Shown here one piece after another: positions 1 through 64,000 of a stretch of DNA of 64,000 nucleotides. The DNA lies in the NCBI GenBank assembly GCA_030680175.1, contig JAUXWO010000030.1:1-64000 (forward strand). Reading direction: 5' to 3'. This stretch comes from Vicinamibacterales bacterium. Lineage in GTDB: Bacteria; Acidobacteriota; Vicinamibacteria; Vicinamibacterales; UBA2999. Under the pieces are notes generated by a model that made no database searches, was not told the origin of the DNA, and saw nothing but the letters and a program-made list of their open reading frames with translations. The translations under genes were made by a program, and so were the position numbers. Position 1 is the first letter of the stretch. Every line of letters begins with the position of its first letter.

Positions 1-1
1 T

Positions 2-124
2 CTGGCCTGCGGTGTGGAGGCTGGCCTGCGGTGTGGAGGCTGGCCTGCGGTGTGGAGGCTGGCCTGCGGTGGGGAGGCTGGCCTGCGGTGTGGAGGCTGG
101 CCTGCGGTGTGGAGGCTGGCCTGC
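2..124. repeat. 19-bp tandem repeat, about 6.5 copies
   Basis: The unit ctggcctgcggtgtggagg repeats head to tail at 2, 21, 40, 59, 78 and 97, with a partial copy at 116-124. The fourth copy has one T-to-G change. It lies outside the left attachment site, in what was the 3' flank of tRNA-Glu before integration. There are no spacers, so it is not CRISPR. It may continue beyond the window start. Confidence 0.95.
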
Positions 125-125
125 C

Positions 126-164
126 CAGCCGAAGCTCGGCATGTGGTCGGCCGAGCGAAGGCTG
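126..164. other. Imperfect inverted repeat in the original tRNA-Glu 3' flank
   Basis: The arms at 126-140 and 149-164 (cagccgaagctcggc against gccgagcgaaggctgg) pair except for a three-base block. The hairpin directly abuts the 14-bp att repeat. Before integration it would have sat just downstream of tRNA-Glu, so it may be that gene's terminator; this role is inferred. Confidence 0.45.
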
Positions 165-176
165 GCGTCCCCGACG
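163..176. other. Left attachment site (14-bp direct repeat)
   Basis: tggcgtccccgacg is identical to 10815-10828, which is the antisense of the tRNA-Glu 3' acceptor arm plus CCA. The pair bounds a segment that ends in a serine recombinase, the expected arrangement for an element integrated into a tRNA 3' end. The wider sites recognised by the recombinase cannot be defined from one copy. Confidence 0.85.
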
Positions 177-203
177 AGTATACAGCGCGATAGGGCAGGC
201 GTT

Positions 204-833
204 CTACTTGTGACGAGGCACCTGGCGGCCTGAGCGGGCGCCGAGGGCCCAGCCGTGCTTTTCGTACTGCTTCGCGCGTGCGGCCCGCTTCTTCTTCGCC
301 GGGTAGTTTCGCCACGTGGCTCGGTCGGTGCACTGTGGGCGGCAGTAGATCTGGCGCCGGACGCGCCGAAAGAACGTCCCACACTCCGGGCACGCGGCCA
401 GACTGTTGCGTGGCACCTCGCCGAGGACCAGCACCATCCTGGCGATGAATACCTCAACGGCGTTGCCCTTGAACGAGATGCTCTCGGTCTCGGCGCCCAG
501 CCGGAAGGTCACCGGGCCCTGAACTGTCGCCGAGAGTTCCTCTCCGGCGATGAACTGCTTCAGGTGGAGCCGAGCAAACGCCTGCATGCCGTACAAGAGC
601 GCTACGTGCCGCCCGCGGACGGCGGCGCGCACCTTCGATAGTCCGCCCCCCTCCATCTTGATTCCAGGCAGGGCATCGATGGACCCATCCGACAGCCCCA
701 CGAAGCGCCGGTAGTCACGCCACAGGGCCGTCACGTCCCGCGAGGCCCGGTCCGGCACATCCACCCCTGAAGCCAGGCCGAGTAGGAAGGCGACTCGCTC
801 CTCAACTTGCAAGACGTCAAGGTCGAAAACCAC
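204..833 (-). CDS. CGNR-like zinc-knuckle protein
   Basis: This 209-aa protein has an uncharacterised alpha/beta-looking N-terminal region and a C-terminal zinc-binding module: Cys148-x2-Cys151 followed by YCRPQC (Cys164, Cys168) and a strongly basic tail (KKKRAARAK). The layout resembles the CGNR zinc-finger family, whose members are usually predicted DNA-binding regulators; here the family's last motif reads CTDRA instead of CGNR. It is transcribed away from the XRE gene at 919, so the 85-bp gap between them probably holds divergent promoters. Its 3' end overlaps, on the opposite strand, the tail the recombinase would acquire in the circular element. DNA binding is inferred. Confidence 0.7.
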   Translation of the reverse strand: MVFDLDVLQVEERVAFLLGLASGVDVPDRASRDVTALWRDYRRFVGLSDGSIDALPGIKMEGGGLSKVRAAVRGRHVALLYGMQAFARLHLKQFIAGEELSATVQGPVTFRLGAETESISFKGNAVEVFIARMVLVLGEVPRNSLAACPECGTFFRRVRRQIYCRPQCTDRATWRNYPAKKKRAARAKQYEKHGWALGARSGRQVPRHK

Positions 834-918
834 TGCTTGTCTCCTGCAAGATTCATCTCTTGCATTGGTCTTGTCTATGGCCTGAGTATAGCTCCATTGT
901 CAATTGAGGTGAACCGAG

Positions 919-1128
919 ATGCTGAAGCTACGGACTGAACGGTTGCGGCGCGGCTGGTCTCAGACGCAGGTCACGCTCCGGACGGGCATCACGCCCGCGG
1001 ACCTGTCGATGATCGAGCGCGGACTCCGACCGGCGTACCCGGGCTGGCGCCGGCGCCTCTCGGAGGCATTCGCGCTGCCCGAGGACTACCTGTTCGCAGA
1101 GGACACCGACGCTCTGGAGGTCGCCTAG
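919..1128 (+). CDS. XRE-family helix-turn-helix regulator
   Basis: This 69-aa protein is essentially one Cro/cI-type helix-turn-helix domain (residues about 3-58; TPADLSMIERGLRPAYPG covers the recognition region). It is preceded by a good ribosome-binding site (gaggtgaaccg, then ATG). Such single-domain regulators are typical of phage and satellite control regions. It is divergent from the zinc-knuckle gene and upstream of the replication ATPase, which suggests it controls excision or replication. It has no dimerisation or peptidase domain, so an SOS-type cleavage switch is unlikely. The function in the element is inferred. Confidence 0.8.
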   Translation: MLKLRTERLRRGWSQTQVTLRTGITPADLSMIERGLRPAYPGWRRRLSEAFALPEDYLFAEDTDALEVA

Positions 1129-1266
1129 CGACGTACGCGGCGATGCCCGCCGGTTGAGGGCGGGCATCAGACCGACACAGTGGCGGAAACACTATGCCGA
1201 TCGACTCCACAATAGCACGCGATGCCCAGTGTGCCACCAGGCCGCGTGCGGGCGCCGTTGGGCGCA

Positions 1267-1312
1267 ACCCCTATCAAGCGAATAGTGCGACTCCACCGGA
1301 GTCGATAGGGGT
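1267..1312. other. Nested inverted repeats upstream of the replication ATPase
   Basis: An outer pair, acccctatc (1267-1275) and gataggggt (1304-1312), encloses an inner perfect hairpin, gactcc-acc-ggagtc (1289-1303). They lie in the otherwise gene-poor 1129-1376 stretch just before the DnaB-N/RecA-like gene. A replication origin, an operator or an RNA structure are all possible; nothing here decides between them. Confidence 0.6.
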
Positions 1313-1376
1313 CCACAGCGATCCGCAGGGCCTGGCGACGCAGGGCCGACGCAAAAACGCGTGCGACCCTGATGCG

Positions 1377-1472
1377 ATGAAGAGCGCGGAACGGCAGGCG
1401 ACGATGGCACGGCTTCTTGCGGCGCTGCTCGTTGCGGACGCGCGGCGGCAGGCAGACTCGGAGGCCGCTTGA
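1377..1472 (+). CDS. Possible 31-aa leader peptide
   Basis: ATG at 1377 opens a 31-codon frame whose TGA overlaps the TTG start of the replication ATPase (TTGA at 1469-1472), which would allow translational coupling. The frame is also open back to an ATG at 1194 (92 aa), but that upstream part has no recognisable features. The peptide is alanine- and arginine-rich and matches no family I know. The stretch 1129-1376 holds no other supported gene, only the nested inverted repeats at 1267-1312. Confidence 0.35.
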   Translation: MKSAERQATMARLLAALLVADARRQADSEAA

Positions 1473-2887
1473 GCCTCGGCAACGTCGCCCGCATCGCTGA
1501 GGCGCGCGACCTCGAACAGTCGCCGCACGATCTCGACACAGAGCGCGCCGTGCTTGGCGCCCTCATCGTCGAGAACGGGCTGCTCGACGCCGTGCGCGCC
1601 GTCGTGTCTCCGGAGGCGTTCTTTCGAGACGCGCATCGGCGGATCTGTCGGGCCGTGTACGAACTGGGAGACAGCGGCATCCCGATCGACCCGCTCACCC
1701 TCATCGCGATACACCGCGATCGCGGCGAGCTCGACGCGGTGGGTGGCCCCGCCTACGTCACCAGCCTGATCGACGGTCTACCGCGCGGCATGAACGCGAC
1801 GACGCACGCCGCGCGCGTGGCGCATCATCACCATCAGCGGCTCGCCCTGGCGGGCCTCGAGGCCGCCAAGCGCGACTTGTATGCCGGCGAGCTCCCGGAC
1901 CTATCCCGGCTCTCCGCGCTCCTGTCGGCCGCCACTGTGGGCGCGGGGGGTGGCGCCGGCGTGCTCGAGATCGTCACCGAGCACGACCTGGCCGCGCGGC
2001 CCCAGCCTACCGGCGTCGTGCGGGGCGTCCTGCCGACTGGCATCACCTGCATCGCCGGCGCGCCCGCCGGCGGCAAGACCACCACGGCGGCCTCGATCGC
2101 AGTCGCCAAGGCGAGCGGGCACCGGTGGCTGCGGCTGTACGAGGTGGCCGAGCGCGGCCCCGTCATCATCATGGCCGGCGAGGCCGCGGAGAACCTGCCC
2201 CGACTCCTGAAGGCCGCCCGCCACGCGCACGGGCTCGGCCTCGAGGACGTGCTGCCGATCTGGATCATCCCGCAGGCGTTCTCGCTCTTCACGCCCGGGC
2301 GGGAGTACGCGGAGCTGCTCGCCTACGCCCGGTCCATCGAGCCGCGGCCGCTTTTCATCTGGGACACCCTCGGCATCTACAGCGCGGGGGCAAAGGAGAA
2401 CGACAACACCGAGATGCAGGTGGTCATGAGCAACCTGCGGGCGATTCACGGCGACCATCTGGTGCTCCACCACACCGACAAGGGCGAGCGCGACGCACGC
2501 GGCGCCGGGGCCATCCGGGCGAACCTCGACGCGCTCTTCATGCTGATCGACACCGATGGACGGATCGTCCTGTCGAACGCGAAACAGCGCGCCGCAGCGA
2601 AGGCGGCAGACATCCACCTGCAGCTCGTGGCGGATCCCGCCATCGGCGCCGCGGCCGTGCGCACGGCGAGCAGCATCACGAGGGCGCCCGGCGAGCTGAG
2701 CGCGAACCAGCGCACCGTGCTCGACGCGCTATGGGAGACGTTCGCCACCACGGGCGCCGGCGTGCCACAGCTCGAGGCCGCGTTGCCGCACGTCAAACAG
2801 CGAACCCTGTACGACGCCGTCGACAAGCTCGTCACGCACGGATTCGCCCGCCGAGATGGAGGCCGGGTCTACCCGGTGAACCGATGA
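1469..2887 (+). CDS. DnaB-N / RecA-like (RepA-type) replication ATPase
   Basis: This 472-aa protein starts with a DnaB-helicase N-terminal domain (residues about 20-115; HDLDTERAVLGALIVENG). It is followed by a RecA-fold ATPase with Walker A GAPAGGKTT (197-205), Walker B PLFIWD (about 294-299) and an LHHTDKGERDARGAG sensor region (about 333-347) as in RepA/KaiC-like AAA_25 ATPases. A winged-helix-like C-terminus (about 410-472) ends the protein. It is probably the element's replicative helicase or initiator. Start TTG 1469 overlaps the preceding small frame. The pairing of a DnaB N-domain with a RepA-type ATPase suggests recruitment of host primase or helicase machinery; this is inferred from families. 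Confidence 0.8.
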   Translation: MSLGNVARIAEARDLEQSPHDLDTERAVLGALIVENGLLDAVRAVVSPEAFFRDAHRRICRAVYELGDSGIPIDPLTLIAIHRDRGELDAVGGPAYVTSLIDGLPRGMNATTHAARVAHHHHQRLALAGLEAAKRDLYAGELPDLSRLSALLSAATVGAGGGAGVLEIVTEHDLAARPQPTGVVRGVLPTGITCIAGAPAGGKTTTAASIAVAKASGHRWLRLYEVAERGPVIIMAGEAAENLPRLLKAARHAHGLGLEDVLPIWIIPQAFSLFTPGREYAELLAYARSIEPRPLFIWDTLGIYSAGAKENDNTEMQVVMSNLRAIHGDHLVLHHTDKGERDARGAGAIRANLDALFMLIDTDGRIVLSNAKQRAAAKAADIHLQLVADPAIGAAAVRTASSITRAPGELSANQRTVLDALWETFATTGAGVPQLEAALPHVKQRTLYDAVDKLVTHGFARRDGGRVYPVNR

Positions 2888-2891
2888 GGAG

Positions 2892-3059
2892 TTGCAATGG
2901 CTTGCAGACCCCTTTTGCAGACCCCTTGCAGAGCGAGGTTGCAGGGTGAATACACGAAAGCATTCAGGGAATCGAGCAATTGCAGAGCGTTGCAATCATC
3001 CTGCAATGCCCATCCGCAATGCAGCAGCGCGTCTCTTTAGAGACGCAGCTGCATTGCAA
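2892..3059. repeat. Cluster of TTGCA motifs with a long hairpin (origin candidate)
   Basis: TTGCA occurs at 2892, 2902, 2915, 2926, 2939, 2980, 2990 and 3054, with TGCAA at 3002 and GCAATGCAGC at 3016. Several copies extend to TTGCAGACCCC or TTGCAGAGCG. A palindrome GCGTCTC-TTTA-GAGACGC (3029-3046) sits inside a longer imperfect inverted repeat (about 3016-3058). Iteron-like repeats beside a replication ATPase are typical of origins. An RNA regulatory structure over the next gene's start is the alternative. Confidence 0.55.
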
Positions 3060-3179
3060 GTTGCGACCTGCCCCGGCTGCGGCACCACGTTCGACGCCGT
3101 ACGTCCTGGGCAGGTGCACTGCCGGCCGAGCTGCGCGCGACAGGCCGACGTGAGGCCGCCCATGTTCGAGGAGTTCTGA
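3006..3179 (+). CDS. Small C4 zinc-ribbon protein
   Basis: This 57-aa protein from ATG 3006 has the zinc-binding pattern CPGCGTTF-x9-HCRPSC. That pattern closely parallels the C-terminal module of the zinc-knuckle protein at 204-833 (CPECGTFF and YCRPQC). The frame is open back to TTG 2892, but the upstream part lies within the TTGCA repeat cluster and is probably not coding. The stop is one base before the next frame's GTG. The two proteins may share a binding partner or descend from a common ancestor. The function is unknown. Confidence 0.6.
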   Translation: MPIRNAAARLFRDAAALQVATCPGCGTTFDAVRPGQVHCRPSCARQADVRPPMFEEF

Positions 3180-3180
3180 G

Positions 3181-3672
3181 GTGAACGAGACCATGCGCGT
3201 CCAGCCCGCCCCCGTCCGTCGCCCGGGCCACGTCCTGAACTCGCGGCGCAAGGGCGCCGTGATCTGGCAGGCGCGGATCTCCACCGACCGCGGCCGGCTC
3301 GAAGTCGTCGGCATCGTCCCCCCGTCGAGCGAGCCGAGCGAGATCCATCCGCTCACCGACCACGAGCTGCTCGAGCTGCTCGGCGAGCACGGCGGCGACG
3401 ATGCACACGCGGCGAGCGACGGACTGGGCCACGGAACAGCGTGGGCCCCCACGCTCCCCTGTCCTGATGCGAGGTGGCGAGCCGCGAATACTTCACACCT
3501 CGCAAGGGATTCAGGAGGGGAGGGGGGGGACGTTCACGGGAAATCGAGGGTCCCCACAGCGTACGGCGCGGGGCGGGTAGGACGGTCGCCGACGACGCCC
3601 GGCCGTCGGGGAGGCCCCGAGGGCCAGCAATTCTCAATTCGGAACGGCGCGAAGGCGCCGGAGGACCACGAC
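3181..3672 (+). other. Open frame upstream of and in phase with the ClpP-like gene
   Basis: A GTG at 3181 opens a frame that stays open into the protease. Its first ~70 codons (up to LLELLGEHGG) look like a real small protein. The following ~90 codons, rich in Gly, Arg and Pro, do not, and they contain a poly-G run near 3520. Either an N-terminal extension of the protease or a decayed or frameshifted separate gene is possible. A strong ribosome-binding site before ATG 3673 favours separate translation of the protease. Confidence 0.4.
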
Positions 3673-4488
3673 ATGAGCGACACGCAGTACCTGCCGATCT
3701 GGGGCGCGATCGGCCGCGAATACAAGGACGGCATCGGCGCGAAGGACGTCGCCGACCAGCTCGACGCGATGCCGGCGAGCACACGACGGATCGTCGTGAG
3801 CATCCACAGCCCGGGCGGCAACCCGTTCGATGGCGTGGCCATCAACGCGCGCCTGACTGCCGAGCGCCAGAAGGGCCGCACCGTGGAGGTGGAGATCCCG
3901 GCACTGAGCGCGAGCGCCGCCACCATCATCCATGTGGCGGGCGCGCCGATCCGCGTCGGGCAGGACGCGCTCGTGATGATCCACAACCCGTGGACGTTCA
4001 CGATGGGCGACGCTCCCGAGCACCGCGCCGCGGCAAGCCAGCTCGACGCCGTCACGGACGCGATGATCGGCCTCTACGTGCGTGCGACGAAGCGCCGCGA
4101 GTCGGAGATTCGCGCGTGGCTCGATGCCACCACATGGATGGACGGGGCTGAAGCCGTGGCGAATGGCTTCGCCACCGAGGTGATCCCCGCCGCGAGCAAC
4201 CAGATCGCGGCGATGGCGTTCGCGCCTGAGGTGCTCGCCAGGCTGGGCGCGCCCCCACCGAAGCATCGGCGCCAGTTCGACGCAGTCGCGCGGGTGGCCG
4301 GCGCGCGCCTCAACCCGACGGCGATCTACGACGACCGGAATCGGCCCCGGGCATTCGAGCCCCAGGCCACGGCGCGTGCGGCCCGCCCGCGGTCGATCGC
4401 CGCGATCGCGAGTCGCTACTACGACGACCAGGCGGCCGAAACCGCCGCGGGCGCGATCGGCACGTCGCCGCGTGGAGGTGCACGATGA
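3673..4488 (+). CDS. ClpP-like phage prohead protease
   Basis: This 271-aa protein belongs to the ClpP/SppA-like serine protease fold used by phages for head maturation. It has IHSPGGNPFDG (about 44-54, oxyanion region), SASAATIIHVAG with the likely nucleophile Ser81, MIHNPWT with His104, and WMDGAEAVANGFATEV (about 155-170), where the third catalytic residue is expected. Start ATG 3673 has the ribosome-binding site ggagg 9 bp upstream. The C-terminal ~90 residues are basic and low in order, as in scaffold-linked versions. It normally processes capsid and scaffold, yet no capsid gene is seen here. It overlaps the next gene by ATGA. Confidence 0.85.
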   Translation: MSDTQYLPIWGAIGREYKDGIGAKDVADQLDAMPASTRRIVVSIHSPGGNPFDGVAINARLTAERQKGRTVEVEIPALSASAATIIHVAGAPIRVGQDALVMIHNPWTFTMGDAPEHRAAASQLDAVTDAMIGLYVRATKRRESEIRAWLDATTWMDGAEAVANGFATEVIPAASNQIAAMAFAPEVLARLGAPPPKHRRQFDAVARVAGARLNPTAIYDDRNRPRAFEPQATARAARPRSIAAIASRYYDDQAAETAAGAIGTSPRGGAR

Positions 4489-5231
4489 GCACCACCACCA
4501 CACCGGCCGCGGCGCCGTCGCTGTCGGCGTCCATCTGCGCGATCGTCGACCTGCTGCTCGGCGGCGAGAACACCGGCGCTCTCGCCGTCACCGGCAAGAC
4601 GGCCAGCGGCGTCGACCCCGGCCTCACGACGCACGTGCGGGCCGAGCAGCATCGTTCCGGGAGCGGCTTCATGCCTGAGTCGCTCCTGACGGCGCTCGAG
4701 GATCGGATGTGGTCGTTGCACCTGGGCGCCGCGGTGCGCCCGTCTCTCAACAGTCTCGAGCTGGCGCGGATCTCCGTGCTGCCGGTGACGTGGCCGCTCG
4801 AGCAGCACCACCACCACAGTCGGTGGCAGATCAACACAGCGCAGCTCGCGGAGGCGCGGAGCCGGATCGAAGCGTTCGGCGTGGCGCCGGCCGCCGTGGT
4901 GTTCGGCGCCTGGCCAGTCGCGGGCCTGGCGTTCCGGTTGGTCGGGCTGTACGCGCTCGCCACGCCCATCCGGCGCGAGTCCGAGGCCCTCAACCTCCTC
5001 CGCGAGCTGTCGGCCGCCCTGGGGGCCGCGGTGCCGGCAGAGGACGCCAACCTGCTCGACCTCACCATCCCCGTGCCGGGCAGCGTGTGCCGCGTCGGCC
5101 CTGGCCTCGACCGCGTGCAGGTCCTGGCCCTCGACGCGAACCAGCGACACACCCACGCCGACATCGCGGCTGCGATCGCCGCTTCAACCAAGGCGCCCGC
5201 GCGGCGCCGACAGGAGACCCACGCATCATGA
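4485..5231 (+). CDS. Unknown protein, possible divergent primase relative
   Basis: This 248-aa protein overlaps the protease stop by ATGA. Its middle (APAAVVFGAWPVAGLAFRL, then a helix ALNLLRELSAALGAA) and the motif TIPVPGSVCRVG (about 190-201) resemble the order found in archaeo-eukaryotic-type phage and plasmid primases. Those have a 'P.aVv.SG.G.haYW.L' strand, then 'L..La..lg', then 'llRvPGT.N'. The key residues are not all preserved, so it may be inactive or the likeness may be chance. It ends four bases before the next ATG. The assignment is tentative. Confidence 0.4.
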   Translation: MSTTTTPAAAPSLSASICAIVDLLLGGENTGALAVTGKTASGVDPGLTTHVRAEQHRSGSGFMPESLLTALEDRMWSLHLGAAVRPSLNSLELARISVLPVTWPLEQHHHHSRWQINTAQLAEARSRIEAFGVAPAAVVFGAWPVAGLAFRLVGLYALATPIRRESEALNLLRELSAALGAAVPAEDANLLDLTIPVPGSVCRVGPGLDRVQVLALDANQRHTHADIAAAIAASTKAPARRRQETHAS

Positions 5232-5896
5232 CCGTCATCAAGACGCTGCAGTCGTTCCAGAACCAGGTGAGAACGGCCACGTCGGCATCGCTCGCCTATA
5301 TCGGTGAGCTCGCCCGGCGCTACACCGAGGCGCGCGCGCGTCTCAAGGCGCTCGAGGCGGGGGCGATGTCCCGCCGCGAGGTGGAGCAGCTCGTGCGCGA
5401 CCAGATCGCGCGGGATGGCCGGGCGTGGCTCGACGAACACGGGTACGCGCTCCGTCAGTTCATCGCGCGCGCGCGGCCCCGGCTGAAGGTGCGCCACCTC
5501 CCGGACTACGGGCGCGCGCTGGTGGAGTGGGGCGCGCTGTGCGCCTCCGATCCGGATGGGGCGTACGCGCGCGTGATGACGCTCATCGAGGCGAACGGCT
5601 ACCAGCCCGGTCCGGACGCCGAGCAGTACAAGGCCGACGTGACCGCGCTGCTGACCGAGCTGGCCAGCCACGAGCGCGACCACGAGCACGCCGTCGACGC
5701 GGCGCTCGAGGCCGGGCTGCAGGTCGAACACCTGCCGCACGTGCAGCAACGGCGGGAGGACGAGGCGCGGGCGCGGCAGCTCGAGGATGAGCGCGTGGTG
5801 GACCGGCAGCGGCGCCAGGCGGCGCTCGACGACGCGCACGTGGCCCACGCCGATGGCCGGGAGTCGCGCACGGCCACCTCGAGCTACCTGTCGTGA
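5228..5896 (+). CDS. Unknown coiled-coil-rich protein
   Basis: This 222-aa protein starts at ATG 5228, overlapping the preceding gene by four bases (ATGA). It is largely helical and charged, with a probable coiled coil near residues 25-75 (ARRYTEARARLKALEAG) and another in the C-terminal third (QQRREDEARARQLEDERVVDRQRRQAA). Between them is a compact domain with HLPDYGRALVEWGALC. I recognise no family. Its position after the protease suggests a structural or scaffold-type role, but this rests on context alone. Confidence 0.6.
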   Translation: MTVIKTLQSFQNQVRTATSASLAYIGELARRYTEARARLKALEAGAMSRREVEQLVRDQIARDGRAWLDEHGYALRQFIARARPRLKVRHLPDYGRALVEWGALCASDPDGAYARVMTLIEANGYQPGPDAEQYKADVTALLTELASHERDHEHAVDAALEAGLQVEHLPHVQQRREDEARARQLEDERVVDRQRRQAALDDAHVAHADGRESRTATSSYLS

Positions 5897-6105
5897 CGAT
5901 CAGCGTCGTGCGCGTCGGGTTCACCGGCCTGGCCAGCGAGGAGTACGACGGCTGCGAAGGTCCGCTCGGCGAGCTGTTGCAGCGGTTGGAGGCCGAAGGG
6001 CGACACGTGGTGAGCGTGTCGGTTCTCCGCTCGACGCGCGGCGCCGAGCGGCACGAGGCGTACATCGTGTTCCGAGGCGCGGACAATCCGCCGCAGGCCT
6101 CGTGA
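5893..6105 (+). CDS. Small unknown protein, 70 aa
   Basis: The GTG at 5893 overlaps the previous stop (GTGA), indicating translational coupling. The 70-aa product alternates predicted strand and helix (TISVVRVGFTG, then GELLQRLEAEGRHVVSVSVL, then EAYIVFRGAD) and could be a small alpha/beta domain. No family is recognised. From 6106 to 6234 no gene is supported; a short GC-rich gap separates it from the tail fragment, possibly a deletion scar. Confidence 0.5.
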   Translation: MTISVVRVGFTGLASEEYDGCEGPLGELLQRLEAEGRHVVSVSVLRSTRGAERHEAYIVFRGADNPPQAS

Positions 6106-6234
6106 CATCGGGGCGGAGTGGCGCGCTTTCAGGGCCGCGCCGCCCGCCCCCGGTCTGGCCGGTGCGGCGGCCAGTGTCAGCTCCGGCCGGCGCTTTCATA
6201 CGGGCGCTGACCGGGGCACCGCACAACGCGCTCG

Positions 6235-6984
6235 GTGGACTACTTCGAGACGCAGAAGTTCGTCGACGACGCAGGGATTGCGAGCTTCCAGGCATCGCTC
6301 AACGCCAAGGACGCGCTCGACCAGGCGAACCGCGCGCTGCGCAACCAGCTCGAAGAGGCGAGGATGCGGAGCGAAGCCGCGCGGTACCGGACCGGCGTCG
6401 AGCTGGCGGCCGACGCGGGCTTCAAGACGCGCGCGGAACTTCAGGCCACGGCGGACCACTTGTTCGCCCTCCACGCGCAGATGGCTGAGAGCGGGGAGTT
6501 CACCTCGGCGCAGATCACGGAGGCGTGGCAGAACGCGGAGGCGGCCCGACGAGCGGCGATGGGGCAGACGCAGCGGGCCGGGGAGGACGCTCGGCAGCAG
6601 CTCCTGAGCAGCACGTCGTCGCTCCTGGGGCAGCTCGGCGCGAAGTACAAGGCGGCCGCGATTGCCGGCGCGATCATCTCGACGTATCAGGCGGTGGCGA
6701 AGAGCATGGCGAGCCTGCCGTGGCCGGCGAACCTGATCTCCGCGGCCGGGGCGCTCGCGGCCGGCGGCGAGCAGGCTGTTGTCCACGGCGATGAAGCGAT
6801 CATCCCGCGGGGGGGTGGGCACCAACTCGCGGGGGAGATCGCCGCTGGGCTAGTGGGGCGACTCGGTGGCGCGTCGGGTGGCGGTGAGCAGACGATCATC
6901 GTCAACCTCGACGGGCGGCAGATCGCGAAGTCCACGGTCCGGCACTGGTCGAGCGTGCTCGAGGTGCAGGGGGTGCCGACGTAA
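6235..6984 (+). CDS. Tail tape-measure-like C-terminal fragment
   Basis: This 249-aa frame begins at GTG 6235. Its second half shows the signature of phage tape-measure C-termini: YKAAAIAGAIISTYQAVAKS, a hydrophobic stretch with LPWPANLISAAGALAAGG (about 155-185), then QAVVHGDEAIIPRGGG (about 192-207). The first ~120 residues are helical and Ala/Glu-rich. Intact tape-measure proteins are usually 600 aa or more, so this looks like a truncated remnant or a small satellite-specific version. The stop shares its last base with the next ATG. Confidence 0.6.
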   Translation: MDYFETQKFVDDAGIASFQASLNAKDALDQANRALRNQLEEARMRSEAARYRTGVELAADAGFKTRAELQATADHLFALHAQMAESGEFTSAQITEAWQNAEAARRAAMGQTQRAGEDARQQLLSSTSSLLGQLGAKYKAAAIAGAIISTYQAVAKSMASLPWPANLISAAGALAAGGEQAVVHGDEAIIPRGGGHQLAGEIAAGLVGRLGGASGGGEQTIIVNLDGRQIAKSTVRHWSSVLEVQGVPT

Positions 6985-7166
6985 TGGGCGCGGTCATCAT
7001 CGCCGTCCTGGCGTTGCTGCTCGCCGGGGTCGCCTTCCTGGGCTACCTGGCGTTCGCCGTGCAGATCGTCGAACAGAAGCGCCGCATCGAGGCGCTCGAG
7101 GCGCGTCACGCGGCGATCATCGAGGCCGGCGCGCGGATGGAGCGGGGCGCGCCACGGGCGCACTGA
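6984..7166 (+). CDS. Small membrane protein with one TM helix and a coiled coil
   Basis: This 60-aa protein has a hydrophobic helix at residues 3-27 (VIIAVLALLLAGVAFLGYLAF) followed by a heptad-like charged helix (IVEQKRRIEALEARHAAII). Size and layout resemble Rz-like spanins or small phage membrane proteins, but there is no lipobox or partner gene to support a lysis role. The start overlaps the preceding stop by one base. The function is unknown. Confidence 0.55.
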   Translation: MGAVIIAVLALLLAGVAFLGYLAFAVQIVEQKRRIEALEARHAAIIEAGARMERGAPRAH

Positions 7167-7175
7167 GAGGCGCGC

Positions 7176-7385
7176 ATGAGGGGTGCCCCCGGCGTCGTGG
7201 CGCGGCTACCATCGTCCCGGCACGCGGATGTCGTCTACACCGTGCGGCAGGCCGATGGCTCGTACTCGTGCAATTGCCCGGGCTACGGCTATCGGCGCAC
7301 CTGCCGGCACGCGGCCACGCTCGAGGCGCTCCGGGCGCAGCCGGTTGACAGATTGAATACAGGTGTTATACAGTGCCCGACGTGA
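7176..7385 (+). CDS. SWIM-type zinc-binding mini-protein
   Basis: This 69-aa protein contains a SWIM signature: CNCPGYGYRRTCRH (residues about 33-46, CxC-x8-CxH). SWIM domains bind zinc and are found in DNA- or protein-binding proteins. It is far shorter than typical SWIM proteins, being little more than the zinc module. The ATG follows a gaggcgcg Shine-Dalgarno-like stretch. Its last 13 bases overlap the ribbon-helix-helix gene, and that gene's promoter lies within its coding sequence. Confidence 0.6.
   Translation: MRGAPGVVARLPSSRHADVVYTVRQADGSYSCNCPGYGYRRTCRHAATLEALRAQPVDRLNTGVIQCPT
7345..7372 (+). promoter_or_regulatory. Sigma70-type promoter for the ribbon-helix-helix gene
   Basis: TTGACA (7345-7350), a 16-bp spacer and TATACA (7367-7372) form a near-consensus promoter in an otherwise GC-rich region. 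Transcription would begin near 7379-7382, so the in-frame GTG at 7382 would be at or next to the 5' end. Confidence 0.75.
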
Positions 7386-7573
7386 CGCCCAGCACAAAGA
7401 AGCAGACCGCGTTTCGTATCGACCCCGAAATCCTCGAGGGGCTTCGGCAGGTCAAAGAGCGAGACGGCGTACCGGTGTCTGAACAGGTCCGCCGCGCCCT
7501 CACGGCCTGGCTGGCTGATCGTGGCGTCATCAAGGCGGACCGCAAGCGGGCTGTCACCCGCAAGCGGTCCTAG
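7382..7573 (+). CDS. Ribbon-helix-helix DNA-binding protein
   Basis: This ~63-aa protein carries the MetJ/Arc/CopG-type ribbon-helix-helix: QTAFRIDPEILEGLRQV (strand and helix 1) and PVSEQVRRALTAWLADRG (helix 2), followed by a basic tail KRAVTRKRS. Such proteins dimerise and repress transcription. The frame also opens at GTG 7373, but the strong promoter ends at 7372, so transcription would start too late to include it. GTG 7382 is therefore preferred as a leaderless start. There is no adjacent toxin gene, so a regulatory role in the element is more likely than an antitoxin role. Confidence 0.7.
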   Translation: MTPSTKKQTAFRIDPEILEGLRQVKERDGVPVSEQVRRALTAWLADRGVIKADRKRAVTRKRS

Positions 7574-7656
7574 ACCCGTCCGCAGCGTAAACTGCCGACG
7601 AGCCTGCCCGAAGTGTAGCAGGGGCACGCCCGCCGGCCTCTTCTCAGGAGGCCAGA

Positions 7657-7998
7657 ATGTCGAAGTCACACAGGAAGTCCAAGGCCCTCGCGGTCGCCAG
7701 CGACTACGCACGGCGTGTCGTCGAGGGCGAGCCGGAACGCCTGTACCACGAGCTCGTGATCGATGGGGTGCCCGGCGCCCCGGACTTCGATGCGCTCGTG
7801 GATGCGCGTTTGAGCGAGATCGGAGAGCGCGGGCGGCCGAACGAGGAGGCGGTTCGCAAGTTCGTTTCCAGCGCGGCCGGACACAAGGCACTGACGCAGT
7901 TCATCGACGCCTGGTGCGGGCGGGAGATCGCCGCCTGCGAGATCGCGTTCACGGTGGGCCTCGCCTACGGGCGGGCGACGGCCGGGGGTGCGCGATGA
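7657..7998 (+). CDS. Unknown protein, 113 aa
   Basis: The start ATG 7657 follows a strong ribosome-binding site (caggaggccaga). The 113-aa product is acidic-helical with a basic N-terminus (MSKSHRKSKALAV) and contains AGHKALTQFIDAWCGREIAACEIAFTVG near its end. No family is recognised. It opens a tightly packed series of four small genes joined by 4-base overlaps (to 8781), which suggests one transcript. Its own transcript could come from the promoter at 7345. Confidence 0.6.
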   Translation: MSKSHRKSKALAVASDYARRVVEGEPERLYHELVIDGVPGAPDFDALVDARLSEIGERGRPNEEAVRKFVSSAAGHKALTQFIDAWCGREIAACEIAFTVGLAYGRATAGGAR

Positions 7999-8294
7999 AG
8001 GGCACCCGCATGTCGAAGTCAACCACCGTCACCGTGCCGAGCGTCGAGCAACGCCTGGCGAACGTCGAGCGCGCCCTGACGCTCATCTCCGCGAGCGCCG
8101 TGTCGCTGCCCGATGTCAACGCGGGGAATCACATGGCGACGCCGAAGGAACTCGGCGCGGCCATGCACGAACTCGCCGAACAGGCCGCAGCCGAGCTGTT
8201 CTGGATCAAGCAGAACGCCGGGGCGCGCGTGCTCGACGCGCCGGCCCCGGATGATGACCAGGTCGAGGCGATCAACGCGGGCGGTGCGCGTTGA
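7995..8294 (+). CDS. Unknown protein, 99 aa
   Basis: ATG 7995 overlaps the previous stop (ATGA), and an in-frame internal ATG at 8010 is an alternative start. The helical product contains VEQRLANVERALTLISAS (a likely coiled coil) and an acidic C-terminus (APAPDDDQVEAI). No family is recognised. Its stop overlaps the TTG start of the following gene. Confidence 0.55.
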   Translation: MKGTRMSKSTTVTVPSVEQRLANVERALTLISASAVSLPDVNAGNHMATPKELGAAMHELAEQAAAELFWIKQNAGARVLDAPAPDDDQVEAINAGGAR

Positions 8295-8521
8295 AGCCCG
8301 GCAATCGCGGTGCCGACGTCAACGACGTGCGGGACAGCCTGCAGTTCCTGTCCGAGGCGTTTTTCGCGTTCTCGAACGCCGACATCCGGACGGAGTTGTC
8401 GCCCTCTCAGAGCGTCGGCCTGCATCACATCCTCAGCCATCTGGCGATGGACCTCGACGACGCGCAGCGCATCGACAAGGCCGAGCGTGAGCCGGCGCGC
8501 GCGAAGGCAGGTGCGCGATGA
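8291..8521 (+). CDS. Unknown protein, 76 aa
   Basis: TTG 8291 overlaps the preceding TGA, and the stop overlaps the next ATG (ATGA at 8518). The product is helical, with VNDVRDSLQFLSEAFFAF and SVGLHHILSHLAMDLDDAQ. The second part resembles the small four-helix proteins common in phage accessory regions, but no family can be named. Confidence 0.5.
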   Translation: MKPGNRGADVNDVRDSLQFLSEAFFAFSNADIRTELSPSQSVGLHHILSHLAMDLDDAQRIDKAEREPARAKAGAR

Positions 8522-8781
8522 GCCGCGCCGTCGTGCCCATGAGACACGCACTGAGCCTCACCAGCGAACCTGCGAACGTGGAACTGTCGGCCTGCCTGGA
8601 TGGGGAGGGCACGTTTCTATGGGTGGGCTACTCGGCCGGTGACCGCAACGGCGATGCACGCGAGCGGTGCATCGCCACGACCGAGCCCGGTAAGGTTGAC
8701 GCCCTGTACGAGATGGCGAAGGCGATCATCGAGACCGTCGAGACGGCACGGCAGCGGCCACGTCGGCGCAAGGCGTCGTAG
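8518..8781 (+). CDS. Unknown protein, 87 aa
   Basis: ATG 8518 overlaps the previous stop. The product has a short beta-rich first half (ACLDGEGTFLWVGYSAG) and an amphipathic helix (KVDALYEMAKAIIETVETARQ) before a basic end (RPRRRKAS). No family is recognised. A terminator-like hairpin follows at 8795-8818, which would close this small-gene operon. Confidence 0.55.
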   Translation: MSRAVVPMRHALSLTSEPANVELSACLDGEGTFLWVGYSAGDRNGDARERCIATTEPGKVDALYEMAKAIIETVETARQRPRRRKAS

Positions 8782-8794
8782 GACCACCACGGGC

Positions 8795-8818
8795 GGGCGC
8801 TGGCGAGGGCCGGCGCCC
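8795..8818 (+). terminator. Terminator-like hairpin after the small-gene cluster
   Basis: gggcgctggc (8795-8804) and gccggcgccc (8809-8818) form a 10-bp stem with one G-U pair and a 4-base loop. There is no T-run, so intrinsic termination is only possible. Confidence 0.5.
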
Positions 8819-8858
8819 GTTCACCCCCACCGGAACATGTGACGAAGGATCGAAGGCC

Positions 8859-9188
8859 ATGACTCACGACGAACTGCCGACGCAAGTGGCGTTGATTGGA
8901 CCGGGCGCCCGTGACGAAGCTCGTGCCGAGGCGGCGAGGTGGCAGAAGCTCACTGATGATGAGCTCGTGGGCCTCGTTGGATTCTGCGGACACGTGAATG
9001 TTCGCGAAGGGGCCTCAGCCGAGCTGCAGCGGCGCTTCATAGTCGAGTTCCGCCGAACAGCCGCGGAGTCCGGCCGCATGTCTCTGTCGATGCTAAGGCT
9101 GGCGGTCATGATGACCGTGTTTGCATTGGCTTCGATTGCTCAGAATGCGGGCTGGTTCGACAACGTTCCTAAGATGTGGGGCTGGTGA
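8859..9188 (+). CDS. Unknown protein with a C-terminal membrane anchor
   Basis: This 109-aa protein has a soluble helical N-terminal part (ARDEARAEAARWQKLTDDELVG) and a hydrophobic segment near residues 77-96 (LSMLRLAVMMTVFALASIA). It is probably a tail-anchored inner-membrane protein. No family is recognised. It ends five bases before the recombinase ATG, so the two are likely co-transcribed. Confidence 0.55.
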   Translation: MTHDELPTQVALIGPGARDEARAEAARWQKLTDDELVGLVGFCGHVNVREGASAELQRRFIVEFRRTAAESGRMSLSMLRLAVMMTVFALASIAQNAGWFDNVPKMWGW

Positions 9189-9193
9189 CCACG

Positions 9194-10855
9194 ATGAAGG
9201 CCGCCATCTACGCGCGCAAGAGCACCGAGCAGAACGGCGTCGCCGACGATCAGCGGTCGGTCGCCAGGCAGATTGAACGCGCGCGGGAGTACGCCGAGGG
9301 CCAGGGCTGGCAGGTGCTCGACGATCACGTCTACGCCGACGATGGCATCTCCGGTGCGGAGTTCGCCAACCGTCCTGGCTTCCTGCGGCTGATGAATGCG
9401 TTGAAGCCGCGCGCGCCGTTCGACGTGCTCGTGATGTCGGAGGGCTCACGGCTCGGCCGCGAAGCGATCGAGACGGCGTACGCGCTCAAGCAGCTGATGA
9501 CCGCGGGCGTCCGGGTGTTCTCGTACCTCGAGGGCCGCGAACGGACGCTCGACGGGCCGACTGACAAGCTGCTGATGTCCGTCGCGGCCTTCGCCGACGA
9601 GCTCGAGCGGGACCGCGCGCGGCAACGGACGTACGACGCGATGGCCAGGAAGGCCGCGGCGGGGCACGTCACGGGCGGCCGGGCGTTCGGGTACGACAAC
9701 CGGCGGACCGAGGCCGGGCACGTCGAGCGTGTCATCAACGAGGCCGAGGCCGCCGTCGTGCGGCGCATCTTCGAGCTGTCGGCGTCGGGGCTCGGCCAGC
9801 GTCGAATCGCGCTGCAGCTCAACGAGGAAGGCGTGCCGGCGCCGCGCGCGCAGCGGGGCCGCCCATCGGCGTGGTCGCCGTCGAGCGTCCACGAGGTGCT
9901 CCACCGGGATCTCTACCGCGGCGAAATCGTCTGGAACCAGACGCGCAAGCGGGACGCCTGGGGCCGTCACCGGCAACAGGCGCGGCAGGCCCACGAGGTG
10001 ATGCGCCTCGACGCGCCACACCTGCGGATCGTTCCTGAGGCGATCTGGCAGGCCGTCCGAGCCCGGCTCGACGGCCGGCGGGCCGCCTTCGCACCTGGTG
10101 CGCGTCCTGGTGGGCGACCCATCGCCGGCACGGTTTCGCCGTACCTGCTCACCGGCTTCGCGACGTGCGGCTGCTGTCACGGGACGCTCACGGTCAGGAC
10201 GCGCCCGCACGGTCGGCGCCGGGTGCCTCGGCTGGCCTGCTGGCACTACATCACCCGCGGCCGGCGCGGCTGCAGCAACCGATGGGAACCGTCCCTCGAG
10301 GCGCTCGACGCGCTCGTGCTCGAGGCGATCCGTGATGAGCTGTTGCACCCCGACGTCGTCGAGCCCGCCATCCGTCAGGCGCTCGATACGTTGACGGCCG
10401 ACAACGGCGACGACGGCCGGCAGATGCTCCAGGCGCAGATCGACGCGCTCGACGCCGAACTGCACAGGCTCACGGACCTGGCGGCGGCCGGCGGCGGGAG
10501 CATCCCGTCGCTGCTGTCGGCGATGAAGGACCGGCAGGCCCGCCGAGACGTCCTGGCGGCCCGTCACGCAACGCAGCCGGTACGCGGGCGTCAGGACCGG
10601 GGGAAGCTCGAGGCCGCGCTACGCGCCCGCGTGGCCGACTGGCGGGCGCTCCTGGCGGCGAACGTGGCCGAAGCGCGGCCGATCGTGGAATTGATGTTGG
10701 CCGAGCGGATCGTCGTCACGCCGAAAATGGACGGCGACGACGTGGCAGGGTATGACGTGCAGATCCCGCTGACAACCGGGGCGATTGTCAGTGGAATCTA
10801 CTGTCCTAAGGGTGTGGCGTCCCCGACGGGATTCGAACCCGTGTTTCAGCCTTGA
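9194..10855 (+). CDS. Large serine recombinase (integrase)
   Basis: This 553-aa protein is a site-specific recombinase of the large serine family. The resolvase domain (1-150) has catalytic Ser10 in YARKSTEQ and the arginine motif SRLGR. A 'recombinase' domain follows (about 165-275), then a zinc ribbon (CGCCHGTL and CWHYITRGRRGCSN, about 325-365), a coiled coil (QAQIDALDAELHRLTDL) and a C-terminal tail. ATG 9194 fits the conserved N-terminus; the frame opens at 9176. The last 13 codons are supplied by the att site and the antisense of tRNA-Glu (PTGFEPVFQP). It would integrate and excise the surrounding element. Confidence 0.95.
   Translation: MKAAIYARKSTEQNGVADDQRSVARQIERAREYAEGQGWQVLDDHVYADDGISGAEFANRPGFLRLMNALKPRAPFDVLVMSEGSRLGREAIETAYALKQLMTAGVRVFSYLEGRERTLDGPTDKLLMSVAAFADELERDRARQRTYDAMARKAAAGHVTGGRAFGYDNRRTEAGHVERVINEAEAAVVRRIFELSASGLGQRRIALQLNEEGVPAPRAQRGRPSAWSPSSVHEVLHRDLYRGEIVWNQTRKRDAWGRHRQQARQAHEVMRLDAPHLRIVPEAIWQAVRARLDGRRAAFAPGARPGGRPIAGTVSPYLLTGFATCGCCHGTLTVRTRPHGRRRVPRLACWHYITRGRRGCSNRWEPSLEALDALVLEAIRDELLHPDVVEPAIRQALDTLTADNGDDGRQMLQAQIDALDAELHRLTDLAAAGGGSIPSLLSAMKDRQARRDVLAARHATQPVRGRQDRGKLEAALRARVADWRALLAANVAEARPIVELMLAERIVVTPKMDGDDVAGYDVQIPLTTGAIVSGIYCPKGVASPTGFEPVFQP
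10815..10828. other. Right attachment site (14-bp direct repeat)
   Basis: tggcgtccccgacg matches 163-176 exactly. Read on the minus strand it is the last 11 bases of tRNA-Glu plus CCA. The recombinase frame crosses it as V-A-S-P-T. Confidence 0.85.
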
Positions 10856-10890
10856 AAGGGCCGCGTCCTGGGCCTCTGGACGACGGGGAC
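10815..10890 (-). tRNA. tRNA-Glu (anticodon TTC)
   Basis: On the minus strand the sequence runs from gtccccg (10890 down) to cggggac with discriminator G (10818) and encoded CCA (10815-10817). The anticodon loop reads ctTTCaa and the T-arm gggttcgaatccc is intact. The 7-bp acceptor stem is perfect. The gene is complete because the element restores the 3' end. The 3' half overlaps the end of the recombinase frame. Confidence 0.95.
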
Positions 10891-10949
10891 GGCTCGTGCG
10901 AAACACCCGATTGTATCACACAGCCCGGAGCCGCCATCAGCGGCGGCGC

Positions 10950-11498
10950 TCACGACTGCAGTTGCGTCCGGGCGCAGTCAGGACACATGCCGTGGGTCAC
11001 GTCGGCGCCCTCCTTCGTGTGGAGGTACTCCTCAATGCGCACCCAGGTGCCGTCGTCACTCCGGAGGCGGCCGCACCACGAGCACAGGGGGAGCAGGCGC
11101 CGCAGATGCGCGACCGACTCTTCCGCGTCCTTCAACGCCGTCACGTTGGTGGCCGTGATCACCGCGCCCGCGATGCCCGCCTCCTCCCGGTAGGGAGACA
11201 GGCTCGCGCGGTACCAGGCCGCGCGGCCATCGGGCGCCAGGGTCTCGACATCGAGGTCGACGGTCGCCCCCGTCGCCACCACGGAATGCAATGCCGCGTC
11301 GAATCGTTCGCTCGACCCCGGGAAGAGGATGGCCGAGGCCTGCATCCCCACCACCTCGCTCCGGACGTAGCCGGGCTCCATGCGATTGATGTAGCGGATC
11401 ACCCCATGGTGATCGACAACGAGGACGAACCCCGGCACGATCTCCAGGACCTGTCGCAACGCCGCCGCGTCGTCATCGATGGGTATGCCCACGTGCAC
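10950..11498 (-). CDS. PAS-domain protein with C-terminal zinc-like motif
   Basis: This ~182-aa protein has one PAS domain (LRQVLEIVPGFVLVVDHHG through AGIAGAVITATNVTALKDAEE). A C-terminal module follows with CSWCGRLR and CPDCA around WVRIEEYL and THGMCPDC. That pairing recurs after PAS domains in many bacterial sensors and probably binds metal. There is no kinase or GGDEF output, so it would act through a partner. The frame is open to 11612, but the extra N-terminus is translated from a dispersed repeat (11557-11586), so GTG 11498 is preferred. Confidence 0.7.
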   Translation of the reverse strand: MHVGIPIDDDAAALRQVLEIVPGFVLVVDHHGVIRYINRMEPGYVRSEVVGMQASAILFPGSSERFDAALHSVVATGATVDLDVETLAPDGRAAWYRASLSPYREEAGIAGAVITATNVTALKDAEESVAHLRRLLPLCSWCGRLRSDDGTWVRIEEYLHTKEGADVTHGMCPDCARTQLQS

Positions 11499-11556
11499 CT
11501 CTCTGACTGACTCTGCCGCTGCGGGCTCCTCGCCCTGAGAGCCGTGTGTCGCGCGT

Positions 11557-11713
11557 CTTCGTGGCCTTCGTGTCCTTCGTGTTTGTCCGTCCCGGGCCGT
11601 TGGGCGAGCCACCCAGCGGGCTGGGGCTCAGTGTGACGCGGGAGCGAGATCACTGGCGGCGAGAGCAGAAGGCCTTCGTACGTCTTCGTGGCCTTCGTGA
11701 CCTTCGTGTTTGT
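11557..11713 (-). repeat. Two same-strand copies of the 'cacgaagg' 30-bp repeat
   Basis: The 30-bp motif (minus strand: acaaacacgaaggacacgaag onward) occurs at 11557-11586 and 11684-11713 in the same orientation with a 97-bp spacer. The two copies differ by one base. The same motif occurs as inverted pairs at 24986-25117 and 56941-57070. It is built of 9-mers (cacgaagga or cacgaaggc). The rest of 11499-11728 holds nothing else I can support. Confidence 0.85.
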
Positions 11714-11728
11714 ACGTGCCGTGCCGTC

Positions 11729-12976
11729 CTACATCACCCGCGACACGAGGAACGTGATCGCGATCGCGCTGAGCGCGATCAGGCCGACCCACGCGTAGGC
11801 GACCATGAACTTCCCGGGGCGATGCTCCGCCGGCATGTCCGGGCCCGTCACCGCCCGCAGGTTCAGGTACCCGAACACCGGCCCCGCCACGAACGCCATC
11901 GTCGTCGCGAAGTCGATCATCGCGGCGAGGTTGCCCGCCAGGAAGGTCAGCAGCACCCACACCAGCGCGGCGATCGTCACGAAGCTGATCCAGTAGGCGC
12001 GGCCCGGCACGTAGCCGGCCATCAGCGCCGGGTCGTCGCGGAAGACCAGCGCGATCGTGCGGTCCAGCACGCGCGGGTAGCCGTCCATCACCGTCAGCGC
12101 CGTCGAGAACATCGTCGCCAGCGCCGTGATCATCATCACGGCGCCGAACGTCGGCCCGAGCGTGCGCGCGTAGATGGCCACGAGCTGGGTGGAGAAGACC
12201 GCGCCGTCGGGGCTGAACGACTCGCCCGCGCCGTACATCACGGCCGCGCCGAGCGTGACGAAGACGAAGGCCAGGATGCTCGTGCCGATGTAGCCGATGT
12301 TGAAGTCGAGCTGCGCGTGCGCCACGCTCGTCCGCACGTTCGACGACTTGTCCTTGGCCAGCGTCCAGAGCGAGTTGTAGACGGCGGTGGGGATGTCGGA
12401 CGGCATCCAGCCCATCAGCGCCAGCAGGAACGCGAAGCTCACGAGATCCGTGCTCGGCCACGCGAGGCTGAACGTCGAGAAATCCGCGCGGGGCAGGACG
12501 AGGGCCGCCGTCACCAGCGTCCCGATCGTCAACGTGAGGAGCATCGCCTTGATGGCGAGGTCGAGCAGCTTGAAGCGCCCGAACCACAGGATCGATCCGC
12601 CGATGCCGTAGAGGACGAGCGCCGCCGTCGGCACGGGCCACTCGAGCCCGAACGCGTTCTGGAACAGGTACGAGCAGAACATCAGGATCGCCGCCTGGGT
12701 GAAGACGACCGTGCTCAGGACGCTGGCGAAGTAGAGGTAGAGCGCCCAGCGTCCCGACCGCCGGTAGCCCTCGATGAGGCTCGTGCCCGTGGCCGCGGCA
12801 TAGCGCGGCCCGAACTCGAAGAACGGGTACTTCAGCACCAGCGCGAGGATGATCACCCCCGCCAGCCCGAAGCCCATGTCGGCGCCCGCGCGCGTGGACT
12901 GTACGAGGTGCGAGACGCCAATGGCCGTGCCGGCCCACAGCAGGCCGGGTCCGAAGCTCTTCCAGAATGAGGACAT
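11729..12976 (-). CDS. NRAMP-like transporter lacking the DPGN motif
   Basis: This 415-aa protein has about 11 hydrophobic helices and the NRAMP fold signature GPGLLWAGTAIGVSHLVQ near the N-terminus. In true Mn/Fe transporters TM1 carries DPGN; here the same place reads GVSH. TM6 reads GWMPSDIPTA where the family has MPHN. Both metal-coordinating segments are therefore altered, so the substrate may not be Mn2+ or Fe2+. Such sequences are usually annotated 'divalent metal cation transporter'. It is transcribed divergently from icd, with a shared ~150-bp control region. Confidence 0.8.
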   Translation of the reverse strand: MSSFWKSFGPGLLWAGTAIGVSHLVQSTRAGADMGFGLAGVIILALVLKYPFFEFGPRYAAATGTSLIEGYRRSGRWALYLYFASVLSTVVFTQAAILMFCSYLFQNAFGLEWPVPTAALVLYGIGGSILWFGRFKLLDLAIKAMLLTLTIGTLVTAALVLPRADFSTFSLAWPSTDLVSFAFLLALMGWMPSDIPTAVYNSLWTLAKDKSSNVRTSVAHAQLDFNIGYIGTSILAFVFVTLGAAVMYGAGESFSPDGAVFSTQLVAIYARTLGPTFGAVMMITALATMFSTALTVMDGYPRVLDRTIALVFRDDPALMAGYVPGRAYWISFVTIAALVWVLLTFLAGNLAAMIDFATTMAFVAGPVFGYLNLRAVTGPDMPAEHRPGKFMVAYAWVGLIALSAIAITFLVSRVM

Positions 12977-13022
12977 GCGCGGCCATCATACGTCGACTGC
13001 CCCCGTTCGTCCCACGGCCGGG

Positions 13023-13028
13023 TATAAT
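13023..13028 (+). promoter_or_regulatory. -10 box upstream of isocitrate dehydrogenase
   Basis: TATAAT at 13023-13028 is a perfect -10 in a GC-rich gap, about 100 bp before the icd start. No convincing -35 is seen at the expected distance. Confidence 0.5.
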
Positions 13029-13126
13029 TCAGCGTTTACCCTGCGACCCCGAACCTCGGTTGACGCCCGGCGCGCCCGTTTCACGGCTGCCGGAGATGGC
13101 GCGCCGGCAGCCCTGTAGGAGCACTC

Positions 13127-14344
13127 GTGGCAAAGATCAAGGTGAAGAACCCCGTTGTCGAGATGGACGGGGACGAAATGACGCGGATCATCTGGCAGAA
13201 GATCCGCGAGCAGCTCATCCTGCCGTACCTCGACATCGACCTGAAGTACTTCGACCTCGGCATCGAGGCCCGCGACAAGACCGACGACCAGATCACGATC
13301 GACTCGGCCGAGGCGACCAAGAAGTACGGCGTGGCCGTCAAGTGCGCCACCATCACGCCGGATGAGGCGCGCGTCAAGGAGTTCGGGCTGAAGCAGATGT
13401 GGCGGTCGCCGAACGGCACCATCCGCAACATCCTCGACGGCACGATCTTCCGCGAGCCCATCGTCTGCAAGAACGTGCCGCGCCTCGTGCCCCACTGGGA
13501 CAAGCCGGTCGTCGTTGCCCGCCACGGGTTCGGGGACCAGTACCGCGCGCAGGACTTCCAGTTCCCCGGCGCCGGGACGCTGACGATCAGCTGGACGCCC
13601 GAGGGCGGCGGCGAGGCGATCAGCCGCGAGATCATCAAGACCAAGGGCAGCGGCGTGGCGATGGGGATGTTCAACCTCGACGCCTCGATCGAGGGCTTCG
13701 CGCGCGCCTGCTTCACCTATGCGCTCGGCCGCAACTACCCGGTCTACATGTCGACGAAGAACACGATCATGAAGGTGTACGACGGCGCCTTCAAGAACAC
13801 CTTCCAGCGCGTGTTCGAGGCGGAGTTCCAGGCGAAGTTCGAGGCCGCGGGCCTGACCTACGAGCACCGGCTGATCGACGACATGGTGGCCGCCAACCTG
13901 AAGTGGAACGGCGGGTACCTCTGGGCCTGCAAGAACTACGACGGCGACGTGCAGTCCGACACGGTGGCGCAGGGCTACGGGTCGCTCGGGCTGATGACGT
14001 CGGTGCTGATGTCGCCCGACGGCAAGACGGTGGAGGCCGAGGCCGCACACGGCACGGTGACGCGCCACTACCGTATGCACCAGCAGGGCAAGCCGACCTC
14101 GACCAACCCGGTGGCGTCGATCTACGCGTGGACGCGCGGCCTGATCTACCGCGGCCAGTTCGACGCGACACCGGACGTGGTCCGGTTCGCCGAGACGCTC
14201 GAGAAGGCCTGCGTGGACGTCATCGAGTCGGGCCGCATGACGAAGGACCTGGCCATCCTGATCCGGCCGGATCACCCGTATCTGACGACCGAAGAGTTCC
14301 TCGACGCGATCGACGGGGAACTCAAGGCGAAGATGGGAGCCTAG
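13127..14344 (+). CDS. icd: NADP-dependent isocitrate dehydrogenase
   Basis: This 405-aa cytosolic enzyme converts isocitrate to 2-oxoglutarate in the TCA cycle. The sequence is of the eukaryote-like homodimeric NADP type: [16 protein letters not shown] at the start, substrate-binding [15 protein letters not shown] (about 91-105), metal-binding region LIDDMVA (about 248-254), and [10 protein letters not shown] then [11 protein letters not shown] (about 306-330) for cofactor binding. The length is normal for the family. Start is GTG 13127 with a possible site ggag at 13118. The next gene begins 4 bp after the stop, but its function differs. Confidence 0.95.
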
Positions 14345-14348
14345 CCTG

Positions 14349-15836
14349 GTGAGACCGGCAGGGCGACGCCTGATCGCGCTGGCCCTGCCGGTCCTCGTCT
14401 CCGTGGGCCTCGCGGCCCAGGAACCCGTCCTCCGCTGGGGGGGCGATGCCGAGGGCGGCGCGCCGTTTGTCGAGGCCGACCCGAACGATCCCACCCGGCT
14501 CGCCGGCTTCGACGTCGAGGTTGCCGAGCTCGTCGCCGGCGATCTCGGCCGGCGGCCGCAGTTCGTCCAGATCGCCTTCGCCTCCCTCGACCAGTCCGCC
14601 CTGCGCGGCGACTTCGACATCGGCATGAGCGGCATCGAGGACACGCCCGCGCGCCGGGGGATGGTGGCCGCCAGCGTGCCGTACTACCAGTTCCGCGAAG
14701 TCCTCACCGTGCGCGCCGCCGACCGCGGCACCTACCGCACCCTCGCCGACCTCGGCGGCCGCCGCGTGGCCACGCTGGCCGGCACCATCGCCTACGACCT
14801 CCTCCTCGAGGCCGGGCGCACGCACGGGATCGAGGCCGTGTCGTACGACGATGACGTGCATCCGTACAGCGATCTGGCGATCGGGCGGGTGGACGCGGTG
14901 CTGCTGGACCACGTGCTCGCCGAGCGCGCGATGCGGCGCCACGAGGGCCTCGTCACCCATCCCGAGGCGGTCGAGGTCGGCTACTACATCATCATCACGG
15001 CCCCGGGGAACGTCGCCCTGCGCGACGAGGTCAACCAGGTGCTCCGCGCGGCGATGCAGGACGGCCGCCTCGAGGCGATCTACCGGCGCTGGAACATCTG
15101 GAACGAGGATCAGCCCGTGCTCTTCGCGCGGGTGCTGGCCGGCGCCGACACCTTGCTCGACGCGGAGTCGGTGCAGCTGCCGACGCGCTGGGAGGCCACG
15201 CTCCGCTACCTACCGTCGCTGCTGCGTGCGGCGGTCCTCACGCTGGTCCTGTCGTGCCTGGCGATGGTGCTGGCGGTCGGCCTCGGGGTGGCCCTCGCGG
15301 TGGGCCGCGTCTACGGCGACCGGGTCACCCGAGCGGTGTGCACCATCTACATCGAGGTAATCCGCGGCACCCCCGTGCTGCTGCAGCTCTTCGTCCTCTA
15401 CTACGGCGTCTCGTCGTTCGTGCGGCTGCCCGCGTTCGTCGCGGCGCTCCTCGGCCTGGGCCTGAACTACGCCGCCTACGAGGCCGAGATCTACCGCGCC
15501 TCGCTCGAGGCCGTCCCGAAGGGGCAGCTCGACGCGGCCCGCACGCTCGGCTTCTCGGAGCGGCAGATCTTCAGCCTGGTGCGCGCGCCGCAGGCGTTCC
15601 GGTTCTCGCTTGCGCCGATGACCAACGACTTCGTCGCCCTGCTCAAGGACTCGTCGCTCGTCTCGGTCCTCACCGTCGTCGAACTCACCAAGCAGACGCA
15701 GATCTTCGCCGCCAACATCGGGAGCTGGGCGATCCCAGGCGCCTTGTGCGCGGCGCTCTACCTGATGATGTCGCTGCCGATCGCCCACGTGGCACGGCGG
15801 CTCGAGGGGCAGTGGAAGGCGCCCACCGCGTCATGA
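14349..15836 (+). CDS. Fused amino-acid ABC binding protein and permease
   Basis: This 495-aa protein joins a signal peptide (1-22), a family-3 solute-binding domain (about 27-265; LAGFDVEVAELVAGDLG and MSGIEDTPARRG) and a HisM/GlnP-type permease domain (about 280-490). The permease has the EVIRGTPVLLQLFVLYYG start and the coupling loop LDAARTLGFSERQIF. It would capture polar amino acids such as Gln, Glu, Arg or His in the periplasm and move them inward. The ATPase follows with an ATGA overlap. The binding domain is tethered rather than free; the exact substrate cannot be read from the sequence. Confidence 0.9.
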   Translation: MRPAGRRLIALALPVLVSVGLAAQEPVLRWGGDAEGGAPFVEADPNDPTRLAGFDVEVAELVAGDLGRRPQFVQIAFASLDQSALRGDFDIGMSGIEDTPARRGMVAASVPYYQFREVLTVRAADRGTYRTLADLGGRRVATLAGTIAYDLLLEAGRTHGIEAVSYDDDVHPYSDLAIGRVDAVLLDHVLAERAMRRHEGLVTHPEAVEVGYYIIITAPGNVALRDEVNQVLRAAMQDGRLEAIYRRWNIWNEDQPVLFARVLAGADTLLDAESVQLPTRWEATLRYLPSLLRAAVLTLVLSCLAMVLAVGLGVALAVGRVYGDRVTRAVCTIYIEVIRGTPVLLQLFVLYYGVSSFVRLPAFVAALLGLGLNYAAYEAEIYRASLEAVPKGQLDAARTLGFSERQIFSLVRAPQAFRFSLAPMTNDFVALLKDSSLVSVLTVVELTKQTQIFAANIGSWAIPGALCAALYLMMSLPIAHVARRLEGQWKAPTAS

Positions 15837-16564
15837 GCGCCCTCTTGAGGGTGGACGGCCTGCGGGCGAGGCGCGGCGGCGCCGACGTGCTGCGGGGCGT
15901 CTCCTGCGCCGTCACGCGCGGCGAGGTCGTGGCGCTCATGGGGCTCTCGGGGGCCGGCAAGACGACGGTGCTGCGGGCGCTGGCCGGGCTCGAGCCCTTC
16001 GAGGCAGGCGAGATCCGTGTCGACGATGTGACCCTCGGGGCGGGGCGGGCGGCGCCGCCGGCCGTGCACCGGAAGGTGGGGATGGTGTTCCAGTTCCACC
16101 ATCTCTTCGAGCACTACACGGCGATCGAGAACGTCGCGCTGGCGCTGGTGCACGTGCAGCGCGAGGCGCGGCCGGCGGCCGAGGCCCGCGCCCAGGCGCT
16201 GCTCGACGAACTCGGCGTCGGCGCCCGCGCGAGGGCGCTGCCACGGGAGCTGTCCGGCGGCGAGGCGCAGCGCGTGGCCATCGCCCGGGCGCTCGCGATG
16301 GATCCGCCCGTGCTGCTGCTCGACGAGCCGACGGCCTCGCTGGATCCCGCGCGCCGCGGGGACCTGGGCCGGACGCTCCGCACCCTGGCCGCGTCGGGCC
16401 GCGCGCTGCTCATGACGTCGCACGACGACGACTTCGTCCGCGCGTGCGCGGACCGCGTCCTGATCCTCGCGGACGGGGAAGTGGTAGAGGAGGGTACCCC
16501 GGCAGACGTGCTCGAGCGCCCGCGCCACGCGGCAACGCGGGCCTTGCTGGCGAACGGCGACTAG
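15833..16564 (+). CDS. Amino-acid ABC transporter ATP-binding protein
   Basis: This 243-aa ABC ATPase pairs with the upstream fused permease. It has Walker A GLSGAGKTT (about 39-47), a Q-loop in VFQFHHLF, the signature LSGGEAQRVAIARAL, Walker B LLLDEPTASLD and the H-loop TSHDDDF. Start ATG 15833 overlaps the permease stop, indicating coupled translation. The family is the GlnQ/HisP type (polar amino-acid uptake). The system is complete with only two genes. Confidence 0.92.
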   Translation: MSALLRVDGLRARRGGADVLRGVSCAVTRGEVVALMGLSGAGKTTVLRALAGLEPFEAGEIRVDDVTLGAGRAAPPAVHRKVGMVFQFHHLFEHYTAIENVALALVHVQREARPAAEARAQALLDELGVGARARALPRELSGGEAQRVAIARALAMDPPVLLLDEPTASLDPARRGDLGRTLRTLAASGRALLMTSHDDDFVRACADRVLILADGEVVEEGTPADVLERPRHAATRALLANGD

Positions 16565-16610
16565 TCCGGATCAGCGCATGAACGAGGGATCCCTTGCGTG
16601 GTCCTGGCTT

Positions 16611-16639
16611 TTGACAGGCATCGCGGCAGCACGTAAAAT
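16611..16639 (+). promoter_or_regulatory. Promoter of the antitoxin-toxin pair
   Basis: TTGACA (16611-16616), a 17-bp spacer and TAAAAT (16634-16639) form a near-perfect sigma70 promoter. Transcription would begin near 16646, only about 7 bases before the antitoxin ATG. Confidence 0.85.
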
Positions 16640-16648
16640 ACGTGCTGC
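16626..16648. promoter_or_regulatory. Palindromic operator over the -10 box
   Basis: gcagcacgta (16626-16635) and tacgtgctgc (16639-16648) form a perfect 10-bp inverted repeat with a 3-bp centre covering the -10. A further half-site gcacgta lies at 16647-16653 and runs into the start codon. This is the usual place for autoregulation by an antitoxin or toxin-antitoxin complex. Confidence 0.85.
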
Positions 16649-16652
16649 ACGT

Positions 16653-16904
16653 ATGGAGCATCCAGACACCGTCAAGCAGAACATCACGGTCAAGCTCGAC
16701 CGTCGCACCCTGAGGAAGGCCAAGGTGCTGGCGGCCCGCCGCGACACGTCCATCAGCGGCCTGCTGGCCGAGCAGATCGAGAACTTGGTGAGGGAGAACG
16801 ATCTGTACGAGCAGGCACAGCGCCAGGCGCTGGACCTGATGGAGCCCGGATTCCCCATGGGCGGCCGGATTGCCGCGACGCGCGACGAGTGGCATGAGCG
16901 GTAA
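16653..16904 (+). CDS. VapB-like ribbon-helix-helix antitoxin
   Basis: This 83-aa protein has an N-terminal ribbon-helix-helix (NITVKLDRRTLRKAKVLAARR and TSISGLLAEQIENLV, about 9-47). An acidic and hydrophobic C-terminus (EPGFPMGGRIAATRDEWHE) would bind the toxin. It is followed with an 11-base overlap by a PIN-domain gene, the classical antitoxin-toxin order. ATG 16653 is chosen because the promoter places the transcript start at about 16646; the frame is open to 16578 but that part would not be transcribed. It probably represses its own promoter through the palindrome at 16626-16648. Confidence 0.85.
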   Translation: MEHPDTVKQNITVKLDRRTLRKAKVLAARRDTSISGLLAEQIENLVRENDLYEQAQRQALDLMEPGFPMGGRIAATRDEWHER

Positions 16905-17352
16905 GACGTTCGTCGACACGAACATCCTGATCTACGCCCACGACAGGGATGCCGGGCTCAAGCAGCAGATCGCGAGAGAGCGCCTGCGCTCGCTCTGGGA
17001 GGAGCGACGCGGAGTCCTGAGCACGCAGGTCCTGCAGGAGTTCTACGTCAACGCGACGTGCAAGATCCGGACGCCCCTCTCCCGGACCGACGCACGGGCC
17101 GTCGTTGACGTGTACGCGCCGTGGTGCGCGGACGGCCTCACGCCGGCAGACCTGTCCGCGGCATTTCGCATCGAGGACGAAGCCAGGATTGGATTCTGGG
17201 ACGCGCTGATCGTGGCCGTGGCGCGCAGGAGCGGGGCAGAGCGGGTGCTGTCGGAAGACCTCAATGCGGGTCAGGCGATCGCCGGCCTCATGATCGAGAA
17301 CCCCTTCGCCGAGCCGCAGACGCCGCGCGCTGTGCGCCGAACGCCTTCTTAG
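16894..17352 (+). CDS. PIN-domain toxin (VapC-type RNase)
   Basis: This 152-aa PIN-domain nuclease has the acidic catalytic set: FVDTNILIYAHD (first Asp), LSTQVLQEFY (Glu), IGFWDALIVA (Asp) and LSEDLNAG (Asp). VapC toxins cut tRNA or rRNA. The ATG at 16894 overlaps the antitoxin end; an upstream ATG at 16870 is possible but would need a long overlap. Chromosomal location next to tRNA-Lys is typical of small mobile modules. The RNA target cannot be predicted from sequence. Confidence 0.88.
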   Translation: MSGKTFVDTNILIYAHDRDAGLKQQIARERLRSLWEERRGVLSTQVLQEFYVNATCKIRTPLSRTDARAVVDVYAPWCADGLTPADLSAAFRIEDEARIGFWDALIVAVARRSGAERVLSEDLNAGQAIAGLMIENPFAEPQTPRAVRRTPS

Positions 17353-17389
17353 ATCAGGCGCCGCCGGTGTGGAATTCTCGGCGCGCTGG

Positions 17390-17395
17390 TACAAT
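17390..17395 (+). promoter_or_regulatory. -10 box of tRNA-Lys
   Basis: TACAAT at 17390-17395 lies nine bases before the tRNA-Lys 5' end. A weak -35 (tgtgga, 17368-17373) is 16 bp upstream. Confidence 0.55.
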
Positions 17396-17404
17396 CGTTC
17401 GCTC

Positions 17405-17479
17405 GGGCCGGTAGCTCAGTGGTAGAGCACGTGACTTTTAATCATGTGGTCGAGGGTTCGATCCCCTCCCGGCCCACCA
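17405..17479 (+). tRNA. tRNA-Lys (anticodon TTT)
   Basis: The acceptor stem gggccgg pairs with ccggccc. The D-arm (agctcagtggtagagc), anticodon loop ctTTTaa and T-arm (gagggttcgatcccctc) are all canonical. Discriminator A is followed by encoded CCA (17477-17479). Confidence 0.97.
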
Positions 17480-17486
17480 AGACAAC

Positions 17487-17517
17487 GCCATTCGCCATTC
17501 GCTTTTCGCTGTTCGCC
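17487..17517. repeat. Heptanucleotide array after tRNA-Lys
   Basis: Four 7-base units (gccattc, gccattc, gcttttc, gctgttc) run directly downstream of tRNA-Lys, starting 8 bp after CCA. This is one of seven such arrays in the window. Confidence 0.8.
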
Positions 17518-17537
17518 TTTTCCCCTGCCTCCTGCCA

Positions 17538-17885
17538 ATGGACGTCATCTCTACCTTCTATGCGGCACTGCAGCGGGAGGACTACGCGTCGGCGCGGCAG
17601 TGCCTCGCCGACGAGGGCTTCTCGTTTGTCGGGTGGTTCGACGTGTTCGATGATCCCGACGCGTACATCGAGGCGGTGAAGAAGCTCCGCGGCTTCGCCA
17701 CGCGGTTCGAGGTGAAGCGGGTCTTCGTCGACGACGGCGACGTGGCGCTGTTCTACGAGATCGAAACCGTCCGCGGCGACGTGACGCTCGTCGCCGCGTG
17801 GTTCCAGGTGCGCGAGGCCCGCATCGCCCGCGTGCGCATCGTGTGCGACACGCGGCCGTTCGCGGAGGTCTGGGGCCGGACGTAG
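17538..17885 (+). CDS. SnoaL-like (NTF2-fold) protein
   Basis: This 115-aa protein has the NTF2/SnoaL pattern: an N-terminal helix pair (VISTFYAALQREDYASARQCLADEGFSF) followed by a curved sheet with DVALFYEIET and VAAWFQVREARIARVRI. Members include polyketide cyclases and limonene-epoxide-hydrolase-like enzymes, but most small stand-alone members have no known reaction. No catalytic residues can be assigned. It ends 11 bp from the convergent ADOP permease stop. Confidence 0.75.
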   Translation: MDVISTFYAALQREDYASARQCLADEGFSFVGWFDVFDDPDAYIEAVKKLRGFATRFEVKRVFVDDGDVALFYEIETVRGDVTLVAAWFQVREARIARVRIVCDTRPFAEVWGRT

Positions 17886-17896
17886 CGCGAGCGCCG

Positions 17897-20377
17897 TCAG
17901 TCGGCGCGGAGCGCCCGGATCGGGTTCACGCGTGACGCCGTGAGCGCCGGCCCCAGGTTCGCGGCCAGCGCCACCAGCAGCAGCACGCCCGCGGCCGCGC
18001 CATACGCCAGCGCATCGACGCCGCTGACGCCGTAGAGCAGGCTCCCGATGACCTGGCCGACGCCGAGCGAGGCCACCACGCCGATGCCGATGCCGGCGAG
18101 CGCGAGCGTGCCGCCCTGCCGGAGGACGAGCCGCAGCACCTGGCCGCGTTCCGCGCCGAGCGCCATGCGGATGCCCACCTCGCGCGTCCGCAGGCTCACC
18201 GAGTAGGCGATCACGCCGTAGAGCCCCATCGCGGCCAGCACCAGCGCCAGCGCACCGAACGCGCCAATCACCATGGCCCCAATCCGCGTCGGTGCCATCG
18301 TGAGCGCCGCCACCTCCGCCGCCGGGCCGTCCTCGGTGAAGACGATGTCGGGCTCGAGCGCCCACAGCGCATCACGCACCATCGGCAGCGCGGTGGATGC
18401 TGGAGCCGCCGTGCGGACGACGAGGCCGACCGTGCGCGAGCGCGGTGCCGGGAAGTGGACGTACTCGCGCGGGTCCTCGCCAACCGACCGCACCTTGTGA
18501 TCCCGGGCCACGCCGACGATCTCCACGGCCGGACGCTCGAAGCCGCCCGGATAGATGACCTCACCCACCGCGGAGCGGCCGGGCCAGTAGCGGCGCGCCA
18601 TCGTCTCGTTGACGATCGCGACGTCGCGCTCTTCGGCGACTTCCTGCGGGGTGAAGGCGCGGCCCTCGACGATGGGCACACCCACAACGGTGAAGTAGTC
18701 GGCGCCGACGCGCACGGAGTCGATCGGCGGCGGATCGACGCCCGGCGCGTGGTGCCCGCGAATCGAGATGCCCGTCATGTTGATGTCGGGCGAGAGCGGC
18801 AGGCGCGAGGTCACCGACACGGCCTCCACGCCGGGCAGGGCCTGGACCGTCCGGAGGGCCCGCTCCCGGAATGCCATCGCGGCGTCCTCGTCGTACCCGT
18901 TCATCTGGAGGTTGAAGCCGAGGGCGGAGATCGGCGCCGGGTCGAAGCCGAGGTCCGTGCCCCGCGCCGCCAGCAACCCGCGTCCAAGCAGGGCCCCGGC
19001 GACGAGGAGCACCAGCGAGAGCGCGAGCTGGCCGATGACGAGGCCCTCGCGCATCGTGAACCGGCGCCGGCCCGCGCCGCTGCCTTCGAGCGTGTCCTTC
19101 AGGGCCGGGACGAGCTCCGGCTTCGACGCCGACCACGCGGGAGCCAGCCCGAAGACGAGCGCGGTCACCACAGAGACGGCCACCGAGAAGGCCAGGACCG
19201 TGGCGTCGAGCGACAGGTCGAAGTCGACACGCATCGGCAGGACGTCGGTGCCCACGCCCTGCAGGGCACTGACCGCCCACCACGCCAGCAGCGTGCCGAG
19301 CGCTCCGCCCGCCGTCGCGAGCACGAGGCTCTCGCTGAGGAGCTGCCGGATCAGGCGCCCGCGCCCCGCCCCGATGGCCGCGCGGATCGCCAGCTCGCGG
19401 CGGCGCGCCGTGGCGCGGGCCAGCAGCAGGCTGGCCACGTTCGCGCAGGCGATGAGCAGCACCAGGCCCGCCGCGGCCAGCAGGCCCGCGCTCGCGGCCT
19501 TCACGTAGCCGTCCAGCATGGGGTGGAAGCGGATGCTCGTCGCGTCGAGCACGGTCGCGACCACGTTCTCGTTGGTATCCGGGAAGTCGCGGGCCAGCCG
19601 CGCGAACACCGTCGCCACCTGCGCCCGCGCATCCTCGATCGAGGCGCCCTCGGCGAGCCGGCCCTTCACGAACAGCCACCGCGTGCCGCGCTGATCCACG
19701 CGCGACGCCTCGGTGGAGGTGCCGCGCATCCACTGCACGCCCGAGAACGACAGGCGGTCGGCCATCATCACCGGCACCCAGAAGTCCGCCGGCACGCCCG
19801 GCAGGGTCCCGGGGAAGTTGGCAGGCGCGACGCCCACCACCGTGTAGGGGAGGCCGGACACGGTGATGGTGGCGCCGACGACCTCGGGCCGGCCCCCGAG
19901 CTGGCGCTGCCAGAGGCCGTGGCTGACGACCACGACCGGCGCCGCGCCGGGCGTGCGGTTCTCGTCGGCGACGAAGCCACGGCCGAGCGGCGGGCGCAGG
20001 CCGAGCGCGTCGAAGTAGTTGGCCGTCACCGCTTCGCCGGTCACAAGCAGGGGACGCCCGCCGGTGGAGAGCACCCCGCGGACGTACGCATGCGCGGCCA
20101 GGGCGCGGAACGCGGGGACCTCCGCCTGGATGGCGAGGAAATCCGGGTAGGAGGTCGTGAGCGCCGGGAAGTCAACCGACGCGCTCGTGTAGACCTCGGC
20201 CAGCCGGTGGGGCTCGGCGATCGGCGTCTGCCTGAGGAGCACCGCGTTCACCACGCTGAAGAGCGTGGTCGTGAGCCCGATGCCCAGCGCCAGCGAGGCG
20301 AGCGCCGCGACGGTGAAGCCGGGACGCCGCGCCAGCTGGCGGACGCCGATCTTGAGGTCGTGCAGGAACTCGGTCAT
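17897..20377 (-). CDS. ADOP-type MacB/FtsX-like permease
   Basis: This 826-aa inner-membrane protein has the duplicated MacB-periplasmic-core plus FtsX layout. The N-terminus (LKIGVRQLARRPGFTVAALASLALGIG) leads to TM1, a periplasmic domain and a first three-helix FtsX block (about 290-430; ANVASLLLARATARRRELAIRAAIG). A second core and a terminal FtsX block follow (about 700-820; SLRTREVGIRMALGAERGQVL). Such 'Acidobacterial duplicated orphan permeases' occur in many copies in Acidobacteriota, usually without an adjacent ATPase, as here. The substrate is unknown; export of peptides, lipids or small molecules is inferred from MacB. Confidence 0.92.
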   Translation of the reverse strand: MTEFLHDLKIGVRQLARRPGFTVAALASLALGIGLTTTLFSVVNAVLLRQTPIAEPHRLAEVYTSASVDFPALTTSYPDFLAIQAEVPAFRALAAHAYVRGVLSTGGRPLLVTGEAVTANYFDALGLRPPLGRGFVADENRTPGAAPVVVVSHGLWQRQLGGRPEVVGATITVSGLPYTVVGVAPANFPGTLPGVPADFWVPVMMADRLSFSGVQWMRGTSTEASRVDQRGTRWLFVKGRLAEGASIEDARAQVATVFARLARDFPDTNENVVATVLDATSIRFHPMLDGYVKAASAGLLAAAGLVLLIACANVASLLLARATARRRELAIRAAIGAGRGRLIRQLLSESLVLATAGGALGTLLAWWAVSALQGVGTDVLPMRVDFDLSLDATVLAFSVAVSVVTALVFGLAPAWSASKPELVPALKDTLEGSGAGRRRFTMREGLVIGQLALSLVLLVAGALLGRGLLAARGTDLGFDPAPISALGFNLQMNGYDEDAAMAFRERALRTVQALPGVEAVSVTSRLPLSPDINMTGISIRGHHAPGVDPPPIDSVRVGADYFTVVGVPIVEGRAFTPQEVAEERDVAIVNETMARRYWPGRSAVGEVIYPGGFERPAVEIVGVARDHKVRSVGEDPREYVHFPAPRSRTVGLVVRTAAPASTALPMVRDALWALEPDIVFTEDGPAAEVAALTMAPTRIGAMVIGAFGALALVLAAMGLYGVIAYSVSLRTREVGIRMALGAERGQVLRLVLRQGGTLALAGIGIGVVASLGVGQVIGSLLYGVSGVDALAYGAAAGVLLLVALAANLGPALTASRVNPIRALRAD

Positions 20378-20593
20378 TGGTGCAAGGGACGGATTCGCGG
20401 CCCCCGGAGTTCACAGGCGGCGTGCCGGGCGTGAACCGCCGACAATCCGGCGGTGCCACGCGTCGATGGCCGTATCGACGCCGGAAACGGCCGTGCGCGC
20501 GCTGGCCGTGCCTTTGCTTGGTCTCAGGTAGTGCTCTGAAGGTCCCCGTCCCCGACCGTCCCCGCGCACCCGCTCTACGTCAGGAGGCGCCTC

Positions 20594-21634
20594 ATGGGCG
20601 CGGCCGCACTCATACTCCTCGCCGCACTCGCGGCGCAGGCCCCCGCCGCGGGCGACCCCGCGGACATCATCGAGACCTGTCTTTCGTGCCACGAAGATCC
20701 GAGCCTCGAGCTCACGCTGCCGAGCGGCGAGACGCTGTCGCTCACGGTCGCGCGTGAGGGCTTCATGACGTCGGTGCACGGCGGCCGGCAGTCGTGCCTC
20801 GACTGCCACACCGGCATGGACGAATTCCCCCACCCGGCCCTGTCTGCCCGGACGCGGCGCGAGTTCCGCGTGGCGTCGTACGAAGCCTGCAAGCAGTGCC
20901 ACTTCAACAACTACACCCGCACGCTCGACAGCGCGCATGCCGCGGCGCTCTCGCGCGGCGACGTCAACGCGCCGACCTGCGTCGACTGCCACGGGTCGCA
21001 TGACATCCGGCCGCCGGGCGAGCCGAGGTCCCGCATTTCGCTGACGTGCGGGCAGTGCCACGCGGGGGTGAGCGCGCAGTATGCGACGAGCGCGCACGGC
21101 CAGGCGCTCGCCGATCACGCCAACACCGACGTGCCGGTGTGCACCGACTGTCACGAGTCGCACGCCATCGAAGGCGCGACGTCCGGCAACTGGCGCACGC
21201 GGTCGCCGGATCTGTGCGGCTCGTGTCACGGTGACGCGGCGCTGATGGAGAAGTACGGACTCTCCACGGCCGTCCACCGCACGTACCTCACCGAGTTCCA
21301 CGGCATGACGGCCTCGCTCGACGCGACCAAGGGCGACGGCCGGACGATGAGCGCGCTCTGCACCGACTGCCACGGCGTGCACGACATCCCGCGCGCCTCC
21401 GGGGAGCAGGCCGCGGTGATGCGGGCCAACCTCGCCAACACCTGCCGGAGCTGCCATCCGGGGGCCACCGACAGCTTCCCCGACGCCTGGCTCTCGCACT
21501 GGGAGCCGAGCTGGACGCATGCCCCGCTCGTCTACGCCGTGCAGTGGGTGTACTGGGTGCTCATCCCATTCATCATCGGCGGACTCCTCCTGCAAATCCT
21601 GCTGCACGTCTGGCGGGTGGTGGTGAACCGATGA
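20594..21634 (+). CDS. Nine-heme cytochrome c with membrane anchor
   Basis: This 346-aa periplasmic electron carrier has nine CxxCH heme sites: CLSCH, CLDCH, CKQCH, CVDCH, CGQCH, CTDCH, CGSCH, CTDCH and CRSCH. An N-terminal signal peptide and one C-terminal transmembrane helix (WVLIPFIIGGLLLQILLHVW, about 320-340) frame them. A strong ribosome-binding site (aggagg, 20581-20586) precedes ATG 20594. It overlaps the cytochrome b gene by ATGA, so the two probably form a quinol-linked electron-transfer complex. The terminal acceptor or donor is not shown; NrfH/NapC-like quinol oxidation or thiosulfate/tetrathionate-type chemistry are possibilities. Confidence 0.92.
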   Translation: MGAAALILLAALAAQAPAAGDPADIIETCLSCHEDPSLELTLPSGETLSLTVAREGFMTSVHGGRQSCLDCHTGMDEFPHPALSARTRREFRVASYEACKQCHFNNYTRTLDSAHAAALSRGDVNAPTCVDCHGSHDIRPPGEPRSRISLTCGQCHAGVSAQYATSAHGQALADHANTDVPVCTDCHESHAIEGATSGNWRTRSPDLCGSCHGDAALMEKYGLSTAVHRTYLTEFHGMTASLDATKGDGRTMSALCTDCHGVHDIPRASGEQAAVMRANLANTCRSCHPGATDSFPDAWLSHWEPSWTHAPLVYAVQWVYWVLIPFIIGGLLLQILLHVWRVVVNR

Positions 21635-22296
21635 CGACCATGCTGCAGCGCTTCTCGACCCGGCAGCGTGTCGAGCACTTCGTCGTGATGATCCTGTTCA
21701 CGACGCTGTGCGTCACGGGCCTGCCGCAGAAGTACTTCCAGGCCGACTGGGCGGCCGCCATCATCAACGCGCTCGGAGGCATCAGCGCCGTGCGCTGGGT
21801 GCACCGGGTCGCCGGCATCCTCTTCACCATCGTCACGGCCGTCCACCTCGTGGTCGTGATCGCGGGTGCGGTGTCGGGCCGCATGACGCTCACGCTGGTC
21901 GTCAACCGCCAGGACTTCGTCGATGCGATGACGACGCTGCGCTACTACCTCGGCCTGTCGAACGAGCAGGCACGGTTTGGCCGCTTCGATTACCGCCAGA
22001 AGTTCGAGTACTGGGGGATGATCATGGGTAGCCTCATCGTGATCCTCACCGGCCTCGTGCTGATCTACCCGATCGAGGTCGCGCGCTGGCTGCCGGGGCA
22101 GGTGATTCCGGCCGCGAAGGCCGCGCACAGCGGGGAGGGCCTGCTGGCGTTTCTCACCATCATCGTCTGGCACATCTACAACGCGCATCTCAACCCCGAC
22201 GTCTTCCCGTTCGACAAGACGATCTTCACGGGCCAGATCAGCGAGGCGCGGATGAAGCACGAGCACCCGTTGGAGTTGGAGGGGCGCAAGAGATAG
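21631..22296 (+). CDS. Cytochrome b subunit (FdnI/cyt b561-like)
   Basis: This 221-aa membrane protein has four hydrophobic helices with heme-ligand histidines: His16 in [11 protein letters not shown], then [19 protein letters not shown] (second helix) and [21 protein letters not shown] (last helix). The layout is that of the di-heme cytochrome b of formate dehydrogenase and hydrogenase complexes. It would exchange electrons between the quinone pool and the adjacent nine-heme cytochrome. ATG 21631 overlaps that gene's stop. The C-terminal part ([16 protein letters not shown]) is typical of this subfamily. Confidence 0.88.
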
Positions 22297-22307
22297 GTGC
22301 CGGGGGG

Positions 22308-22611
22308 GCCAAGGTGCCCAGGGTGCCCAGGGTGCCCAGGGTGCCCAGGGTGCCCAGGGTGCCCAGGGTGCCCAGGGTGCCCAGGGTGCCCAAGGTGCCC
22401 GAGGTGCCCGAGGTGCCCTAGGTGCCCAGGGTGCCCAAGGTGCCCAGGGTGCCCAAGGTGCCCGAGGTGCCCAAGGTGCCCGAGGTGCCCGAGGTGCCCA
22501 GGGTGCCCGAGGTGCCCAAGGTGCCCGAGGTGCCCGAGGTGCCCGAGGTGCCCAGGGTGCCCGAGGTGCCCAGGGTGCCCGAGGTGCCCAAGGTGCCCAA
22601 GGTGCCGGGGT
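22308..22611. repeat. 9-bp tandem repeat tract, about 32 copies
   Basis: Units ggtgcccag, ggtgcccaa and ggtgcccga repeat without a break between the cytochrome b gene and the sensor kinase. The first eight or so are identical; later ones alternate at the last two positions. The array is open in forward frames (reading CPGCPRCP or VPRVPKVP) but has no start signal of its own. The 22297-22650 interval contains no other gene. Confidence 0.95.
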
Positions 22612-22650
22612 GCTCAGGGTGCCGAGGCATCCGGGGGGAGTGCGGTGGCG

Positions 22651-24315
22651 ATGAATCGGCATTCGATCCAGGCGCGGGTGCTGCTGCTGCAGGGCGCCGG
22701 GTGGGTCGTGTCGCTGCTGCTCATCGCAGGCACGGGCTGGCTCAGCGTCACCGAGGTGCGGCGCCAGACGCGCGAGCAGCGCGGGCAGGTGGCCCGGCTC
22801 GTGGCGTCAGCGCTCGATCGCGGCCTTGCCGCCGATCTGTCGCAGGTCCAACGCCTCTCGGGCGCGCTCGACTTCCGGGTCGAGGACGGCGCGGCGGTCC
22901 CGGCGATGCTGCGGCCGCTCCTGCCGCGGATGCAGATCGTGCAGGCGCTCGCGGTGGTGGGCAGCGACGGGCGCGTGTACGCCAGCGAGCCGACGAGTTC
23001 CCCCGTCCCCGGCCTGACGGCAGGGGAGGTCCACGACGTGCTGGCCCATGGCCAGCCCGTGGTGCGGGCCCCCGGCGACGGGGATGTGGTGGCGGTCCTG
23101 GTACCGCTGCGCGATCGGTTCGGGGTGCCTGCGGCCGTCGCCGTGGCGCGCGTGTCTCGCGAGGCGCGCGGTGTGCGCGAGATCGTCGGGGCCTCGGGCG
23201 CGGCACTGTCGTCGCCGCCGTTTGCCGCCGGCGCCCTCGCGGCGCCGCTGGCGCTCCTGCCCTGGGGCGTGACGATCGGTGCCGAGGCCGCGGGCACCGA
23301 GGCCACGCTCACCACCATCCGCAATACGCTCCTCTGGCTGGTGCCCGTCCTCGTGGCGCTCGGGGCGCTCTTTGCGTGGGGGACGGCGTGGAGCGTGCGC
23401 CAGCCGGTGCTGCTGCTCACGGCGGCGGCCGAGCGCATGCGCTCGGGCGACCTCACGACCCCCGTGCCCATCCTCCCCGACGATGAAGTCGGACGCCTGG
23501 GGCTCGGGCTGGAGCACCTGCGCGAGACGCTGCACGCGTCGCTCCAGACCATCGCGCGCCATCACGAGGAACTCGAGCAGCGCGTGGCCGACCGCACGCG
23601 CGAGCTCGATCAGGCGTGCCGGCGTCTCAACGAGCGCGATCTGTGGCGGGCGCAGGTCCTGCGACGGGTCATCTCGGCCCAGGAAGATGAGCGGCGGCGC
23701 CTGGCCCGTGAACTCCACGACGACACCTGCCAGTCGCTGGCCGCCCTCTCCGTGAGCGCCGAGGCCGCCGTCGCGGATCTGGCGCCCGGCCCCGCGCGCG
23801 ACCGGCTCCTGTCGGTGAAGGCGCTCGTCGATGCCTCGCTCGCCGACCTGCACCGCGTGATCTACGATCTGCGGCCGTCCGTGCTCGACGACCTCGGACT
23901 CGTGCCGGCGATCCGGTGGCTGGTGTCGCACCGGTTCGCCCGCAGCTCCGTCGCCGTCCGGCTCGAGGTGGACGGCCTGGCCGAACGGCTGCCGCCCGAG
24001 GTGGAGACGGCCCTGTTCCGCGTCGTGCAGGAGGCGCTCACCAACATCGAGCGCCACGCGCACGCCGAGCACGTGCTCGTGCAGCTTTCGGCGGACGCCA
24101 GCGGGCTCCTCATCGAGATCGAGGACGACGGCATCGGGTTCGATCCGGCCAGCGTTGGGGCGCCGGCGCCGGGCGGGCGGGGGCTGGGGCTGCTGGGCCT
24201 TCGGGAGCGGGTTGAACTGCTGGGGGGGCGGTGCGAGGTGGATTCCACGCCGGGCCACGGCGCCCGCATTGTCGTGTCGGTGCCGCGCACCCACGGGGTC
24301 GAGGAGATGATCTGA
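22651..24315 (+). CDS. NarX-like sensor histidine kinase
   Basis: This 554-aa membrane kinase has TM1 (about 9-30), a periplasmic sensing region (about 31-220), TM2 (about 221-245) and a HAMP domain (about 246-300). A coiled coil ([20 protein letters not shown]) leads to a HisKA_3 dimerisation domain with the phospho-acceptor His in [13 protein letters not shown]. The HATPase has [23 protein letters not shown] and [21 protein letters not shown] 22651 is chosen (GTG 22645 is the alternative), with a site gggggag upstream. The longer upstream frame is only the repeat tract. It overlaps the response regulator and lies next to the multiheme cytochromes, suggesting respiratory control. Confidence 0.92.
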
Positions 24316-24971
24316 TGGCGCCGATTCGTGTCCTGCTCGTCGACGACCATACGGTCCTGCGCGAGGGCCTGCGCGCGCTGCTGGCGGCCGCCCCGGATCT
24401 CGAGGTGGTGGGCGAGGCGTCGAGCGGCGAGGAGGGGATCGCGAAGTGCGCGGCGCTTGCGCCGCACGTGGTGGTGATGGATGTCGCCATGCCGGGCCTC
24501 GGCGGGCTGGAAGCGACGCTCGCCATCCGCCGCGCCCAGCCGGAGGTGCGGGTGCTCGTGCTCACGCAGCACGAGGATCCTGAGTACGTCCGGCGATTCC
24601 TGAAGGCGGGCGTTGCCGGCTACCTGCTGAAGCGGATGGCCGGCGCGGCGCTGGTCGGGGCGATCCGGTCTGCGGCGCGCGGCGGGCTGGTGCTCGACCC
24701 GGACGTGGCGCGATCGGCGATGGGCGATCCCGACGCGCCGCCGGCGGGCGAGGCCGCGCAGGGCTACGAGTCGCTGACGGACCGCGAGAAGCAGATCCTG
24801 AAGCTCGTCGCCGAAGGCCGCAGCAACAAGGAGGTGGCCGGTGTGCTGGACATCAGCGTGAAGACCGCGATGACGCATCGCGAGCACCTGATGCGCAAGC
24901 TCGACGTCCACAACCGCACCGAGCTCGTGCGGTTCGCGCTGCGGGCCGGCGTCATCCGCCTGGAGCCGTAG
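24315..24971 (+). CDS. NarL/FixJ-type response regulator
   Basis: This 218-aa protein has a receiver domain (1-118; VDDHTVLREGL, phospho-acceptor Asp in VVVMDVAMPG, conserved Lys in YLLKRMAG). A LuxR-type helix-turn-helix follows (about 150-215; LTDREKQILKLVAEGRSNKEVAGVLDIS). The ATG shares one base with the kinase stop (TGATG). It is the cognate partner of the kinase and probably regulates the cytochrome genes upstream and/or other respiratory genes. Confidence 0.95.
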   Translation: MAPIRVLLVDDHTVLREGLRALLAAAPDLEVVGEASSGEEGIAKCAALAPHVVVMDVAMPGLGGLEATLAIRRAQPEVRVLVLTQHEDPEYVRRFLKAGVAGYLLKRMAGAALVGAIRSAARGGLVLDPDVARSAMGDPDAPPAGEAAQGYESLTDREKQILKLVAEGRSNKEVAGVLDISVKTAMTHREHLMRKLDVHNRTELVRFALRAGVIRLEP

Positions 24972-24985
24972 AACGCCGGGGACGC

Positions 24986-25117
24986 ACAAACACGAAGGAC
25001 ACGAAGGCCACGAAGAACGCACGAAACATCTCAATTCAGGGATCCGGTTCCGATGTGGACCTGACGTGATCTTCCAAGCCTGTTCGCCTTCGTGGCCTTC
25101 GTGTCCTTCGTGTTTGT
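24986..25117. repeat. 132-bp element with inverted 'cacgaagg' ends
   Basis: Inverted 30-bp arms at 24986-25015 and 25088-25117 enclose a 72-bp core. A second copy with the same plan and a related core lies at 56941-57070. It is a candidate non-autonomous mobile or REP-type element; there is no ORF inside. No gene is supported between 24972 and 25225. Confidence 0.75.
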
Positions 25118-25141
25118 CCGTACGCGGCGTCGCAAGAGAAA

Positions 25142-25173
25142 GGGCCGCCGCCGGGTTTCCCCGACGGCGGCCC
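25142..25173. terminator. Bidirectional terminator hairpin
   Basis: gggccgccg (25142-25150) and cggcggccc (25165-25173) form a 9-bp GC stem. On the plus strand it is preceded by an A-rich stretch (gaagagaaa-like, 25131-25141). It sits between two convergent genes, the response regulator and the TonB receptor. Confidence 0.6.
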
Positions 25174-25186
25174 CTGTGTGCCGAAA

Positions 25187-25225
25187 GCCGACAGCCGACA
25201 GCTGAAAGCTGACAGCCGACAGCCG
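25187..25225. repeat. Heptanucleotide array at the TonB receptor stop
   Basis: 7-base units gccgaca, gccgaca, gctgaaa, gctgaca and gccgaca, plus a partial unit, abut the stop codon of the TonB receptor (25226). Confidence 0.85.
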
Positions 25226-28200
25226 TTAGAATTCGTAGCGCAGGGCGAACTGCATGCAGCGGCCGGCCTGGCCGTCGCACGTCGCCATCGTCTGCTCGTA
25301 GCGCCCGAACCCGGCGCGGTCGGGGAACATCGTGATGCCGGCCACGTTGAAGCGGGCCGTGTTGGTCACGTTGAAGACATCCCAGCGGATGCGGAGGCGC
25401 TGGTTGGCCCAGGGCAGGCGGATGCCCTTGCTCAGGCTGGCGTCGATGACGAAGTACCCGTCGCCGCGCAGCACGTTGCGGATGCCCACCTCGCCCGGCA
25501 GGGCGTTGCGGAAGTAGGTGAGGGCATCGGTGGGGTCGGCAAACGGGCTCGGACGGCCGTCCACCACGTCGCGCGTCGTCGCGGTCGCCGGCAGGCGGTT
25601 CGGGTCCACCAGCATGGCGTTCCCCTGCAGGTTCCAGTTCGTGGCCCAGCAGGAGCGGCAGTTGTAGACGTTGAACGGGAAGCCGCTCGTCCAGCGCATC
25701 AGGCCGGCCAGCGACCAGTCGCCGATGATCGTATTCACGGCGTTCGAGGCCCCGCTGCCGAAGCGGCGGTCCTGGCCGAACGGCAGGTCGGCGATCCAGT
25801 TGAGGTTCACCTGGTGGCGGACGTCGAAGTCCGAGTTGCCGTAGTTGGAGTCGGGATCCCAGGAGTTGACCAGGAAGCCGCTGTAGCCGCCGGCGGCGAA
25901 GTTGCCGAACGCGCTGCCGCGCTCCACCTGCGAGCCGAGATCCTTCGACTGCGACAGGGTGTAGTTGACGTCGTACTGGAAGCCCTGGCTGAAGCGCTTG
26001 CGCAGCGACACCTGCAGGGAGTGGTAGTTCGAGCGCCCGATGGAGCTCAACGCGGCCAGCGAGTCGTACTGGCGGTTGAAGTAGGCATAGGGGCCGAACT
26101 TGCTGCACGACGGCACGCAGAGCTGGTCCATCAGCCAGAGCGAGGTGATGTAGTCAGGGCCGTCCAGTTCGAAACGGCGCGCGATCTCCTGCGTGGCGGT
26201 CAACCCGCGCCCGCCTGCCCCGGCCGCACCCGGGAACATGTTCTCCCAGTACGGCATCGGCGCCACCTGCCTGAAGTCGCCGCCGGCGGCCTGCGTGGCG
26301 CGGATGATGGTCTGCGCCGCCGTGAAGTAGTCCATGCCCGACGCGGTGTCGACCAGGTTCATCGGCATCGCGAGGTCGCGGCGCACGAGGAGGTCGCGGC
26401 CGAAGCGGCCGACGTAGCCCGCCTCGATGCTGTAGTCGCGGCCGAACTCACGCGACAGCACGAAGCTCGCCATGTGCGCCGACGGCGTCGTGATGGTGTC
26501 GTCGACGCTCGACGTGATGATGCCGGCCTCGAGCGGCGGCGTCTGCGGGAAGCCGCCCGCGGGCGCCGTCGGGACCGTCGGCGGCATGCGGCCGAGCTCG
26601 GTGAAGCGCACGGCCGGATTGGTCTCGTACGGGCCACCGAACGGGCTGCTGATCGTCGTGGACATGCCGAAGGCGAAGCCCGAGTCGAAGTTGGTCGCCA
26701 GCCCCTGGCCGAGGCGGTCGAAGACCTTCGAGTAGCCGCCGCGGACGACGAGGCGGCCGCCGCCGGCGATGGCGCCGAGGATGCCTTCCTCGGCCTGCGG
26801 CGTCCACGCAAACGAGACGCGCGGCGCGATGTTGTTCTTGTCCCAGTCGTAGAAGCCGCGCCGGTTGTTCTTCGGGCCGGCGAGGTCGAACTGGACGACC
26901 GGGGTGGACGCGTTGTCCGGGATGCCGCGGGCCGCGTTCTCGCCGCGCTGCTTGAACCACTCGCCCATGCTGACGTTCGGCGCCACCTGGAGGCCATTGA
27001 CCTCGTAGGGCGGGGAGTACAGCCCGTAGCGGACCCCGGCCGTGACGGTGAAGGTGCGGCCCACCTGCCAGGAATCCTGCAGGTAGATCTCGTACTCGTC
27101 GGCCGCGTAGCGGCGCTCAATGGGCGTGCCGATCGGGATCAGGTTGCCCTCGCGGTCGTAGTTGGCGCGCAGCGTGGACTGCGACAGCACCCCCAGGATG
27201 TTGAGCCACGCGTCGGCGTAGCCGGCCGCGCCGGCGCCGGCGACCGCCGGGACCGCGAGGCAGGCCGGCGACGTGCAGTTGGCGCTGCCCGGCATGTTGT
27301 TCCGCCCGACGCCCGCCACCCACGACGGGTTGACGGTGGCGCTCAGGTAGGACCCGCTGTCACGCGTGCTCGGAATGCGCGTGAAGCGCAGGTTCGTGCC
27401 GAGCTTGATCGAGTGCGTCCCCCGCAGCCACGTCAGGTCGTTGACGATGTTGTGGGTGGGCGTTTCGCGCGTGTTGGTGAACGTGGCGCCCGCCGCATCG
27501 AACGGATCGATGAACCGGAAGATGGTGTAGTCGCCCTTCGTCTGGCCGATGTTGCCGGTGTCGATGCGGGTCAGGCCATAGCGGAAGCTGTTGATCATGC
27601 TCGCGCTGAGCACCGCGTCGTGCCCGACGGCGAAGCCGAAGTTGTTGAACACGGTCGAACTGCGCGGGTCCCCACCGGGGAACTGCGGCGCGCCGGCGAT
27701 GGTGTCGTCCTGCAGGTTGAAGCGCCCGAAGAACTGGTGGCTGTCCGACGCCTTGAAGTCGAGGCGGCCGATGTAGGTGTAGAACTCGTTCTCGATCGGC
27801 GCCGCGAACCGGAAGTCCATGATGTTCTGGCCGTCGAGTCCGGGGCTGTTCGGCGAGGGGTAGCCCTTGAAGTAGTTCGACGCCGCGATGCTCGGGCCGA
27901 TGCCCAGCGGGTCGAGGGCCGCGATCTGCGCCGGCGACAGGCCATACCAGCCCGATGGCACGGCGTGGCTCGTGCTGAGGCCCTGGACGCTGCCGCCGGG
28001 GCAGGCCGCCGCGCTCGCGCAGCGGTACATCAGCACGCCGTCACGGAACGAGTTCGAGGGGACCGCTCGGACGACGGGCGTCTCGCTCTGCTCGCGCAGC
28101 ATCTCGACGTTGCCGAAGAAGAACATGCGGTTGCGCCGGACCGGGCCGCCGAACGAGCCGCCGAAGATGTCCTTGTCGAGTTTCGGCGCCTTGCTCTCCT

Positions 28201-29071
28201 GGCCCGATGCGAGCTGCGACAGCTTCAGGAAGTACTCGTTGCTCGACGTCGCCGTGCGGCGGAACGTCCAGTAGGTCGAGCCGGTGAACGCGTTGGTGCC
28301 GCTGCGCGTGACGAGCGAGACCTGCGGGCCGCTGGACCGCCCGGCTTCCGCGCCGTAGTTGCTCGTGCTGACGCGGAACTCCTGCAGGGCTTCCTGCGTC
28401 ATGCGCACGGCGGAGGTGAAGGCCGACTGCAGCTGCGGGTCGTTCACGTCGATGCCGTCGAGCGTGACGTTCTGCTGGTCGGCGCGCGCGCCGCTCACCG
28501 AGCCGTAGCGCGAATCGATCGTCCCTGTGCTCGACAGCTGCGCGGCCGTCTGCGGGATGAAGAGGGTGCCGGGCTGCAGCGAGAGGAGGTGCACGACGTT
28601 CTGCGCCTCGACCGGCAGCTGCCGGATCTGCTCCTGGCTGAGCGCGTTGCCGAGGCTGCCGTCCGTGGTGTTGACGAGCGGCGTCTCCGCCTGCACCGTC
28701 ACCGTCTCGGCGAGCGTCCCGACCTCGAGCCTCAGGTCACCGCGTGTCGTCGAGTCGACGCGCAGCGTCACGCCCTCGAGGCGCGCGGAGCGGAAACCCG
28801 AGAGCTCCGCGGTCAGGTTGTAGTTGCCAGGCGGGAGCGCGCCCATCTGGTAGATGCCGGACTCGTTCGTCACGGTCGTACGGGTCGCCCCGGTGGCCGT
28901 GTTGGTGATGACGACGGTCACGCCGGGCATCACCGAGTTCTGCTCGTCAACCACGCGGCCCGTGATCGCCGCGGTGCCGCCGGACTGCGCCCACGCGATC
29001 GGCGCGGCAAGAAGCACAAAGACACACGAGACCCACCAAGTGCGGAGTCGTCCTCGCATCGAGTTCACCAT
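25226..29071 (-). CDS. TonB-dependent receptor with carboxypeptidase-regulatory domain
   Basis: This ~1281-aa outer-membrane protein starts with a signal peptide (WWVSCVFVLLAAPIAWAQ). A CarboxypepD_reg-like beta-sandwich (about 30-110; ITGRVVDEQNSVMPGVTVVI and GIYQMGALPPGNYNL) and a plug domain (about 120-230; LPVEAQNVVHLLSLQPG) follow, then a very large barrel ending in the aromatic signature QFALRYEF. This is the SusC/OmpA-like 'TonB receptor' type that is expanded in Acidobacteriota, where ligands are usually unknown. ATG 29071 or GTG 29068 follow a cggaggtgg site. It stands alone, with no SusD partner or TonB genes nearby. Confidence 0.9.
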   Translation of the reverse strand: MVNSMRGRLRTWWVSCVFVLLAAPIAWAQSGGTAAITGRVVDEQNSVMPGVTVVITNTATGATRTTVTNESGIYQMGALPPGNYNLTAELSGFRSARLEGVTLRVDSTTRGDLRLEVGTLAETVTVQAETPLVNTTDGSLGNALSQEQIRQLPVEAQNVVHLLSLQPGTLFIPQTAAQLSSTGTIDSRYGSVSGARADQQNVTLDGIDVNDPQLQSAFTSAVRMTQEALQEFRVSTSNYGAEAGRSSGPQVSLVTRSGTNAFTGSTYWTFRRTATSSNEYFLKLSQLASGQESKAPKLDKDIFGGSFGGPVRRNRMFFFGNVEMLREQSETPVVRAVPSNSFRDGVLMYRCASAAACPGGSVQGLSTSHAVPSGWYGLSPAQIAALDPLGIGPSIAASNYFKGYPSPNSPGLDGQNIMDFRFAAPIENEFYTYIGRLDFKASDSHQFFGRFNLQDDTIAGAPQFPGGDPRSSTVFNNFGFAVGHDAVLSASMINSFRYGLTRIDTGNIGQTKGDYTIFRFIDPFDAAGATFTNTRETPTHNIVNDLTWLRGTHSIKLGTNLRFTRIPSTRDSGSYLSATVNPSWVAGVGRNNMPGSANCTSPACLAVPAVAGAGAAGYADAWLNILGVLSQSTLRANYDREGNLIPIGTPIERRYAADEYEIYLQDSWQVGRTFTVTAGVRYGLYSPPYEVNGLQVAPNVSMGEWFKQRGENAARGIPDNASTPVVQFDLAGPKNNRRGFYDWDKNNIAPRVSFAWTPQAEEGILGAIAGGGRLVVRGGYSKVFDRLGQGLATNFDSGFAFGMSTTISSPFGGPYETNPAVRFTELGRMPPTVPTAPAGGFPQTPPLEAGIITSSVDDTITTPSAHMASFVLSREFGRDYSIEAGYVGRFGRDLLVRRDLAMPMNLVDTASGMDYFTAAQTIIRATQAAGGDFRQVAPMPYWENMFPGAAGAGGRGLTATQEIARRFELDGPDYITSLWLMDQLCVPSCSKFGPYAYFNRQYDSLAALSSIGRSNYHSLQVSLRKRFSQGFQYDVNYTLSQSKDLGSQVERGSAFGNFAAGGYSGFLVNSWDPDSNYGNSDFDVRHQVNLNWIADLPFGQDRRFGSGASNAVNTIIGDWSLAGLMRWTSGFPFNVYNCRSCWATNWNLQGNAMLVDPNRLPATATTRDVVDGRPSPFADPTDALTYFRNALPGEVGIRNVLRGDGYFVIDASLSKGIRLPWANQRLRIRWDVFNVTNTARFNVAGITMFPDRAGFGRYEQTMATCDGQAGRCMQFALRYEF

Positions 29072-29248
29072 CCACCTCCGTAAAGGCCCACCGGGTTGAG
29101 GGGCCCTACAAAAACCGGACGCCCGGAATCGAATCCCCCCCGCAGGGTGTGACGCGCGGGTAAATTCTCCGGCTTTTGTATGCTTCAGGCCGCGACAAGT
29201 CAAGGGATTACCGGGATCGTCGGCGGCTTCGGTGGGACGACGAGTCTG

Positions 29249-29283
29249 GGAGGGAGGGGGCGTCGGGGAGCGGGGGGAGGGGG
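29249..29283 (+). other. G-quadruplex-prone G-rich tract
   Basis: Five or more runs of 3-6 G (gggagggaggggg, then gggg, gggggg and ggggg) are separated by loops of 1-5 bases. This fits the simple G-quadruplex pattern on the plus strand. It abuts a 60-bp hairpin (29285-29344). Confidence 0.65.
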
Positions 29284-29284
29284 T

Positions 29285-29344
29285 CAGGTCATGAATCGTG
29301 AACGCGGGCCCCGTTCAGATCCCGCGTTCGCGATTCATGACCTG
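29285..29344. terminator. 24-bp-stem hairpin over the DinB-like gene's end
   Basis: 29285-29308 and 29321-29344 pair over 24 bp with a single G-U or C-A mismatch and a 12-base loop. The right arm contains the stop codon of the minus-strand DinB-like gene. It could end transcription of that gene, or it could be an insertion remnant. Confidence 0.55.
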
Positions 29345-29835
29345 CCCCCCCGCACCTGTCGTGTGTGGTGCCGGGTGTGGATGCGGTGGAACCGCCGCCA
29401 GTCCTGCACGGAGAATGCACCGAGGATTGGGTGATTAACCAATTTCTGGCTGGACCCAAAGCGGGCCGCGGCAGCGTCGAGCACCAGATCGAGCCGTTCG
29501 AGGCCGGCCCCCGCCCGCGCCAGCGCCTCCTCGAGCGTCACGCCCTGCGGCACGACATGCTTCGGGGCCTCGCGGCCCGTCGGGAAGTACCCGAGGTTGA
29601 CGATGATCAGCTTGAAGAGGCGCTGGGTGGGGGAGGGCGGCGTGGCCCGGGGCACCCCGGTGTCGAGCACCCGCTCCATGCCCTTGACGGTACCCTCGTA
29701 GGCCAGCGCGAGATGCTCGACGATCTCGGCGACGGACCACTTCCCCGCAGCCGGCCGGACGGCCGCCGCCGCCGGGTCGAGCCCGGCGACGGCGTCGTCG
29801 AGGAGCCGCCGTGTGTCGGCGAGCAGGGGGTGCAT
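29335..29835 (-). CDS. DinB-like (DUF1569-type) protein
   Basis: This 166-aa four-helix-bundle protein has the DinB/YfiT metal-ligand histidines: SVAEIVEHLALAYEG (first His) and HRIHTRHHTRQV (His pair near the C-terminus), plus the family phrase NHPILGAFSVQDWRRFHRIH. Members include thiol-dependent transferases such as mycothiol or bacillithiol transferases, and many of unknown reaction. Its C-terminus (RGGRS) is encoded within a large palindrome, so the true end may have been altered by that sequence. It is preceded by a DUF2911 gene on the same strand, 10 bp away. Confidence 0.82.
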   Translation of the reverse strand: MHPLLADTRRLLDDAVAGLDPAAAAVRPAAGKWSVAEIVEHLALAYEGTVKGMERVLDTGVPRATPPSPTQRLFKLIIVNLGYFPTGREAPKHVVPQGVTLEEALARAGAGLERLDLVLDAAAARFGSSQKLVNHPILGAFSVQDWRRFHRIHTRHHTRQVRGGRS

Positions 29836-29845
29836 GCGCGCCCTC

Positions 29846-30388
29846 TTACATCACCGAGAACGGCACCGTCATCTTGACGGTGTCCCACGTCATGACGAGC
29901 ATCCCGCCCTTGCCGGCGGGGTTCTTCTCGATCGCGATCGTGAACTGCTCGACGGCGGCCGGGAGCGTCTCGACGCGCATGTCGACGCGCGACAGGTCCT
30001 GCTTCTCGTCGTAGGCCGTGCCCCACTGGCCCGTCTGCTTGTTGAGGATGAGCTTCCAGGGGCCGGTCTGCGACGCCAGCGTCCACAGCGTCACCGAACC
30101 CGCGGAGACATGCGCCGGCCCGAACATCAGGTCGCGGCTCGTCTGGAGCGTCGTGGCCTCGTCGGCGCCCGTCCGCCACACCTTGTCATAGGGGATGAGC
30201 CCGCCGGCGACCTGGCGGCCCTTCATGTACGGACGCCCGTACGTGATGCTGATCGTCGCGCCGTCAATCTCGGCCGTCACCGTCTCGTGCGGGGAGGCGC
30301 GCTGGCGCTCCTGAGCGTGGGCGATCGAGCCGGCGGCGCCGGCAAGCGCCAGGGTGAGGACACAGACAGCCATACCGCGAATCGTCAT
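29846..30388 (-). CDS. DUF2911 secreted protein
   Basis: This 180-aa protein has an N-terminal signal peptide (MAVCVLTLALAGAAGSIAHAQ region) and a DUF2911 beta domain: ISITYGRPYMKGRQVAGG, PYDKVWRTGADEATTL and GTAYDEKQDLSRVDM. DUF2911 proteins are common in Bacteroidota and Acidobacteriota; the function is not known. ATG 30388 is chosen because aaggagtcctc precedes it; a longer open frame reaches 30442. The DinB-like gene follows 10 bp downstream and is probably co-transcribed. Confidence 0.85.
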   Translation of the reverse strand: MTIRGMAVCVLTLALAGAAGSIAHAQERQRASPHETVTAEIDGATISITYGRPYMKGRQVAGGLIPYDKVWRTGADEATTLQTSRDLMFGPAHVSAGSVTLWTLASQTGPWKLILNKQTGQWGTAYDEKQDLSRVDMRVETLPAAVEQFTIAIEKNPAGKGGMLVMTWDTVKMTVPFSVM

Positions 30389-30515
30389 GAGGACTCCTTG
30401 TGGGGAACACGCCCCGGGCCGGCAGAGCCGGCCAGGGGGCAAACCTTATGACTATAGCAAAGGGGTGTGCAGAATACCGCGTCTGCCCGGGGCGGATTCG
30501 GCGCATAATCAGCCC

Positions 30516-30887
30516 GTGATTCCCGCAGCCTCTCCCGTCATCCTGGTGGTCGAGGACGACTCCTCCGTTCGCCAGCCGCTGGTCAAGTTCCTCGAGATGC
30601 GCCAGTTCACCGTCGTCACCGCCGAGACGGCCGACGAAGGGCTCGATGCGATCCGCACGCGCAAGCCCGCCGCGGCCATCGTCGACCTGCGGCTGCGACG
30701 GGGATCGGGGCGCGAGGTGGTGGTGTCGATCCCGCCGGAGGTCCCGGTGATCATCTTCTCGGGGCTTCGGGCGGAGTCGGCGGACCTCGAGACCGTGCGG
30801 CCCAACACGCGCCTCGTCGAGAAGCCCTACTCGCTCGTCATGTTGATGGACATGCTCGAGGAGATGATCGAGGCCGCCAAGGCCTGA
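30516..30887 (+). CDS. Stand-alone receiver domain
   Basis: This 123-aa single receiver domain has VVEDDSSVRQPLVKFLEMR, phospho-acceptor Asp in AAIVDLRLRRGSG, Ser in IIFSGLRAESAD and Lys in LVEKPYSLVML. It has no output domain. GTG 30516 is the only start that fits the conserved beginning. Such proteins work by phosphotransfer or protein contact. The kinase is not adjacent. The RLRRGSGRE acidic-patch variant resembles ActR/PrrA-type receivers. Confidence 0.85.
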   Translation: MIPAASPVILVVEDDSSVRQPLVKFLEMRQFTVVTAETADEGLDAIRTRKPAAAIVDLRLRRGSGREVVVSIPPEVPVIIFSGLRAESADLETVRPNTRLVEKPYSLVMLMDMLEEMIEAAKA

Positions 30888-30903
30888 TCCAGGCGCCGCC
30901 CGG

Positions 30904-31812
30904 CTAGAGAATCTCCTTGCCGAGCGCCGAGAGCGCGAGCTCCGTCGCGAGTTCCGCCGTGACGTTGCGGATGTCCAGCGCCGGGTTCACCTCGACGAGG
31001 TCCAGCGACGTCAGGCGTCCCGAGTCGTTCACCAGTTCCAGCACCATGTGGGCCTCGCGGTAGTCGAGTCCGCCCTTGACGGGCGTGCCGACGCCGGGCG
31101 CGATCGTCGGGTCGCACACGTCGAGGTCGAACGACACGTGAATGCCCCCGGTGCCGGCCCCGGCCAGCGCCACCGCGCGTTCGATCACCTCCGCGATGCC
31201 CAGCCGGTCGATGTCCTTCATCGTGAAGGTGTGCACGCCGGCCGCCTTCACGATCTCGCGTTCGCGGTCGTCGAGATTCCGGATCCCGACGAGCACCACG
31301 TGCTCGGGCCGCACCGCCGGCGTGAACCCGGCCAGCCCCGCCAGCTCCGCCGGCTCCGTGCCGAGCAGCGCCGCGAGCGGCATGCCGTGCACGTTGCCCG
31401 ACAGCGACGTCGCGGGCGTGTTCATGTCGGCGTGGGCGTCCACCCAGATGATCCCGAGCTGCTCGCCGCGCGCGCGATGAAACGCAGCGGCCGCCGCCGC
31501 CGACCCGGCCGCCACGCTATGGTCTCCGCCCAGGACGATGGGGAGCGCGCCGGCGTCGAGGGACGCACGGGTGGTCTCGTAGAGCGTGCGGCACACGCGG
31601 GCGATGTCGTCGATGTACCGCTTGTGCTCGTCGCCCGGTCCCTTGGTCTCGGGAATCGGGGTGGGGATGTCGCCGAGATCCGTCACCTCGAGGCCGAGGC
31701 CGCGGATCTGCTCGCGGATGCCCGCAATGCGAATCGCCGACGGCCCCATGTCCACGCCGCGCCGGTTGCCGCCGAGGTCGAGGGGAACACCAATCAGATG
31801 AACAGGCTGCAT
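30904..31812 (-). CDS. rocF: Arginase (ureohydrolase)
   Basis: This 302-aa cytosolic enzyme hydrolyses arginine to ornithine and urea. The Mn-binding motifs are all present: GGDHSVAAGS (about 96-105), WVDAHADMNTP (about 122-132) and SFDLDVCDP (about 226-234). The N-terminus reads IGVPLDLGGNRRGVDMGPSAIR, as in true arginases rather than agmatinases. ATG 31812 is chosen; the longer open frame upstream is shadow. It follows hemG by 41 bp and may share its transcript, although the pathways differ. Confidence 0.92.
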   Translation of the reverse strand: MQPVHLIGVPLDLGGNRRGVDMGPSAIRIAGIREQIRGLGLEVTDLGDIPTPIPETKGPGDEHKRYIDDIARVCRTLYETTRASLDAGALPIVLGGDHSVAAGSAAAAAAFHRARGEQLGIIWVDAHADMNTPATSLSGNVHGMPLAALLGTEPAELAGLAGFTPAVRPEHVVLVGIRNLDDREREIVKAAGVHTFTMKDIDRLGIAEVIERAVALAGAGTGGIHVSFDLDVCDPTIAPGVGTPVKGGLDYREAHMVLELVNDSGRLTSLDLVEVNPALDIRNVTAELATELALSALGKEIL

Positions 31813-31823
31813 GATGGAATCCT

Positions 31824-31860
31824 GGCAATTCGCAATTCGCAATTCGCAATTCGCTATTCG
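31824..31860. repeat. Heptanucleotide array at the hemG stop
   Basis: gcaattc repeats four times and ends in gctattc, a degenerate unit that contains the hemG stop codon (31854-31856). It fills the 41-bp gap to the arginase gene. Confidence 0.9.
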
Positions 31861-33233
31861 CTCTCCGACCCGAGAAACGCCGCGACCTCTCCGGCGACCT
31901 TGCGCGCATCGGCGACGCAGTCGGGGATGCCCGAGCCGCGGAAGCCGCTGCCCGTGGCGAAGAGGCCAGGGTGCGCGGTGAGCCGCGCATCGAAGGCCGC
32001 GAGGCGCGCGTGATGGCCGACCTCGTGCTGCGCGCTCGCGCGCGGCCAGCGGTAGACGCGCGAGACGACCGGCTCGCCGCGGATGTCGAGCAGCGCCGTC
32101 ATCTCCTCGAGCGTGGCGCGCCGCAGCTCCTCGTCGGAGCGGTCGAGGATGTACGGGTCGCCCGCGCCGCCGAGGAAGCCTCGGATGAGCGCCATCCCCT
32201 CCGGCGCCCGCATCGGCCACTTCGACGTGATCCACGAGCCGGCCATCAGCGCCGTGCGCTCGGCGCGCGGCACGACGAAGCCGGAGCCCTCCATCGGGTG
32301 CCCGATTTGATCGCGGCGGAAACCGAGCGCGACCGTGGCCGTCGACGCGTAGGGCACCGACCGGCAGAACGCCGCGAGGCCGGCGTCGAACCCGTCGAGG
32401 AGCGGCGCCGTGGCCCACGCCGGGGCCGAGAGCACGACGGCGCGGGCCTCGAGGGCCTCGCCGCCTTCGAGGTGCACGCGGTACGGGCCAGCGCCCTCGA
32501 CGGCCGCGGCCGTCGCGCCGTAGCGAATCGTGCCGGCGGGGAGCGCCGCCACGAGCGCGTCGACGAGTTCGCCGACACCGCCCGGCAGCGACATGAACGC
32601 GCCGTGCGGCGACGCCGGCATCTTGAGCGAGCGCAGGGCCCGGATGACGCTGCCGTGTGAGTGCTCGGCCTCGAGCAGGCGGCCGAAGAGCGCGCGCATC
32701 GACAGGCGGTCCACGTCGCCCGCATGAATGCCCGCCAGCAGCGGCTCGGCCAGATACGTGACCGCCTCGCGGCCGAAGCGGCGGCCCATGAAGCTGCCGA
32801 TCGACTCGTCATCGTTCGAGAGGCGCTTTGGGACGAGCAGTTCGAGTCCCATGCGGATCTTGCCGGGCCACGAGAACAGATCGGTGGTGATGAACGGGCC
32901 GATGCGCGTCGGGATGCCGAGAAACGACGCCTCGGGCAGCCGGACGAGACGCCCGCCGCGCAGCACGAACGCGGTGCGCGGCGGCAGCGTCGGAAACAAC
33001 CGCTCGCCGAGCCCCAGCTCGCGCGCGAGCTGCAGCGCGGCCGGCTTCTGGATCAGCAGCGCGTCGGGCCCGCCGTCGATCGTGAAGCCGTCGATGTGCT
33101 CGGTCAGGATGACGCCGCCCGGCCGCGCCGCGCGCTCCAGCACGAGCGGCCGCACCCCACGCGCCGCCAGCGCCCAGGCGGTGGTCAGGCCTGCGATGCC
33201 GCCGCCGATGATCACGACGTGGGGGGAGGGCAT
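31854..33233 (-). CDS. hemG: Protoporphyrinogen oxidase (HemG/HemY type)
   Basis: This 459-aa FAD enzyme oxidises (copro)protoporphyrinogen late in heme synthesis. The FAD-binding Rossmann motif is VVIIGGGIAGLTTAWALAARG (residues 6-26). Family landmarks include GGVILTEHIDGFTIDGGPDALL, LAGIHAGDVDRLSMRALF and the C-terminal FAD contact LFATGSGFRGSGIPDCVADA. It follows hemE by 36 bp on the same strand. The gene order hemE-hemG supports the role. Whether the substrate is coproporphyrinogen or protoporphyrinogen cannot be told here. Confidence 0.92.
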   Translation of the reverse strand: MPSPHVVIIGGGIAGLTTAWALAARGVRPLVLERAARPGGVILTEHIDGFTIDGGPDALLIQKPAALQLARELGLGERLFPTLPPRTAFVLRGGRLVRLPEASFLGIPTRIGPFITTDLFSWPGKIRMGLELLVPKRLSNDDESIGSFMGRRFGREAVTYLAEPLLAGIHAGDVDRLSMRALFGRLLEAEHSHGSVIRALRSLKMPASPHGAFMSLPGGVGELVDALVAALPAGTIRYGATAAAVEGAGPYRVHLEGGEALEARAVVLSAPAWATAPLLDGFDAGLAAFCRSVPYASTATVALGFRRDQIGHPMEGSGFVVPRAERTALMAGSWITSKWPMRAPEGMALIRGFLGGAGDPYILDRSDEELRRATLEEMTALLDIRGEPVVSRVYRWPRASAQHEVGHHARLAAFDARLTAHPGLFATGSGFRGSGIPDCVADARKVAGEVAAFLGSESE

Positions 33234-33240
33234 GGTGGAC

Positions 33241-33266
33241 GGTGAACGGTGAACGGTGAACGGTGG
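33241..33266. repeat. Heptanucleotide array between hemE and hemG
   Basis: ggtgaac repeats three times and is followed by a partial unit. It lies 4 bp past the hemE stop and 8 bp before the hemG start, filling the intergenic gap and placing direct repeats where the hemG ribosome-binding site would be. Confidence 0.88.
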
Positions 33267-33269
33267 CGG

Positions 33270-34313
33270 CTACTCGGGTTTCCAGGCGTGCACGAAGCGG
33301 GCGACCGCCTGCACGCGTTCGATGTTGGTCGGGGGCAGGATGCCGTGGCCCAGGTTGAAGATGTGGCCCGGACGTCCGGCGGCGCGGCGCATCACGTCCG
33401 CGACGCCCGCCAGCAACCGGTCCTCGGGACCGAGCAGCAGCGTCGGGTCGAGGTTCCCCTGGATCCCGCGGTCGTGGCCGATCCGATCCCAGGCCTCGTC
33501 CAGCGTGATGCGCCAGTCGGCGCCGAGCACGTCGCCGCCGGCCTCGCGCATCTCGCCCAGGATCGACGCACTGGCCACACCGAAGTGGATCGTCGGCACG
33601 CCGCGCCCTTCGAGCGCGGCGAAGATGCGCTGCGTATGGGGCAGCGCGAACTCGCGGTAGTCGGCCGCGTTGAGCGCGCCCACCCACGAGTCGAACACCT
33701 GCACGGCATCGACGCCGGCCTCGATCTGCGCCACCAGGTAGTCGGCGACGATGTCGGCGAGGCGGGCGGCGAAGCGGTGCCAGCCCTCGGGGTCGCCGTA
33801 CATGAGCGCCTTGGTGAGCGCGAAGTTGTTCGAGTGTCCGCCCTCGATCGCGTAGGAGGCCAGCGTGAACGGCGCGCCCGCGAACCCGATGAGCGGGATG
33901 CGGCCGCCGAGCTCGCGCTTGACGAGCCGGATGGCCTCCATCGTGAACCCCAGCGCCTCGCGCGGCTCGAAGACCTTCACGGCATCGATGTCCGCGCGCG
34001 TGCGCACGGGCCGCTCGATCTGCGGGCCCTCGCCCTTGATGAAGTCGAAGGGGATGCCCATCGGCTCGAGCGGCAGCAGCAGGTCCGAGAACAGGATCGC
34101 GGCGTCCACCTCGATGGCGTTGACCGGCTGCATCGTCACTTCCGTGGCGAGCGCCGGGTTGCGGCAGAGCTCCAGCATCGAGTGCTTCGAGCGCAGGGCG
34201 CGGTACTCGGGCATGTAGCGGCCCGCCTGGCGCATGAACCAGAGCGGGGTGGCGTCGACGGGTTCACGGCGGCAGGCACGGAGGAAGCGGGAGTTGGCGA
34301 GCGGCGCGTTCAT
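33270..34313 (-). CDS. hemE: Uroporphyrinogen decarboxylase
   Basis: This 347-aa enzyme converts uroporphyrinogen III to coproporphyrinogen III. Signature PLWFMRQAGRYMPEYR (about 22-37) carries the substrate-binding Arg residues. ILFSDLLLPLEPMG (with the catalytic Asp), GFAGAPFTLASYAIEGG and NLGHGILPPTNIE are all present. The start is ATG 34313; the longer frame is not supported. It is first in the minus-strand run hemE-hemG-arginase. Confidence 0.95.
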   Translation of the reverse strand: MNAPLANSRFLRACRREPVDATPLWFMRQAGRYMPEYRALRSKHSMLELCRNPALATEVTMQPVNAIEVDAAILFSDLLLPLEPMGIPFDFIKGEGPQIERPVRTRADIDAVKVFEPREALGFTMEAIRLVKRELGGRIPLIGFAGAPFTLASYAIEGGHSNNFALTKALMYGDPEGWHRFAARLADIVADYLVAQIEAGVDAVQVFDSWVGALNAADYREFALPHTQRIFAALEGRGVPTIHFGVASASILGEMREAGGDVLGADWRITLDEAWDRIGHDRGIQGNLDPTLLLGPEDRLLAGVADVMRRAAGRPGHIFNLGHGILPPTNIERVQAVARFVHAWKPE

Positions 34314-34387
34314 GTTGCTAACAGCATAACGTGAAGGCGGGGCATCGCCGGCGGCGGTGCCGATGCGGGCAATCGACGGCAAGAACG

Positions 34388-34436
34388 CGCAGACCCCAAG
34401 TTGTGGCGTCGTGTTGAGGTCTGCGTGCTATATTAT
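34388..34436 (+). promoter_or_regulatory. Promoter region with inverted repeat for the 34464 gene
   Basis: A -10 candidate TATTAT or TATATT (34429-34436) lies downstream of an 8-bp inverted repeat, cgcagacc (34388-34395) and ggtctgcg (34418-34425), with a 22-bp centre. The repeat is placed where an operator would act. No good -35 at 17 bp is seen. Confidence 0.45.
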
Positions 34437-34463
34437 GGGGTTTGTTTTGAGTCCGGAGGCAGC

Positions 34464-35180
34464 GTGAGCCCCATCCTCGTCAGGCCGGTGCGCGAGCAGC
34501 TCGAGCACGACCGCGTTATTCGACTGTTGCAGGCGAAGTACCGGCGCAAGCACGAGGTGGCCATCAATGTGGGCCTCGAGCAGACCACCCCCGTACAGGT
34601 GGGCACCGGCCAGCTCTTCCCGGATCTCGTGCTCTTCAGCACCGAGAAGAGCCGCAAATTACAGGGCACCATCGAGGTGGAGACCGGCGAGTCGGTGAAT
34701 TCCCTCGAAACCATGGCGCAGTGGGTGCCGTTCAGCCGGCTGAAGGCCCCGTTCATTCTCTACGTGCCGCCGGTGGCGCTCGACGCCGCGCGCCGCCTCT
34801 GCGCCGCGCATGGCGCCGAACCCGCCGAGATCTGGACCTACCACGTGAACTTCGATCAGGTCCGGTTCACCCTTGCGCACCGGTCGGCGAACGCGCCGGC
34901 GATGGCGCCCGAACCGCGCAAGTCGGCCGAGGGCGGCAAACCGGCGGGCAAGGCCGCGGCGAAGCCCGCCAAGGCGGCGCCGAAGCCGGCATCGAAGCCG
35001 GCATCGAAGCCGGCGCCCAAGGCCAAGGCGCCCGCCGCCAAGGCCAAACCCGTGGCGAAGGCGAAGCCCGCGGCCAGGCCGAAGCCCACGCCGGCGGCCA
35101 GGACGGCCCCGAAGCCCGCCGCGCGGAAGGCGGCGCCGAAGAAACCCGCGGCGAAGGCCAAGCCCGCGAAGCACCGTTAG
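34464..35180 (+). CDS. Putative nuclease-fold protein with H1-like tail
   Basis: This 238-aa protein has two parts. Residues 1-~140 resemble a PD-(D/E)xK fold: FPDLVLFSTE (Asp), then GTIEVETGESVN (Glu-x-Glu). Residues ~150-238 are a low-complexity Lys/Ala/Pro tail (repeats of PKAKAPAAKAK and PKPAARK) like bacterial histone-H1-type proteins, which would bind DNA. GTG 34464 has the site ccggaggcagc. The next gene starts 10 bp on and may be coupled. Nuclease activity is not shown; the fold may only bind DNA. Confidence 0.6.
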   Translation: MSPILVRPVREQLEHDRVIRLLQAKYRRKHEVAINVGLEQTTPVQVGTGQLFPDLVLFSTEKSRKLQGTIEVETGESVNSLETMAQWVPFSRLKAPFILYVPPVALDAARRLCAAHGAEPAEIWTYHVNFDQVRFTLAHRSANAPAMAPEPRKSAEGGKPAGKAAAKPAKAAPKPASKPASKPAPKAKAPAAKAKPVAKAKPAARPKPTPAARTAPKPAARKAAPKKPAAKAKPAKHR

Positions 35181-35190
35181 GGAGGGGACC

Positions 35191-35952
35191 GTGCCCTACC
35201 TTCGGTTCACCCGCGATCGACGCGGGTACGAGAACACCTTCCTGCTCCACGCCGCCTACCCCGGCGAGCGCCCCCGTGTCCTCTACTGGTATCGCAGCGC
35301 GCCCGATGTGCGGGTGGGGCGCGCCGCGCTCGACCACGAGGCCATTCGCGAGATCGAATCGGCGCACCCGGAGATCCTCTTCGACTGGTCGGAGATCCTC
35401 GAGATGGGCGCCATGGCGCAGCCCGAGGTCGAGCAGCCGCGCCAGCCGCGCAAGCGGCCGCCGCCGCGCCCGCGCGATGAGTCGCGCGACCGCCGTCCCC
35501 CGCATCCGCCGGAGCCCCGCCCGGCGCCGCCGGCCGCGGCTGGCGGCGAGTCCGTGGAGTCCGCCGAGGCGGCCGAGACGGCCACCGATCTGGACCCGGC
35601 GACGCCCGACGCGTGGCTGGCGGGGGCCAGCGAGGCCGAAGTCGCCGTGGCCAGCGAGATGGAGTCGGTGTTCGTGCACGACGTGGATTCGCCGCCGGCG
35701 GCGCCCACGGCGGGCCTGCTCGATGAACTGGTCGGGCGCGGGATCGCGACGCGCCTGCGCGGCCGCTATGCGGAGCTGAGCGCGCGGCTCGCCGCGCACC
35801 CCGCCGACGAGACGACCAAGGAGATCTGGCGCGTCCGCCTGGAGGCCCTGAACCCGGAGACGTGGGTGACGGCCGAGGAGGTCATGGCCGGCATGGGCCG
35901 CGCCGACGCCCTGTACGACACCCTCCGCGAGGAGATCGTCGGACCGTCGTAG
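35191..35952 (+). CDS. Unknown protein with a Pro/Arg-rich linker
   Basis: This 253-aa protein has an N-terminal domain (residues 1-80; LRFTRDRRGYENTFLLHAAY and VLYWYRSAPDVRVGR), a Pro/Arg-rich linker (about 85-125) and an Ala/Glu-rich helical C-terminus (about 165-253; LLDELVGRGIATRLRGRYAEL and IWRVRLEALNPETWVTAEEV). GTG 35191 follows a ggaggggacc site. The family is unknown to me, but the N-terminus looks like a sequence conserved in Acidobacteriota. Coupling to the upstream gene suggests a joint function. Confidence 0.6.
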   Translation: MPYLRFTRDRRGYENTFLLHAAYPGERPRVLYWYRSAPDVRVGRAALDHEAIREIESAHPEILFDWSEILEMGAMAQPEVEQPRQPRKRPPPRPRDESRDRRPPHPPEPRPAPPAAAGGESVESAEAAETATDLDPATPDAWLAGASEAEVAVASEMESVFVHDVDSPPAAPTAGLLDELVGRGIATRLRGRYAELSARLAAHPADETTKEIWRVRLEALNPETWVTAEEVMAGMGRADALYDTLREEIVGPS

Positions 35953-35994
35953 CGGCGACCGCGGATCCCGGGAGGCGCCCCGCGATGGCGCGGG

Positions 35995-36684
35995 CTACGG
36001 CAGCGCGTCACTGAGCGCGCGTCTCGCGAGGCGGGTGGCGAGGAGCGTGACCCCCAGCGTGGCGCCCAGCCCGAGCGCGAGCACGGCGTAGTAGGCGGGG
36101 CCGCGCGCCACCGAGGCGCCACCGGCCGCGATCGTCGCCAGGTCGCCGGCGATCATCCCGGTATAGACATACAGCACCGTCGCCGGCAGCATGCCGATCG
36201 ACCCCGCCAGGTAGTCGAGGAAGCGCACGCGGGTCAGGCCGAGCGCGTAGTTGAGCGCGCTGTAGGGCACGACCGGCGTCAGGCGCAGCAGCAGCACGAG
36301 GCGCGCGCCCTCCGCCCCGACCGCCCGATCGATCGCCGCAAAGCGCGCGTCCGCGCCGAGGCGCCGTTCCACGAGCCCGCGCGCGAGATAGCGGCCGATC
36401 AGGAAGGCGGCGGCCGCGCCCGAGGTCGCGCCGACCATCACGTAGAGGACGCCCCACCCCAGGCCGAAGATCGCCCCGGCCGCGAGCGTGAGCCAGGAGC
36501 CGGGGACGAGCAGCACCGCCGCGATCGTGTAGCCGGTGATGAAGGCGATCGGTCCCCAGACGCCGAGTGCATCCACCCACGACGCGAAGCGGGGGATGAG
36601 CGCGCCGGCCTCGCGCCCGGCGATCACGAGCACGGCGATCGCCGCGATGGCGAGCGCGGCCTTCACCCAGACGCTGCGCGCCAT
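35995..36684 (-). CDS. TVP38/TMEM64-family membrane protein
   Basis: This 229-aa inner-membrane protein has about five helices and the SNARE-associated/DedA-like core: GPIAFITGYTIAAVLLVPGSWLTLAAGAIFG followed by the signature GATSGAAAAFLIGRYLAR and LRLTPVVPYSALNYALGL. DedA/TVP38 proteins are implicated in lipid scrambling and membrane homeostasis. It follows rpiB on the same strand, 42 bp from it. No metal or charge change stands out. Confidence 0.88.
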   Translation of the reverse strand: MARSVWVKAALAIAAIAVLVIAGREAGALIPRFASWVDALGVWGPIAFITGYTIAAVLLVPGSWLTLAAGAIFGLGWGVLYVMVGATSGAAAAFLIGRYLARGLVERRLGADARFAAIDRAVGAEGARLVLLLRLTPVVPYSALNYALGLTRVRFLDYLAGSIGMLPATVLYVYTGMIAGDLATIAAGGASVARGPAYYAVLALGLGATLGVTLLATRLARRALSDALP

Positions 36685-36726
36685 CAGCCCCCTCCCCCCC
36701 GGGATGCGCCGCGGCCGGCCCCGTGG

Positions 36727-37185
36727 TTACACATCCTTGAGGAAGCGCGCCTCGATGCTGTCGATCTTGGCGAGCCGGCGGAGGTACCGCTCCTCGGCCG
36801 CGAAGCTCGCCCCGAGGAAGGCGATCGCGAGTTCGCGGGCCAGGGCCGGGCCAACCACACGCGACCCCAGGCACAGGACGTTCGCATCGTCGTGCTCCAC
36901 GGCCTGGCGGGCGGAGTAGCAGTCATGGCAGACGGCGGCGCGAATGCCGGGGAATTTGTTGGCCGCCACCGCCACCCCCGCGCCGCTGCCGCAGACGAGG
37001 ATGCCGCGGTCGGCCTGGCCGTTGCGCAGGGCGGTGGCCACGGCCTCCGCGATGTCGGGATAGTCGACGGCGGCGGGGGAGTGGGTGCCGAGGTCGGTCA
37101 CCTCGTGGCCCTGCTGGGCGAGCAGGCCCGCCAGATCCCGTTTCAGGTCCACGCCGGCATGGTCCGCCCCGATCGCGATGCGCAT
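36727..37185 (-). CDS. rpiB: Ribose-5-phosphate isomerase B
   Basis: This 152-aa enzyme interconverts ribose-5-phosphate and ribulose-5-phosphate in the pentose-phosphate pathway. It has IGADHAGVDLKRDL at the N-terminus, the catalytic Cys in GILVCGSGAGVAVAANKFPGIRAAVCHD and NVLCLGSRVVG, as in RpiB/LacAB. The start is ATG 37185. It is divergent from the VWFA gene (69-bp gap). It is annotated by strong motif agreement. Confidence 0.95.
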   Translation of the reverse strand: MRIAIGADHAGVDLKRDLAGLLAQQGHEVTDLGTHSPAAVDYPDIAEAVATALRNGQADRGILVCGSGAGVAVAANKFPGIRAAVCHDCYSARQAVEHDDANVLCLGSRVVGPALARELAIAFLGASFAAEERYLRRLAKIDSIEARFLKDV

Positions 37186-37242
37186 GAACCACAGGGTAAC
37201 ACCGGGACCCCGGTCCCGGCCTCCCGCGGTCCCGAGTCGTCC

Positions 37243-37248
37243 TATACT
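37243..37248 (+). promoter_or_regulatory. -10 box directly upstream of the VWFA gene
   Basis: TATACT ends six bases before ATG 37255, so a transcript starting at the usual distance would begin at or next to the start codon (a leaderless candidate). There is no clear -35. Confidence 0.55.
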
Positions 37249-37254
37249 ACTGAC

Positions 37255-38523
37255 ATGAGATTTCAGGCCCTTCGTCTCATTGCTGGGGTGGCGGTCGCCG
37301 TGGGCATGGCCACCGCGCTGGTGTCCGCCCAGGCCGGACAGGCGCAGCCGCCGGCGCCGGCCGAGGGCCAGTCGCCCACGTTCCGCGTGTCGATCGACCT
37401 CGTGACCAACGACGTCATCGTCCGCGACGACCGCGACCAGTTCGTGGCCGATCTGACGCGTGACGACTTCGAGGTCTACGAAGACGGCGTGCTGCAGGAC
37501 ATTGCGTCGCTGACGCTGGTCCACGGCGGCCGGGTGCACAACCTGCAGGCACCGCCGCCGCCGCCGGCCCAGGAAGGGATCATCCTGCCGCCGTCGCGGC
37601 CGCGCAACGATGCGGCGGGCCGGATTTTCCTGATCATGGTCGACGACCTGCACCTGGACTTCCGCAACACGGGCCGGATCCGCGATCTCTTCCGCCGCGT
37701 CTCGCGCACCCTGGTGCACGAGGGCGACATGTTCGCCATCGTCTCCACGGGCCCGTCGTCGCTGGCCATCGACCTGACGTACGACCGCAAGATCCTCGAT
37801 GAAGCCATCAAGAAGATCACGGGCAACGGGCTGCGTCCCTCGGACGTGATCCAGGGCAGCGACAACTCCGACGGGCCGGCCGAGGTGAAGTACCGCGCGC
37901 ACGTGGCCTTCCAGACGGCCTACGACTTCCTGCGCCAGCTCGAGCGGATCACGAACCGGCGCAAGGCCGTGATCTGGGTGAGCAACGGCTACGACTTCAA
38001 CCCGTTCGCCGAATCGCGGCTCGGCGAGGACTCGGTGTTCGGCGGGCGGTTCGGGCAGACCCGTGAAGAGGGCGCGGCGATCCGCGACGAGTTCAACCGC
38101 GGGTACCAGTTCGCCGACGCCGACCTCGCGCGCGAGCTGGCCGAGCTGACGCGCACGGCCAACCGCGCCAACGCCACGCTCTACACCATCGACCCGCGCG
38201 GCCTGGTGGCCGGCGCGGACCTCGACGAATCGATGAGCGCGGCCGAGTACAGCGAGCACATCCGCAAGACGCAGGACAGCCTGCGCATCCTCGCGGCCGA
38301 GACCGGCGGCATCGCGGTCGTCAACCAGAACGACTTCGACCGGGCGCTCAAGCGCATCGACGCCGAGACGAGCGACTACTACGTGCTGGGCTACTACTCG
38401 ACCAATCCCGACCCGCTGCAGCGGACGCGGCGGATCGAGGTCAAGCTGAAGGACAAGCCGGGGCTGAACGTCTGGTCGCGCACATCCTACACGCTGCGCC
38501 TGCCGGGGCCGTCCACCCAGTAG
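37255..38523 (+). CDS. VWFA-related Acidobacterial-domain protein
   Basis: This 422-aa secreted protein has a signal peptide (about 1-26) and a beta-domain (FRVSIDLVTNDVIVRDDRDQF, then LTRDDFEVYEDGVLQDI) typical of this family. The von Willebrand A-like domain starts at about residue 125 (IFLIMVDDLHLDF; a MIDAS-like DDLHLDF in place of DxSxS) and runs to YTIDPRGL. C-terminal YYVLGYYSTNP and the tail RIEVKLKDKPGLNVW follow. The family is abundant in Acidobacteriota and is thought to bind proteins at the cell surface. The function here is unknown. Confidence 0.9.
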   Translation: MRFQALRLIAGVAVAVGMATALVSAQAGQAQPPAPAEGQSPTFRVSIDLVTNDVIVRDDRDQFVADLTRDDFEVYEDGVLQDIASLTLVHGGRVHNLQAPPPPPAQEGIILPPSRPRNDAAGRIFLIMVDDLHLDFRNTGRIRDLFRRVSRTLVHEGDMFAIVSTGPSSLAIDLTYDRKILDEAIKKITGNGLRPSDVIQGSDNSDGPAEVKYRAHVAFQTAYDFLRQLERITNRRKAVIWVSNGYDFNPFAESRLGEDSVFGGRFGQTREEGAAIRDEFNRGYQFADADLARELAELTRTANRANATLYTIDPRGLVAGADLDESMSAAEYSEHIRKTQDSLRILAAETGGIAVVNQNDFDRALKRIDAETSDYYVLGYYSTNPDPLQRTRRIEVKLKDKPGLNVWSRTSYTLRLPGPSTQ

Positions 38524-38526
38524 TCG

Positions 38527-38599
38527 GGGGCGCCAGCGGCGCCCCGTGACCACGCCTGTACACGACAACGGGCCGGCGCAAGCCGGCCCGTTGTCGTGT
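38527..38599. terminator. Two consecutive terminator-like hairpins
   Basis: ggggcgcc-agc-ggcgcccc (38527-38545) is followed by a perfect 18-bp stem (38560-38577 and 38582-38599) with a GCAA tetraloop. They lie between the convergent VWFA gene and the small ORF at 38645. The second hairpin is unusually long and perfect. Confidence 0.7.
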
Positions 38600-38644
38600 G
38601 GAGCAAAGCGGGGGTCCCAGAGGCGGCGCCGGGCGCCGGCTCCC

Positions 38645-38812
38645 TCAGGCCGTCGCGGCGCGATCGCCCGGCGCGCCCTCGCGGGTGCGGGCGATGGACT
38701 GGGCGATCTGCTGCTTCAGCCACTGCACGGGCTCGCGCTCGGTGGCCACGAACGCCTGCCAGTCCTCGTTGCTCAGGGGCACGGAGATGACACGATCCGG
38801 GGTGATCTTCAT
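38645..38812 (-). CDS. Small unknown protein, 55 aa
   Basis: ATG 38812 opens 55 codons. The product (MKITPDRVISVPLSNEDWQAF, then VQWLKQQIAQSIARTREG) has a plausible small alpha/beta fold. Its short size and the gap upstream make the call uncertain, but the sequence is not low-complexity. The convergent VWFA gene and the terminator hairpins lie downstream. No family is recognised. Confidence 0.5.
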   Translation of the reverse strand: MKITPDRVISVPLSNEDWQAFVATEREPVQWLKQQIAQSIARTREGAPGDRAATA

Positions 38813-38945
38813 GGGAGCCTCGCGGGTAACAGGAATGGGATGAGACAACGTCCCCGATCCTACCGGCCACAGGTCCAGATGAAAAATAGAATGATCGCAT
38901 TCGGTCCATGCGCCATACGCATCGACATGGGCCGCGGCCCCGTGG

Positions 38946-39848
38946 CTACGGGGACAGGCGCAGCTTGGGCCGGACGCGATCGAACGCACGAATGACTTCC
39001 TGCACCGACCGCGGCGTGCGGCTCATCTTCGGGTAGACCCAGCCCGTCTCGCGGATGAGCGACCGGCCCTCGATCCGGGCGCAGAACAGGTGCCCGCTCG
39101 ACACCTCGCGCGCGACCGACTGATACGAGATGATGCTGATGCCGAGCCCGTGCCGGACCATCGCCTTGATGATCTCCACGTTCTCGGTCTCCATGACGAT
39201 GTTCGGCTCGATGTGCGCGGTCATGAAGAACTCGTCCACCACGCGCCGCGTGTTGGAGCCCGGCTCGAACAGCACGAAGGGCTGGCGCACCAGGTCCTGC
39301 GGCACGATCTTGCGCTTCCGCGCGAGCGGGTGCTTGTGACTGGTGACGAGCAGCAGTTCCTCCTGCATCACGGGCGTCACGACCATGTCGGGTTCATCGA
39401 TGGGCAGCGTGAGCAGGGCGAGGTCGCCGGTGCCGGCGCGCAGCCGTGCGATGCAGCGGTCGCCGCCTCCGGCCACGATCTTCAGGTCCACGTCCGGATG
39501 GGTGCGCCGCAGTTCGGTCAGCAGGGACGGGAAGACGTAGAGGCAGACCGTCATGCCGCCGAGCAGCCGGATGGTGCCGCGCAGCGACTCCTGGCTGTCG
39601 GTGATCCCCGAGACGGTGTCCTTCAGATCCTGGAAGACGCGGTGGCTCAACTGGAGCAGCGCTTCGCCCGCCGCCGTGATCCGGATCCGGCGCCCGATGC
39701 GCAGGAACACCGGCTCCTTGAGTTCCTCCTCGAGCAGGAGGATCTGCCGGCTGATGGCCGACTGCGAGACGTGCAGCTTCTGGCCCGCCGCCGTGAACGA
39801 CCCGGTTTCGGCAATGGCGCGAATGATTTCGAGTTGACGCAGATCCAC
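38946..39848 (-). CDS. LysR-type transcriptional regulator
   Basis: This 300-aa protein has an N-terminal winged helix-turn-helix (residues 1-60; IIRAIAETGSFTAAGQKLHVSQSAISRQILLLE) and a periplasmic-binding-like effector domain (about 88-295; RLLGGMTVCLYVFPSLLTEL and FEPGSNTRRVVDEFF). The effector part most resembles the CysB/CbbR group. LysR regulators usually control a divergent gene; here the upstream neighbour (39935) is on the same strand, so the target is not evident. Confidence 0.92.
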   Translation of the reverse strand: MDLRQLEIIRAIAETGSFTAAGQKLHVSQSAISRQILLLEEELKEPVFLRIGRRIRITAAGEALLQLSHRVFQDLKDTVSGITDSQESLRGTIRLLGGMTVCLYVFPSLLTELRRTHPDVDLKIVAGGGDRCIARLRAGTGDLALLTLPIDEPDMVVTPVMQEELLLVTSHKHPLARKRKIVPQDLVRQPFVLFEPGSNTRRVVDEFFMTAHIEPNIVMETENVEIIKAMVRHGLGISIISYQSVAREVSSGHLFCARIEGRSLIRETGWVYPKMSRTPRSVQEVIRAFDRVRPKLRLSP

Positions 39849-39934
39849 CTGACCCCCTTCGACGGGGGTCAGCTTACATCTCGGAGGGAGATGGACTCAA
39901 GCCCAAAGAGCGATTCGGGGAATACGAGGCCGCG

Positions 39935-40834
39935 TCAGGCGCGCGCCGGCCGCCGCCGCGCCGTGGGGCGCGCCGCAATCGCCGCTTCCGTGCGCGCGAT
40001 CGCCTCCTGCAGGTAGTGCTCGTCGAGTTCGATGCCGGCAAACGATACGCCGAGCCGCGCCGCCGCGACCGCCGTGCTGCCGAGGCCGAGGAAGGGGTCC
40101 ACGACCAGCCGCGTCCGCTCCCGGCCGTGGAGCTTCACGCAGTACTCCGGCAGGCGGGGCGGGAAGGTGGCCGGATGCGGCCGGTCCCGGTCGCGGCTCT
40201 GGATCGTCTCGTACGGGATGAACCACGTGTTGCCCCGGCACCGGCGTCCGCTGCCGGCGCCCTGCCACCGCGCGATGTTCGACGGGTCCTGGTACTTCAC
40301 GCCGAGGGCCTGCCGATCGAGCGTCGTGTGGCCGCCCGGGGTGAAGTGGAAGACGAACTCGTGGCAGTCGTGGAGGAACCGCGTGCTGTTGATGGGCTTG
40401 TAGTGGCCGACCGCGAGGTCATCCGCCAGGTGCGCGCGCGCACCCGCCGCCTCCTTCTCGATGGCGATCGACTTGATCCAGTGGATGATGTTCTGCAGCC
40501 GCAGGTGGGGCCGCACGGCCTGCGCCACGTCGAGCGCCGTCCACGGATCCGTGGGCTTCGCGCCGACGTTCAGGAACAGCGACCCCTGCGGCTCGAGCAC
40601 CCGCGCCACGGCGGCCGCCCACTCGCCCGTCCACGCCAGGTATTCCTCCTGGGGACGGCCGTCGTGATAGGTCCGGTACTGGACGCCCAGATTGTAGGGA
40701 GGCGAGGTGACGACCACGCTGGCCGCATCCGCGCGGAGCGACGCCAGCACCTCGACGCAGTCACCAAGATAGAAGTCGAGGCGCGTCCGGTTGGAGGCGC
40801 GCAGGGTCTTGTAGGGACGGATCTGTCGGGACAC
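39935..40834 (-). CDS. Orphan beta-class DNA methyltransferase
   Basis: This 299-aa enzyme has SAM-dependent methyltransferase motifs in beta-class order: motif IV TSPPYNLG near the N-terminus (residues about 43-50), then the target-recognition region, then motif I DPFLGLGSTAVAA (about 247-259) and FAGIELDEHY. SPPY is typical of N4-cytosine and some N6-adenine enzymes. No restriction endonuclease gene is adjacent, so it is an orphan candidate for regulation or mismatch-type marking. The recognition site cannot be read from sequence. Confidence 0.9.
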   Translation of the reverse strand: MSRQIRPYKTLRASNRTRLDFYLGDCVEVLASLRADAASVVVTSPPYNLGVQYRTYHDGRPQEEYLAWTGEWAAAVARVLEPQGSLFLNVGAKPTDPWTALDVAQAVRPHLRLQNIIHWIKSIAIEKEAAGARAHLADDLAVGHYKPINSTRFLHDCHEFVFHFTPGGHTTLDRQALGVKYQDPSNIARWQGAGSGRRCRGNTWFIPYETIQSRDRDRPHPATFPPRLPEYCVKLHGRERTRLVVDPFLGLGSTAVAAARLGVSFAGIELDEHYLQEAIARTEAAIAARPTARRRPARA

Positions 40835-40862
40835 GGGAAGGGGAATTGTACCCCGAACCCGC

Positions 40863-41084
40863 TCAGGAGGCGCGTGCCGTCAGTCCGCCCGAGAGGCCGA
40901 CGACGCGCCCGCGCGCCCGGGCCGCCTGCAGCGTGTGGTTGCGACGGTGCCCGTGCTGGTCGCAGGCCGCGCCCTTTTCCTCGACGTAGACGACCTCGCG
41001 CGTGCTCGCCACGTCGCGGTAGCGGCCGACGACGCATCCGCAGCTCATCGTGTCGAACCCCAGAATCCTGACCACGTTGCTCAT
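40863..41084 (-). CDS. Small unknown protein with a CGC motif
   Basis: This 73-aa protein starts at ATG 41084 (MSNVVRILGFDTMSCGCVVGRY). It has Cys-Gly-Cys, then YVEEKGAACDQHGHRRNH with a Cys and several His residues, suggesting a small metal-binding domain. The frame is open to 41297, but that region is GC-rich without a coding look. An 11-bp palindrome lies about 40 bp upstream (41124-41152). The function is unknown. Confidence 0.5.
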   Translation of the reverse strand: MSNVVRILGFDTMSCGCVVGRYRDVASTREVVYVEEKGAACDQHGHRRNHTLQAARARGRVVGLSGGLTARAS

Positions 41085-41123
41085 GACGCCCTCTGCCCGC
41101 ACCGGAGCAAATTCTGTACCGCG

Positions 41124-41152
41124 CGCGATCACGTGCGTATGACGTGATCGCG
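41124..41152. promoter_or_regulatory. Palindromic operator upstream of the 40863-41084 gene
   Basis: CGCGATCACGT (41124-41134) and ACGTGATCGCG (41142-41152) form perfect 11-bp arms with a 7-bp centre. The region 41085-41349 contains no gene; it also has the 12-bp palindrome aatcggccgatt at 41208-41219. Confidence 0.7.
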
Positions 41153-41349
41153 GCGACAGCCGAGGCGCGCGGCGGCCGTTGGGCATCGCCCCCGCGCTTG
41201 ACCTCTTAATCGGCCGATTGGCCGCGCGGGATGAGGGGAAAGTGGCGCGCACGCCAGCAGGACACGTGGATGCCCGACGAGCGGGGGCGCCGCGCAATTG
41301 GATCGCGGTTCAGCGAATTGGATGACACGGGGTGTCGCGCGTGTGCCAC

Positions 41350-44300
41350 TTATCGGCGGCGGAGCGTCTCCGCGAGGCCCGCACGCGCGGCCTCCGAGGC
41401 CGGATCGAGCGTCAGCGCCTCGGCGAATCGCTGCGCCGCCGCCGTCCGGTTGCCTGCCTCCATCTCGAGTGTGGCGAGGTTCGTGTAGGTCGCGGGATCA
41501 CGCGGGTCGGCGCGCAGCGAGGCGAGGAACGCCTCGCGGGCCCGGTCGCGCTCGCCGATGCTGGCCAGCGCCGCCCCCAGCAGGTTCTGGGCGCGCGCGT
41601 GGCGCGGGTTCACACGGACGACGGCCTCGGCTTCCCCTGCCGCCAGGTCCGGGCGGTTCTGCATGAAGAGCAGGGTCGCCGTGTAATAGCGCGTGACCGT
41701 GCTCTCCGGTGCGTCCTGCCGCATCCGCACGACGACCGGCTCGAGCCGCTCGACATCGCCCGCGTCGGACAGCACCGAGGCCAGCTGCTCCCAGGCGCGC
41801 CGCTGCTCCGGATACCGCTGGACCAGATCGAACGCGAGGCCGGCGGCCTCGTTGACGGCGCCCTGCGACGCCAGGAGGCGGGAGAGCGCCAGCCGCGCCT
41901 CCACCCGTGACGGATCCGCCGCCAGGCCGCGCAGAACCGACAGCGTCTCGGCCACCTGGCCGGTCGGGACGGCCGCGCGCATCAGCCCCTCGAACGCCTC
42001 GCTGTCGGTCGGGTCGAGTTCGAGTGCCTGGCGGAAGTCGCGCCAGGCCTGGCTGAACGCGCTCGCCTCGAGCATCATCGCGCCCCGGTTGCGCCAGGAC
42101 ACGGCGCCCGCGCCGTCGAGCGCGGCCTGAATCGCGGCGGGGGGCGTCGCGGTCCGGCGAAGCTCGCGCAGCACGGCGGCGTTGTCGCTCGCCTGCGCGC
42201 CGAAGATGCTGCGCGGGCCCGAGAACTCGAGGCCCACGCGGTTGTCGGTCTGGATGGTCGCGCCCGCCGCGTACCCGGCCAGCGCCGGGCCGCTGGCCAC
42301 AAACGCCGAGAGCAGGGCAAAGGGCTCGCGGACCTCGACATCGATCAGGTCCAGGGCCACCGAGGGCCGCGCCCAGTGCTCGGTGATGCCCTGCAGGCGC
42401 TCGTCGAGCGGGCCGGTGGATCCGATGAGGAGCACGTCTCCCTCACCGACGAGCCAGAGCGTGCCTTCGGGGAAGACCGAGAGGAAGGTCGCCGTGATCG
42501 AGCGGAGGTCCGCGTCGCTGATGTCGTAGGTGTGCGCCCACTGGCACAGCACGCCGCCCGGGGCCAGCCGTGCCCGCGCCGACTCGAAGAACTCGCGCGT
42601 GAAGAGCGACGCGATGCCCGCCATCCACGGATTGGACGGCTCCGAGATGATCACGTCGTACTGGGACCGCGACAGCATCAGGTGCGAGCGGCCGTCGCCC
42701 ACGATGAGCCGCGTGCGCGCATCGGCCAGCGCCCCGTGGTTCTCGGGCTCGAAGAAGCGCGAGGCGTCCACCACCTCGGGCGAGATCTCGAGCACATCGG
42801 CCTGGGCAATCGGATGCCGCAGGGCGGCGCCGAGCGTGACGCCGCTGCCAAGGCCGAGGATCCCCACGCGCTGCGGATCGGGGTGGAGCAGCAGCGGCAG
42901 GTGTGCCAGGAGCCGCTGGGTCAGCATGTCGCCGGCATTCGACGCATCCACCTTGCCGTCGATCGAAAGCGACGTCGTCCCCGCGACCTCGCGCACGGCC
43001 ACCGTCGCCGTCGCGCCCTCCCGGTAGTAGAGCAGGCGGCCGGCGGTGAGCGACGTCTCGAGGTCGAGGCCGCCGCGCGCGACGGTGGCGTACTTGTAGG
43101 CGCCGCTCGACAGCAGCGCCGCGTCCCACGACGGCAGCAGGAACCCGGGGAGGAAGACGAGGGCGGCCGCGGTCAGGCCGGCGGCCCGCGCCTGGCCCGT
43201 CACGCCCGCGGCGACGAGCAGCGCGGCCGCGCCGGCGGCGACGACCACCGTCACGACGCGCACCGTGTCGTGGAGGCCGAGCGCCGGCACCAGGACGAAC
43301 CCGGCCAGCAGGGCGCCGGCGATCGCGCCGATCGTGTTGACCGCGTAGATCAGCCCAAGATCCGACACGACCGTCTCGTCGGTTTTCGTGCCGACGGCGA
43401 CGGCAAACGGGAAGGCGGCGCCGAACGCCAGCGTCATCGGCACGAGCAGCGTGCCGACGAGCAACGCCTGCCGCGTGAGGACCGACCCGAACCCGGCGTC
43501 CGGCTGCGAGACGGCCTCGGCCATCGACAGCAGCGCCCAGTCGACACCGGCCGCGGCCGCCGCGGCCAGCGCCACCGACGCGAGCAGGCACAGCGCCAGG
43601 CCGAGCACGGGCTGCCGCGTGCGCGCGGCCACCGGCGCGGCCAGGGCCGAACCGGCCGCCAGGCCGCCGATGAACACCGCCACGATCACGCTGAAGGCGT
43701 AGGTCGTCGGGCCGAGAATCAGCGCGAGCAGGCGCGTCCAGACGACCTGCAGCGTCAGCGACGCGAAGCCGGAGACGCCGAGGCCGAGGGCGGCGATCCA
43801 CGGCAGGCCCAGCCCGCCGGTGGGGGCCGCCGCGGGCCGCTTCCGGTCCTTGGCGCCGCGCGCGACGGCAGGCACGGGCGCGGTGGCGGCGGGTGGGGCC
43901 GCCTTGGCGGCGAGCATCCACGACGCGGCGGCGGCGCTCAGGTTGATGGCGACACCGACGAGCGTCGCCCCCTGCAGGCCGAGCGCCGGCAGCAGAACGA
44001 AGCCGGCCAGGAGCGCACCGAGCGCGGCGCCGATGGTGTTGACGGCATAGAGGCGTCCCGCGTCGCCGGCGGCCCGCGCCGCGTTCGGCACCGCCCAGCG
44101 CGACGCGATCGGGAAGGTCGCGCCCATCGCCGCCGCCGGCAGCGCCACGAGCACGAGGCTCGACACGAGCCGGATCACCGGGAAGGCAAGGCTTGGATTG
44201 CCATCCGCGTAGGTGGCGACGAGCAGCGGCTGCAGCAGCCGCAGCTCGAGCGGCAGCAGCAGCGCGAGGACGGCGATGGCCACCTCGAGCCCCGCGTAAA

Positions 44301-44517
44301 CGCGCAGGGCGCCGGCCGGCGTGAGGCGCCCCCCGACATGCCCGCCCGCCGCCGACCCGATCGCGAGTCCGCCCATGAAGGCGGCGAGCACCGTGCTGGC
44401 CGCCGCGATGCCGTGCCCCATCTGCAGGGTCAGCAGGCGTGTCCAGGTGACTTCGTAGATGAGGGCCGCGGCGCCCGACGCGCCGTAGATCAGGAGGAAG
44501 AGACGCCCGGCATGCAT
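41350..44517 (-). CDS. MFS-type / spermidine-synthase-like / TPR fusion protein
   Basis: This 1055-aa protein has about 14-16 hydrophobic helices in two duplicated blocks (both containing the sequence YAVNTIGA), as in fused MFS/spermidine-synthase proteins. A Rossmann-like spermidine-synthase-type domain follows (about 520-760; ILGLGSGVTLGAALRHP, VIISEPSNPWMAGIASLFTREFF). A C-terminal TPR array (about 800-1050; WRDFRQALELDPTDSEAFEGL and later units) ends the protein. The catalytic Asp and acidic residues of true spermidine synthase are uncertain here. Such fusions are common in Acidobacteriota; the reaction is unknown and polyamine synthesis is not demonstrated. Confidence 0.88.
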   Translation of the reverse strand: MHAGRLFLLIYGASGAAALIYEVTWTRLLTLQMGHGIAAASTVLAAFMGGLAIGSAAGGHVGGRLTPAGALRVYAGLEVAIAVLALLLPLELRLLQPLLVATYADGNPSLAFPVIRLVSSLVLVALPAAAMGATFPIASRWAVPNAARAAGDAGRLYAVNTIGAALGALLAGFVLLPALGLQGATLVGVAINLSAAAASWMLAAKAAPPAATAPVPAVARGAKDRKRPAAAPTGGLGLPWIAALGLGVSGFASLTLQVVWTRLLALILGPTTYAFSVIVAVFIGGLAAGSALAAPVAARTRQPVLGLALCLLASVALAAAAAAGVDWALLSMAEAVSQPDAGFGSVLTRQALLVGTLLVPMTLAFGAAFPFAVAVGTKTDETVVSDLGLIYAVNTIGAIAGALLAGFVLVPALGLHDTVRVVTVVVAAGAAALLVAAGVTGQARAAGLTAAALVFLPGFLLPSWDAALLSSGAYKYATVARGGLDLETSLTAGRLLYYREGATATVAVREVAGTTSLSIDGKVDASNAGDMLTQRLLAHLPLLLHPDPQRVGILGLGSGVTLGAALRHPIAQADVLEISPEVVDASRFFEPENHGALADARTRLIVGDGRSHLMLSRSQYDVIISEPSNPWMAGIASLFTREFFESARARLAPGGVLCQWAHTYDISDADLRSITATFLSVFPEGTLWLVGEGDVLLIGSTGPLDERLQGITEHWARPSVALDLIDVEVREPFALLSAFVASGPALAGYAAGATIQTDNRVGLEFSGPRSIFGAQASDNAAVLRELRRTATPPAAIQAALDGAGAVSWRNRGAMMLEASAFSQAWRDFRQALELDPTDSEAFEGLMRAAVPTGQVAETLSVLRGLAADPSRVEARLALSRLLASQGAVNEAAGLAFDLVQRYPEQRRAWEQLASVLSDAGDVERLEPVVVRMRQDAPESTVTRYYTATLLFMQNRPDLAAGEAEAVVRVNPRHARAQNLLGAALASIGERDRAREAFLASLRADPRDPATYTNLATLEMEAGNRTAAAQRFAEALTLDPASEAARAGLAETLRRR

Positions 44518-44559
44518 TGCGGGGGAGTTTATCAGAGGCCTCGCGCCAATCGCGTGTGG

Positions 44560-46518
44560 CTACGGCGTGGCGCGTGGCCGGTAGAGCGTGTAGGGCCACG
44601 ACTCGGCGAGGGGCTCGAGTGCGAACGCCGCCTGGGCGAAGGTGATGAGGGCGGGCGAGGCGCGCGTGTGGTCAATCACGACGTAACCGACCCGGGCACG
44701 TTCGATGAACCCTGGTCCCCGCGTGATCAGGGCGGCCTCGCGATCGGCCTCGAGCGTGCCGCCTTCGCTGAGCGTCAGCAGTCCGTCCACGGTGGGCCGG
44801 GCTTCGCGAAGCGCGTCCACTTCCTTGCGTGAGATGCGTGACAGGTAGCCGCCAATCACCGACTTGCCGTGCGTCGTCTGATGAAACTGGGTGCGCGCGC
44901 TGAAGTTGCCGACCGAGAGTGTGCCATCGCGGAACCCGAACGGCAGCTCGAGCACGCGGACGTCGCGCGGATCGGCCGCCACGGCACGGAAGAAGTCCGG
45001 GATACTCGCCGGGAACAGCGGCCGGGGCGCAGGCCAGAGTTCGAAGACGAGCGCGGCCGCGGCCGTGGCGACCACGAGGCGCCGCCGCTCGGGCCACCTT
45101 CGTCCGAGGGCGACGATCGCCCCGGCGAGCAGGACCGCCAGCCCCAGCGCTGCGACGATGGCGAAGCGTGACGGGGTGCGCGCCGCGCCGACGATGGGCA
45201 GGTACCGCAGGAGCGCCCAGGGGCCGGGCACGTAGGTGTTGACGCCGGCCACATGCACGAAGGGCCCGAGGGCGAGCAAGGCGAAGCCCGCGGACATCCA
45301 GATCCACGCCGCTTGCGGGCGGAAGCCGGCGCGTGCAACCGCCAGCGCGACGGCCGCCAGCGCCACGAGGCTGAAGGCCGCCGTGGACTCGACGAAGACG
45401 GTTGGGGCGGCCGCGAAGGCGTCGCCGAGCAGACCCCGGACAAGCGGGTGATTGGGGTTCGGGTCGAAGAACGCGAGCAGGTCGACACCGGGCGGGCTGC
45501 TCCGCCAGGGGATCGGCGGCGTGAGCGGGTTGCCCTTCACCGCCTCGCCCGCGACCGCGACGAGCACCGGCGTCAAGGGCACCGCGCACGCGGCGGCCGC
45601 GACCGTTGAGAAGCGAGCCAGGTGCGGCAGTGCCGAGACGTTGGCCGTCACGCGCGGATGCACGTGCACGACCAGGCGCAGCAGCGCCAGCGCGGTCAGG
45701 ACCATCACCGGGGTGTACAACCCACGCACGCTGATGCCGATTCCAAGCACCTCGACCCGGGTGCCCCGTCCGAACAGCAGGCCGGCGATCAGGCCGGCCG
45801 TCACCACCAGCAGCAGGTCGAGCGCCCAGGTCCACCGCGTGCGCATGACGCGTGGGCGCACGCTGACACGCAGCGCCACCGTGGCCAGATAGCCTACCGT
45901 GAGGATCAGGCAGAAGACCGCGTAGTAGACGTCGCAGAACGCCGCCCACGCCATGCACGCGCCTGCGAGTGCGGCATCGCGCCTCCGTCCAGTGCGGTGC
46001 GCGCGCATGAGACACAGAAGGAAGGCCGGGAGCGGGGCGGCGGCCACGAGGCTCATGTGCCCGGTGCTGCGCGCAACGAGGACCGGCGCCCACGCGAACG
46101 CCAGCCCGGCCAGCCACGCTTCCGCCGTGCCGCCCCACACGTGCCTGGCGAGCAGGAACATCAGGTACGCCGTGAGCACGCTGATGGCCAGATAGACCGT
46201 GTTGAACGTCGCGACGACCCCGAGCCACGGGATCAGGGGCAGGGCCAGCAGGTTCAGGAACGCCGTGTAGTTGTGTTGCGCGAGGCTGGTGCGCTGGCTG
46301 AGCGAGAGGATCTGGTCGGTCGACAGCGGGCTGCGGCCTTCGACGAGGGCCTCGTGCTGGAACACCCACTGGTTCCAGACGTAGACGCCCGTGTCGCCCC
46401 CGGGATCACCCGGCAGGTGGGTGAACAGGTGCAGTGACAGCGGCCACGTGAACACCACCGCGGCGCACACGTAGCCGAGCACGACGCCGAGGTGGGGGAG
46501 CCACGCACGTCGAATCAT
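44560..46518 (-). CDS. Polytopic membrane protein, GT-C-like
   Basis: This 652-aa protein has about 11-12 membrane helices. Near the N-terminus is LPGDPGGDTGVYVWNQWVFQHEAL, with an acidic pair after the first TM as in GT-C glycosyltransferases, and HNYTAFLNLLALPLIPWLG. The last ~170 residues are soluble. The layout resembles YfhO/DUF2079-like and related lipid-linked sugar transferases. The substrate is unknown. It lies 42 bp upstream of the fusion gene on the same strand and is probably co-transcribed. Confidence 0.75.
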   Translation of the reverse strand: MIRRAWLPHLGVVLGYVCAAVVFTWPLSLHLFTHLPGDPGGDTGVYVWNQWVFQHEALVEGRSPLSTDQILSLSQRTSLAQHNYTAFLNLLALPLIPWLGVVATFNTVYLAISVLTAYLMFLLARHVWGGTAEAWLAGLAFAWAPVLVARSTGHMSLVAAAPLPAFLLCLMRAHRTGRRRDAALAGACMAWAAFCDVYYAVFCLILTVGYLATVALRVSVRPRVMRTRWTWALDLLLVVTAGLIAGLLFGRGTRVEVLGIGISVRGLYTPVMVLTALALLRLVVHVHPRVTANVSALPHLARFSTVAAAACAVPLTPVLVAVAGEAVKGNPLTPPIPWRSSPPGVDLLAFFDPNPNHPLVRGLLGDAFAAAPTVFVESTAAFSLVALAAVALAVARAGFRPQAAWIWMSAGFALLALGPFVHVAGVNTYVPGPWALLRYLPIVGAARTPSRFAIVAALGLAVLLAGAIVALGRRWPERRRLVVATAAAALVFELWPAPRPLFPASIPDFFRAVAADPRDVRVLELPFGFRDGTLSVGNFSARTQFHQTTHGKSVIGGYLSRISRKEVDALREARPTVDGLLTLSEGGTLEADREAALITRGPGFIERARVGYVVIDHTRASPALITFAQAAFALEPLAESWPYTLYRPRATP

Positions 46519-46580
46519 GGCAGGCTGGGCGGGCCAACTCTACCATAGCCGCACGCGCGCACCCCGCCTGAAAACTGCAA

Positions 46581-46614
46581 CAGGGGGTGGCCGCCTGCCG
46601 GCGGCCACCCCCTG
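46581..46614. terminator. Terminator hairpin downstream of the second TonB receptor
   Basis: cagggggtggccgcc (46581-46595) and ggcggccaccccctg (46600-46614) form a perfect 15-bp stem with a 4-base loop. On the plus side it is preceded by gaaaactgcaac. It lies between two minus-strand genes and most likely ends the TonB receptor transcript. Confidence 0.8.
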
Positions 46615-46674
46615 CCCTTCGTGATCTTCGTCTCGTCCCGCCGTAGCGGCCTTCGGCCGCGGAGGCGGACGTGA

Positions 46675-49518
46675 CTAGAAGTCGACGCGCAGCCCGAACC
46701 GGACGATGCGCGGGTCGAGGATGCCGAGCACCTCGCGGTAGTTCACCGTCGTCACGCGCAGGCTGGTGACGGGGTTGCTGTTCATGGCGTTGAAGATGTC
46801 GATCATGCCGGTCATCCGCGCCCCGCGGATCCGGAACGACTTGTCGAGGCGGAAGTCCAGGATCGAGACCGTCGGGTAGCGGTTGGTCGTCACCGCCTCG
46901 ACGCGAACCGTCTGCGTCGCATCACCCGGGAAGTTCTGGCTGATCGTGCGGCCGTAGTTTTCGCCGCTCTGCACCTTCCAGGAGGTGGACACGCCGACAT
47001 CGAACGGCATCGTGTAGCGCGCCACGATCTTGTAGTTCCAGGTCGTGGACGTCTCGATGCCGTTGTCGCCGAAGAGGCGCCGCGCCGGCCGGTAGGCGAG
47101 CGCGCTCGTCAGGCGCCCGTAGCCGGTCGTGTCGTGGAGCATCGTCGACCACGTGTAGCCGGCCGAGGCGAGCAGCATCCAGTTGCCCCGGAAGCGGCGG
47201 TTCACCGCGCCCTCCACCGTGTGGAAGTCCGCGTCCATGCCGTCGGGGTTGGTGAACACGCGGTCCGACCCGATGCCGCCCGGACGGTCGAACGTCTGGA
47301 ACGTCTGGCCGCCGAACGTGTCGTTGATGGTGAACGGCACGGTGTAGGTCGGTGTGCGGACGGCGTCGATCTCCGCCCAGAAGTCCCGCATGTTCTTGTA
47401 GACGTACGACACGCGGCCCGACAGGCCCTCGAGCAGTTCGTGCTCGACGTTGGCCGACAGCTCCGTCCCGTACGGCCGCTTCAGGTCGCGGTCGATCCGG
47501 ACGAAGCCGGCGCCGCCGACGGTCGAGACGAGATTGCCGAGCTCTTCGGGACCGTCCAGCAGGCGGTTGCCGTTGAGATCCCGGAACTGGTAGCGCAGCT
47601 GCGCGCGGCCGACCGGGTTCTCCAGATCGGCCAGCGTGTCGGCCGAGTTGAAGTTGAACTTGCCCCAGAAGACCTTGAGCACCGTCCGCTGGTTGCCGGT
47701 CAGGTCGTAGGCGAAGCCAATGCGCGGCGCGAACGACGTCGTCTCGGCGACGGTGCGTGCCGCGACGGTCTGCGGCGCGACAAACGCCCGGTACGCGGGG
47801 TTCGTCCAGTTGGCGAGCATCGGGTGGCCGTTCGGCGTGAACTCCTGATCCGGCCAGCCGTCCCGGTAGTACTCGATGCGCGCACCGAGGTTGACCGTCA
47901 GGCGCGGCGACATCTTCCACGTGTCGCTGATGAAGCCGGCGTGGTAGACGACGTCGTTGATGCCGGTCACCGGCGTGTTGTACAGGTCCACCTGGTTGGT
48001 GGCGCCGTTGGTGTCGCGATAGAAGATGTCGAACGGCTGGTCGCGGAAGAGGCTGCGGCGATCCCGCTTCCAGTCGTAGCCGAACTTCAAGTCGTGGCTG
48101 CCGCCCCACCCGTCCTTGAAGTACGAGACGTTGACGTAGACCTGCGGCTTGTAGCGCTTCTGGTCCTGGTAGCTGTCGTTGGCGCCGCCGTCGAACCGGA
48201 CGTTGCTGGCCGTGTCGATACGGCCGGGGCCCCACGGGCCGTCATACAACCCGAAGTCGCGGGTCGGGCGCAGCGGGAAGAAGTTGTACCAGTTGCCCGC
48301 CAGCACGTCGACGAACGCGCGGCTGCCGAGGACGCTCGTCCACTGGAACTTCCACGGGTAGTTGCGCGAGCTCTGATAAAGCGCGGCGCTCACCGGGACG
48401 TTCGGGCCGAGGTCGCGCAGATCCTGCAGCTTCTCGCGCTTGTTCAGGAAGCCGATGAACTGGTTGTTGCGCGTCACCTGCCAGGTGCCCTTGAAGGTGT
48501 ACTTGTTGGACAGCTTGGAGCGCGCCAGCTCGTCGGCGCCGAAGATCACTTTGTACTGGTCGTTCAGGCGCCAGCTCGTGAAGAACCACGCTTTGCCCTT
48601 GTAGAGCGGCCCGCCCAGGTTGAAGTTGATGTCGTACTGCCGATCGATCGGATTGCCGCGTCTGAGTGCGTTCCTGACGTAGTACCCGTCCTCGTTCGGC
48701 GTGTTGGACGTCTTCAGGTAATCCGGGACGTTGTCGGTGATCGTGGCGTCGCCTTCCCAGTCGCTGTACCAGTTGCCGGTGAGGCGATCACCGCCCGACT
48801 TGACGCTGATGCTCATCGACGCGCCGCCCGCGAAGCTCTCGGCGCTGTTGCCGGCGCCGCCGATCTGGAACTCCTCGAAGCTGCCGAAGTCGAAGTAGCC
48901 GGCGTTGGCCGCCGTGCCCTCCGTCGTGTCGATGCCCTCGAGCTTCGTCTGGTTCTGCGTGTCGAAGCCGTAGGTGCGGAAGCCGGTCTGCACGCCGGTG
49001 CGCGAGCCGCCGACGTCATACGAGGTCATCTGCATGCCGGGCGACTGGGACATCGCGGCCCAGATGTCGCGCGCGTTCGGGATCTCCGTCAGCAGCTCCT
49101 TCGTGAAGTTGGTGCCGAGCGTCGTCGTCGAGGTATCGACGACGGGCGACTCGCCCGTGACCGTGACGGTCTCCTGCAGGGTGGCGACCTGCATCTGCAT
49201 GTCGACCGTCAGGGTCGTGTTGATGAGCACGCGAATGCCCTCGCGGCGCAGGGTGTTGAACCCCGGCAGTTCGAAGGTGATGCTGTAGGTGCCGGGGGGG
49301 AGCGCGAGGAAGCGGTAGCTGCCGTCGGCGCTGCTGACCTGCACCTGGGGCTGAATCAAGGCCGGGCTTTCGGCCGTGACGGTGACGCCCGGGAGCACCG
49401 CTCCCGTATCGTCAGACACCGTGCCGTTGAGCCGGCCACGGAAGTCCTGTGCGCTCGCCGGCACTGCGAGAAGCAGCGCCACGAGACACAGGCATAACGT
49501 CGACATCCTGTTCCTCAT
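46675..49518 (-). CDS. TonB-dependent receptor (CarboxypepD_reg type)
   Basis: This ~947-aa outer-membrane protein has a signal peptide (LCLCLVALLLAVPASAQ), a carboxypeptidase-regulatory domain (LNGTVSDDTGAVLPGVTVTA and GSYRFLALPPGTYSITF) and a plug (EIPNARDIWAAMSQSPGMQM). A barrel ends in RIVRFGLRVDF. It is shorter than the receptor at 25226-29071 and not a close copy. ATG 49518 lies nine bases after a cggagg site. The neighbouring M20 peptidase is divergent, so peptides are a possible but unproven ligand. Confidence 0.9.
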   Translation of the reverse strand: MRNRMSTLCLCLVALLLAVPASAQDFRGRLNGTVSDDTGAVLPGVTVTAESPALIQPQVQVSSADGSYRFLALPPGTYSITFELPGFNTLRREGIRVLINTTLTVDMQMQVATLQETVTVTGESPVVDTSTTTLGTNFTKELLTEIPNARDIWAAMSQSPGMQMTSYDVGGSRTGVQTGFRTYGFDTQNQTKLEGIDTTEGTAANAGYFDFGSFEEFQIGGAGNSAESFAGGASMSISVKSGGDRLTGNWYSDWEGDATITDNVPDYLKTSNTPNEDGYYVRNALRRGNPIDRQYDINFNLGGPLYKGKAWFFTSWRLNDQYKVIFGADELARSKLSNKYTFKGTWQVTRNNQFIGFLNKREKLQDLRDLGPNVPVSAALYQSSRNYPWKFQWTSVLGSRAFVDVLAGNWYNFFPLRPTRDFGLYDGPWGPGRIDTASNVRFDGGANDSYQDQKRYKPQVYVNVSYFKDGWGGSHDLKFGYDWKRDRRSLFRDQPFDIFYRDTNGATNQVDLYNTPVTGINDVVYHAGFISDTWKMSPRLTVNLGARIEYYRDGWPDQEFTPNGHPMLANWTNPAYRAFVAPQTVAARTVAETTSFAPRIGFAYDLTGNQRTVLKVFWGKFNFNSADTLADLENPVGRAQLRYQFRDLNGNRLLDGPEELGNLVSTVGGAGFVRIDRDLKRPYGTELSANVEHELLEGLSGRVSYVYKNMRDFWAEIDAVRTPTYTVPFTINDTFGGQTFQTFDRPGGIGSDRVFTNPDGMDADFHTVEGAVNRRFRGNWMLLASAGYTWSTMLHDTTGYGRLTSALAYRPARRLFGDNGIETSTTWNYKIVARYTMPFDVGVSTSWKVQSGENYGRTISQNFPGDATQTVRVEAVTTNRYPTVSILDFRLDKSFRIRGARMTGMIDIFNAMNSNPVTSLRVTTVNYREVLGILDPRIVRFGLRVDF

Positions 49519-49850
49519 CTCCAAAATCCTCCGCAAAACAACCGAGAGTTACCGCCGAACGAACGCCGGGACGCGAGCGCACACGGGAGCTGTCGAACGT
49601 GACGGATGCAGATGACTGCCTGAATGTGAAGATGCGACTAACGGGACGTGACGCATGGGGTGCCCGCCACGGAGGGCGGCACCGGACATTCATTTCAAAC
49701 TTCCGGACCTGGCGCACTGCCGGGCTTGGCGCGAGATGGTATGCGCAGCCGAGCTGGTTTGCAAGCAAATGTCACGGGCTGCAAGTGAATGTGTGCAGTC
49801 ATCAGGACCGAACGGTGGGTCGGGTACCGGGTGGCGTAGAATGGGCCGCC
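49519..49850. other. 332-bp divergent intergenic region
   Basis: This is a gene-free region between the TonB receptor and the M20 peptidase. Apart from a candidate -10 (TAGAAT at 49837-49842) close to the peptidase start and a small inverted repeat tttgcaagcaaa (about 49759-49770), I see no clear operator or RNA structure. Long frames crossing it are shadows. Confidence 0.5.
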
Positions 49851-51116
49851 ATGCGACAGAGAACAGTGACGATGAGTCCGGTGATCGCGGTCCTGCTGAT
49901 GGGCGTGGCCCCGGCGTGGGCGCAACAGAACCCGGCCGACCTTGGCGCCCGGCTCCTGAAGGAGCCGGCGGTGCGCGCGGCGGTCGCGGCGGCCCGGGCG
50001 GACGAACCGGCCACGATTGCCGAACAGATCGAGATCTGCGAGGTGGAGGCGCCGCCCTTCAAGGAGCAGAAGCGCGCGGAGCTCTACGCGCGGAAGTTCC
50101 GGGCCCTGGGCCTGCAGAACGTGCGCATCGACGCCGAGGGGAACGTGCTCGGCGAACGTCCCGGCACCGCGCCGCGCCCGCACCTCGTCTTCTCGGCCCA
50201 CCTCGACACCGTGTTCCCAGAGGGCACGGACGTGACGGTGAAGCGCGACGGCCCGCGCCTCGCGGCGCCCGGGATTGGCGACGACTGCCGCGGGCTGACG
50301 GTGGTGCTCGCGGTGGTCCGTGCGCTCAACGCCGCGAAGGTCCAGACCCCCGGTCCCATCACCTTCGTCGGCACGGTGGGGGAGGAAGGCCTCGGCGACC
50401 TCCGCGGGGTGAAGTACCTCTTCAACGAGGGGCTGAAGGGCCGCATCGATCGCTTCGTCTCGGTAGACGGCACGGGGCTCGGCGCGGCCAACGTCGCGGT
50501 CGGCAGCCTCCGGTACCGGATCACCGTGAAGGGACCGGGCGGGCACAGCTATGGGGCCTTCGGGATGTCGAACCCCATCCACGCGCTCGGCCGCATCATC
50601 GCGTCCGTCGCCGAGTTCGATGTGCCCCGCGAGCCGAAGACCACCTTCAACGTCGGCCGCATCGGGGGCGGCACGTCGGTGAACTCGATTCCCTTCGAGG
50701 CGTGGGCGGAGGTGGACATGCGCTCGGCGGATCCGGCCTCGCTGCAGTCGCTCGACGCGCGGTTCCATCAGGCCGTGGACCGCGCCGTGGCCGAGGAAGA
50801 TGCCCGCTGGGGCCAGCGCGTGCTGTCGGTCGACAAGGCGCTCGTCGGCAACCGGCCGGCGGGGCAGAGCCCGCCCGACTCGGCGATCGTCCGCACCGCG
50901 ATCAGCGTGAGCCGTGCCCTCGACCTGCCGCTCGTGCTCGACGAAGGATCGACCGACTCGAACATCCCGATGAGCCTGGGCATCCCGGCCATCACGATCA
51001 ACGGCGGCGGGCGCGGACAGCGGGCGCACTCGCTCGACGAGACGTTCGACACGACCGACTCGTGGCAGGGCACGGTCCGCGCGGTGCTGCTGGCCATCGC
51101 CCTGACCCAACCGTAG
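49851..51116 (+). CDS. M20-family metallopeptidase
   Basis: This 421-aa protein has a signal-like N-terminus (VIAVLLMGVAPAWAQ) and the M20/M28-type di-zinc set: FSAHLDTVFPEG (His and Asp), APGIGDDCRG (Asp), GTVGEEGLGD (catalytic Glu, zinc Glu) and a C-terminal His in RAHSLDETFD. A dimerisation domain is inserted (GPGGHSYGAFGMSNP). This fits a periplasmic di- or tripeptidase of the PepT/CPG2 group. A -10 (TAGAAT) ends only 8 bases before ATG 49851, suggesting a very short or absent leader; ATG 49872 is an alternative. Confidence 0.9.
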   Translation: MRQRTVTMSPVIAVLLMGVAPAWAQQNPADLGARLLKEPAVRAAVAAARADEPATIAEQIEICEVEAPPFKEQKRAELYARKFRALGLQNVRIDAEGNVLGERPGTAPRPHLVFSAHLDTVFPEGTDVTVKRDGPRLAAPGIGDDCRGLTVVLAVVRALNAAKVQTPGPITFVGTVGEEGLGDLRGVKYLFNEGLKGRIDRFVSVDGTGLGAANVAVGSLRYRITVKGPGGHSYGAFGMSNPIHALGRIIASVAEFDVPREPKTTFNVGRIGGGTSVNSIPFEAWAEVDMRSADPASLQSLDARFHQAVDRAVAEEDARWGQRVLSVDKALVGNRPAGQSPPDSAIVRTAISVSRALDLPLVLDEGSTDSNIPMSLGIPAITINGGGRGQRAHSLDETFDTTDSWQGTVRAVLLAIALTQP

Positions 51117-51117
51117 C

Positions 51118-51144
51118 GAGCCGATAGCTGATAGCCGATAGCCG
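51118..51144. repeat. Heptanucleotide array at the M20 peptidase stop
   Basis: gccgata, gctgata and gccgata plus a partial unit begin 2 bp after the peptidase stop (51116) and run to the next gene's 5' region. Confidence 0.85.
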
Positions 51145-51151
51145 CCCACCC

Positions 51152-51718
51152 GTGACGACGTTCCGCGCCGCTGAATACGCCTCGCTCCGGGCGGCGATTG
51201 CCGCGCGGGGACAGCTGCGGGCCGGGCTCGCCGTGGCGGGCGTGGCGGCCTGGGCGCTGCTCCTCATTCTGGTCATGGCGTGGCTGCCGTACCCGGCCGC
51301 GGCGGTCGTGCCGCTGGTCGTGCTGCTCGCGGCGTTCGAGGCGGTCCGCAGCCTCCACATGGGCGCCGAGCGTCTCGGCCGCTACCTGCAGGTCTTCTAC
51401 GAGGAGGCCGGCGACGAGGCGCGGCCGGCCTGGGAACGTACGGCGATGACGCTCGGCCCCGCGGTGCCTGGGGCGGCGGGGCATCCGCTGTTCCTGCCGG
51501 TGTTCTTCGGCGCGGTCGGGCTCAACCTGCTCGCCGTCCTGCTGCCCGAACCGGTGGGGGTGGAGCTGGTCGCCTTGGCCATCCCGCACGTGTCGTTTGC
51601 CGGGTGGCTGGTCTGGACAGACCGCGCCATGCGGCGGCAGCGGGGGGAGGATCTCGCCAGATTTAGGGCGATCAAAAAGGCGGGCGGGGAGGCGCCAGGG
51701 GAAGGTCGAAACCCCTAA
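51152..51718 (+). CDS. Unknown membrane protein, 188 aa
   Basis: GTG 51152 opens a 188-aa frame with hydrophobic helices at about 25-60 (GLAVAGVAAWALLLILVMAW and PAAAVVPLVVLLAAFEAV) and 105-145 (FLPVFFGAVGLNLLAVLLP and VALAIPHVSFAGWLVW). The N- and C-termini are charged and cytoplasmic. The start codon lies 8 bases after a heptanucleotide array and has no good Shine-Dalgarno sequence. No family is recognised; it could be part of the preceding transcript. Confidence 0.6.
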   Translation: MTTFRAAEYASLRAAIAARGQLRAGLAVAGVAAWALLLILVMAWLPYPAAAVVPLVVLLAAFEAVRSLHMGAERLGRYLQVFYEEAGDEARPAWERTAMTLGPAVPGAAGHPLFLPVFFGAVGLNLLAVLLPEPVGVELVALAIPHVSFAGWLVWTDRAMRRQRGEDLARFRAIKKAGGEAPGEGRNP

Positions 51719-51746
51719 CTTCTGTCCCATCTGCAAGATAGTTGGC

Positions 51747-51774
51747 TTGCATCCTAAAGTTTATCTGCTAGAAT
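51747..51774 (+). promoter_or_regulatory. Promoter of the D-Ala-D-Ala carboxypeptidase gene
   Basis: TTGCAT (51747-51752), a 16-bp spacer and TAGAAT (51769-51774) form a good sigma70-type promoter about 95 bp before the chosen ATG. Confidence 0.7.
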
Positions 51775-51868
51775 GCCGACACTCTTGAATAATGGGGGGT
51801 GTCGGCTGCACCCTCCGCGGGAAACGAGGCAGGTGTCCCTCTCCGAGCGGGATCCCTTATTTGCCCCC

Positions 51869-52939
51869 ATGAGGTCGTTCGTGAAGCAGGGACGCTTCAC
51901 CCTGGCTGGACTGCCGGCCCGGGTACTCACCGCCATTGCCATCACGGCCACGCTGACGCTGGCCCCCGCCTCGCTGGCCTTCGCGCAGGCGAAGTCCACG
52001 CCCGCACGGGCCACGGCACAGAAGCCGGCGGCCAAGAAGGCGACGCCCACGGCGGCCCAGCGCAGAGCCGCGGCGGCGCGCGCGCGTGCGGCGGCCCAGG
52101 CGCGGGAGCTGCGCGACCTCCAGACCCCCCGGTTCACCGTGGACGCGCTCGGCCGTGAAGTCCCGGTCATCCGCGCGGCCGCGGCGATCATCTACAACCC
52201 CGAGACCCACGAGGTCCTGTACGAGACCAACGCCCAGGATCAGCGGTCGATCGCCAGCATCACCAAGGTGATGACGGCGCTCGTGTTCCTCGAGACGCAT
52301 CCGGACCTGGACGAGACCATTGCCGTGGCGGCGTCGGACGTGCGGAACGCGTCGGTGACCTATCTCCATGCCGGCGCGCGCGTCACGAAGGGCGACCTCC
52401 TGAACCTGCTGCTCATCGGCTCCGACAACGCCGCGGCGCGCGCCCTCGCGCGAATCTCGCCCTACGGCTCCGGGGGCTTCATCGACCGGATGAACGAGAA
52501 GGCCGCCGACCTCGGACTGGCCACCACGCACTACGCCGATCCCTCAGGCCTGCTCGCCGCGAACATGTCGTCGGCCTACGATATGGCGCGGCTCATCGCC
52601 TTCGCGTCGACCGACGAGGCGATCAGCGCCATCATGCGGAAGACGCACCACAGCCTGCACATCGGGAAGCGCACGATCAACGTGTCGAGCACCAACCAGC
52701 TCCTCAAGGCCGGCGAGTACCCCGACAGCATCCTGGGCGGGAAGACCGGCTTCATCAGCCGCGCCGGCTACTGCTTCGCCACGCTGCTGCGCCTGCCGCA
52801 GTCCGGCCAGCAGGTGGCCGTGGTCGTGCTGGGCGCCCCGTCGAGCGCGAGCCGCTTCTGGGCAACGCGCCACCTGCTCAACTGGATGTCGGCGAAGACC
52901 GAGGCCGCGTTCGCGGCGTCGCTGAGCGGCGAGAACTAG
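51869..52939 (+). CDS. dacF: D-alanyl-D-alanine carboxypeptidase (S11)
   Basis: This 356-aa penicillin-binding protein trims the terminal D-Ala of peptidoglycan stem peptides. It has the active-site triad of motifs SITK (S130-x2-K133), SDN in IGSDNAAARALARI, and KTG in GGKTGFISRAG. An N-terminal signal peptide (TAIAITATLTLAPASLAFA) is followed by an Ala/Lys-rich stretch. ATG 51869 is preferred over the open upstream frame (51773) because it gives a normal signal peptide. The dacF symbol is assigned by family, not proven. Confidence 0.9.
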   Translation: MRSFVKQGRFTLAGLPARVLTAIAITATLTLAPASLAFAQAKSTPARATAQKPAAKKATPTAAQRRAAAARARAAAQARELRDLQTPRFTVDALGREVPVIRAAAAIIYNPETHEVLYETNAQDQRSIASITKVMTALVFLETHPDLDETIAVAASDVRNASVTYLHAGARVTKGDLLNLLLIGSDNAAARALARISPYGSGGFIDRMNEKAADLGLATTHYADPSGLLAANMSSAYDMARLIAFASTDEAISAIMRKTHHSLHIGKRTINVSSTNQLLKAGEYPDSILGGKTGFISRAGYCFATLLRLPQSGQQVAVVVLGAPSSASRFWATRHLLNWMSAKTEAAFAASLSGEN

Positions 52940-52944
52940 CGCCC

Positions 52945-53808
52945 TTACCGAAAGCCCTTCTGCATCGCGGCCGCGTCGAGCGGCAGGGTCGCGATCGTGT
53001 CGACGGGCATCAGCAACGGCCGCGTCGCATGGCGGCCGTCCAGCATCTTCAGATAGCGCTCGCACACCTGGCACGCCGCCACGCGGTACCAGCCGTCCTG
53101 TGTCGCGAACGTCGTGAGGCGCGTCCGATCGCGGTTCGGGCAGAAGGGACACGCCATCTGGTCGAAGGGCCAGCGGGCATGACACCGGCCGCACGCCAGC
53201 AGCCGTCCGGCCGCCGCGGTGATGTACCCGAACTCCGGGGCGCCGCCGCAGACCGGACAGGTCGCCGCCCCCCAGTCCGCCAGCGAGAGCCGCTGCTGCA
53301 GCACGTCAGCCGCACGCGTGAGCACGGGCTTCAGCGCCCACCCCAGCACATCGTCCAGCATCTCCGGGGCGGCGGCATCGGCCGCCGGGTGCTCGGCCGC
53401 CGGGATGCCCGGCGCGCGCAGGAACCACTGCCGCGCCACGTCGGGGAGGCGCGGGTCGCGGCCGATCTCGTGAAGCCGATCGACATCGGCGGCGTCCACG
53501 GCGTCGTGCCGGCGCAGGATGTCGGTGACCTGCCGGAAGAGCAGGCGGCACTCAGGCCAGTCGAACGCGAGATCCTCGAAGCGCACGAGCGGACGTCCGG
53601 CGGCGAGACGGGCCTTCAGGTCGGCGTCCGGCGCGTCGATCCACGGCGTGGCCAGCCGGCTGCGGATGCGCCGCTCCGCCGTCACCAGCTCGACCTGCAG
53701 CGAGACCGCCTCGGCCAGCTCGGGAACGCGTTCGGCAAGCGCGCGGAGTTCGGAGACTTCGTGGCCGGAAGCCCTGGCGGGCGGGGATGGTCGGCTCACG
53801 CGGGACAT
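52945..53808 (-). CDS. fdhE: FdhE-like zinc protein
   Basis: This 287-aa protein resembles formate-dehydrogenase accessory protein FdhE. The helical N-terminus is followed by zinc-ribbon pairs CPVCGG, CGRCHARWPF, CPFC and CQVCERYLKMLD. FdhE is a redoxin-like chaperone for the formate dehydrogenase twin-arginine-exported complex. No fdh genes are in the window, though the cytochrome b at 21631 is of the FdnI type. The start is ATG 53808; the long upstream frame is shadow of glgA. It is convergent with dacF. Confidence 0.82.
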   Translation of the reverse strand: MSRVSRPSPPARASGHEVSELRALAERVPELAEAVSLQVELVTAERRIRSRLATPWIDAPDADLKARLAAGRPLVRFEDLAFDWPECRLLFRQVTDILRRHDAVDAADVDRLHEIGRDPRLPDVARQWFLRAPGIPAAEHPAADAAAPEMLDDVLGWALKPVLTRAADVLQQRLSLADWGAATCPVCGGAPEFGYITAAAGRLLACGRCHARWPFDQMACPFCPNRDRTRLTTFATQDGWYRVAACQVCERYLKMLDGRHATRPLLMPVDTIATLPLDAAAMQKGFR

Positions 53809-53853
53809 TGTACATGACTCGGCCTGGCCCGGAGAGCGCGCTACACTTCCGGG

Positions 53854-55599
53854 ATGACGACGAAGGGCGCGAAGGATCCGAAGGGCACGAAGGCGTCGAC
53901 GAGCACGAAGGCGCCGACGAGCACGAGGGCGCCGAAGGGCACGAAGGCGCCGAAGAGCACGACGACCGCGACGCGCGCGTACGGCGCGACGCGCGCGAAG
54001 AAGATCGCGCCCGCGACGAGCACGAAGACCGCGCCCGCGAAGGCGGCGGCGGCCGGCACGCGCAGGAAGGCGGCCCCGAAGCCGCAGGCGGCGCCGCGCG
54101 CGCGGACGACACGGGACGGCACGGAGGCGCCGCTGCGGATCCTGATGATCGCGTCGGAGGCCGAGCCGTTCTCGAAGTCGGGCGGACTCGCCGACGTGGC
54201 CAGCGCGCTGCCGCGGGCGCTCGGGCGGCTCGGGCACGAGGTGACGCTCGTGACGCCGCGCTACGGCGGTGTCGAGGCGGGCCGGTTCACCGAGTCGGTC
54301 TCGGCCGTCGTCGGCGGGTACCAGTTCGACGCCGGGCTCTACACCGAGCCGCTCGGGCCGGGCGCCTCGGCGCTGCTCGTGGATGTGCCGTCGCTTTATC
54401 ACCGCGCCGGCCTCTACAACGCGCACAACGTCGACTACGCCGACAACGGCCTGCGGTTCGCGTTCCTGACGATCGCCGCGCTCGAGTGGGCCGCCAAACA
54501 GCCGGCGGGCCCGTCGGTCGTGCACGCGCACGACTGGCAGGCGGGGCTCGCGCCCGCCTACCTGAAGACGCACTTCGCGGGACACCCGACGCTCGGCGGC
54601 GTGCCGAGCGTCTTCACGATCCACAACCTCGCGTATCAGGGGATCTTCGACAAGGACTGGGTGCCGCGCCTGGGCCTCGGGTGGGATCTCTTCACGCCCG
54701 ATCGCGGCTTCGAGTTCTGGGATCGTCTCAGCTTCCTGAAGGCCGGCATCAACCTCGCCGATCACGTGACGACCGTGAGTCCCCGCTACGCGGAGGAGAT
54801 CCAGACGCCGGAGTTCGGGTACGGTTTCGAGGGCGTGATTCACGCGCGGCGCGCGGCGCTCAGCGGCATCCTGAACGGCATTGACACGGCGCGCTGGGAC
54901 CCGGCGGCTGACCCGCATCTGCCCGCCCCGTTCACGGCCGACGACCTGTCCGGCAAGGCCGCGGCGAAGCGCCGGCTGCTCGAGGTCTTCGGCCTGCCCG
55001 TCGACGAGGCCAGCCTCGCGCGGCCCGTGGTCGGCATCGTGTCGCGGCTGGTGGACCAGAAGGGCTTCGACCTCGTGGCCGCACTGGCGGGCGAGCTGCC
55101 GTCGCTCGACGCGACGTTCGTCGTCCTTGGCACCGGCGATCCGCGATACCAGGACATGTGGGCATACCTGGCGGGCTGGCGCCCTGAGCGTTTCGCCGTC
55201 CACCTCGGCTTCGACGAGGCGCGCGCGCACCTGGTGGAGGGGGGCGCCGACCTGTTCCTGATGCCCTCGCGGTACGAGCCCTGCGGCCTGAACCAGATGT
55301 ACAGCCAGCGCTATGGCACGGTGCCGGTCGTCCGCGCGACCGGGGGGCTGGCCGACACCGTCGTGCCGTGGGATCCCGGTAGCCGGACGGGCACCGGGTT
55401 CGTATTCCAGGAGTACCACCCCGCGGCGCTGCTGGACACGCTGCGCGGCGCCCTTGACGCGTTCCACGACCGCGAGGCCTGGCGCGTGCTGCAGCGGAAC
55501 GGCATGCGGCAGGACTTCTCCTGGGACCGTTCGGCAAGGGAGTACGTCACGGTGTATAAAGGAGTGTTGGGAACCCCCGGCCGGCGGCGCGCATCCTAA
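53854..55599 (+). CDS. glgA: Glycogen/starch synthase with Lys/Thr-rich N-terminal tail
   Basis: This 581-aa GT5-family enzyme adds glucose from ADP-glucose (or UDP-glucose) to glycogen. The catalytic core starts at about residue 93 (LRILMIASEAEPFSKSGGLADV, the substrate-binding KxGGL) and continues with VVHAHDWQAGLAPAYLKTHF, FTIHNLAYQGIFDK, VSRLVDQKGFDLV and PSRYEPCGLNQMYSQRYG. The first ~85 residues are a low-complexity tail of APTSTRAPKGTKAPKS-type repeats not found in standard GlgA. ATG 53854 is the only upstream start in frame. Confidence 0.92.
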   Translation: MTTKGAKDPKGTKASTSTKAPTSTRAPKGTKAPKSTTTATRAYGATRAKKIAPATSTKTAPAKAAAAGTRRKAAPKPQAAPRARTTRDGTEAPLRILMIASEAEPFSKSGGLADVASALPRALGRLGHEVTLVTPRYGGVEAGRFTESVSAVVGGYQFDAGLYTEPLGPGASALLVDVPSLYHRAGLYNAHNVDYADNGLRFAFLTIAALEWAAKQPAGPSVVHAHDWQAGLAPAYLKTHFAGHPTLGGVPSVFTIHNLAYQGIFDKDWVPRLGLGWDLFTPDRGFEFWDRLSFLKAGINLADHVTTVSPRYAEEIQTPEFGYGFEGVIHARRAALSGILNGIDTARWDPAADPHLPAPFTADDLSGKAAAKRRLLEVFGLPVDEASLARPVVGIVSRLVDQKGFDLVAALAGELPSLDATFVVLGTGDPRYQDMWAYLAGWRPERFAVHLGFDEARAHLVEGGADLFLMPSRYEPCGLNQMYSQRYGTVPVVRATGGLADTVVPWDPGSRTGTGFVFQEYHPAALLDTLRGALDAFHDREAWRVLQRNGMRQDFSWDRSAREYVTVYKGVLGTPGRRRAS

Positions 55600-55636
55600 G
55601 GGGAGCGGCCTCCTGGTGCCGAGAGCGAGAGGAATT

Positions 55637-55960
55637 ATGGCTTCCGAGAAGATTCAGACCCTGACCGACGCGGATTTCGACACCTCGGTCAAGAGCGGCG
55701 TCGTGCTGGTGGATTTCTGGGCCGAGTGGTGCGCGCCCTGCCGGCGCCTGGCGCCCACGGTCGACGAACTCGCCGAGCAGTACGACGGCCGCATGACGGT
55801 CGCCAAGGTGAACATCGACGAGAACCCGATGACGCCGAGCAAGTTCATGATCCGCGGCATCCCGACGCTGCTCCTGTTCAAGGACGGCGACCTGAAGGAG
55901 ACCGTCGTCGGCCTCGCCGGCAAGGACGACCTCGCCCGCATGATCGACAAGCACCTCTGA
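55637..55960 (+). CDS. trxA: Thioredoxin
   Basis: This 107-aa cytosolic thioredoxin has the redox-active motif WCAPC (WAEWCAPCRRLAP, about 28-40) and the cis-proline loop RGIPTLLLFKDG. The start ATG follows the site gagagga. trxB follows 27 bp later, so the two form a classical thioredoxin operon. The cis-Pro is preceded by Ile, as is usual. Confidence 0.95.
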   Translation: MASEKIQTLTDADFDTSVKSGVVLVDFWAEWCAPCRRLAPTVDELAEQYDGRMTVAKVNIDENPMTPSKFMIRGIPTLLLFKDGDLKETVVGLAGKDDLARMIDKHL

Positions 55961-55987
55961 TTCCGCCATTCATCTCCGTAGATTCCT

Positions 55988-56914
55988 ATGACTCGTCAAG
56001 TCGTCATCATCGGGTCGGGCCCCGCCGGGCTCACGGCCGCGCTCTACGCGGCGCGCGCGGGGCTGCAGCCCCTTCTCATCGAGGGCATCGAGGCCGGTGG
56101 GCAGCTGATGCTGACCACGATGGTCGAGAACTACCCGGGCTTCCGCGACGGCGTGATGGGGCCGGATCTGATGGCGGAGATGCGCGTCCAGGCCGAGCGC
56201 GTCGGCGCCGAGATCCTGAAGGGCGACGTCACGGCGCTGGATCTGTCGTCGCGTCCGTTCCGGATCACGATGGGGAAGACGGAGGTCATGACCGAGGCCC
56301 TGATTCTCGCCACGGGCGCGTCGGCGCGGTGGCTGGATCTCGGCGTGGACAAGCGCCTGTCGGGCCGTGGCGTCTCGACGTGCGCCACGTGTGACGGCTA
56401 CTTCTTCAAGGGCCGCCCCATCGCCGTCGTCGGCGGCGGCGATACCGCGATGGAGGAAGCCATTTACCTGTCGAAGCTCGCCTCGTCGGTCGTGGTGATC
56501 CATCGCCGCGACGAGCTGCGCGCGTCCAAGGCGATGCAGGACAAGGCACGGTCGCTGGCGAACGTCTCGTTCCTCTGGGACACGGTCATCACCGACATCA
56601 AGGACGAGTCGAAGGGCGCCGTGACCAGCATCGACCTCAAGAACCTGAAGACGGGGGAGACCAGCGCGCTGGCCGTCGACGGCGTGTTCATCGCAATCGG
56701 CCACGTGCCGAACACCGCGCTGGTGCAGGGGCAGATCGACCTCGACGAGAACGGCTACATCGTGACGCGGCAGGGCACGCGGACCAGCGTCCCCGGCGTG
56801 TTTGCCGCCGGCGACGTCCAGGACCACGTCTACCGCCAGGCGGTCACCGCCGCCGGCACCGGCTGCATGGCCGCGATCGACGCCGAGCGGTTCCTGTCGG
56901 GCACGGCCGACTGA
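55988..56914 (+). CDS. trxB: Thioredoxin reductase
   Basis: This 308-aa flavoenzyme reduces thioredoxin with NADPH. It has the FAD site GSGPAGLTAALYAARAG, the redox motif CATC (VSTCATCDGYFFKG, about 133-146), the NADPH site VVGGGDTAMEEAIYL and the C-terminal FAD motif GVFAAGDVQD. It has the bacterial low-molecular-weight type length. It is coupled to trxA upstream. Confidence 0.95.
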   Translation: MTRQVVIIGSGPAGLTAALYAARAGLQPLLIEGIEAGGQLMLTTMVENYPGFRDGVMGPDLMAEMRVQAERVGAEILKGDVTALDLSSRPFRITMGKTEVMTEALILATGASARWLDLGVDKRLSGRGVSTCATCDGYFFKGRPIAVVGGGDTAMEEAIYLSKLASSVVVIHRRDELRASKAMQDKARSLANVSFLWDTVITDIKDESKGAVTSIDLKNLKTGETSALAVDGVFIAIGHVPNTALVQGQIDLDENGYIVTRQGTRTSVPGVFAAGDVQDHVYRQAVTAAGTGCMAAIDAERFLSGTAD

Positions 56915-56940
56915 TCACGTACAAAGCCGAGTGTTCACGT

Positions 56941-57070
56941 ACAAACACGAAGGACACGAAGGACACGAAGACAAACGAGACGTTCTCTCTCACGGATCTC
57001 GCTACGAACAGCGGACCCCGTAGGAGGAGTTCCTGTTGTGTGATCTTCGTGGCCTTCGTGTTTTGTACGT
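56941..57070. repeat. ~130-bp element with inverted 'cacgaagg' ends
   Basis: Arms at 56941-56970 and 57045-57070 (the right arm lacks one 9-mer) enclose a 74-bp core related to the core at 25016-25087 (shared blocks: ggatc, cgaac or cgatg, ggacc). The terminal cgtac is inverted at both ends. It lies between trxB and mnmA; no ORF is inside. Confidence 0.75.
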
Positions 57071-57084
57071 GATCCGCCGGCTAG

Positions 57085-58233
57085 TCAGTCGATCCAGCCG
57101 CCGCCGACCACTTCATCCCCGTCGTAGAACACCACCGCCTGGCCCGGCGTGATCGCGGTCTGGGGGGCGTCGAACTCGAGTTCGGCGCGGCCCTCGTCGC
57201 CCGCACGGACGCGCGCGGCGGCGGGACGATGGCGGTGGCGGATTTGGGCGGTGACGGGGCGCCAGCCGGCCGGGGCGGCGCCCGAGATCCAGTTCACCCC
57301 CGAGGCCGTCAGCGACACGCGCTCGAGCGCCGCGCGGGGGCCGACGGTCACCTCGCCGCGTGCGGCGTCGATCCCCACCACGTAGAGCGGCACACCGGCC
57401 GAGAGGCCGAGGCCCTTGCGCTGTCCCACGGTGAAGCGATGCACGCCGCCGTGCGTCCCGAGCGTCGTGCCCGCATCGTCGACGATCGCGCCGGGGCGGG
57501 CCGCATCGCCCGCGCGGCGCTCGACGAACGCGGCGTAGTCGCCATCGGGGACGAAGCAGATCTCCTGGCTGTCGGGCTTGTCGGCGACGGCCAGGCCCAG
57601 CCGGTGGGCGTGGGCGCGCACGGTGTCCTTGTCGAGATGGCCGACGGGGAAGGCCGCGCGCGCGAGTTGCGCCTGCGTCAGCGAGAAGAGGAAGTACGAC
57701 TGGTCCTTCCCGGGGTCCAGCCCGCGCCGCAGGCGGTAGCGGCCGCCGTCGGCCTCGACGCGCGCGTAGTGGCCCGTCGCCAGCACGTCGGCCTCGAAGC
57801 CGCGGGCGCGCGTCAGGAGCGAGGCAAACTTCACATCGCTGTTGCAGTGCGCGCAGGGGATGGGGGTGCGGCCGCCGACGTACTCGCTGACGAAGTTCGA
57901 CATCACCTGCTCGTCGAACTGCCGCTCGAAGTTCAGGATGTAGTGCGGGATGCCGAGGGCCGTGGCCACGCGCCGCGCGTCGTTGAGGTCGTCGATCGTG
58001 CAGCAGGTGCCGAAGCCCTGGCTCGCGACCGAAGCGGCGTGCCCTGCGCTTGTCGAAGTGGCGTGCCCTGCGCTTGCATGGGCGTGCCCTGAGCCTGTCG
58101 AAGGGTCTCGCCCTGAGCTTGTCGAAGGGTAGAGTTGCATCGACACACCGATGACGTCGTGTCCCTGCTCGGCGAGCAGGGCCGCGGCGACGGACGAGTC
58201 GACGCCTCCCGACATGGCCACGACAATGCGCAT
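57085..58233 (-). CDS. mnmA: tRNA-uridine 2-sulfurtransferase
   Basis: This 382-aa enzyme puts the 2-thio group on wobble U34 of tRNA-Lys, -Glu and -Gln. It has the PP-loop SGGVDSSVAA (about 8-17), catalytic Cys pairs in GGRTPIPCAHCN and DSQEICFVPDGDY, and the TGHYARV loop. Sulfur comes from the adjacent cysteine desulfurase (4-bp gap). Between VSMQLY and GFGTCCTIDDLNDARR there is a ~40-residue Ser/Thr/Gly/His-rich insertion encoded by repeats at 58030-58129. The insert keeps the frame and lies in a variable loop. Confidence 0.95.
   Translation of the reverse strand: MRIVVAMSGGVDSSVAAALLAEQGHDVIGVSMQLYPSTSSGRDPSTGSGHAHASAGHATSTSAGHAASVASQGFGTCCTIDDLNDARRVATALGIPHYILNFERQFDEQVMSNFVSEYVGGRTPIPCAHCNSDVKFASLLTRARGFEADVLATGHYARVEADGGRYRLRRGLDPGKDQSYFLFSLTQAQLARAAFPVGHLDKDTVRAHAHRLGLAVADKPDSQEICFVPDGDYAAFVERRAGDAARPGAIVDDAGTTLGTHGGVHRFTVGQRKGLGLSAGVPLYVVGIDAARGEVTVGPRAALERVSLTASGVNWISGAAPAGWRPVTAQIRHRHRPAAARVRAGDEGRAELEFDAPQTAITPGQAVVFYDGDEVVGGGWID
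58030..58129. repeat. REP-like repeats inserted in mnmA
   Basis: Four copies of a motif related to ccctgagcttgtcgaaggg (a widespread bacterial REP-type sequence) run in tandem: gccctgcgcttgtcgaagtg, a shorter gccctgcgcttgcatggg, gccctgagcctgtcgaaggg and gccctgagcttgtcgaaggg. They lie inside the coding sequence and preserve the frame. Confidence 0.85.
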
Positions 58234-58237
58234 CGGC

Positions 58238-59398
<1,161 letters not shown>

Positions 59399-59486
59399 AG
59401 CCTTTTGATCTTACCCCGAGGCGGGACCGGCGCGCCGGGCATGGCCGCAGGCGGAGAGATCGGCTAACTTCCAGCAGGAAAAGGGG

Positions 59487-59516
59487 TAGACAACCTTCAC
59501 GAGCGGCTTCTATACT
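59487..59516 (+). promoter_or_regulatory. Promoter upstream of the bactofilin gene
   Basis: TAGACA (59487-59492), an 18-bp spacer and TATACT (59511-59516) lie about 90 bp before the bactofilin ATG 59605. Confidence 0.65.
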
Positions 59517-59604
59517 GACGGAATTGCTCGATGCAGCGCCCAACTTCCCCGGGTTCGCGGCTTCACGAGCGGTCAGTCTTACTCCTCTAGGGGGAGGTTT
59601 CAGA

Positions 59605-60144
59605 ATGTGGAAGCGTGACGAGTCGGTCAAGCCGGCCAATGTACCGCCGGCAGCGCCTCAGGCGCCGGCAGCCCACGCAGGGGCGCCTGCGGCGAGCGGC
59701 GACCTTCGCCAGAAGATTGAGAGGGACATGGTGAACATCGGGAAGTCGGTCGTCATCAAGGGCGAGCTCAGTGGGAGTGAAGACCTGACCATCGAGGGTC
59801 ACGTCGAGGGCAAGATCGAGCTTCGCGAGAACGTCCTGACGATCGGACCGAACGGCAAGATCCGGGCGGAGGTGTTCGCCAAGGCCGTCATCGTGCTCGG
59901 CGAAGTCACCGGCAACGTCACGGCCTCGGAGAAGGTCGACATCCGCGACAACGGGTCGGTGGATGGCGACATTGCCTCGCCGAAGGTGGCGATCGCCGAA
60001 GGCGCGCACTTCCGCGGCGCCGTCGACATGCAGCGCGCGGGCGGCAAGCCGGCGCAGGCGGCCGCGGGGCAGCCCGGGCAGGCGCCGAAGCCCCCGGCCC
60101 CCGGTGGGCAGCCGCCGGTGCAGGGACAGAAGATCGGCGCGTAA
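59605..60144 (+). CDS. Bactofilin
   Basis: This 179-aa cytoskeletal protein has a flexible N-terminus (about 1-45), a bactofilin beta-helix core (about 48-140; IGKSVVIKGELSGSEDLTIEGHVEG and repeats of ENVLTIGPNGKI and EKVDIRDNGSV) and a Pro/Gly/Gln-rich tail. Bactofilins polymerise at the membrane and act in cell shape, stalk or division. The ATG follows gggggaggttt; the open frame upstream is not needed. It is not next to an M23 peptidase, which is its frequent partner. Confidence 0.93.
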   Translation: MWKRDESVKPANVPPAAPQAPAAHAGAPAASGDLRQKIERDMVNIGKSVVIKGELSGSEDLTIEGHVEGKIELRENVLTIGPNGKIRAEVFAKAVIVLGEVTGNVTASEKVDIRDNGSVDGDIASPKVAIAEGAHFRGAVDMQRAGGKPAQAAAGQPGQAPKPPAPGGQPPVQGQKIGA

Positions 60145-60165
60145 GCGCCGGCCCGGCCACAGAAG

Positions 60166-60191
60166 CGGGAGGCCTCGCGTGGGGCCTCCCG
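60166..60191 (+). terminator. Terminator-like hairpin after the bactofilin
   Basis: cgggaggcc (60166-60174) and ggcctcccg (60183-60191) form a perfect 9-bp stem. There is no T-run. It lies between the bactofilin and the next gene. Confidence 0.55.
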
Positions 60192-60212
60192 TGTTCACTG
60201 CTGAGGAGTGTC

Positions 60213-60902
60213 GTGTCCAGCGGAGCCACCCGCTCGATCACCGACCTGTTCTCCTTCCTGGGAGGGCGGCGGAACGAGGAATCCCCTGAGCCAGGCGCCG
60301 CGACGGCGTCGGGCGCGGAGGAACCTGTGTTCCCGACCAAGGCCCTGCAGAAGTTCCTGACGTGCCTGGCGTCGAAGGACGGCCCGGCGCTGCTCGATCT
60401 CGGCCCCGTCGTCGGAAGCAATGTCACGTTCTTCGGCGAGCAGCTCGGCTGCCGCTTCCGCGTCGAAGACGTCTACAGCGACATCGAGAAGCACGTGAAG
60501 GCCGGCACGGTGGATGACCTGCCCGCGTTCTTCGCCACGCGCTTCACCCAGCCCCCCGAGAGCGTCGATGGCATCCTCTGCTGGGACGTCCTCGACTTCC
60601 TCGACCGCCCGGCCGCGCAGGCCCTGGCCGCCGCCCTGACGAAGATGCTGAAGCCGGATGGGGCGCTCATGGGGTTCTTCAGCTCGGCCGAGTCGCGCGA
60701 GCAGACGTACACGAAGTTCGTTGTCGTCGACGAGGCGAACCTCCGCTACCGCCACTATCCGGCGTCGCGCCCCCGGCAGCGGAGCCTCCTCAATCGCGAC
60801 ATCATCAAGCTGTTCGAAGGCCTCCGCGTGTCGGAGTCCTACCTGATGAAGACCCACATCCGCGAGATCCTGCTCCGCAAGCCCGCCTACCCCACGAAAT
60901 AG
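60213..60902 (+). CDS. Methyltransferase-like protein
   Basis: This 229-aa protein has a class-I SAM-methyltransferase-like fold: ALLDLGPVVGSNVTFFGEQL in place of motif I (GxGxG is not standard: LGPVVGS), VDGILCWDVLDFLDRP (motif IV region) and KPDGALMGFFSS. A flexible N-terminus (about 1-40) precedes it. The altered motif I makes catalysis uncertain. GTG 60213 is the start. It lies just downstream of the bactofilin. The substrate is unknown. Confidence 0.7.
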   Translation: MSSGATRSITDLFSFLGGRRNEESPEPGAATASGAEEPVFPTKALQKFLTCLASKDGPALLDLGPVVGSNVTFFGEQLGCRFRVEDVYSDIEKHVKAGTVDDLPAFFATRFTQPPESVDGILCWDVLDFLDRPAAQALAAALTKMLKPDGALMGFFSSAESREQTYTKFVVVDEANLRYRHYPASRPRQRSLLNRDIIKLFEGLRVSESYLMKTHIREILLRKPAYPTK

Positions 60903-60923
60903 GACGAGACGCGTACAGGCCTT

Positions 60924-60957
60924 TTTGCATTTTGCATTCTGCATTCTGCCGTTCTCC
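60924..60957. repeat. Heptanucleotide array between the methyltransferase-like gene and glpX
   Basis: tgcattt, tgcattc, tgcattc and tgccgtt units begin 22 bp after the previous stop (60902). Confidence 0.8.
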
Positions 60958-61069
60958 CCGTCCCGTGGCCGTGTGGTAGCATGCCCTTCGACATGGGCGC
61001 GAGGGAACGCGCACCCCTCCAGTCTTCCCCCCTCCGGACACATGCGCCATCTGCGCTCTGAGACCTGCC

Positions 61070-62059
61070 ATGGAATCTGACCTTTCACTGGAGTTTCTCC
61101 GCGTCGTCGAACAGGCCGCGATTGCCTGCGCCCACACGATGGGTCAGGGCGATGCCCATGCCGCCGACATGGCCGCGGTGGAGGCGATGCGCGAGGTGCT
61201 CGACACGGTGCCCATCGACGGCACGATTGTGATCGGCGAGGGCGAACGCGACGAAGCGCCGATGCTCTTCATCGGCGAGAAGGTGGGGATGGCCCATCAG
61301 CCGGCCGGCAACGGCCGCAAGTTCGATGCGGTGGACATCGCGGTGGATCCCCTCGAGGGCACCAACCTGTGCGCCACCGGCGCGCCGAGTGCGATCGCCG
61401 TGCTGTGCGCGGCCGACGCCGGCGACCTGCTGCACGCCCCCGACATCTACATGGACAAGCTGGTCGTCGGCCCCACGGCCAAGCACGTGGTGGACCTCGA
61501 TGCGCCGGTCCGCGAGAACCTTCGCGCCATCGCGCGCAGCCTGGGCCGTCAGATGGACGACATCGTTGTCGTGGTGCTGAACCGGCCCCGGCACGCCCAG
61601 CTCATCAAGGACATCCGCGCCTGCGGCGCGCGCATCCAGCTGATCGAGGACGGCGACCTGTCGGCGGCGATCGCCGCGGCGGTGTCGGGCAGCGGCGTGC
61701 ACGCGGTCATGGGGATCGGCGGCGCCCCCGAGGGCGTGCTGACCGCGGCCGCGATGCGCTGCCTGAACGGCGAGATCTTCGCGCGCCTCGTCATCAACAA
61801 GCCCGAGGACGAGGAGCGGTGCAAGGCGATGGGCATCAAGGACGTCAAACGCGTCTACCGCGCCGCCGACCTCGCCAAAGGCGACAACATCATCTTCGCG
61901 GCCACCGGCGTGACCGACGGCACGCTGATGAAGGGCGTGCGTTTCTTCGGCGACGGCATCCGGACGAGCTCGCTCGTGATGCAGACCAACCCGCATCGCA
62001 TCCGGTTCATCGACGGCATCCAGGTCTATCCGGGACCGTCGGTCCGTATCCGGTTCTGA
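61070..62059 (+). CDS. glpX: Class II fructose-1,6-bisphosphatase
   Basis: This 329-aa enzyme removes the 1-phosphate of fructose-1,6-bisphosphate in gluconeogenesis. Class II signatures are clear: [38 protein letters not shown] (metal sites), [14 protein letters not shown], and [15 protein letters not shown] (substrate loop). It is about 10-20 residues shorter than the E. coli GlpX. Start ATG 61070. The organism therefore uses this type for gluconeogenesis. Confidence 0.95.
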
Positions 62060-62087
62060 CGGGGGCGGGACGGGTGGGAGTGACGCG

Positions 62088-63305
62088 ATGGGCGTGACGG
62101 GCGCGCCCGACGTCCGGCCCACCCTGAGCGCTGCCGAGTCGGCGCGCAACGTGCGCGTCTCGGCGGCCGTCAGCTTCGTCGGCTTCACCGGCTTCACGTT
62201 CGTGATGCCGTTCCTGCCGCTCTACATCGCGGAACTCGGCGTGACCGACGTCGGCGAGGTCGCGATGTGGACGGGCCTCACCCTGGGGGCCACGCCGGCG
62301 GTCACCGCGATCAGCGCGCCCCTCTGGGGCCGCGTGGGCGACCGGTACGGGAGCAAGCTCCTGGTGCTGCGGTCGCTCGGCGCCTTCGTGCTCACCAAGG
62401 CGGCGATGGCGTTCGTCACGGCCGCCTGGCAGCTCTTCGCCCTTCGCGCACTGCTCGGCCTCTTCGCCGGGTACGGGGCGCTCACCGTGTCGATGGCGGC
62501 CGAGTCGGTGCCGCGCCACGAGATGCCGCGCGCCATCGGGTTCGTGCAGACGGGACAGCGGCTCGGCCCGGCGCTCGGCCCGGTGCTCGGCGGCCTGCTG
62601 GCCCCCCTGGTCGGCCTCCGGCGCTCCTTCCTGATTGCCGCGCTCTTTTACGTGGCCGCCATCGTGCTCGTGGCGGTGGCCTACCGGGAGCCACGACGCC
62701 GGCACGCCTCCTCCGCCGCCGTGCGCGTGCCCCTCGCCACCGTGCTCCGGCTCGAGCACTTCCCGCTGTTCCTGCTGGTCATCCTCGGCTTCATGATCGT
62801 GGACCGCAGCTTCAGCCCGATCCTGCCGATCTACATCGAGCAGTCCGGGGTGCCGGCCGCTCGTGTCCCGATCGTGACGGGCCTGCTGTTCTCGGTCGCC
62901 GCGTTCAGCGCGGCCGCCGGCCACCACTTCGCGGGGCGGCTCATCGCGCGCTGGACGACGCGCCGCGTGATCGTGCGGGGCGCGCTCGTCGCGGCCGTGG
63001 CCCTGGTGCCCTTCATGCAGCCGTCGCCGATCTGGCTGCTGGTCGTCGCGACGCTCGTCTTCGGCGTGGTGGTCGGGCTGGCGATGACAGCGGCGTACGC
63101 CGCGGGCGGCGCCCTCATCCCGCCCGAGGCGCACACGACCGGCTTCGGGTTCATGACGAGCGCCTCGCTGGTCGGCCTCGCCGTGAGCCCGATCGCCGCC
63201 GGCTTCGTCGGCGCCCGCAGCCTCACCGCCGTCTTCGTCGTCGATTTCGTCATCATGCTCGGCATGGCCGTCCTCGTGCGACGGCGCCTGAGCGCTGAAC
63301 GCTGA
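62088..63305 (+). CDS. MFS transporter
   Basis: This 405-aa inner-membrane protein has 12 predicted helices. The typical motif A between TM2 and TM3 reads APLWGRVGDRYGSKLLVLRS. Other family marks are FVQTGQRLGPALGPVLGGLLAP and a corresponding second-half motif AGHHFAGRLIARWTTRRVI. The profile suggests a drug or sugar-type exporter of the TetA/MdtG kind. The substrate is unknown. ATG 62088 follows a ggtgggagtgacgcg site (28 bp after glpX), so co-transcription is possible. Confidence 0.85.
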   Translation: MGVTGAPDVRPTLSAAESARNVRVSAAVSFVGFTGFTFVMPFLPLYIAELGVTDVGEVAMWTGLTLGATPAVTAISAPLWGRVGDRYGSKLLVLRSLGAFVLTKAAMAFVTAAWQLFALRALLGLFAGYGALTVSMAAESVPRHEMPRAIGFVQTGQRLGPALGPVLGGLLAPLVGLRRSFLIAALFYVAAIVLVAVAYREPRRRHASSAAVRVPLATVLRLEHFPLFLLVILGFMIVDRSFSPILPIYIEQSGVPAARVPIVTGLLFSVAAFSAAAGHHFAGRLIARWTTRRVIVRGALVAAVALVPFMQPSPIWLLVVATLVFGVVVGLAMTAAYAAGGALIPPEAHTTGFGFMTSASLVGLAVSPIAAGFVGARSLTAVFVVDFVIMLGMAVLVRRRLSAER

Positions 63306-63378
63306 CAGCGTGACAGCGGGACAGCGAGACTGCGGAGCTGATCGCTGATCGCTGATCGCTGACCGCCGATCGCCGATC
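63302..63378. repeat. Heptanucleotide array at the MFS gene stop
   Basis: gctgatc (three times), gctgacc and gccgatc (twice) follow variant units of 7 or 8 bases (tgacagcg, ggacagcg). The array overlaps the MFS stop codon (63303-63305) and ends 10 bp before the hflX -10 box. Confidence 0.88.
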
Positions 63379-63387
63379 CCCGGGTGC

Positions 63388-63393
63388 TAGAAT
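63388..63393 (+). promoter_or_regulatory. -10 box close to the hflX start
   Basis: TAGAAT ends 12 bases before GTG 63406, so a transcript would start about 6 bases before the start codon. No convincing -35 is present at the expected distance (array sequence). Confidence 0.5.
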
Positions 63394-63405
63394 GATCGGA
63401 GTCAC

Positions 63406-64000
63406 GTGTCACGTCCGACTCCGCACCGGCGTTCCGTCCGCCCTGAGCGCGCCGCGCTCGTCGGGCTCATTTCCGGCGGCGCCCGTCGCCTCGATGCGGA
63501 GCACTCGCTGGAAGAGCTGGCGGGGCTCGCCGACGCGGCCGGCGCCGAGGTCGTGCTGCGCGTCCTGCAGGAGCGGCCGAAGCCGGATCCGGCCACCTTC
63601 CTCGGCAGCGGGAAGGTGGACCTCGTCGCCGCCTCGTGCGCGGAGACCGACGTCGACGTCGTCATCTTCGACAACGAGCTCACGCCGGCGCAGCTGCGCG
63701 AGCTGCAGAAGCGGCTCGATCGCACGGTGCTCGACCGCACCCAGCTCATCCTTGACATCTTCGCGCGCCGTGCCCGGACGCGGGAGGGCAAGCTGCAGGT
63801 GGAGCTCGCGCAGCTCCGCTACCTGCTGCCGCGTCTCGTCGGCTCATCGGCCGCCCTGTCACGTCTCGGCGGCGGCATCGGCACCCGTGGCCCCGGCGAG
63901 ACGAAGCTCGAGACCGACCGCCGCCGCATCCGCGTCCGGATCAAGGCCCTTGCCGACGAGATCGAGACCGTGCGGCGCCGCCGCACGCAGCTGCGCGACC
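63406..64000 (+). CDS. hflX: HflX GTPase, 5' part (cut by window end)
   Basis: The first ~198 residues of HflX are present: RAALVGLISGGARRLDAEHSLEEL, KPDPATFLGSGKVD, DNELTPAQLRELQKRLDRTVLDRTQLILDIFARRARTREGKLQVELAQL, and the glycine-rich linker GGGIGTRGPGETKLETDRR. The GTPase domain lies beyond the window. HflX is a ribosome-splitting GTPase. GTG 63406 is the first start after the in-frame stop at 63388; it has no good Shine-Dalgarno sequence. Confidence 0.93.
   Translation, partial: MSRPTPHRRSVRPERAALVGLISGGARRLDAEHSLEELAGLADAAGAEVVLRVLQERPKPDPATFLGSGKVDLVAASCAETDVDVVIFDNELTPAQLRELQKRLDRTVLDRTQLILDIFARRARTREGKLQVELAQLRYLLPRLVGSSAALSRLGGGIGTRGPGETKLETDRRRIRVRIKALADEIETVRRRRTQLRD

Follow-up and report, generated by a model that had tools for sequence, protein, structure and literature searches.

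Two alternative 3′ ends of a tRNA-targeting large serine recombinase gene, and a possible stability switch set by integration

The closest described system is the integration-dependent immunity of mycobacteriophages, in which the phage repressor loses an -AA tag on integration, as outlined, after Broussard 2013, in PMC9262239, PMC8092301, and PMC9934374; relatives are found in Bifidobacterium prophages (PMC6109161). There, as at the locus described here, a coding sequence has attP within its 3′ end, the protein of the viral form has an ssrA-like -AA end that is removed by integration at a tRNA gene, and the core is crossed in different reading frames. By the same accounts, however, it is the repressor that is switched, and the integrase is a tyrosine recombinase whose own -AA tag is unaltered by integration; here the protein whose end changes is a large serine recombinase, the integrase itself. 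Because the protein concerned is a recombinase rather than a repressor, the present system is not a member of integration-dependent immunity, but would work like one.

Archaeal suicidal (SSV-type) integrases (PMC8371274) also have attP inside the integrase gene, a tRNA target, and a gene changed by its own reaction. These are tyrosine recombinases, however, and their genes are split and inactivated; the recombinase gene considered here is neither, with only its last residues exchanged and the catalytic part left whole. According to the same review, recombinases that disrupt their own genes are confined to archaea. Phage large serine integrases (TP901-1, Bxb1, phiC31 type) share with the present family the order Resolvase, Recombinase, zinc ribbon, coiled coil, and a dyad-symmetric attP. 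The serine-integrase prophages in PMC8092301 disrupt protein genes and have cores of 5–8 bp, whereas the shared cores of this family are ~12–21 bp and lie at tRNA 3′ ends, with attP inside int. Searches of the open-access literature returned no report of a serine integrase that changes its own C-terminus on integration. Removal of a tag by integration is known for phage repressors; its action on the integrase itself would be the new aspect.

The element and the two ends of its recombinase gene

The window (the whole stretch of DNA analysed, 64,000 nt) begins at a contig end, and carries an integrated element of ~10.65 kb at positions 163–10828 (not assigned to a strand), delimited by att repeats. 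The 14-bp core, TGGCGTCCCCGACG, is found on the + strand at the left end (attL, 163–176) and the right end (attR, 10815–10828), with a predicted crossover dinucleotide GA at 173–174 and 10825–10826, respectively; these are its only two copies in the 64 kb, against 0.03 expected, and they flank the element. The right-hand copy is the 3′ end of the target gene, a tRNA-Glu(ttc) found by ARAGORN on the − strand (10815–10890), whose 3′ end is contributed by the element. To the left of 163 there are 162 bp of host flank. A 19-bp tandem repeat in 6.5 copies occupies positions 2–124 of this presumed host DNA, at the contig extremity, and is probably the cause of the assembly break there.

From the left, the element contains a tail cassette (177–233, + strand); a convergent ORF with a weak HNH-like match (204–833, − strand), which overlaps the cassette at 204–233; and, all on the + strand and identified by domain or profile matches, a small helix-turn-helix regulator (919–1128), a DnaB-like N-terminal domain with AAA_25, of the replication helicase type (1469–2887), a ClpP-like head maturation protease (3181–4488), and a short ORF that resembles a portion of a tail tape measure protein (6235–6984). 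No capsid or terminase was found among the element ORFs searched (163–10828). Since a ClpP-like protease and a partial tape measure are present without either of these, the element may be read as an eroded prophage or as a satellite. Elements of comparable size (9–10 kb) with related recombinases occur at loci L060, L150/L393, L073, and L062. No phage matched the element body in a near-identity search, and the sole return of a further viral scan was its own query.

The recombinase ORF is at the right end (9176–10855, + strand), with a probable ATG start at 9194 and, in the integrated form, a TGA stop at 10853–10855. It matches the Pfam domains Resolvase, Recombinase, and Zn_ribbon_recom and a PHROG integrase (6.5e-87), and has the features expected of a large serine recombinase: a resolvase domain with the catalytic serine, a Recombinase domain, a zinc ribbon, and a coiled coil. 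The motif YARKS is invariant, and the best solved relative is the TP901-1 integrase catalytic domain. All recognised domains are upstream of the core. The AlphaFold model of the integrated form is confident to about residue 536, and its last 17 residues are disordered.

A preliminary description of this DNA had proposed that the recombinase frame crosses the att repeat in phase and that the integrated protein takes its C-terminus from the antisense strand of the tRNA gene. Sequence and ORFs agree exactly with the coordinates it gave: the ORF spans the core at 10815–10828 in frame, placing attP inside the coding sequence, and terminates as GVASPTGFEPVFQP, its stop lying 40 bp inside tRNA-Glu on the opposite strand. 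The host-derived codons that follow the core, present in the integrated gene only, read GFEPVFQP (10829–10852, + strand). The further proposal, that joining 10828 to 177 would keep the frame, was borne out as well: in the reconstructed circle, with the expected junction CCTAAGGGTG-TGGCGTCCCCGACG-AGTATACAGC, the left-end cassette extends the recombinase by an 18-codon tail, SIQRDRAGVLLVTRHLAA, to a TGA stop at 231–233, so that ...VASPTGFEPVFQP becomes ...VASPTSIQRDRAGVLLVTRHLAA. The free form accordingly ends in HLAA (RHLAA), with an ssrA-like -LAA, versus FQP in the integrated form. The host genome encodes a tmRNA, with the tag AEPQLALAA, and has a ClpX gene.

Integrated and circle forms across the family

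Relatives were drawn from whole genomes, named genomes, and viral contigs. The same anatomy is found in Acidobacteriota, Nitrospirota, Proteobacteria, and phages, with tRNA-Glu, -Met, -Ala, -Leu, -Arg, or -Ser as the target gene and the ORF running antisense across the tRNA 3′ end. In integrated forms the stop lies within the tRNA, and all three frames are used, giving tails of the types GFEP...TGA, GGGxGI or GGGxGS with a TGA in the T-loop, and PQRDLNP.... The antisense tRNA supplies a stop in any frame, and the integrated tail therefore has no conserved sequence beyond that of the tRNA itself. Because relatives read the same tRNA strand in three frames, the sequence GFEPVFQP is not conserved by protein selection, and a tRNA-derived tail as the conserved functional part was ruled out on the same grounds; GFEPVFQP itself is probably not the functional part, and the integrated side of the junction looks passive. 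None of 106 non-redundant integrated forms ends in -AA.

Some circle forms were reconstructed, and others could be read as such in phage records and in contigs with terminal repeats; those of the window's own clade are mostly reconstructed. The idea of an ssrA-like degron came from the first reconstructed tails, RHLAA (window), LIAAA (L060), SGTAA (L073), and WNAAS (L103), together with a relative in a complete genome that reads past its core into non-tRNA DNA and ends LRLAA. Loci examined after this idea was formed gave LLKVA, DRRAA, GKAA, VRAA, TMAA, GRAA, and RAAV (five of the seven -AA, plus one -VA and one -AAV), and newly found attL partners gave RRFAA (L150), KRQAA (L044), ALRVA (L062), LVEAA (L061), and LVVAA (L051). 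Of the 12 core-verified circle tails in the window clade, L073 and L068 included, 10 have the end -AA and one more has -VA; L068, with a doubtful core and a broken ORF, was retained as a non-conforming case. For comparison, other-frame readings of the same DNA yield no -AA end (0/51), and the frequency among 1745 long ORFs at these loci is 5.2%. Against this background, the binomial probability of 10 in 12 is ~9e-12 in a count that ignores relatedness. The -AA is retained while the rest of the tail sequence diverges.

In the tRNA-Met clade, 10 of 23 circle tails have such an end (five -AA; five -VA or -IA), and about half use others, among them RLIRL, RRIRV, RRVRL, FRIS, and RSNG. One subgroup (L274 with L353; L269; L283) has the common free-form ending RLIRL, RRIRV, or RRVRL, perhaps another kind of degradation signal.

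Two pairs of tails allow closer comparison. The L061 and L051 recombinases cross the core in different frames (WCPQRD versus NGVPNG), but their circle tails, PLSFKIELLVEAA and PLSFTIDLLVVAA, have in common the peptide PLSF(K/T)I(E/D)LLV(E/V)AA; with six synonymous and four non-synonymous differences over the last 14 codons, this suggests conservation at the peptide rather than the DNA level. The second pair consists of RTPTFVLAA (L183, reconstructed) and RTPTFVFAA (L157, read directly).

Free forms are also available from phage genome records: the integrase of Rhizobium phage RR1-A ends GRFVA and that of Microcystis phage Mae-JY30 ends GVIAA. Provirus integrases 67–70% identical to these resemble them only as far as the att core and have the end GFEPPTQGL. 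Three contigs (L238, L239, and L212) have direct terminal repeats of 123–127 nt, which circular assemblies would be expected to show; the recombinases they encode end LVRAA, RTMAA, and LAASL, respectively. Two entries scored as attP in the automated control count, L199 and L222, are in fact integrated and stop in the T-loop.

Independent evidence on the junctions comes from dyad symmetry. When 44 possible centres are compared, the best inverted repeat is centred between core bases 11 and 12 in 27 of 34 attP sequences, the window's included, with no such case among 18 independent attL or attR sequences. In the reconstructed attP of the window the centre is at 10825–10826 (equivalent to 173–174), at the GA; taken alone this is not significant (p ~0.25), but the position is that of 26 of the 33 other attP sequences, which lends the window junction independent support. 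The reconstructed junctions thus look like true attP sites. At L231, L237, L239, and L240 the best dyad centre is exactly 48 nt before the stop, significantly so in three of the four, and attP therefore seems to lie inside the coding end there too.

Taken from genome sequences in this way, the comparison shows that the gene has one or the other of two 3′ ends, depending on the state of the DNA, the free-state end often being ssrA-like. The preliminary description had expected the protein to differ in its tail before and after integration, and had suggested aligning related recombinases; the difference holds, by sequence comparison, for the window and for a large family whose members cross the att site and gain a short extra tail in the free form. 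Its account of a tail swap stands, but it overlooked the main feature, the ssrA-like -AA of the free tail in most of the window clade. The “directional switch” it envisaged is plausible; the concrete mechanism proposed here is one of stability.

Possible roles of the exchanged tail

On balance, the recombinase probably has a C-terminal degron in the free state of the element, and integration removes it. With attP within the 3′ end of the recombinase's own gene, the ORF of a free circle, present after infection or excision, passes through the core into the left-end cassette, giving a tail with an ssrA-like end (-LAA in the window), by which the enzyme should be recognised by the host ClpXP or a similar protease and so be short-lived. 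Recombination with the tRNA gene parts the recombinase gene from its tail cassette; the integrated ORF ends inside the antisense tRNA in whatever frame it entered, the signal is gone, and the prophage enzyme should be more stable, until excision puts the tag back and, presumably, restores the instability. Integration would in this way be kept rare in free DNA, a stable pool of enzyme be available to the integrated element for excision with the help of a directionality factor, and re-integration after excision be limited. Both the proteolysis of the free form and its consequences for recombination are what we infer from the tails. In its broader form, for which the odds seem slightly better than even, the proposal is that, in a widespread class of bacterial tRNA-targeting serine integrases, the stability of the enzyme is controlled by the very recombination that the enzyme carries out, by means of a degron confined to the free form, removed by integration and restored by excision: a self-resetting switch reporting the state of the DNA.

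The tails could instead be a passive by-product: attP would simply lie just 3′ of the catalytic part of the gene, the ORF would run on to the next stop, and neither tail would matter. The integrated side, with its three frames and its stop dictated by the antisense tRNA, is as this would have it, and tail length and sequence do vary. It does not predict the terminal -AA of the circle tails, set against the three control frequencies given above, or that L061 and L051, whose ORFs cross the core in different frames, arrive at one and the same tail peptide, and is considered unlikely. A structural role is more doubtful still. Here the circle tail segment, often alternating hydrophobic, would pack on the C-terminal domain and alter activity or direction, the -AA being secondary. 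Strand-like stretches do often precede the -AA (PTFVLAA, PLSFTIDLLVVAA, TIPVEVHVKRQAA), and the model of the L087 circle form has a disordered linker followed by a low-confidence strand at 574–582 before the final AA; confidence in that model is low, however (pLDDT ~60), the window's integrated form is disordered in the tail region, and the most regular feature across tails is their terminal residues. An effect on int expression rather than protein stability (through an int mRNA whose 3′ end is antisense to the tRNA, and tRNA transcription entering int) is very improbable. In the window and in relatives tRNA transcription does proceed towards the 3′ end of int, but such an effect leaves unexplained both the terminal -AA of circle forms and the frame-independent conservation of the peptide.

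If the degron reading is correct, a tag switch at the level of the integrase itself would exist in serine recombinases of several phyla and at least two phages with genome records, and would offer a simple protein-level account of how elements tell free from integrated DNA. Database recombinase sequences derived from prophages would then bear the wrong C-terminus for the free element, which is relevant to users of large serine recombinases as tools.

Tandem and irregular loci

Tandem elements at one tRNA are seen at L044 and L062 (PMZR01000055), at L093, and at L139. In such arrays, as with L062 beside L044, the ORF of the upstream recombinase continues into the left-end cassette of the adjacent element, so that a free-type tail is recovered even in the integrated state. 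In a closed genome of the same order (L039; G037:C1:4675000-4692000) there are several broken recombinase copies within ~60 kb, one of which, ~5 kb from tRNA-Glu, has the free-type tail LRLAA.

Some candidates did not conform. Possible attL sites at L228 (44851), L194 (34024 and 41801), and L061 (3743) had an ill-fitting tail or core and were rejected. L002/L040 (tail DATR) was excluded, being without a nearby tRNA and having its core inverted just before the stop; near 12904 of L040 (G038:C40), a 54% identical recombinase adjoins the inverted core, with no tRNA within 20 kb. The L072 recombinase, 28% identical, ends 55 bp before tRNA-Met with a tail that looks frameshifted.

At the left ends of the L061 and L051 elements (L398 and L399), an ATG overlaps the stop of the recombinase in its free form (ATGA), and the possible next genes start alike, MIHSFNL and MTHQFAL; int may thus be translationally coupled to a left-end gene in the circle only.
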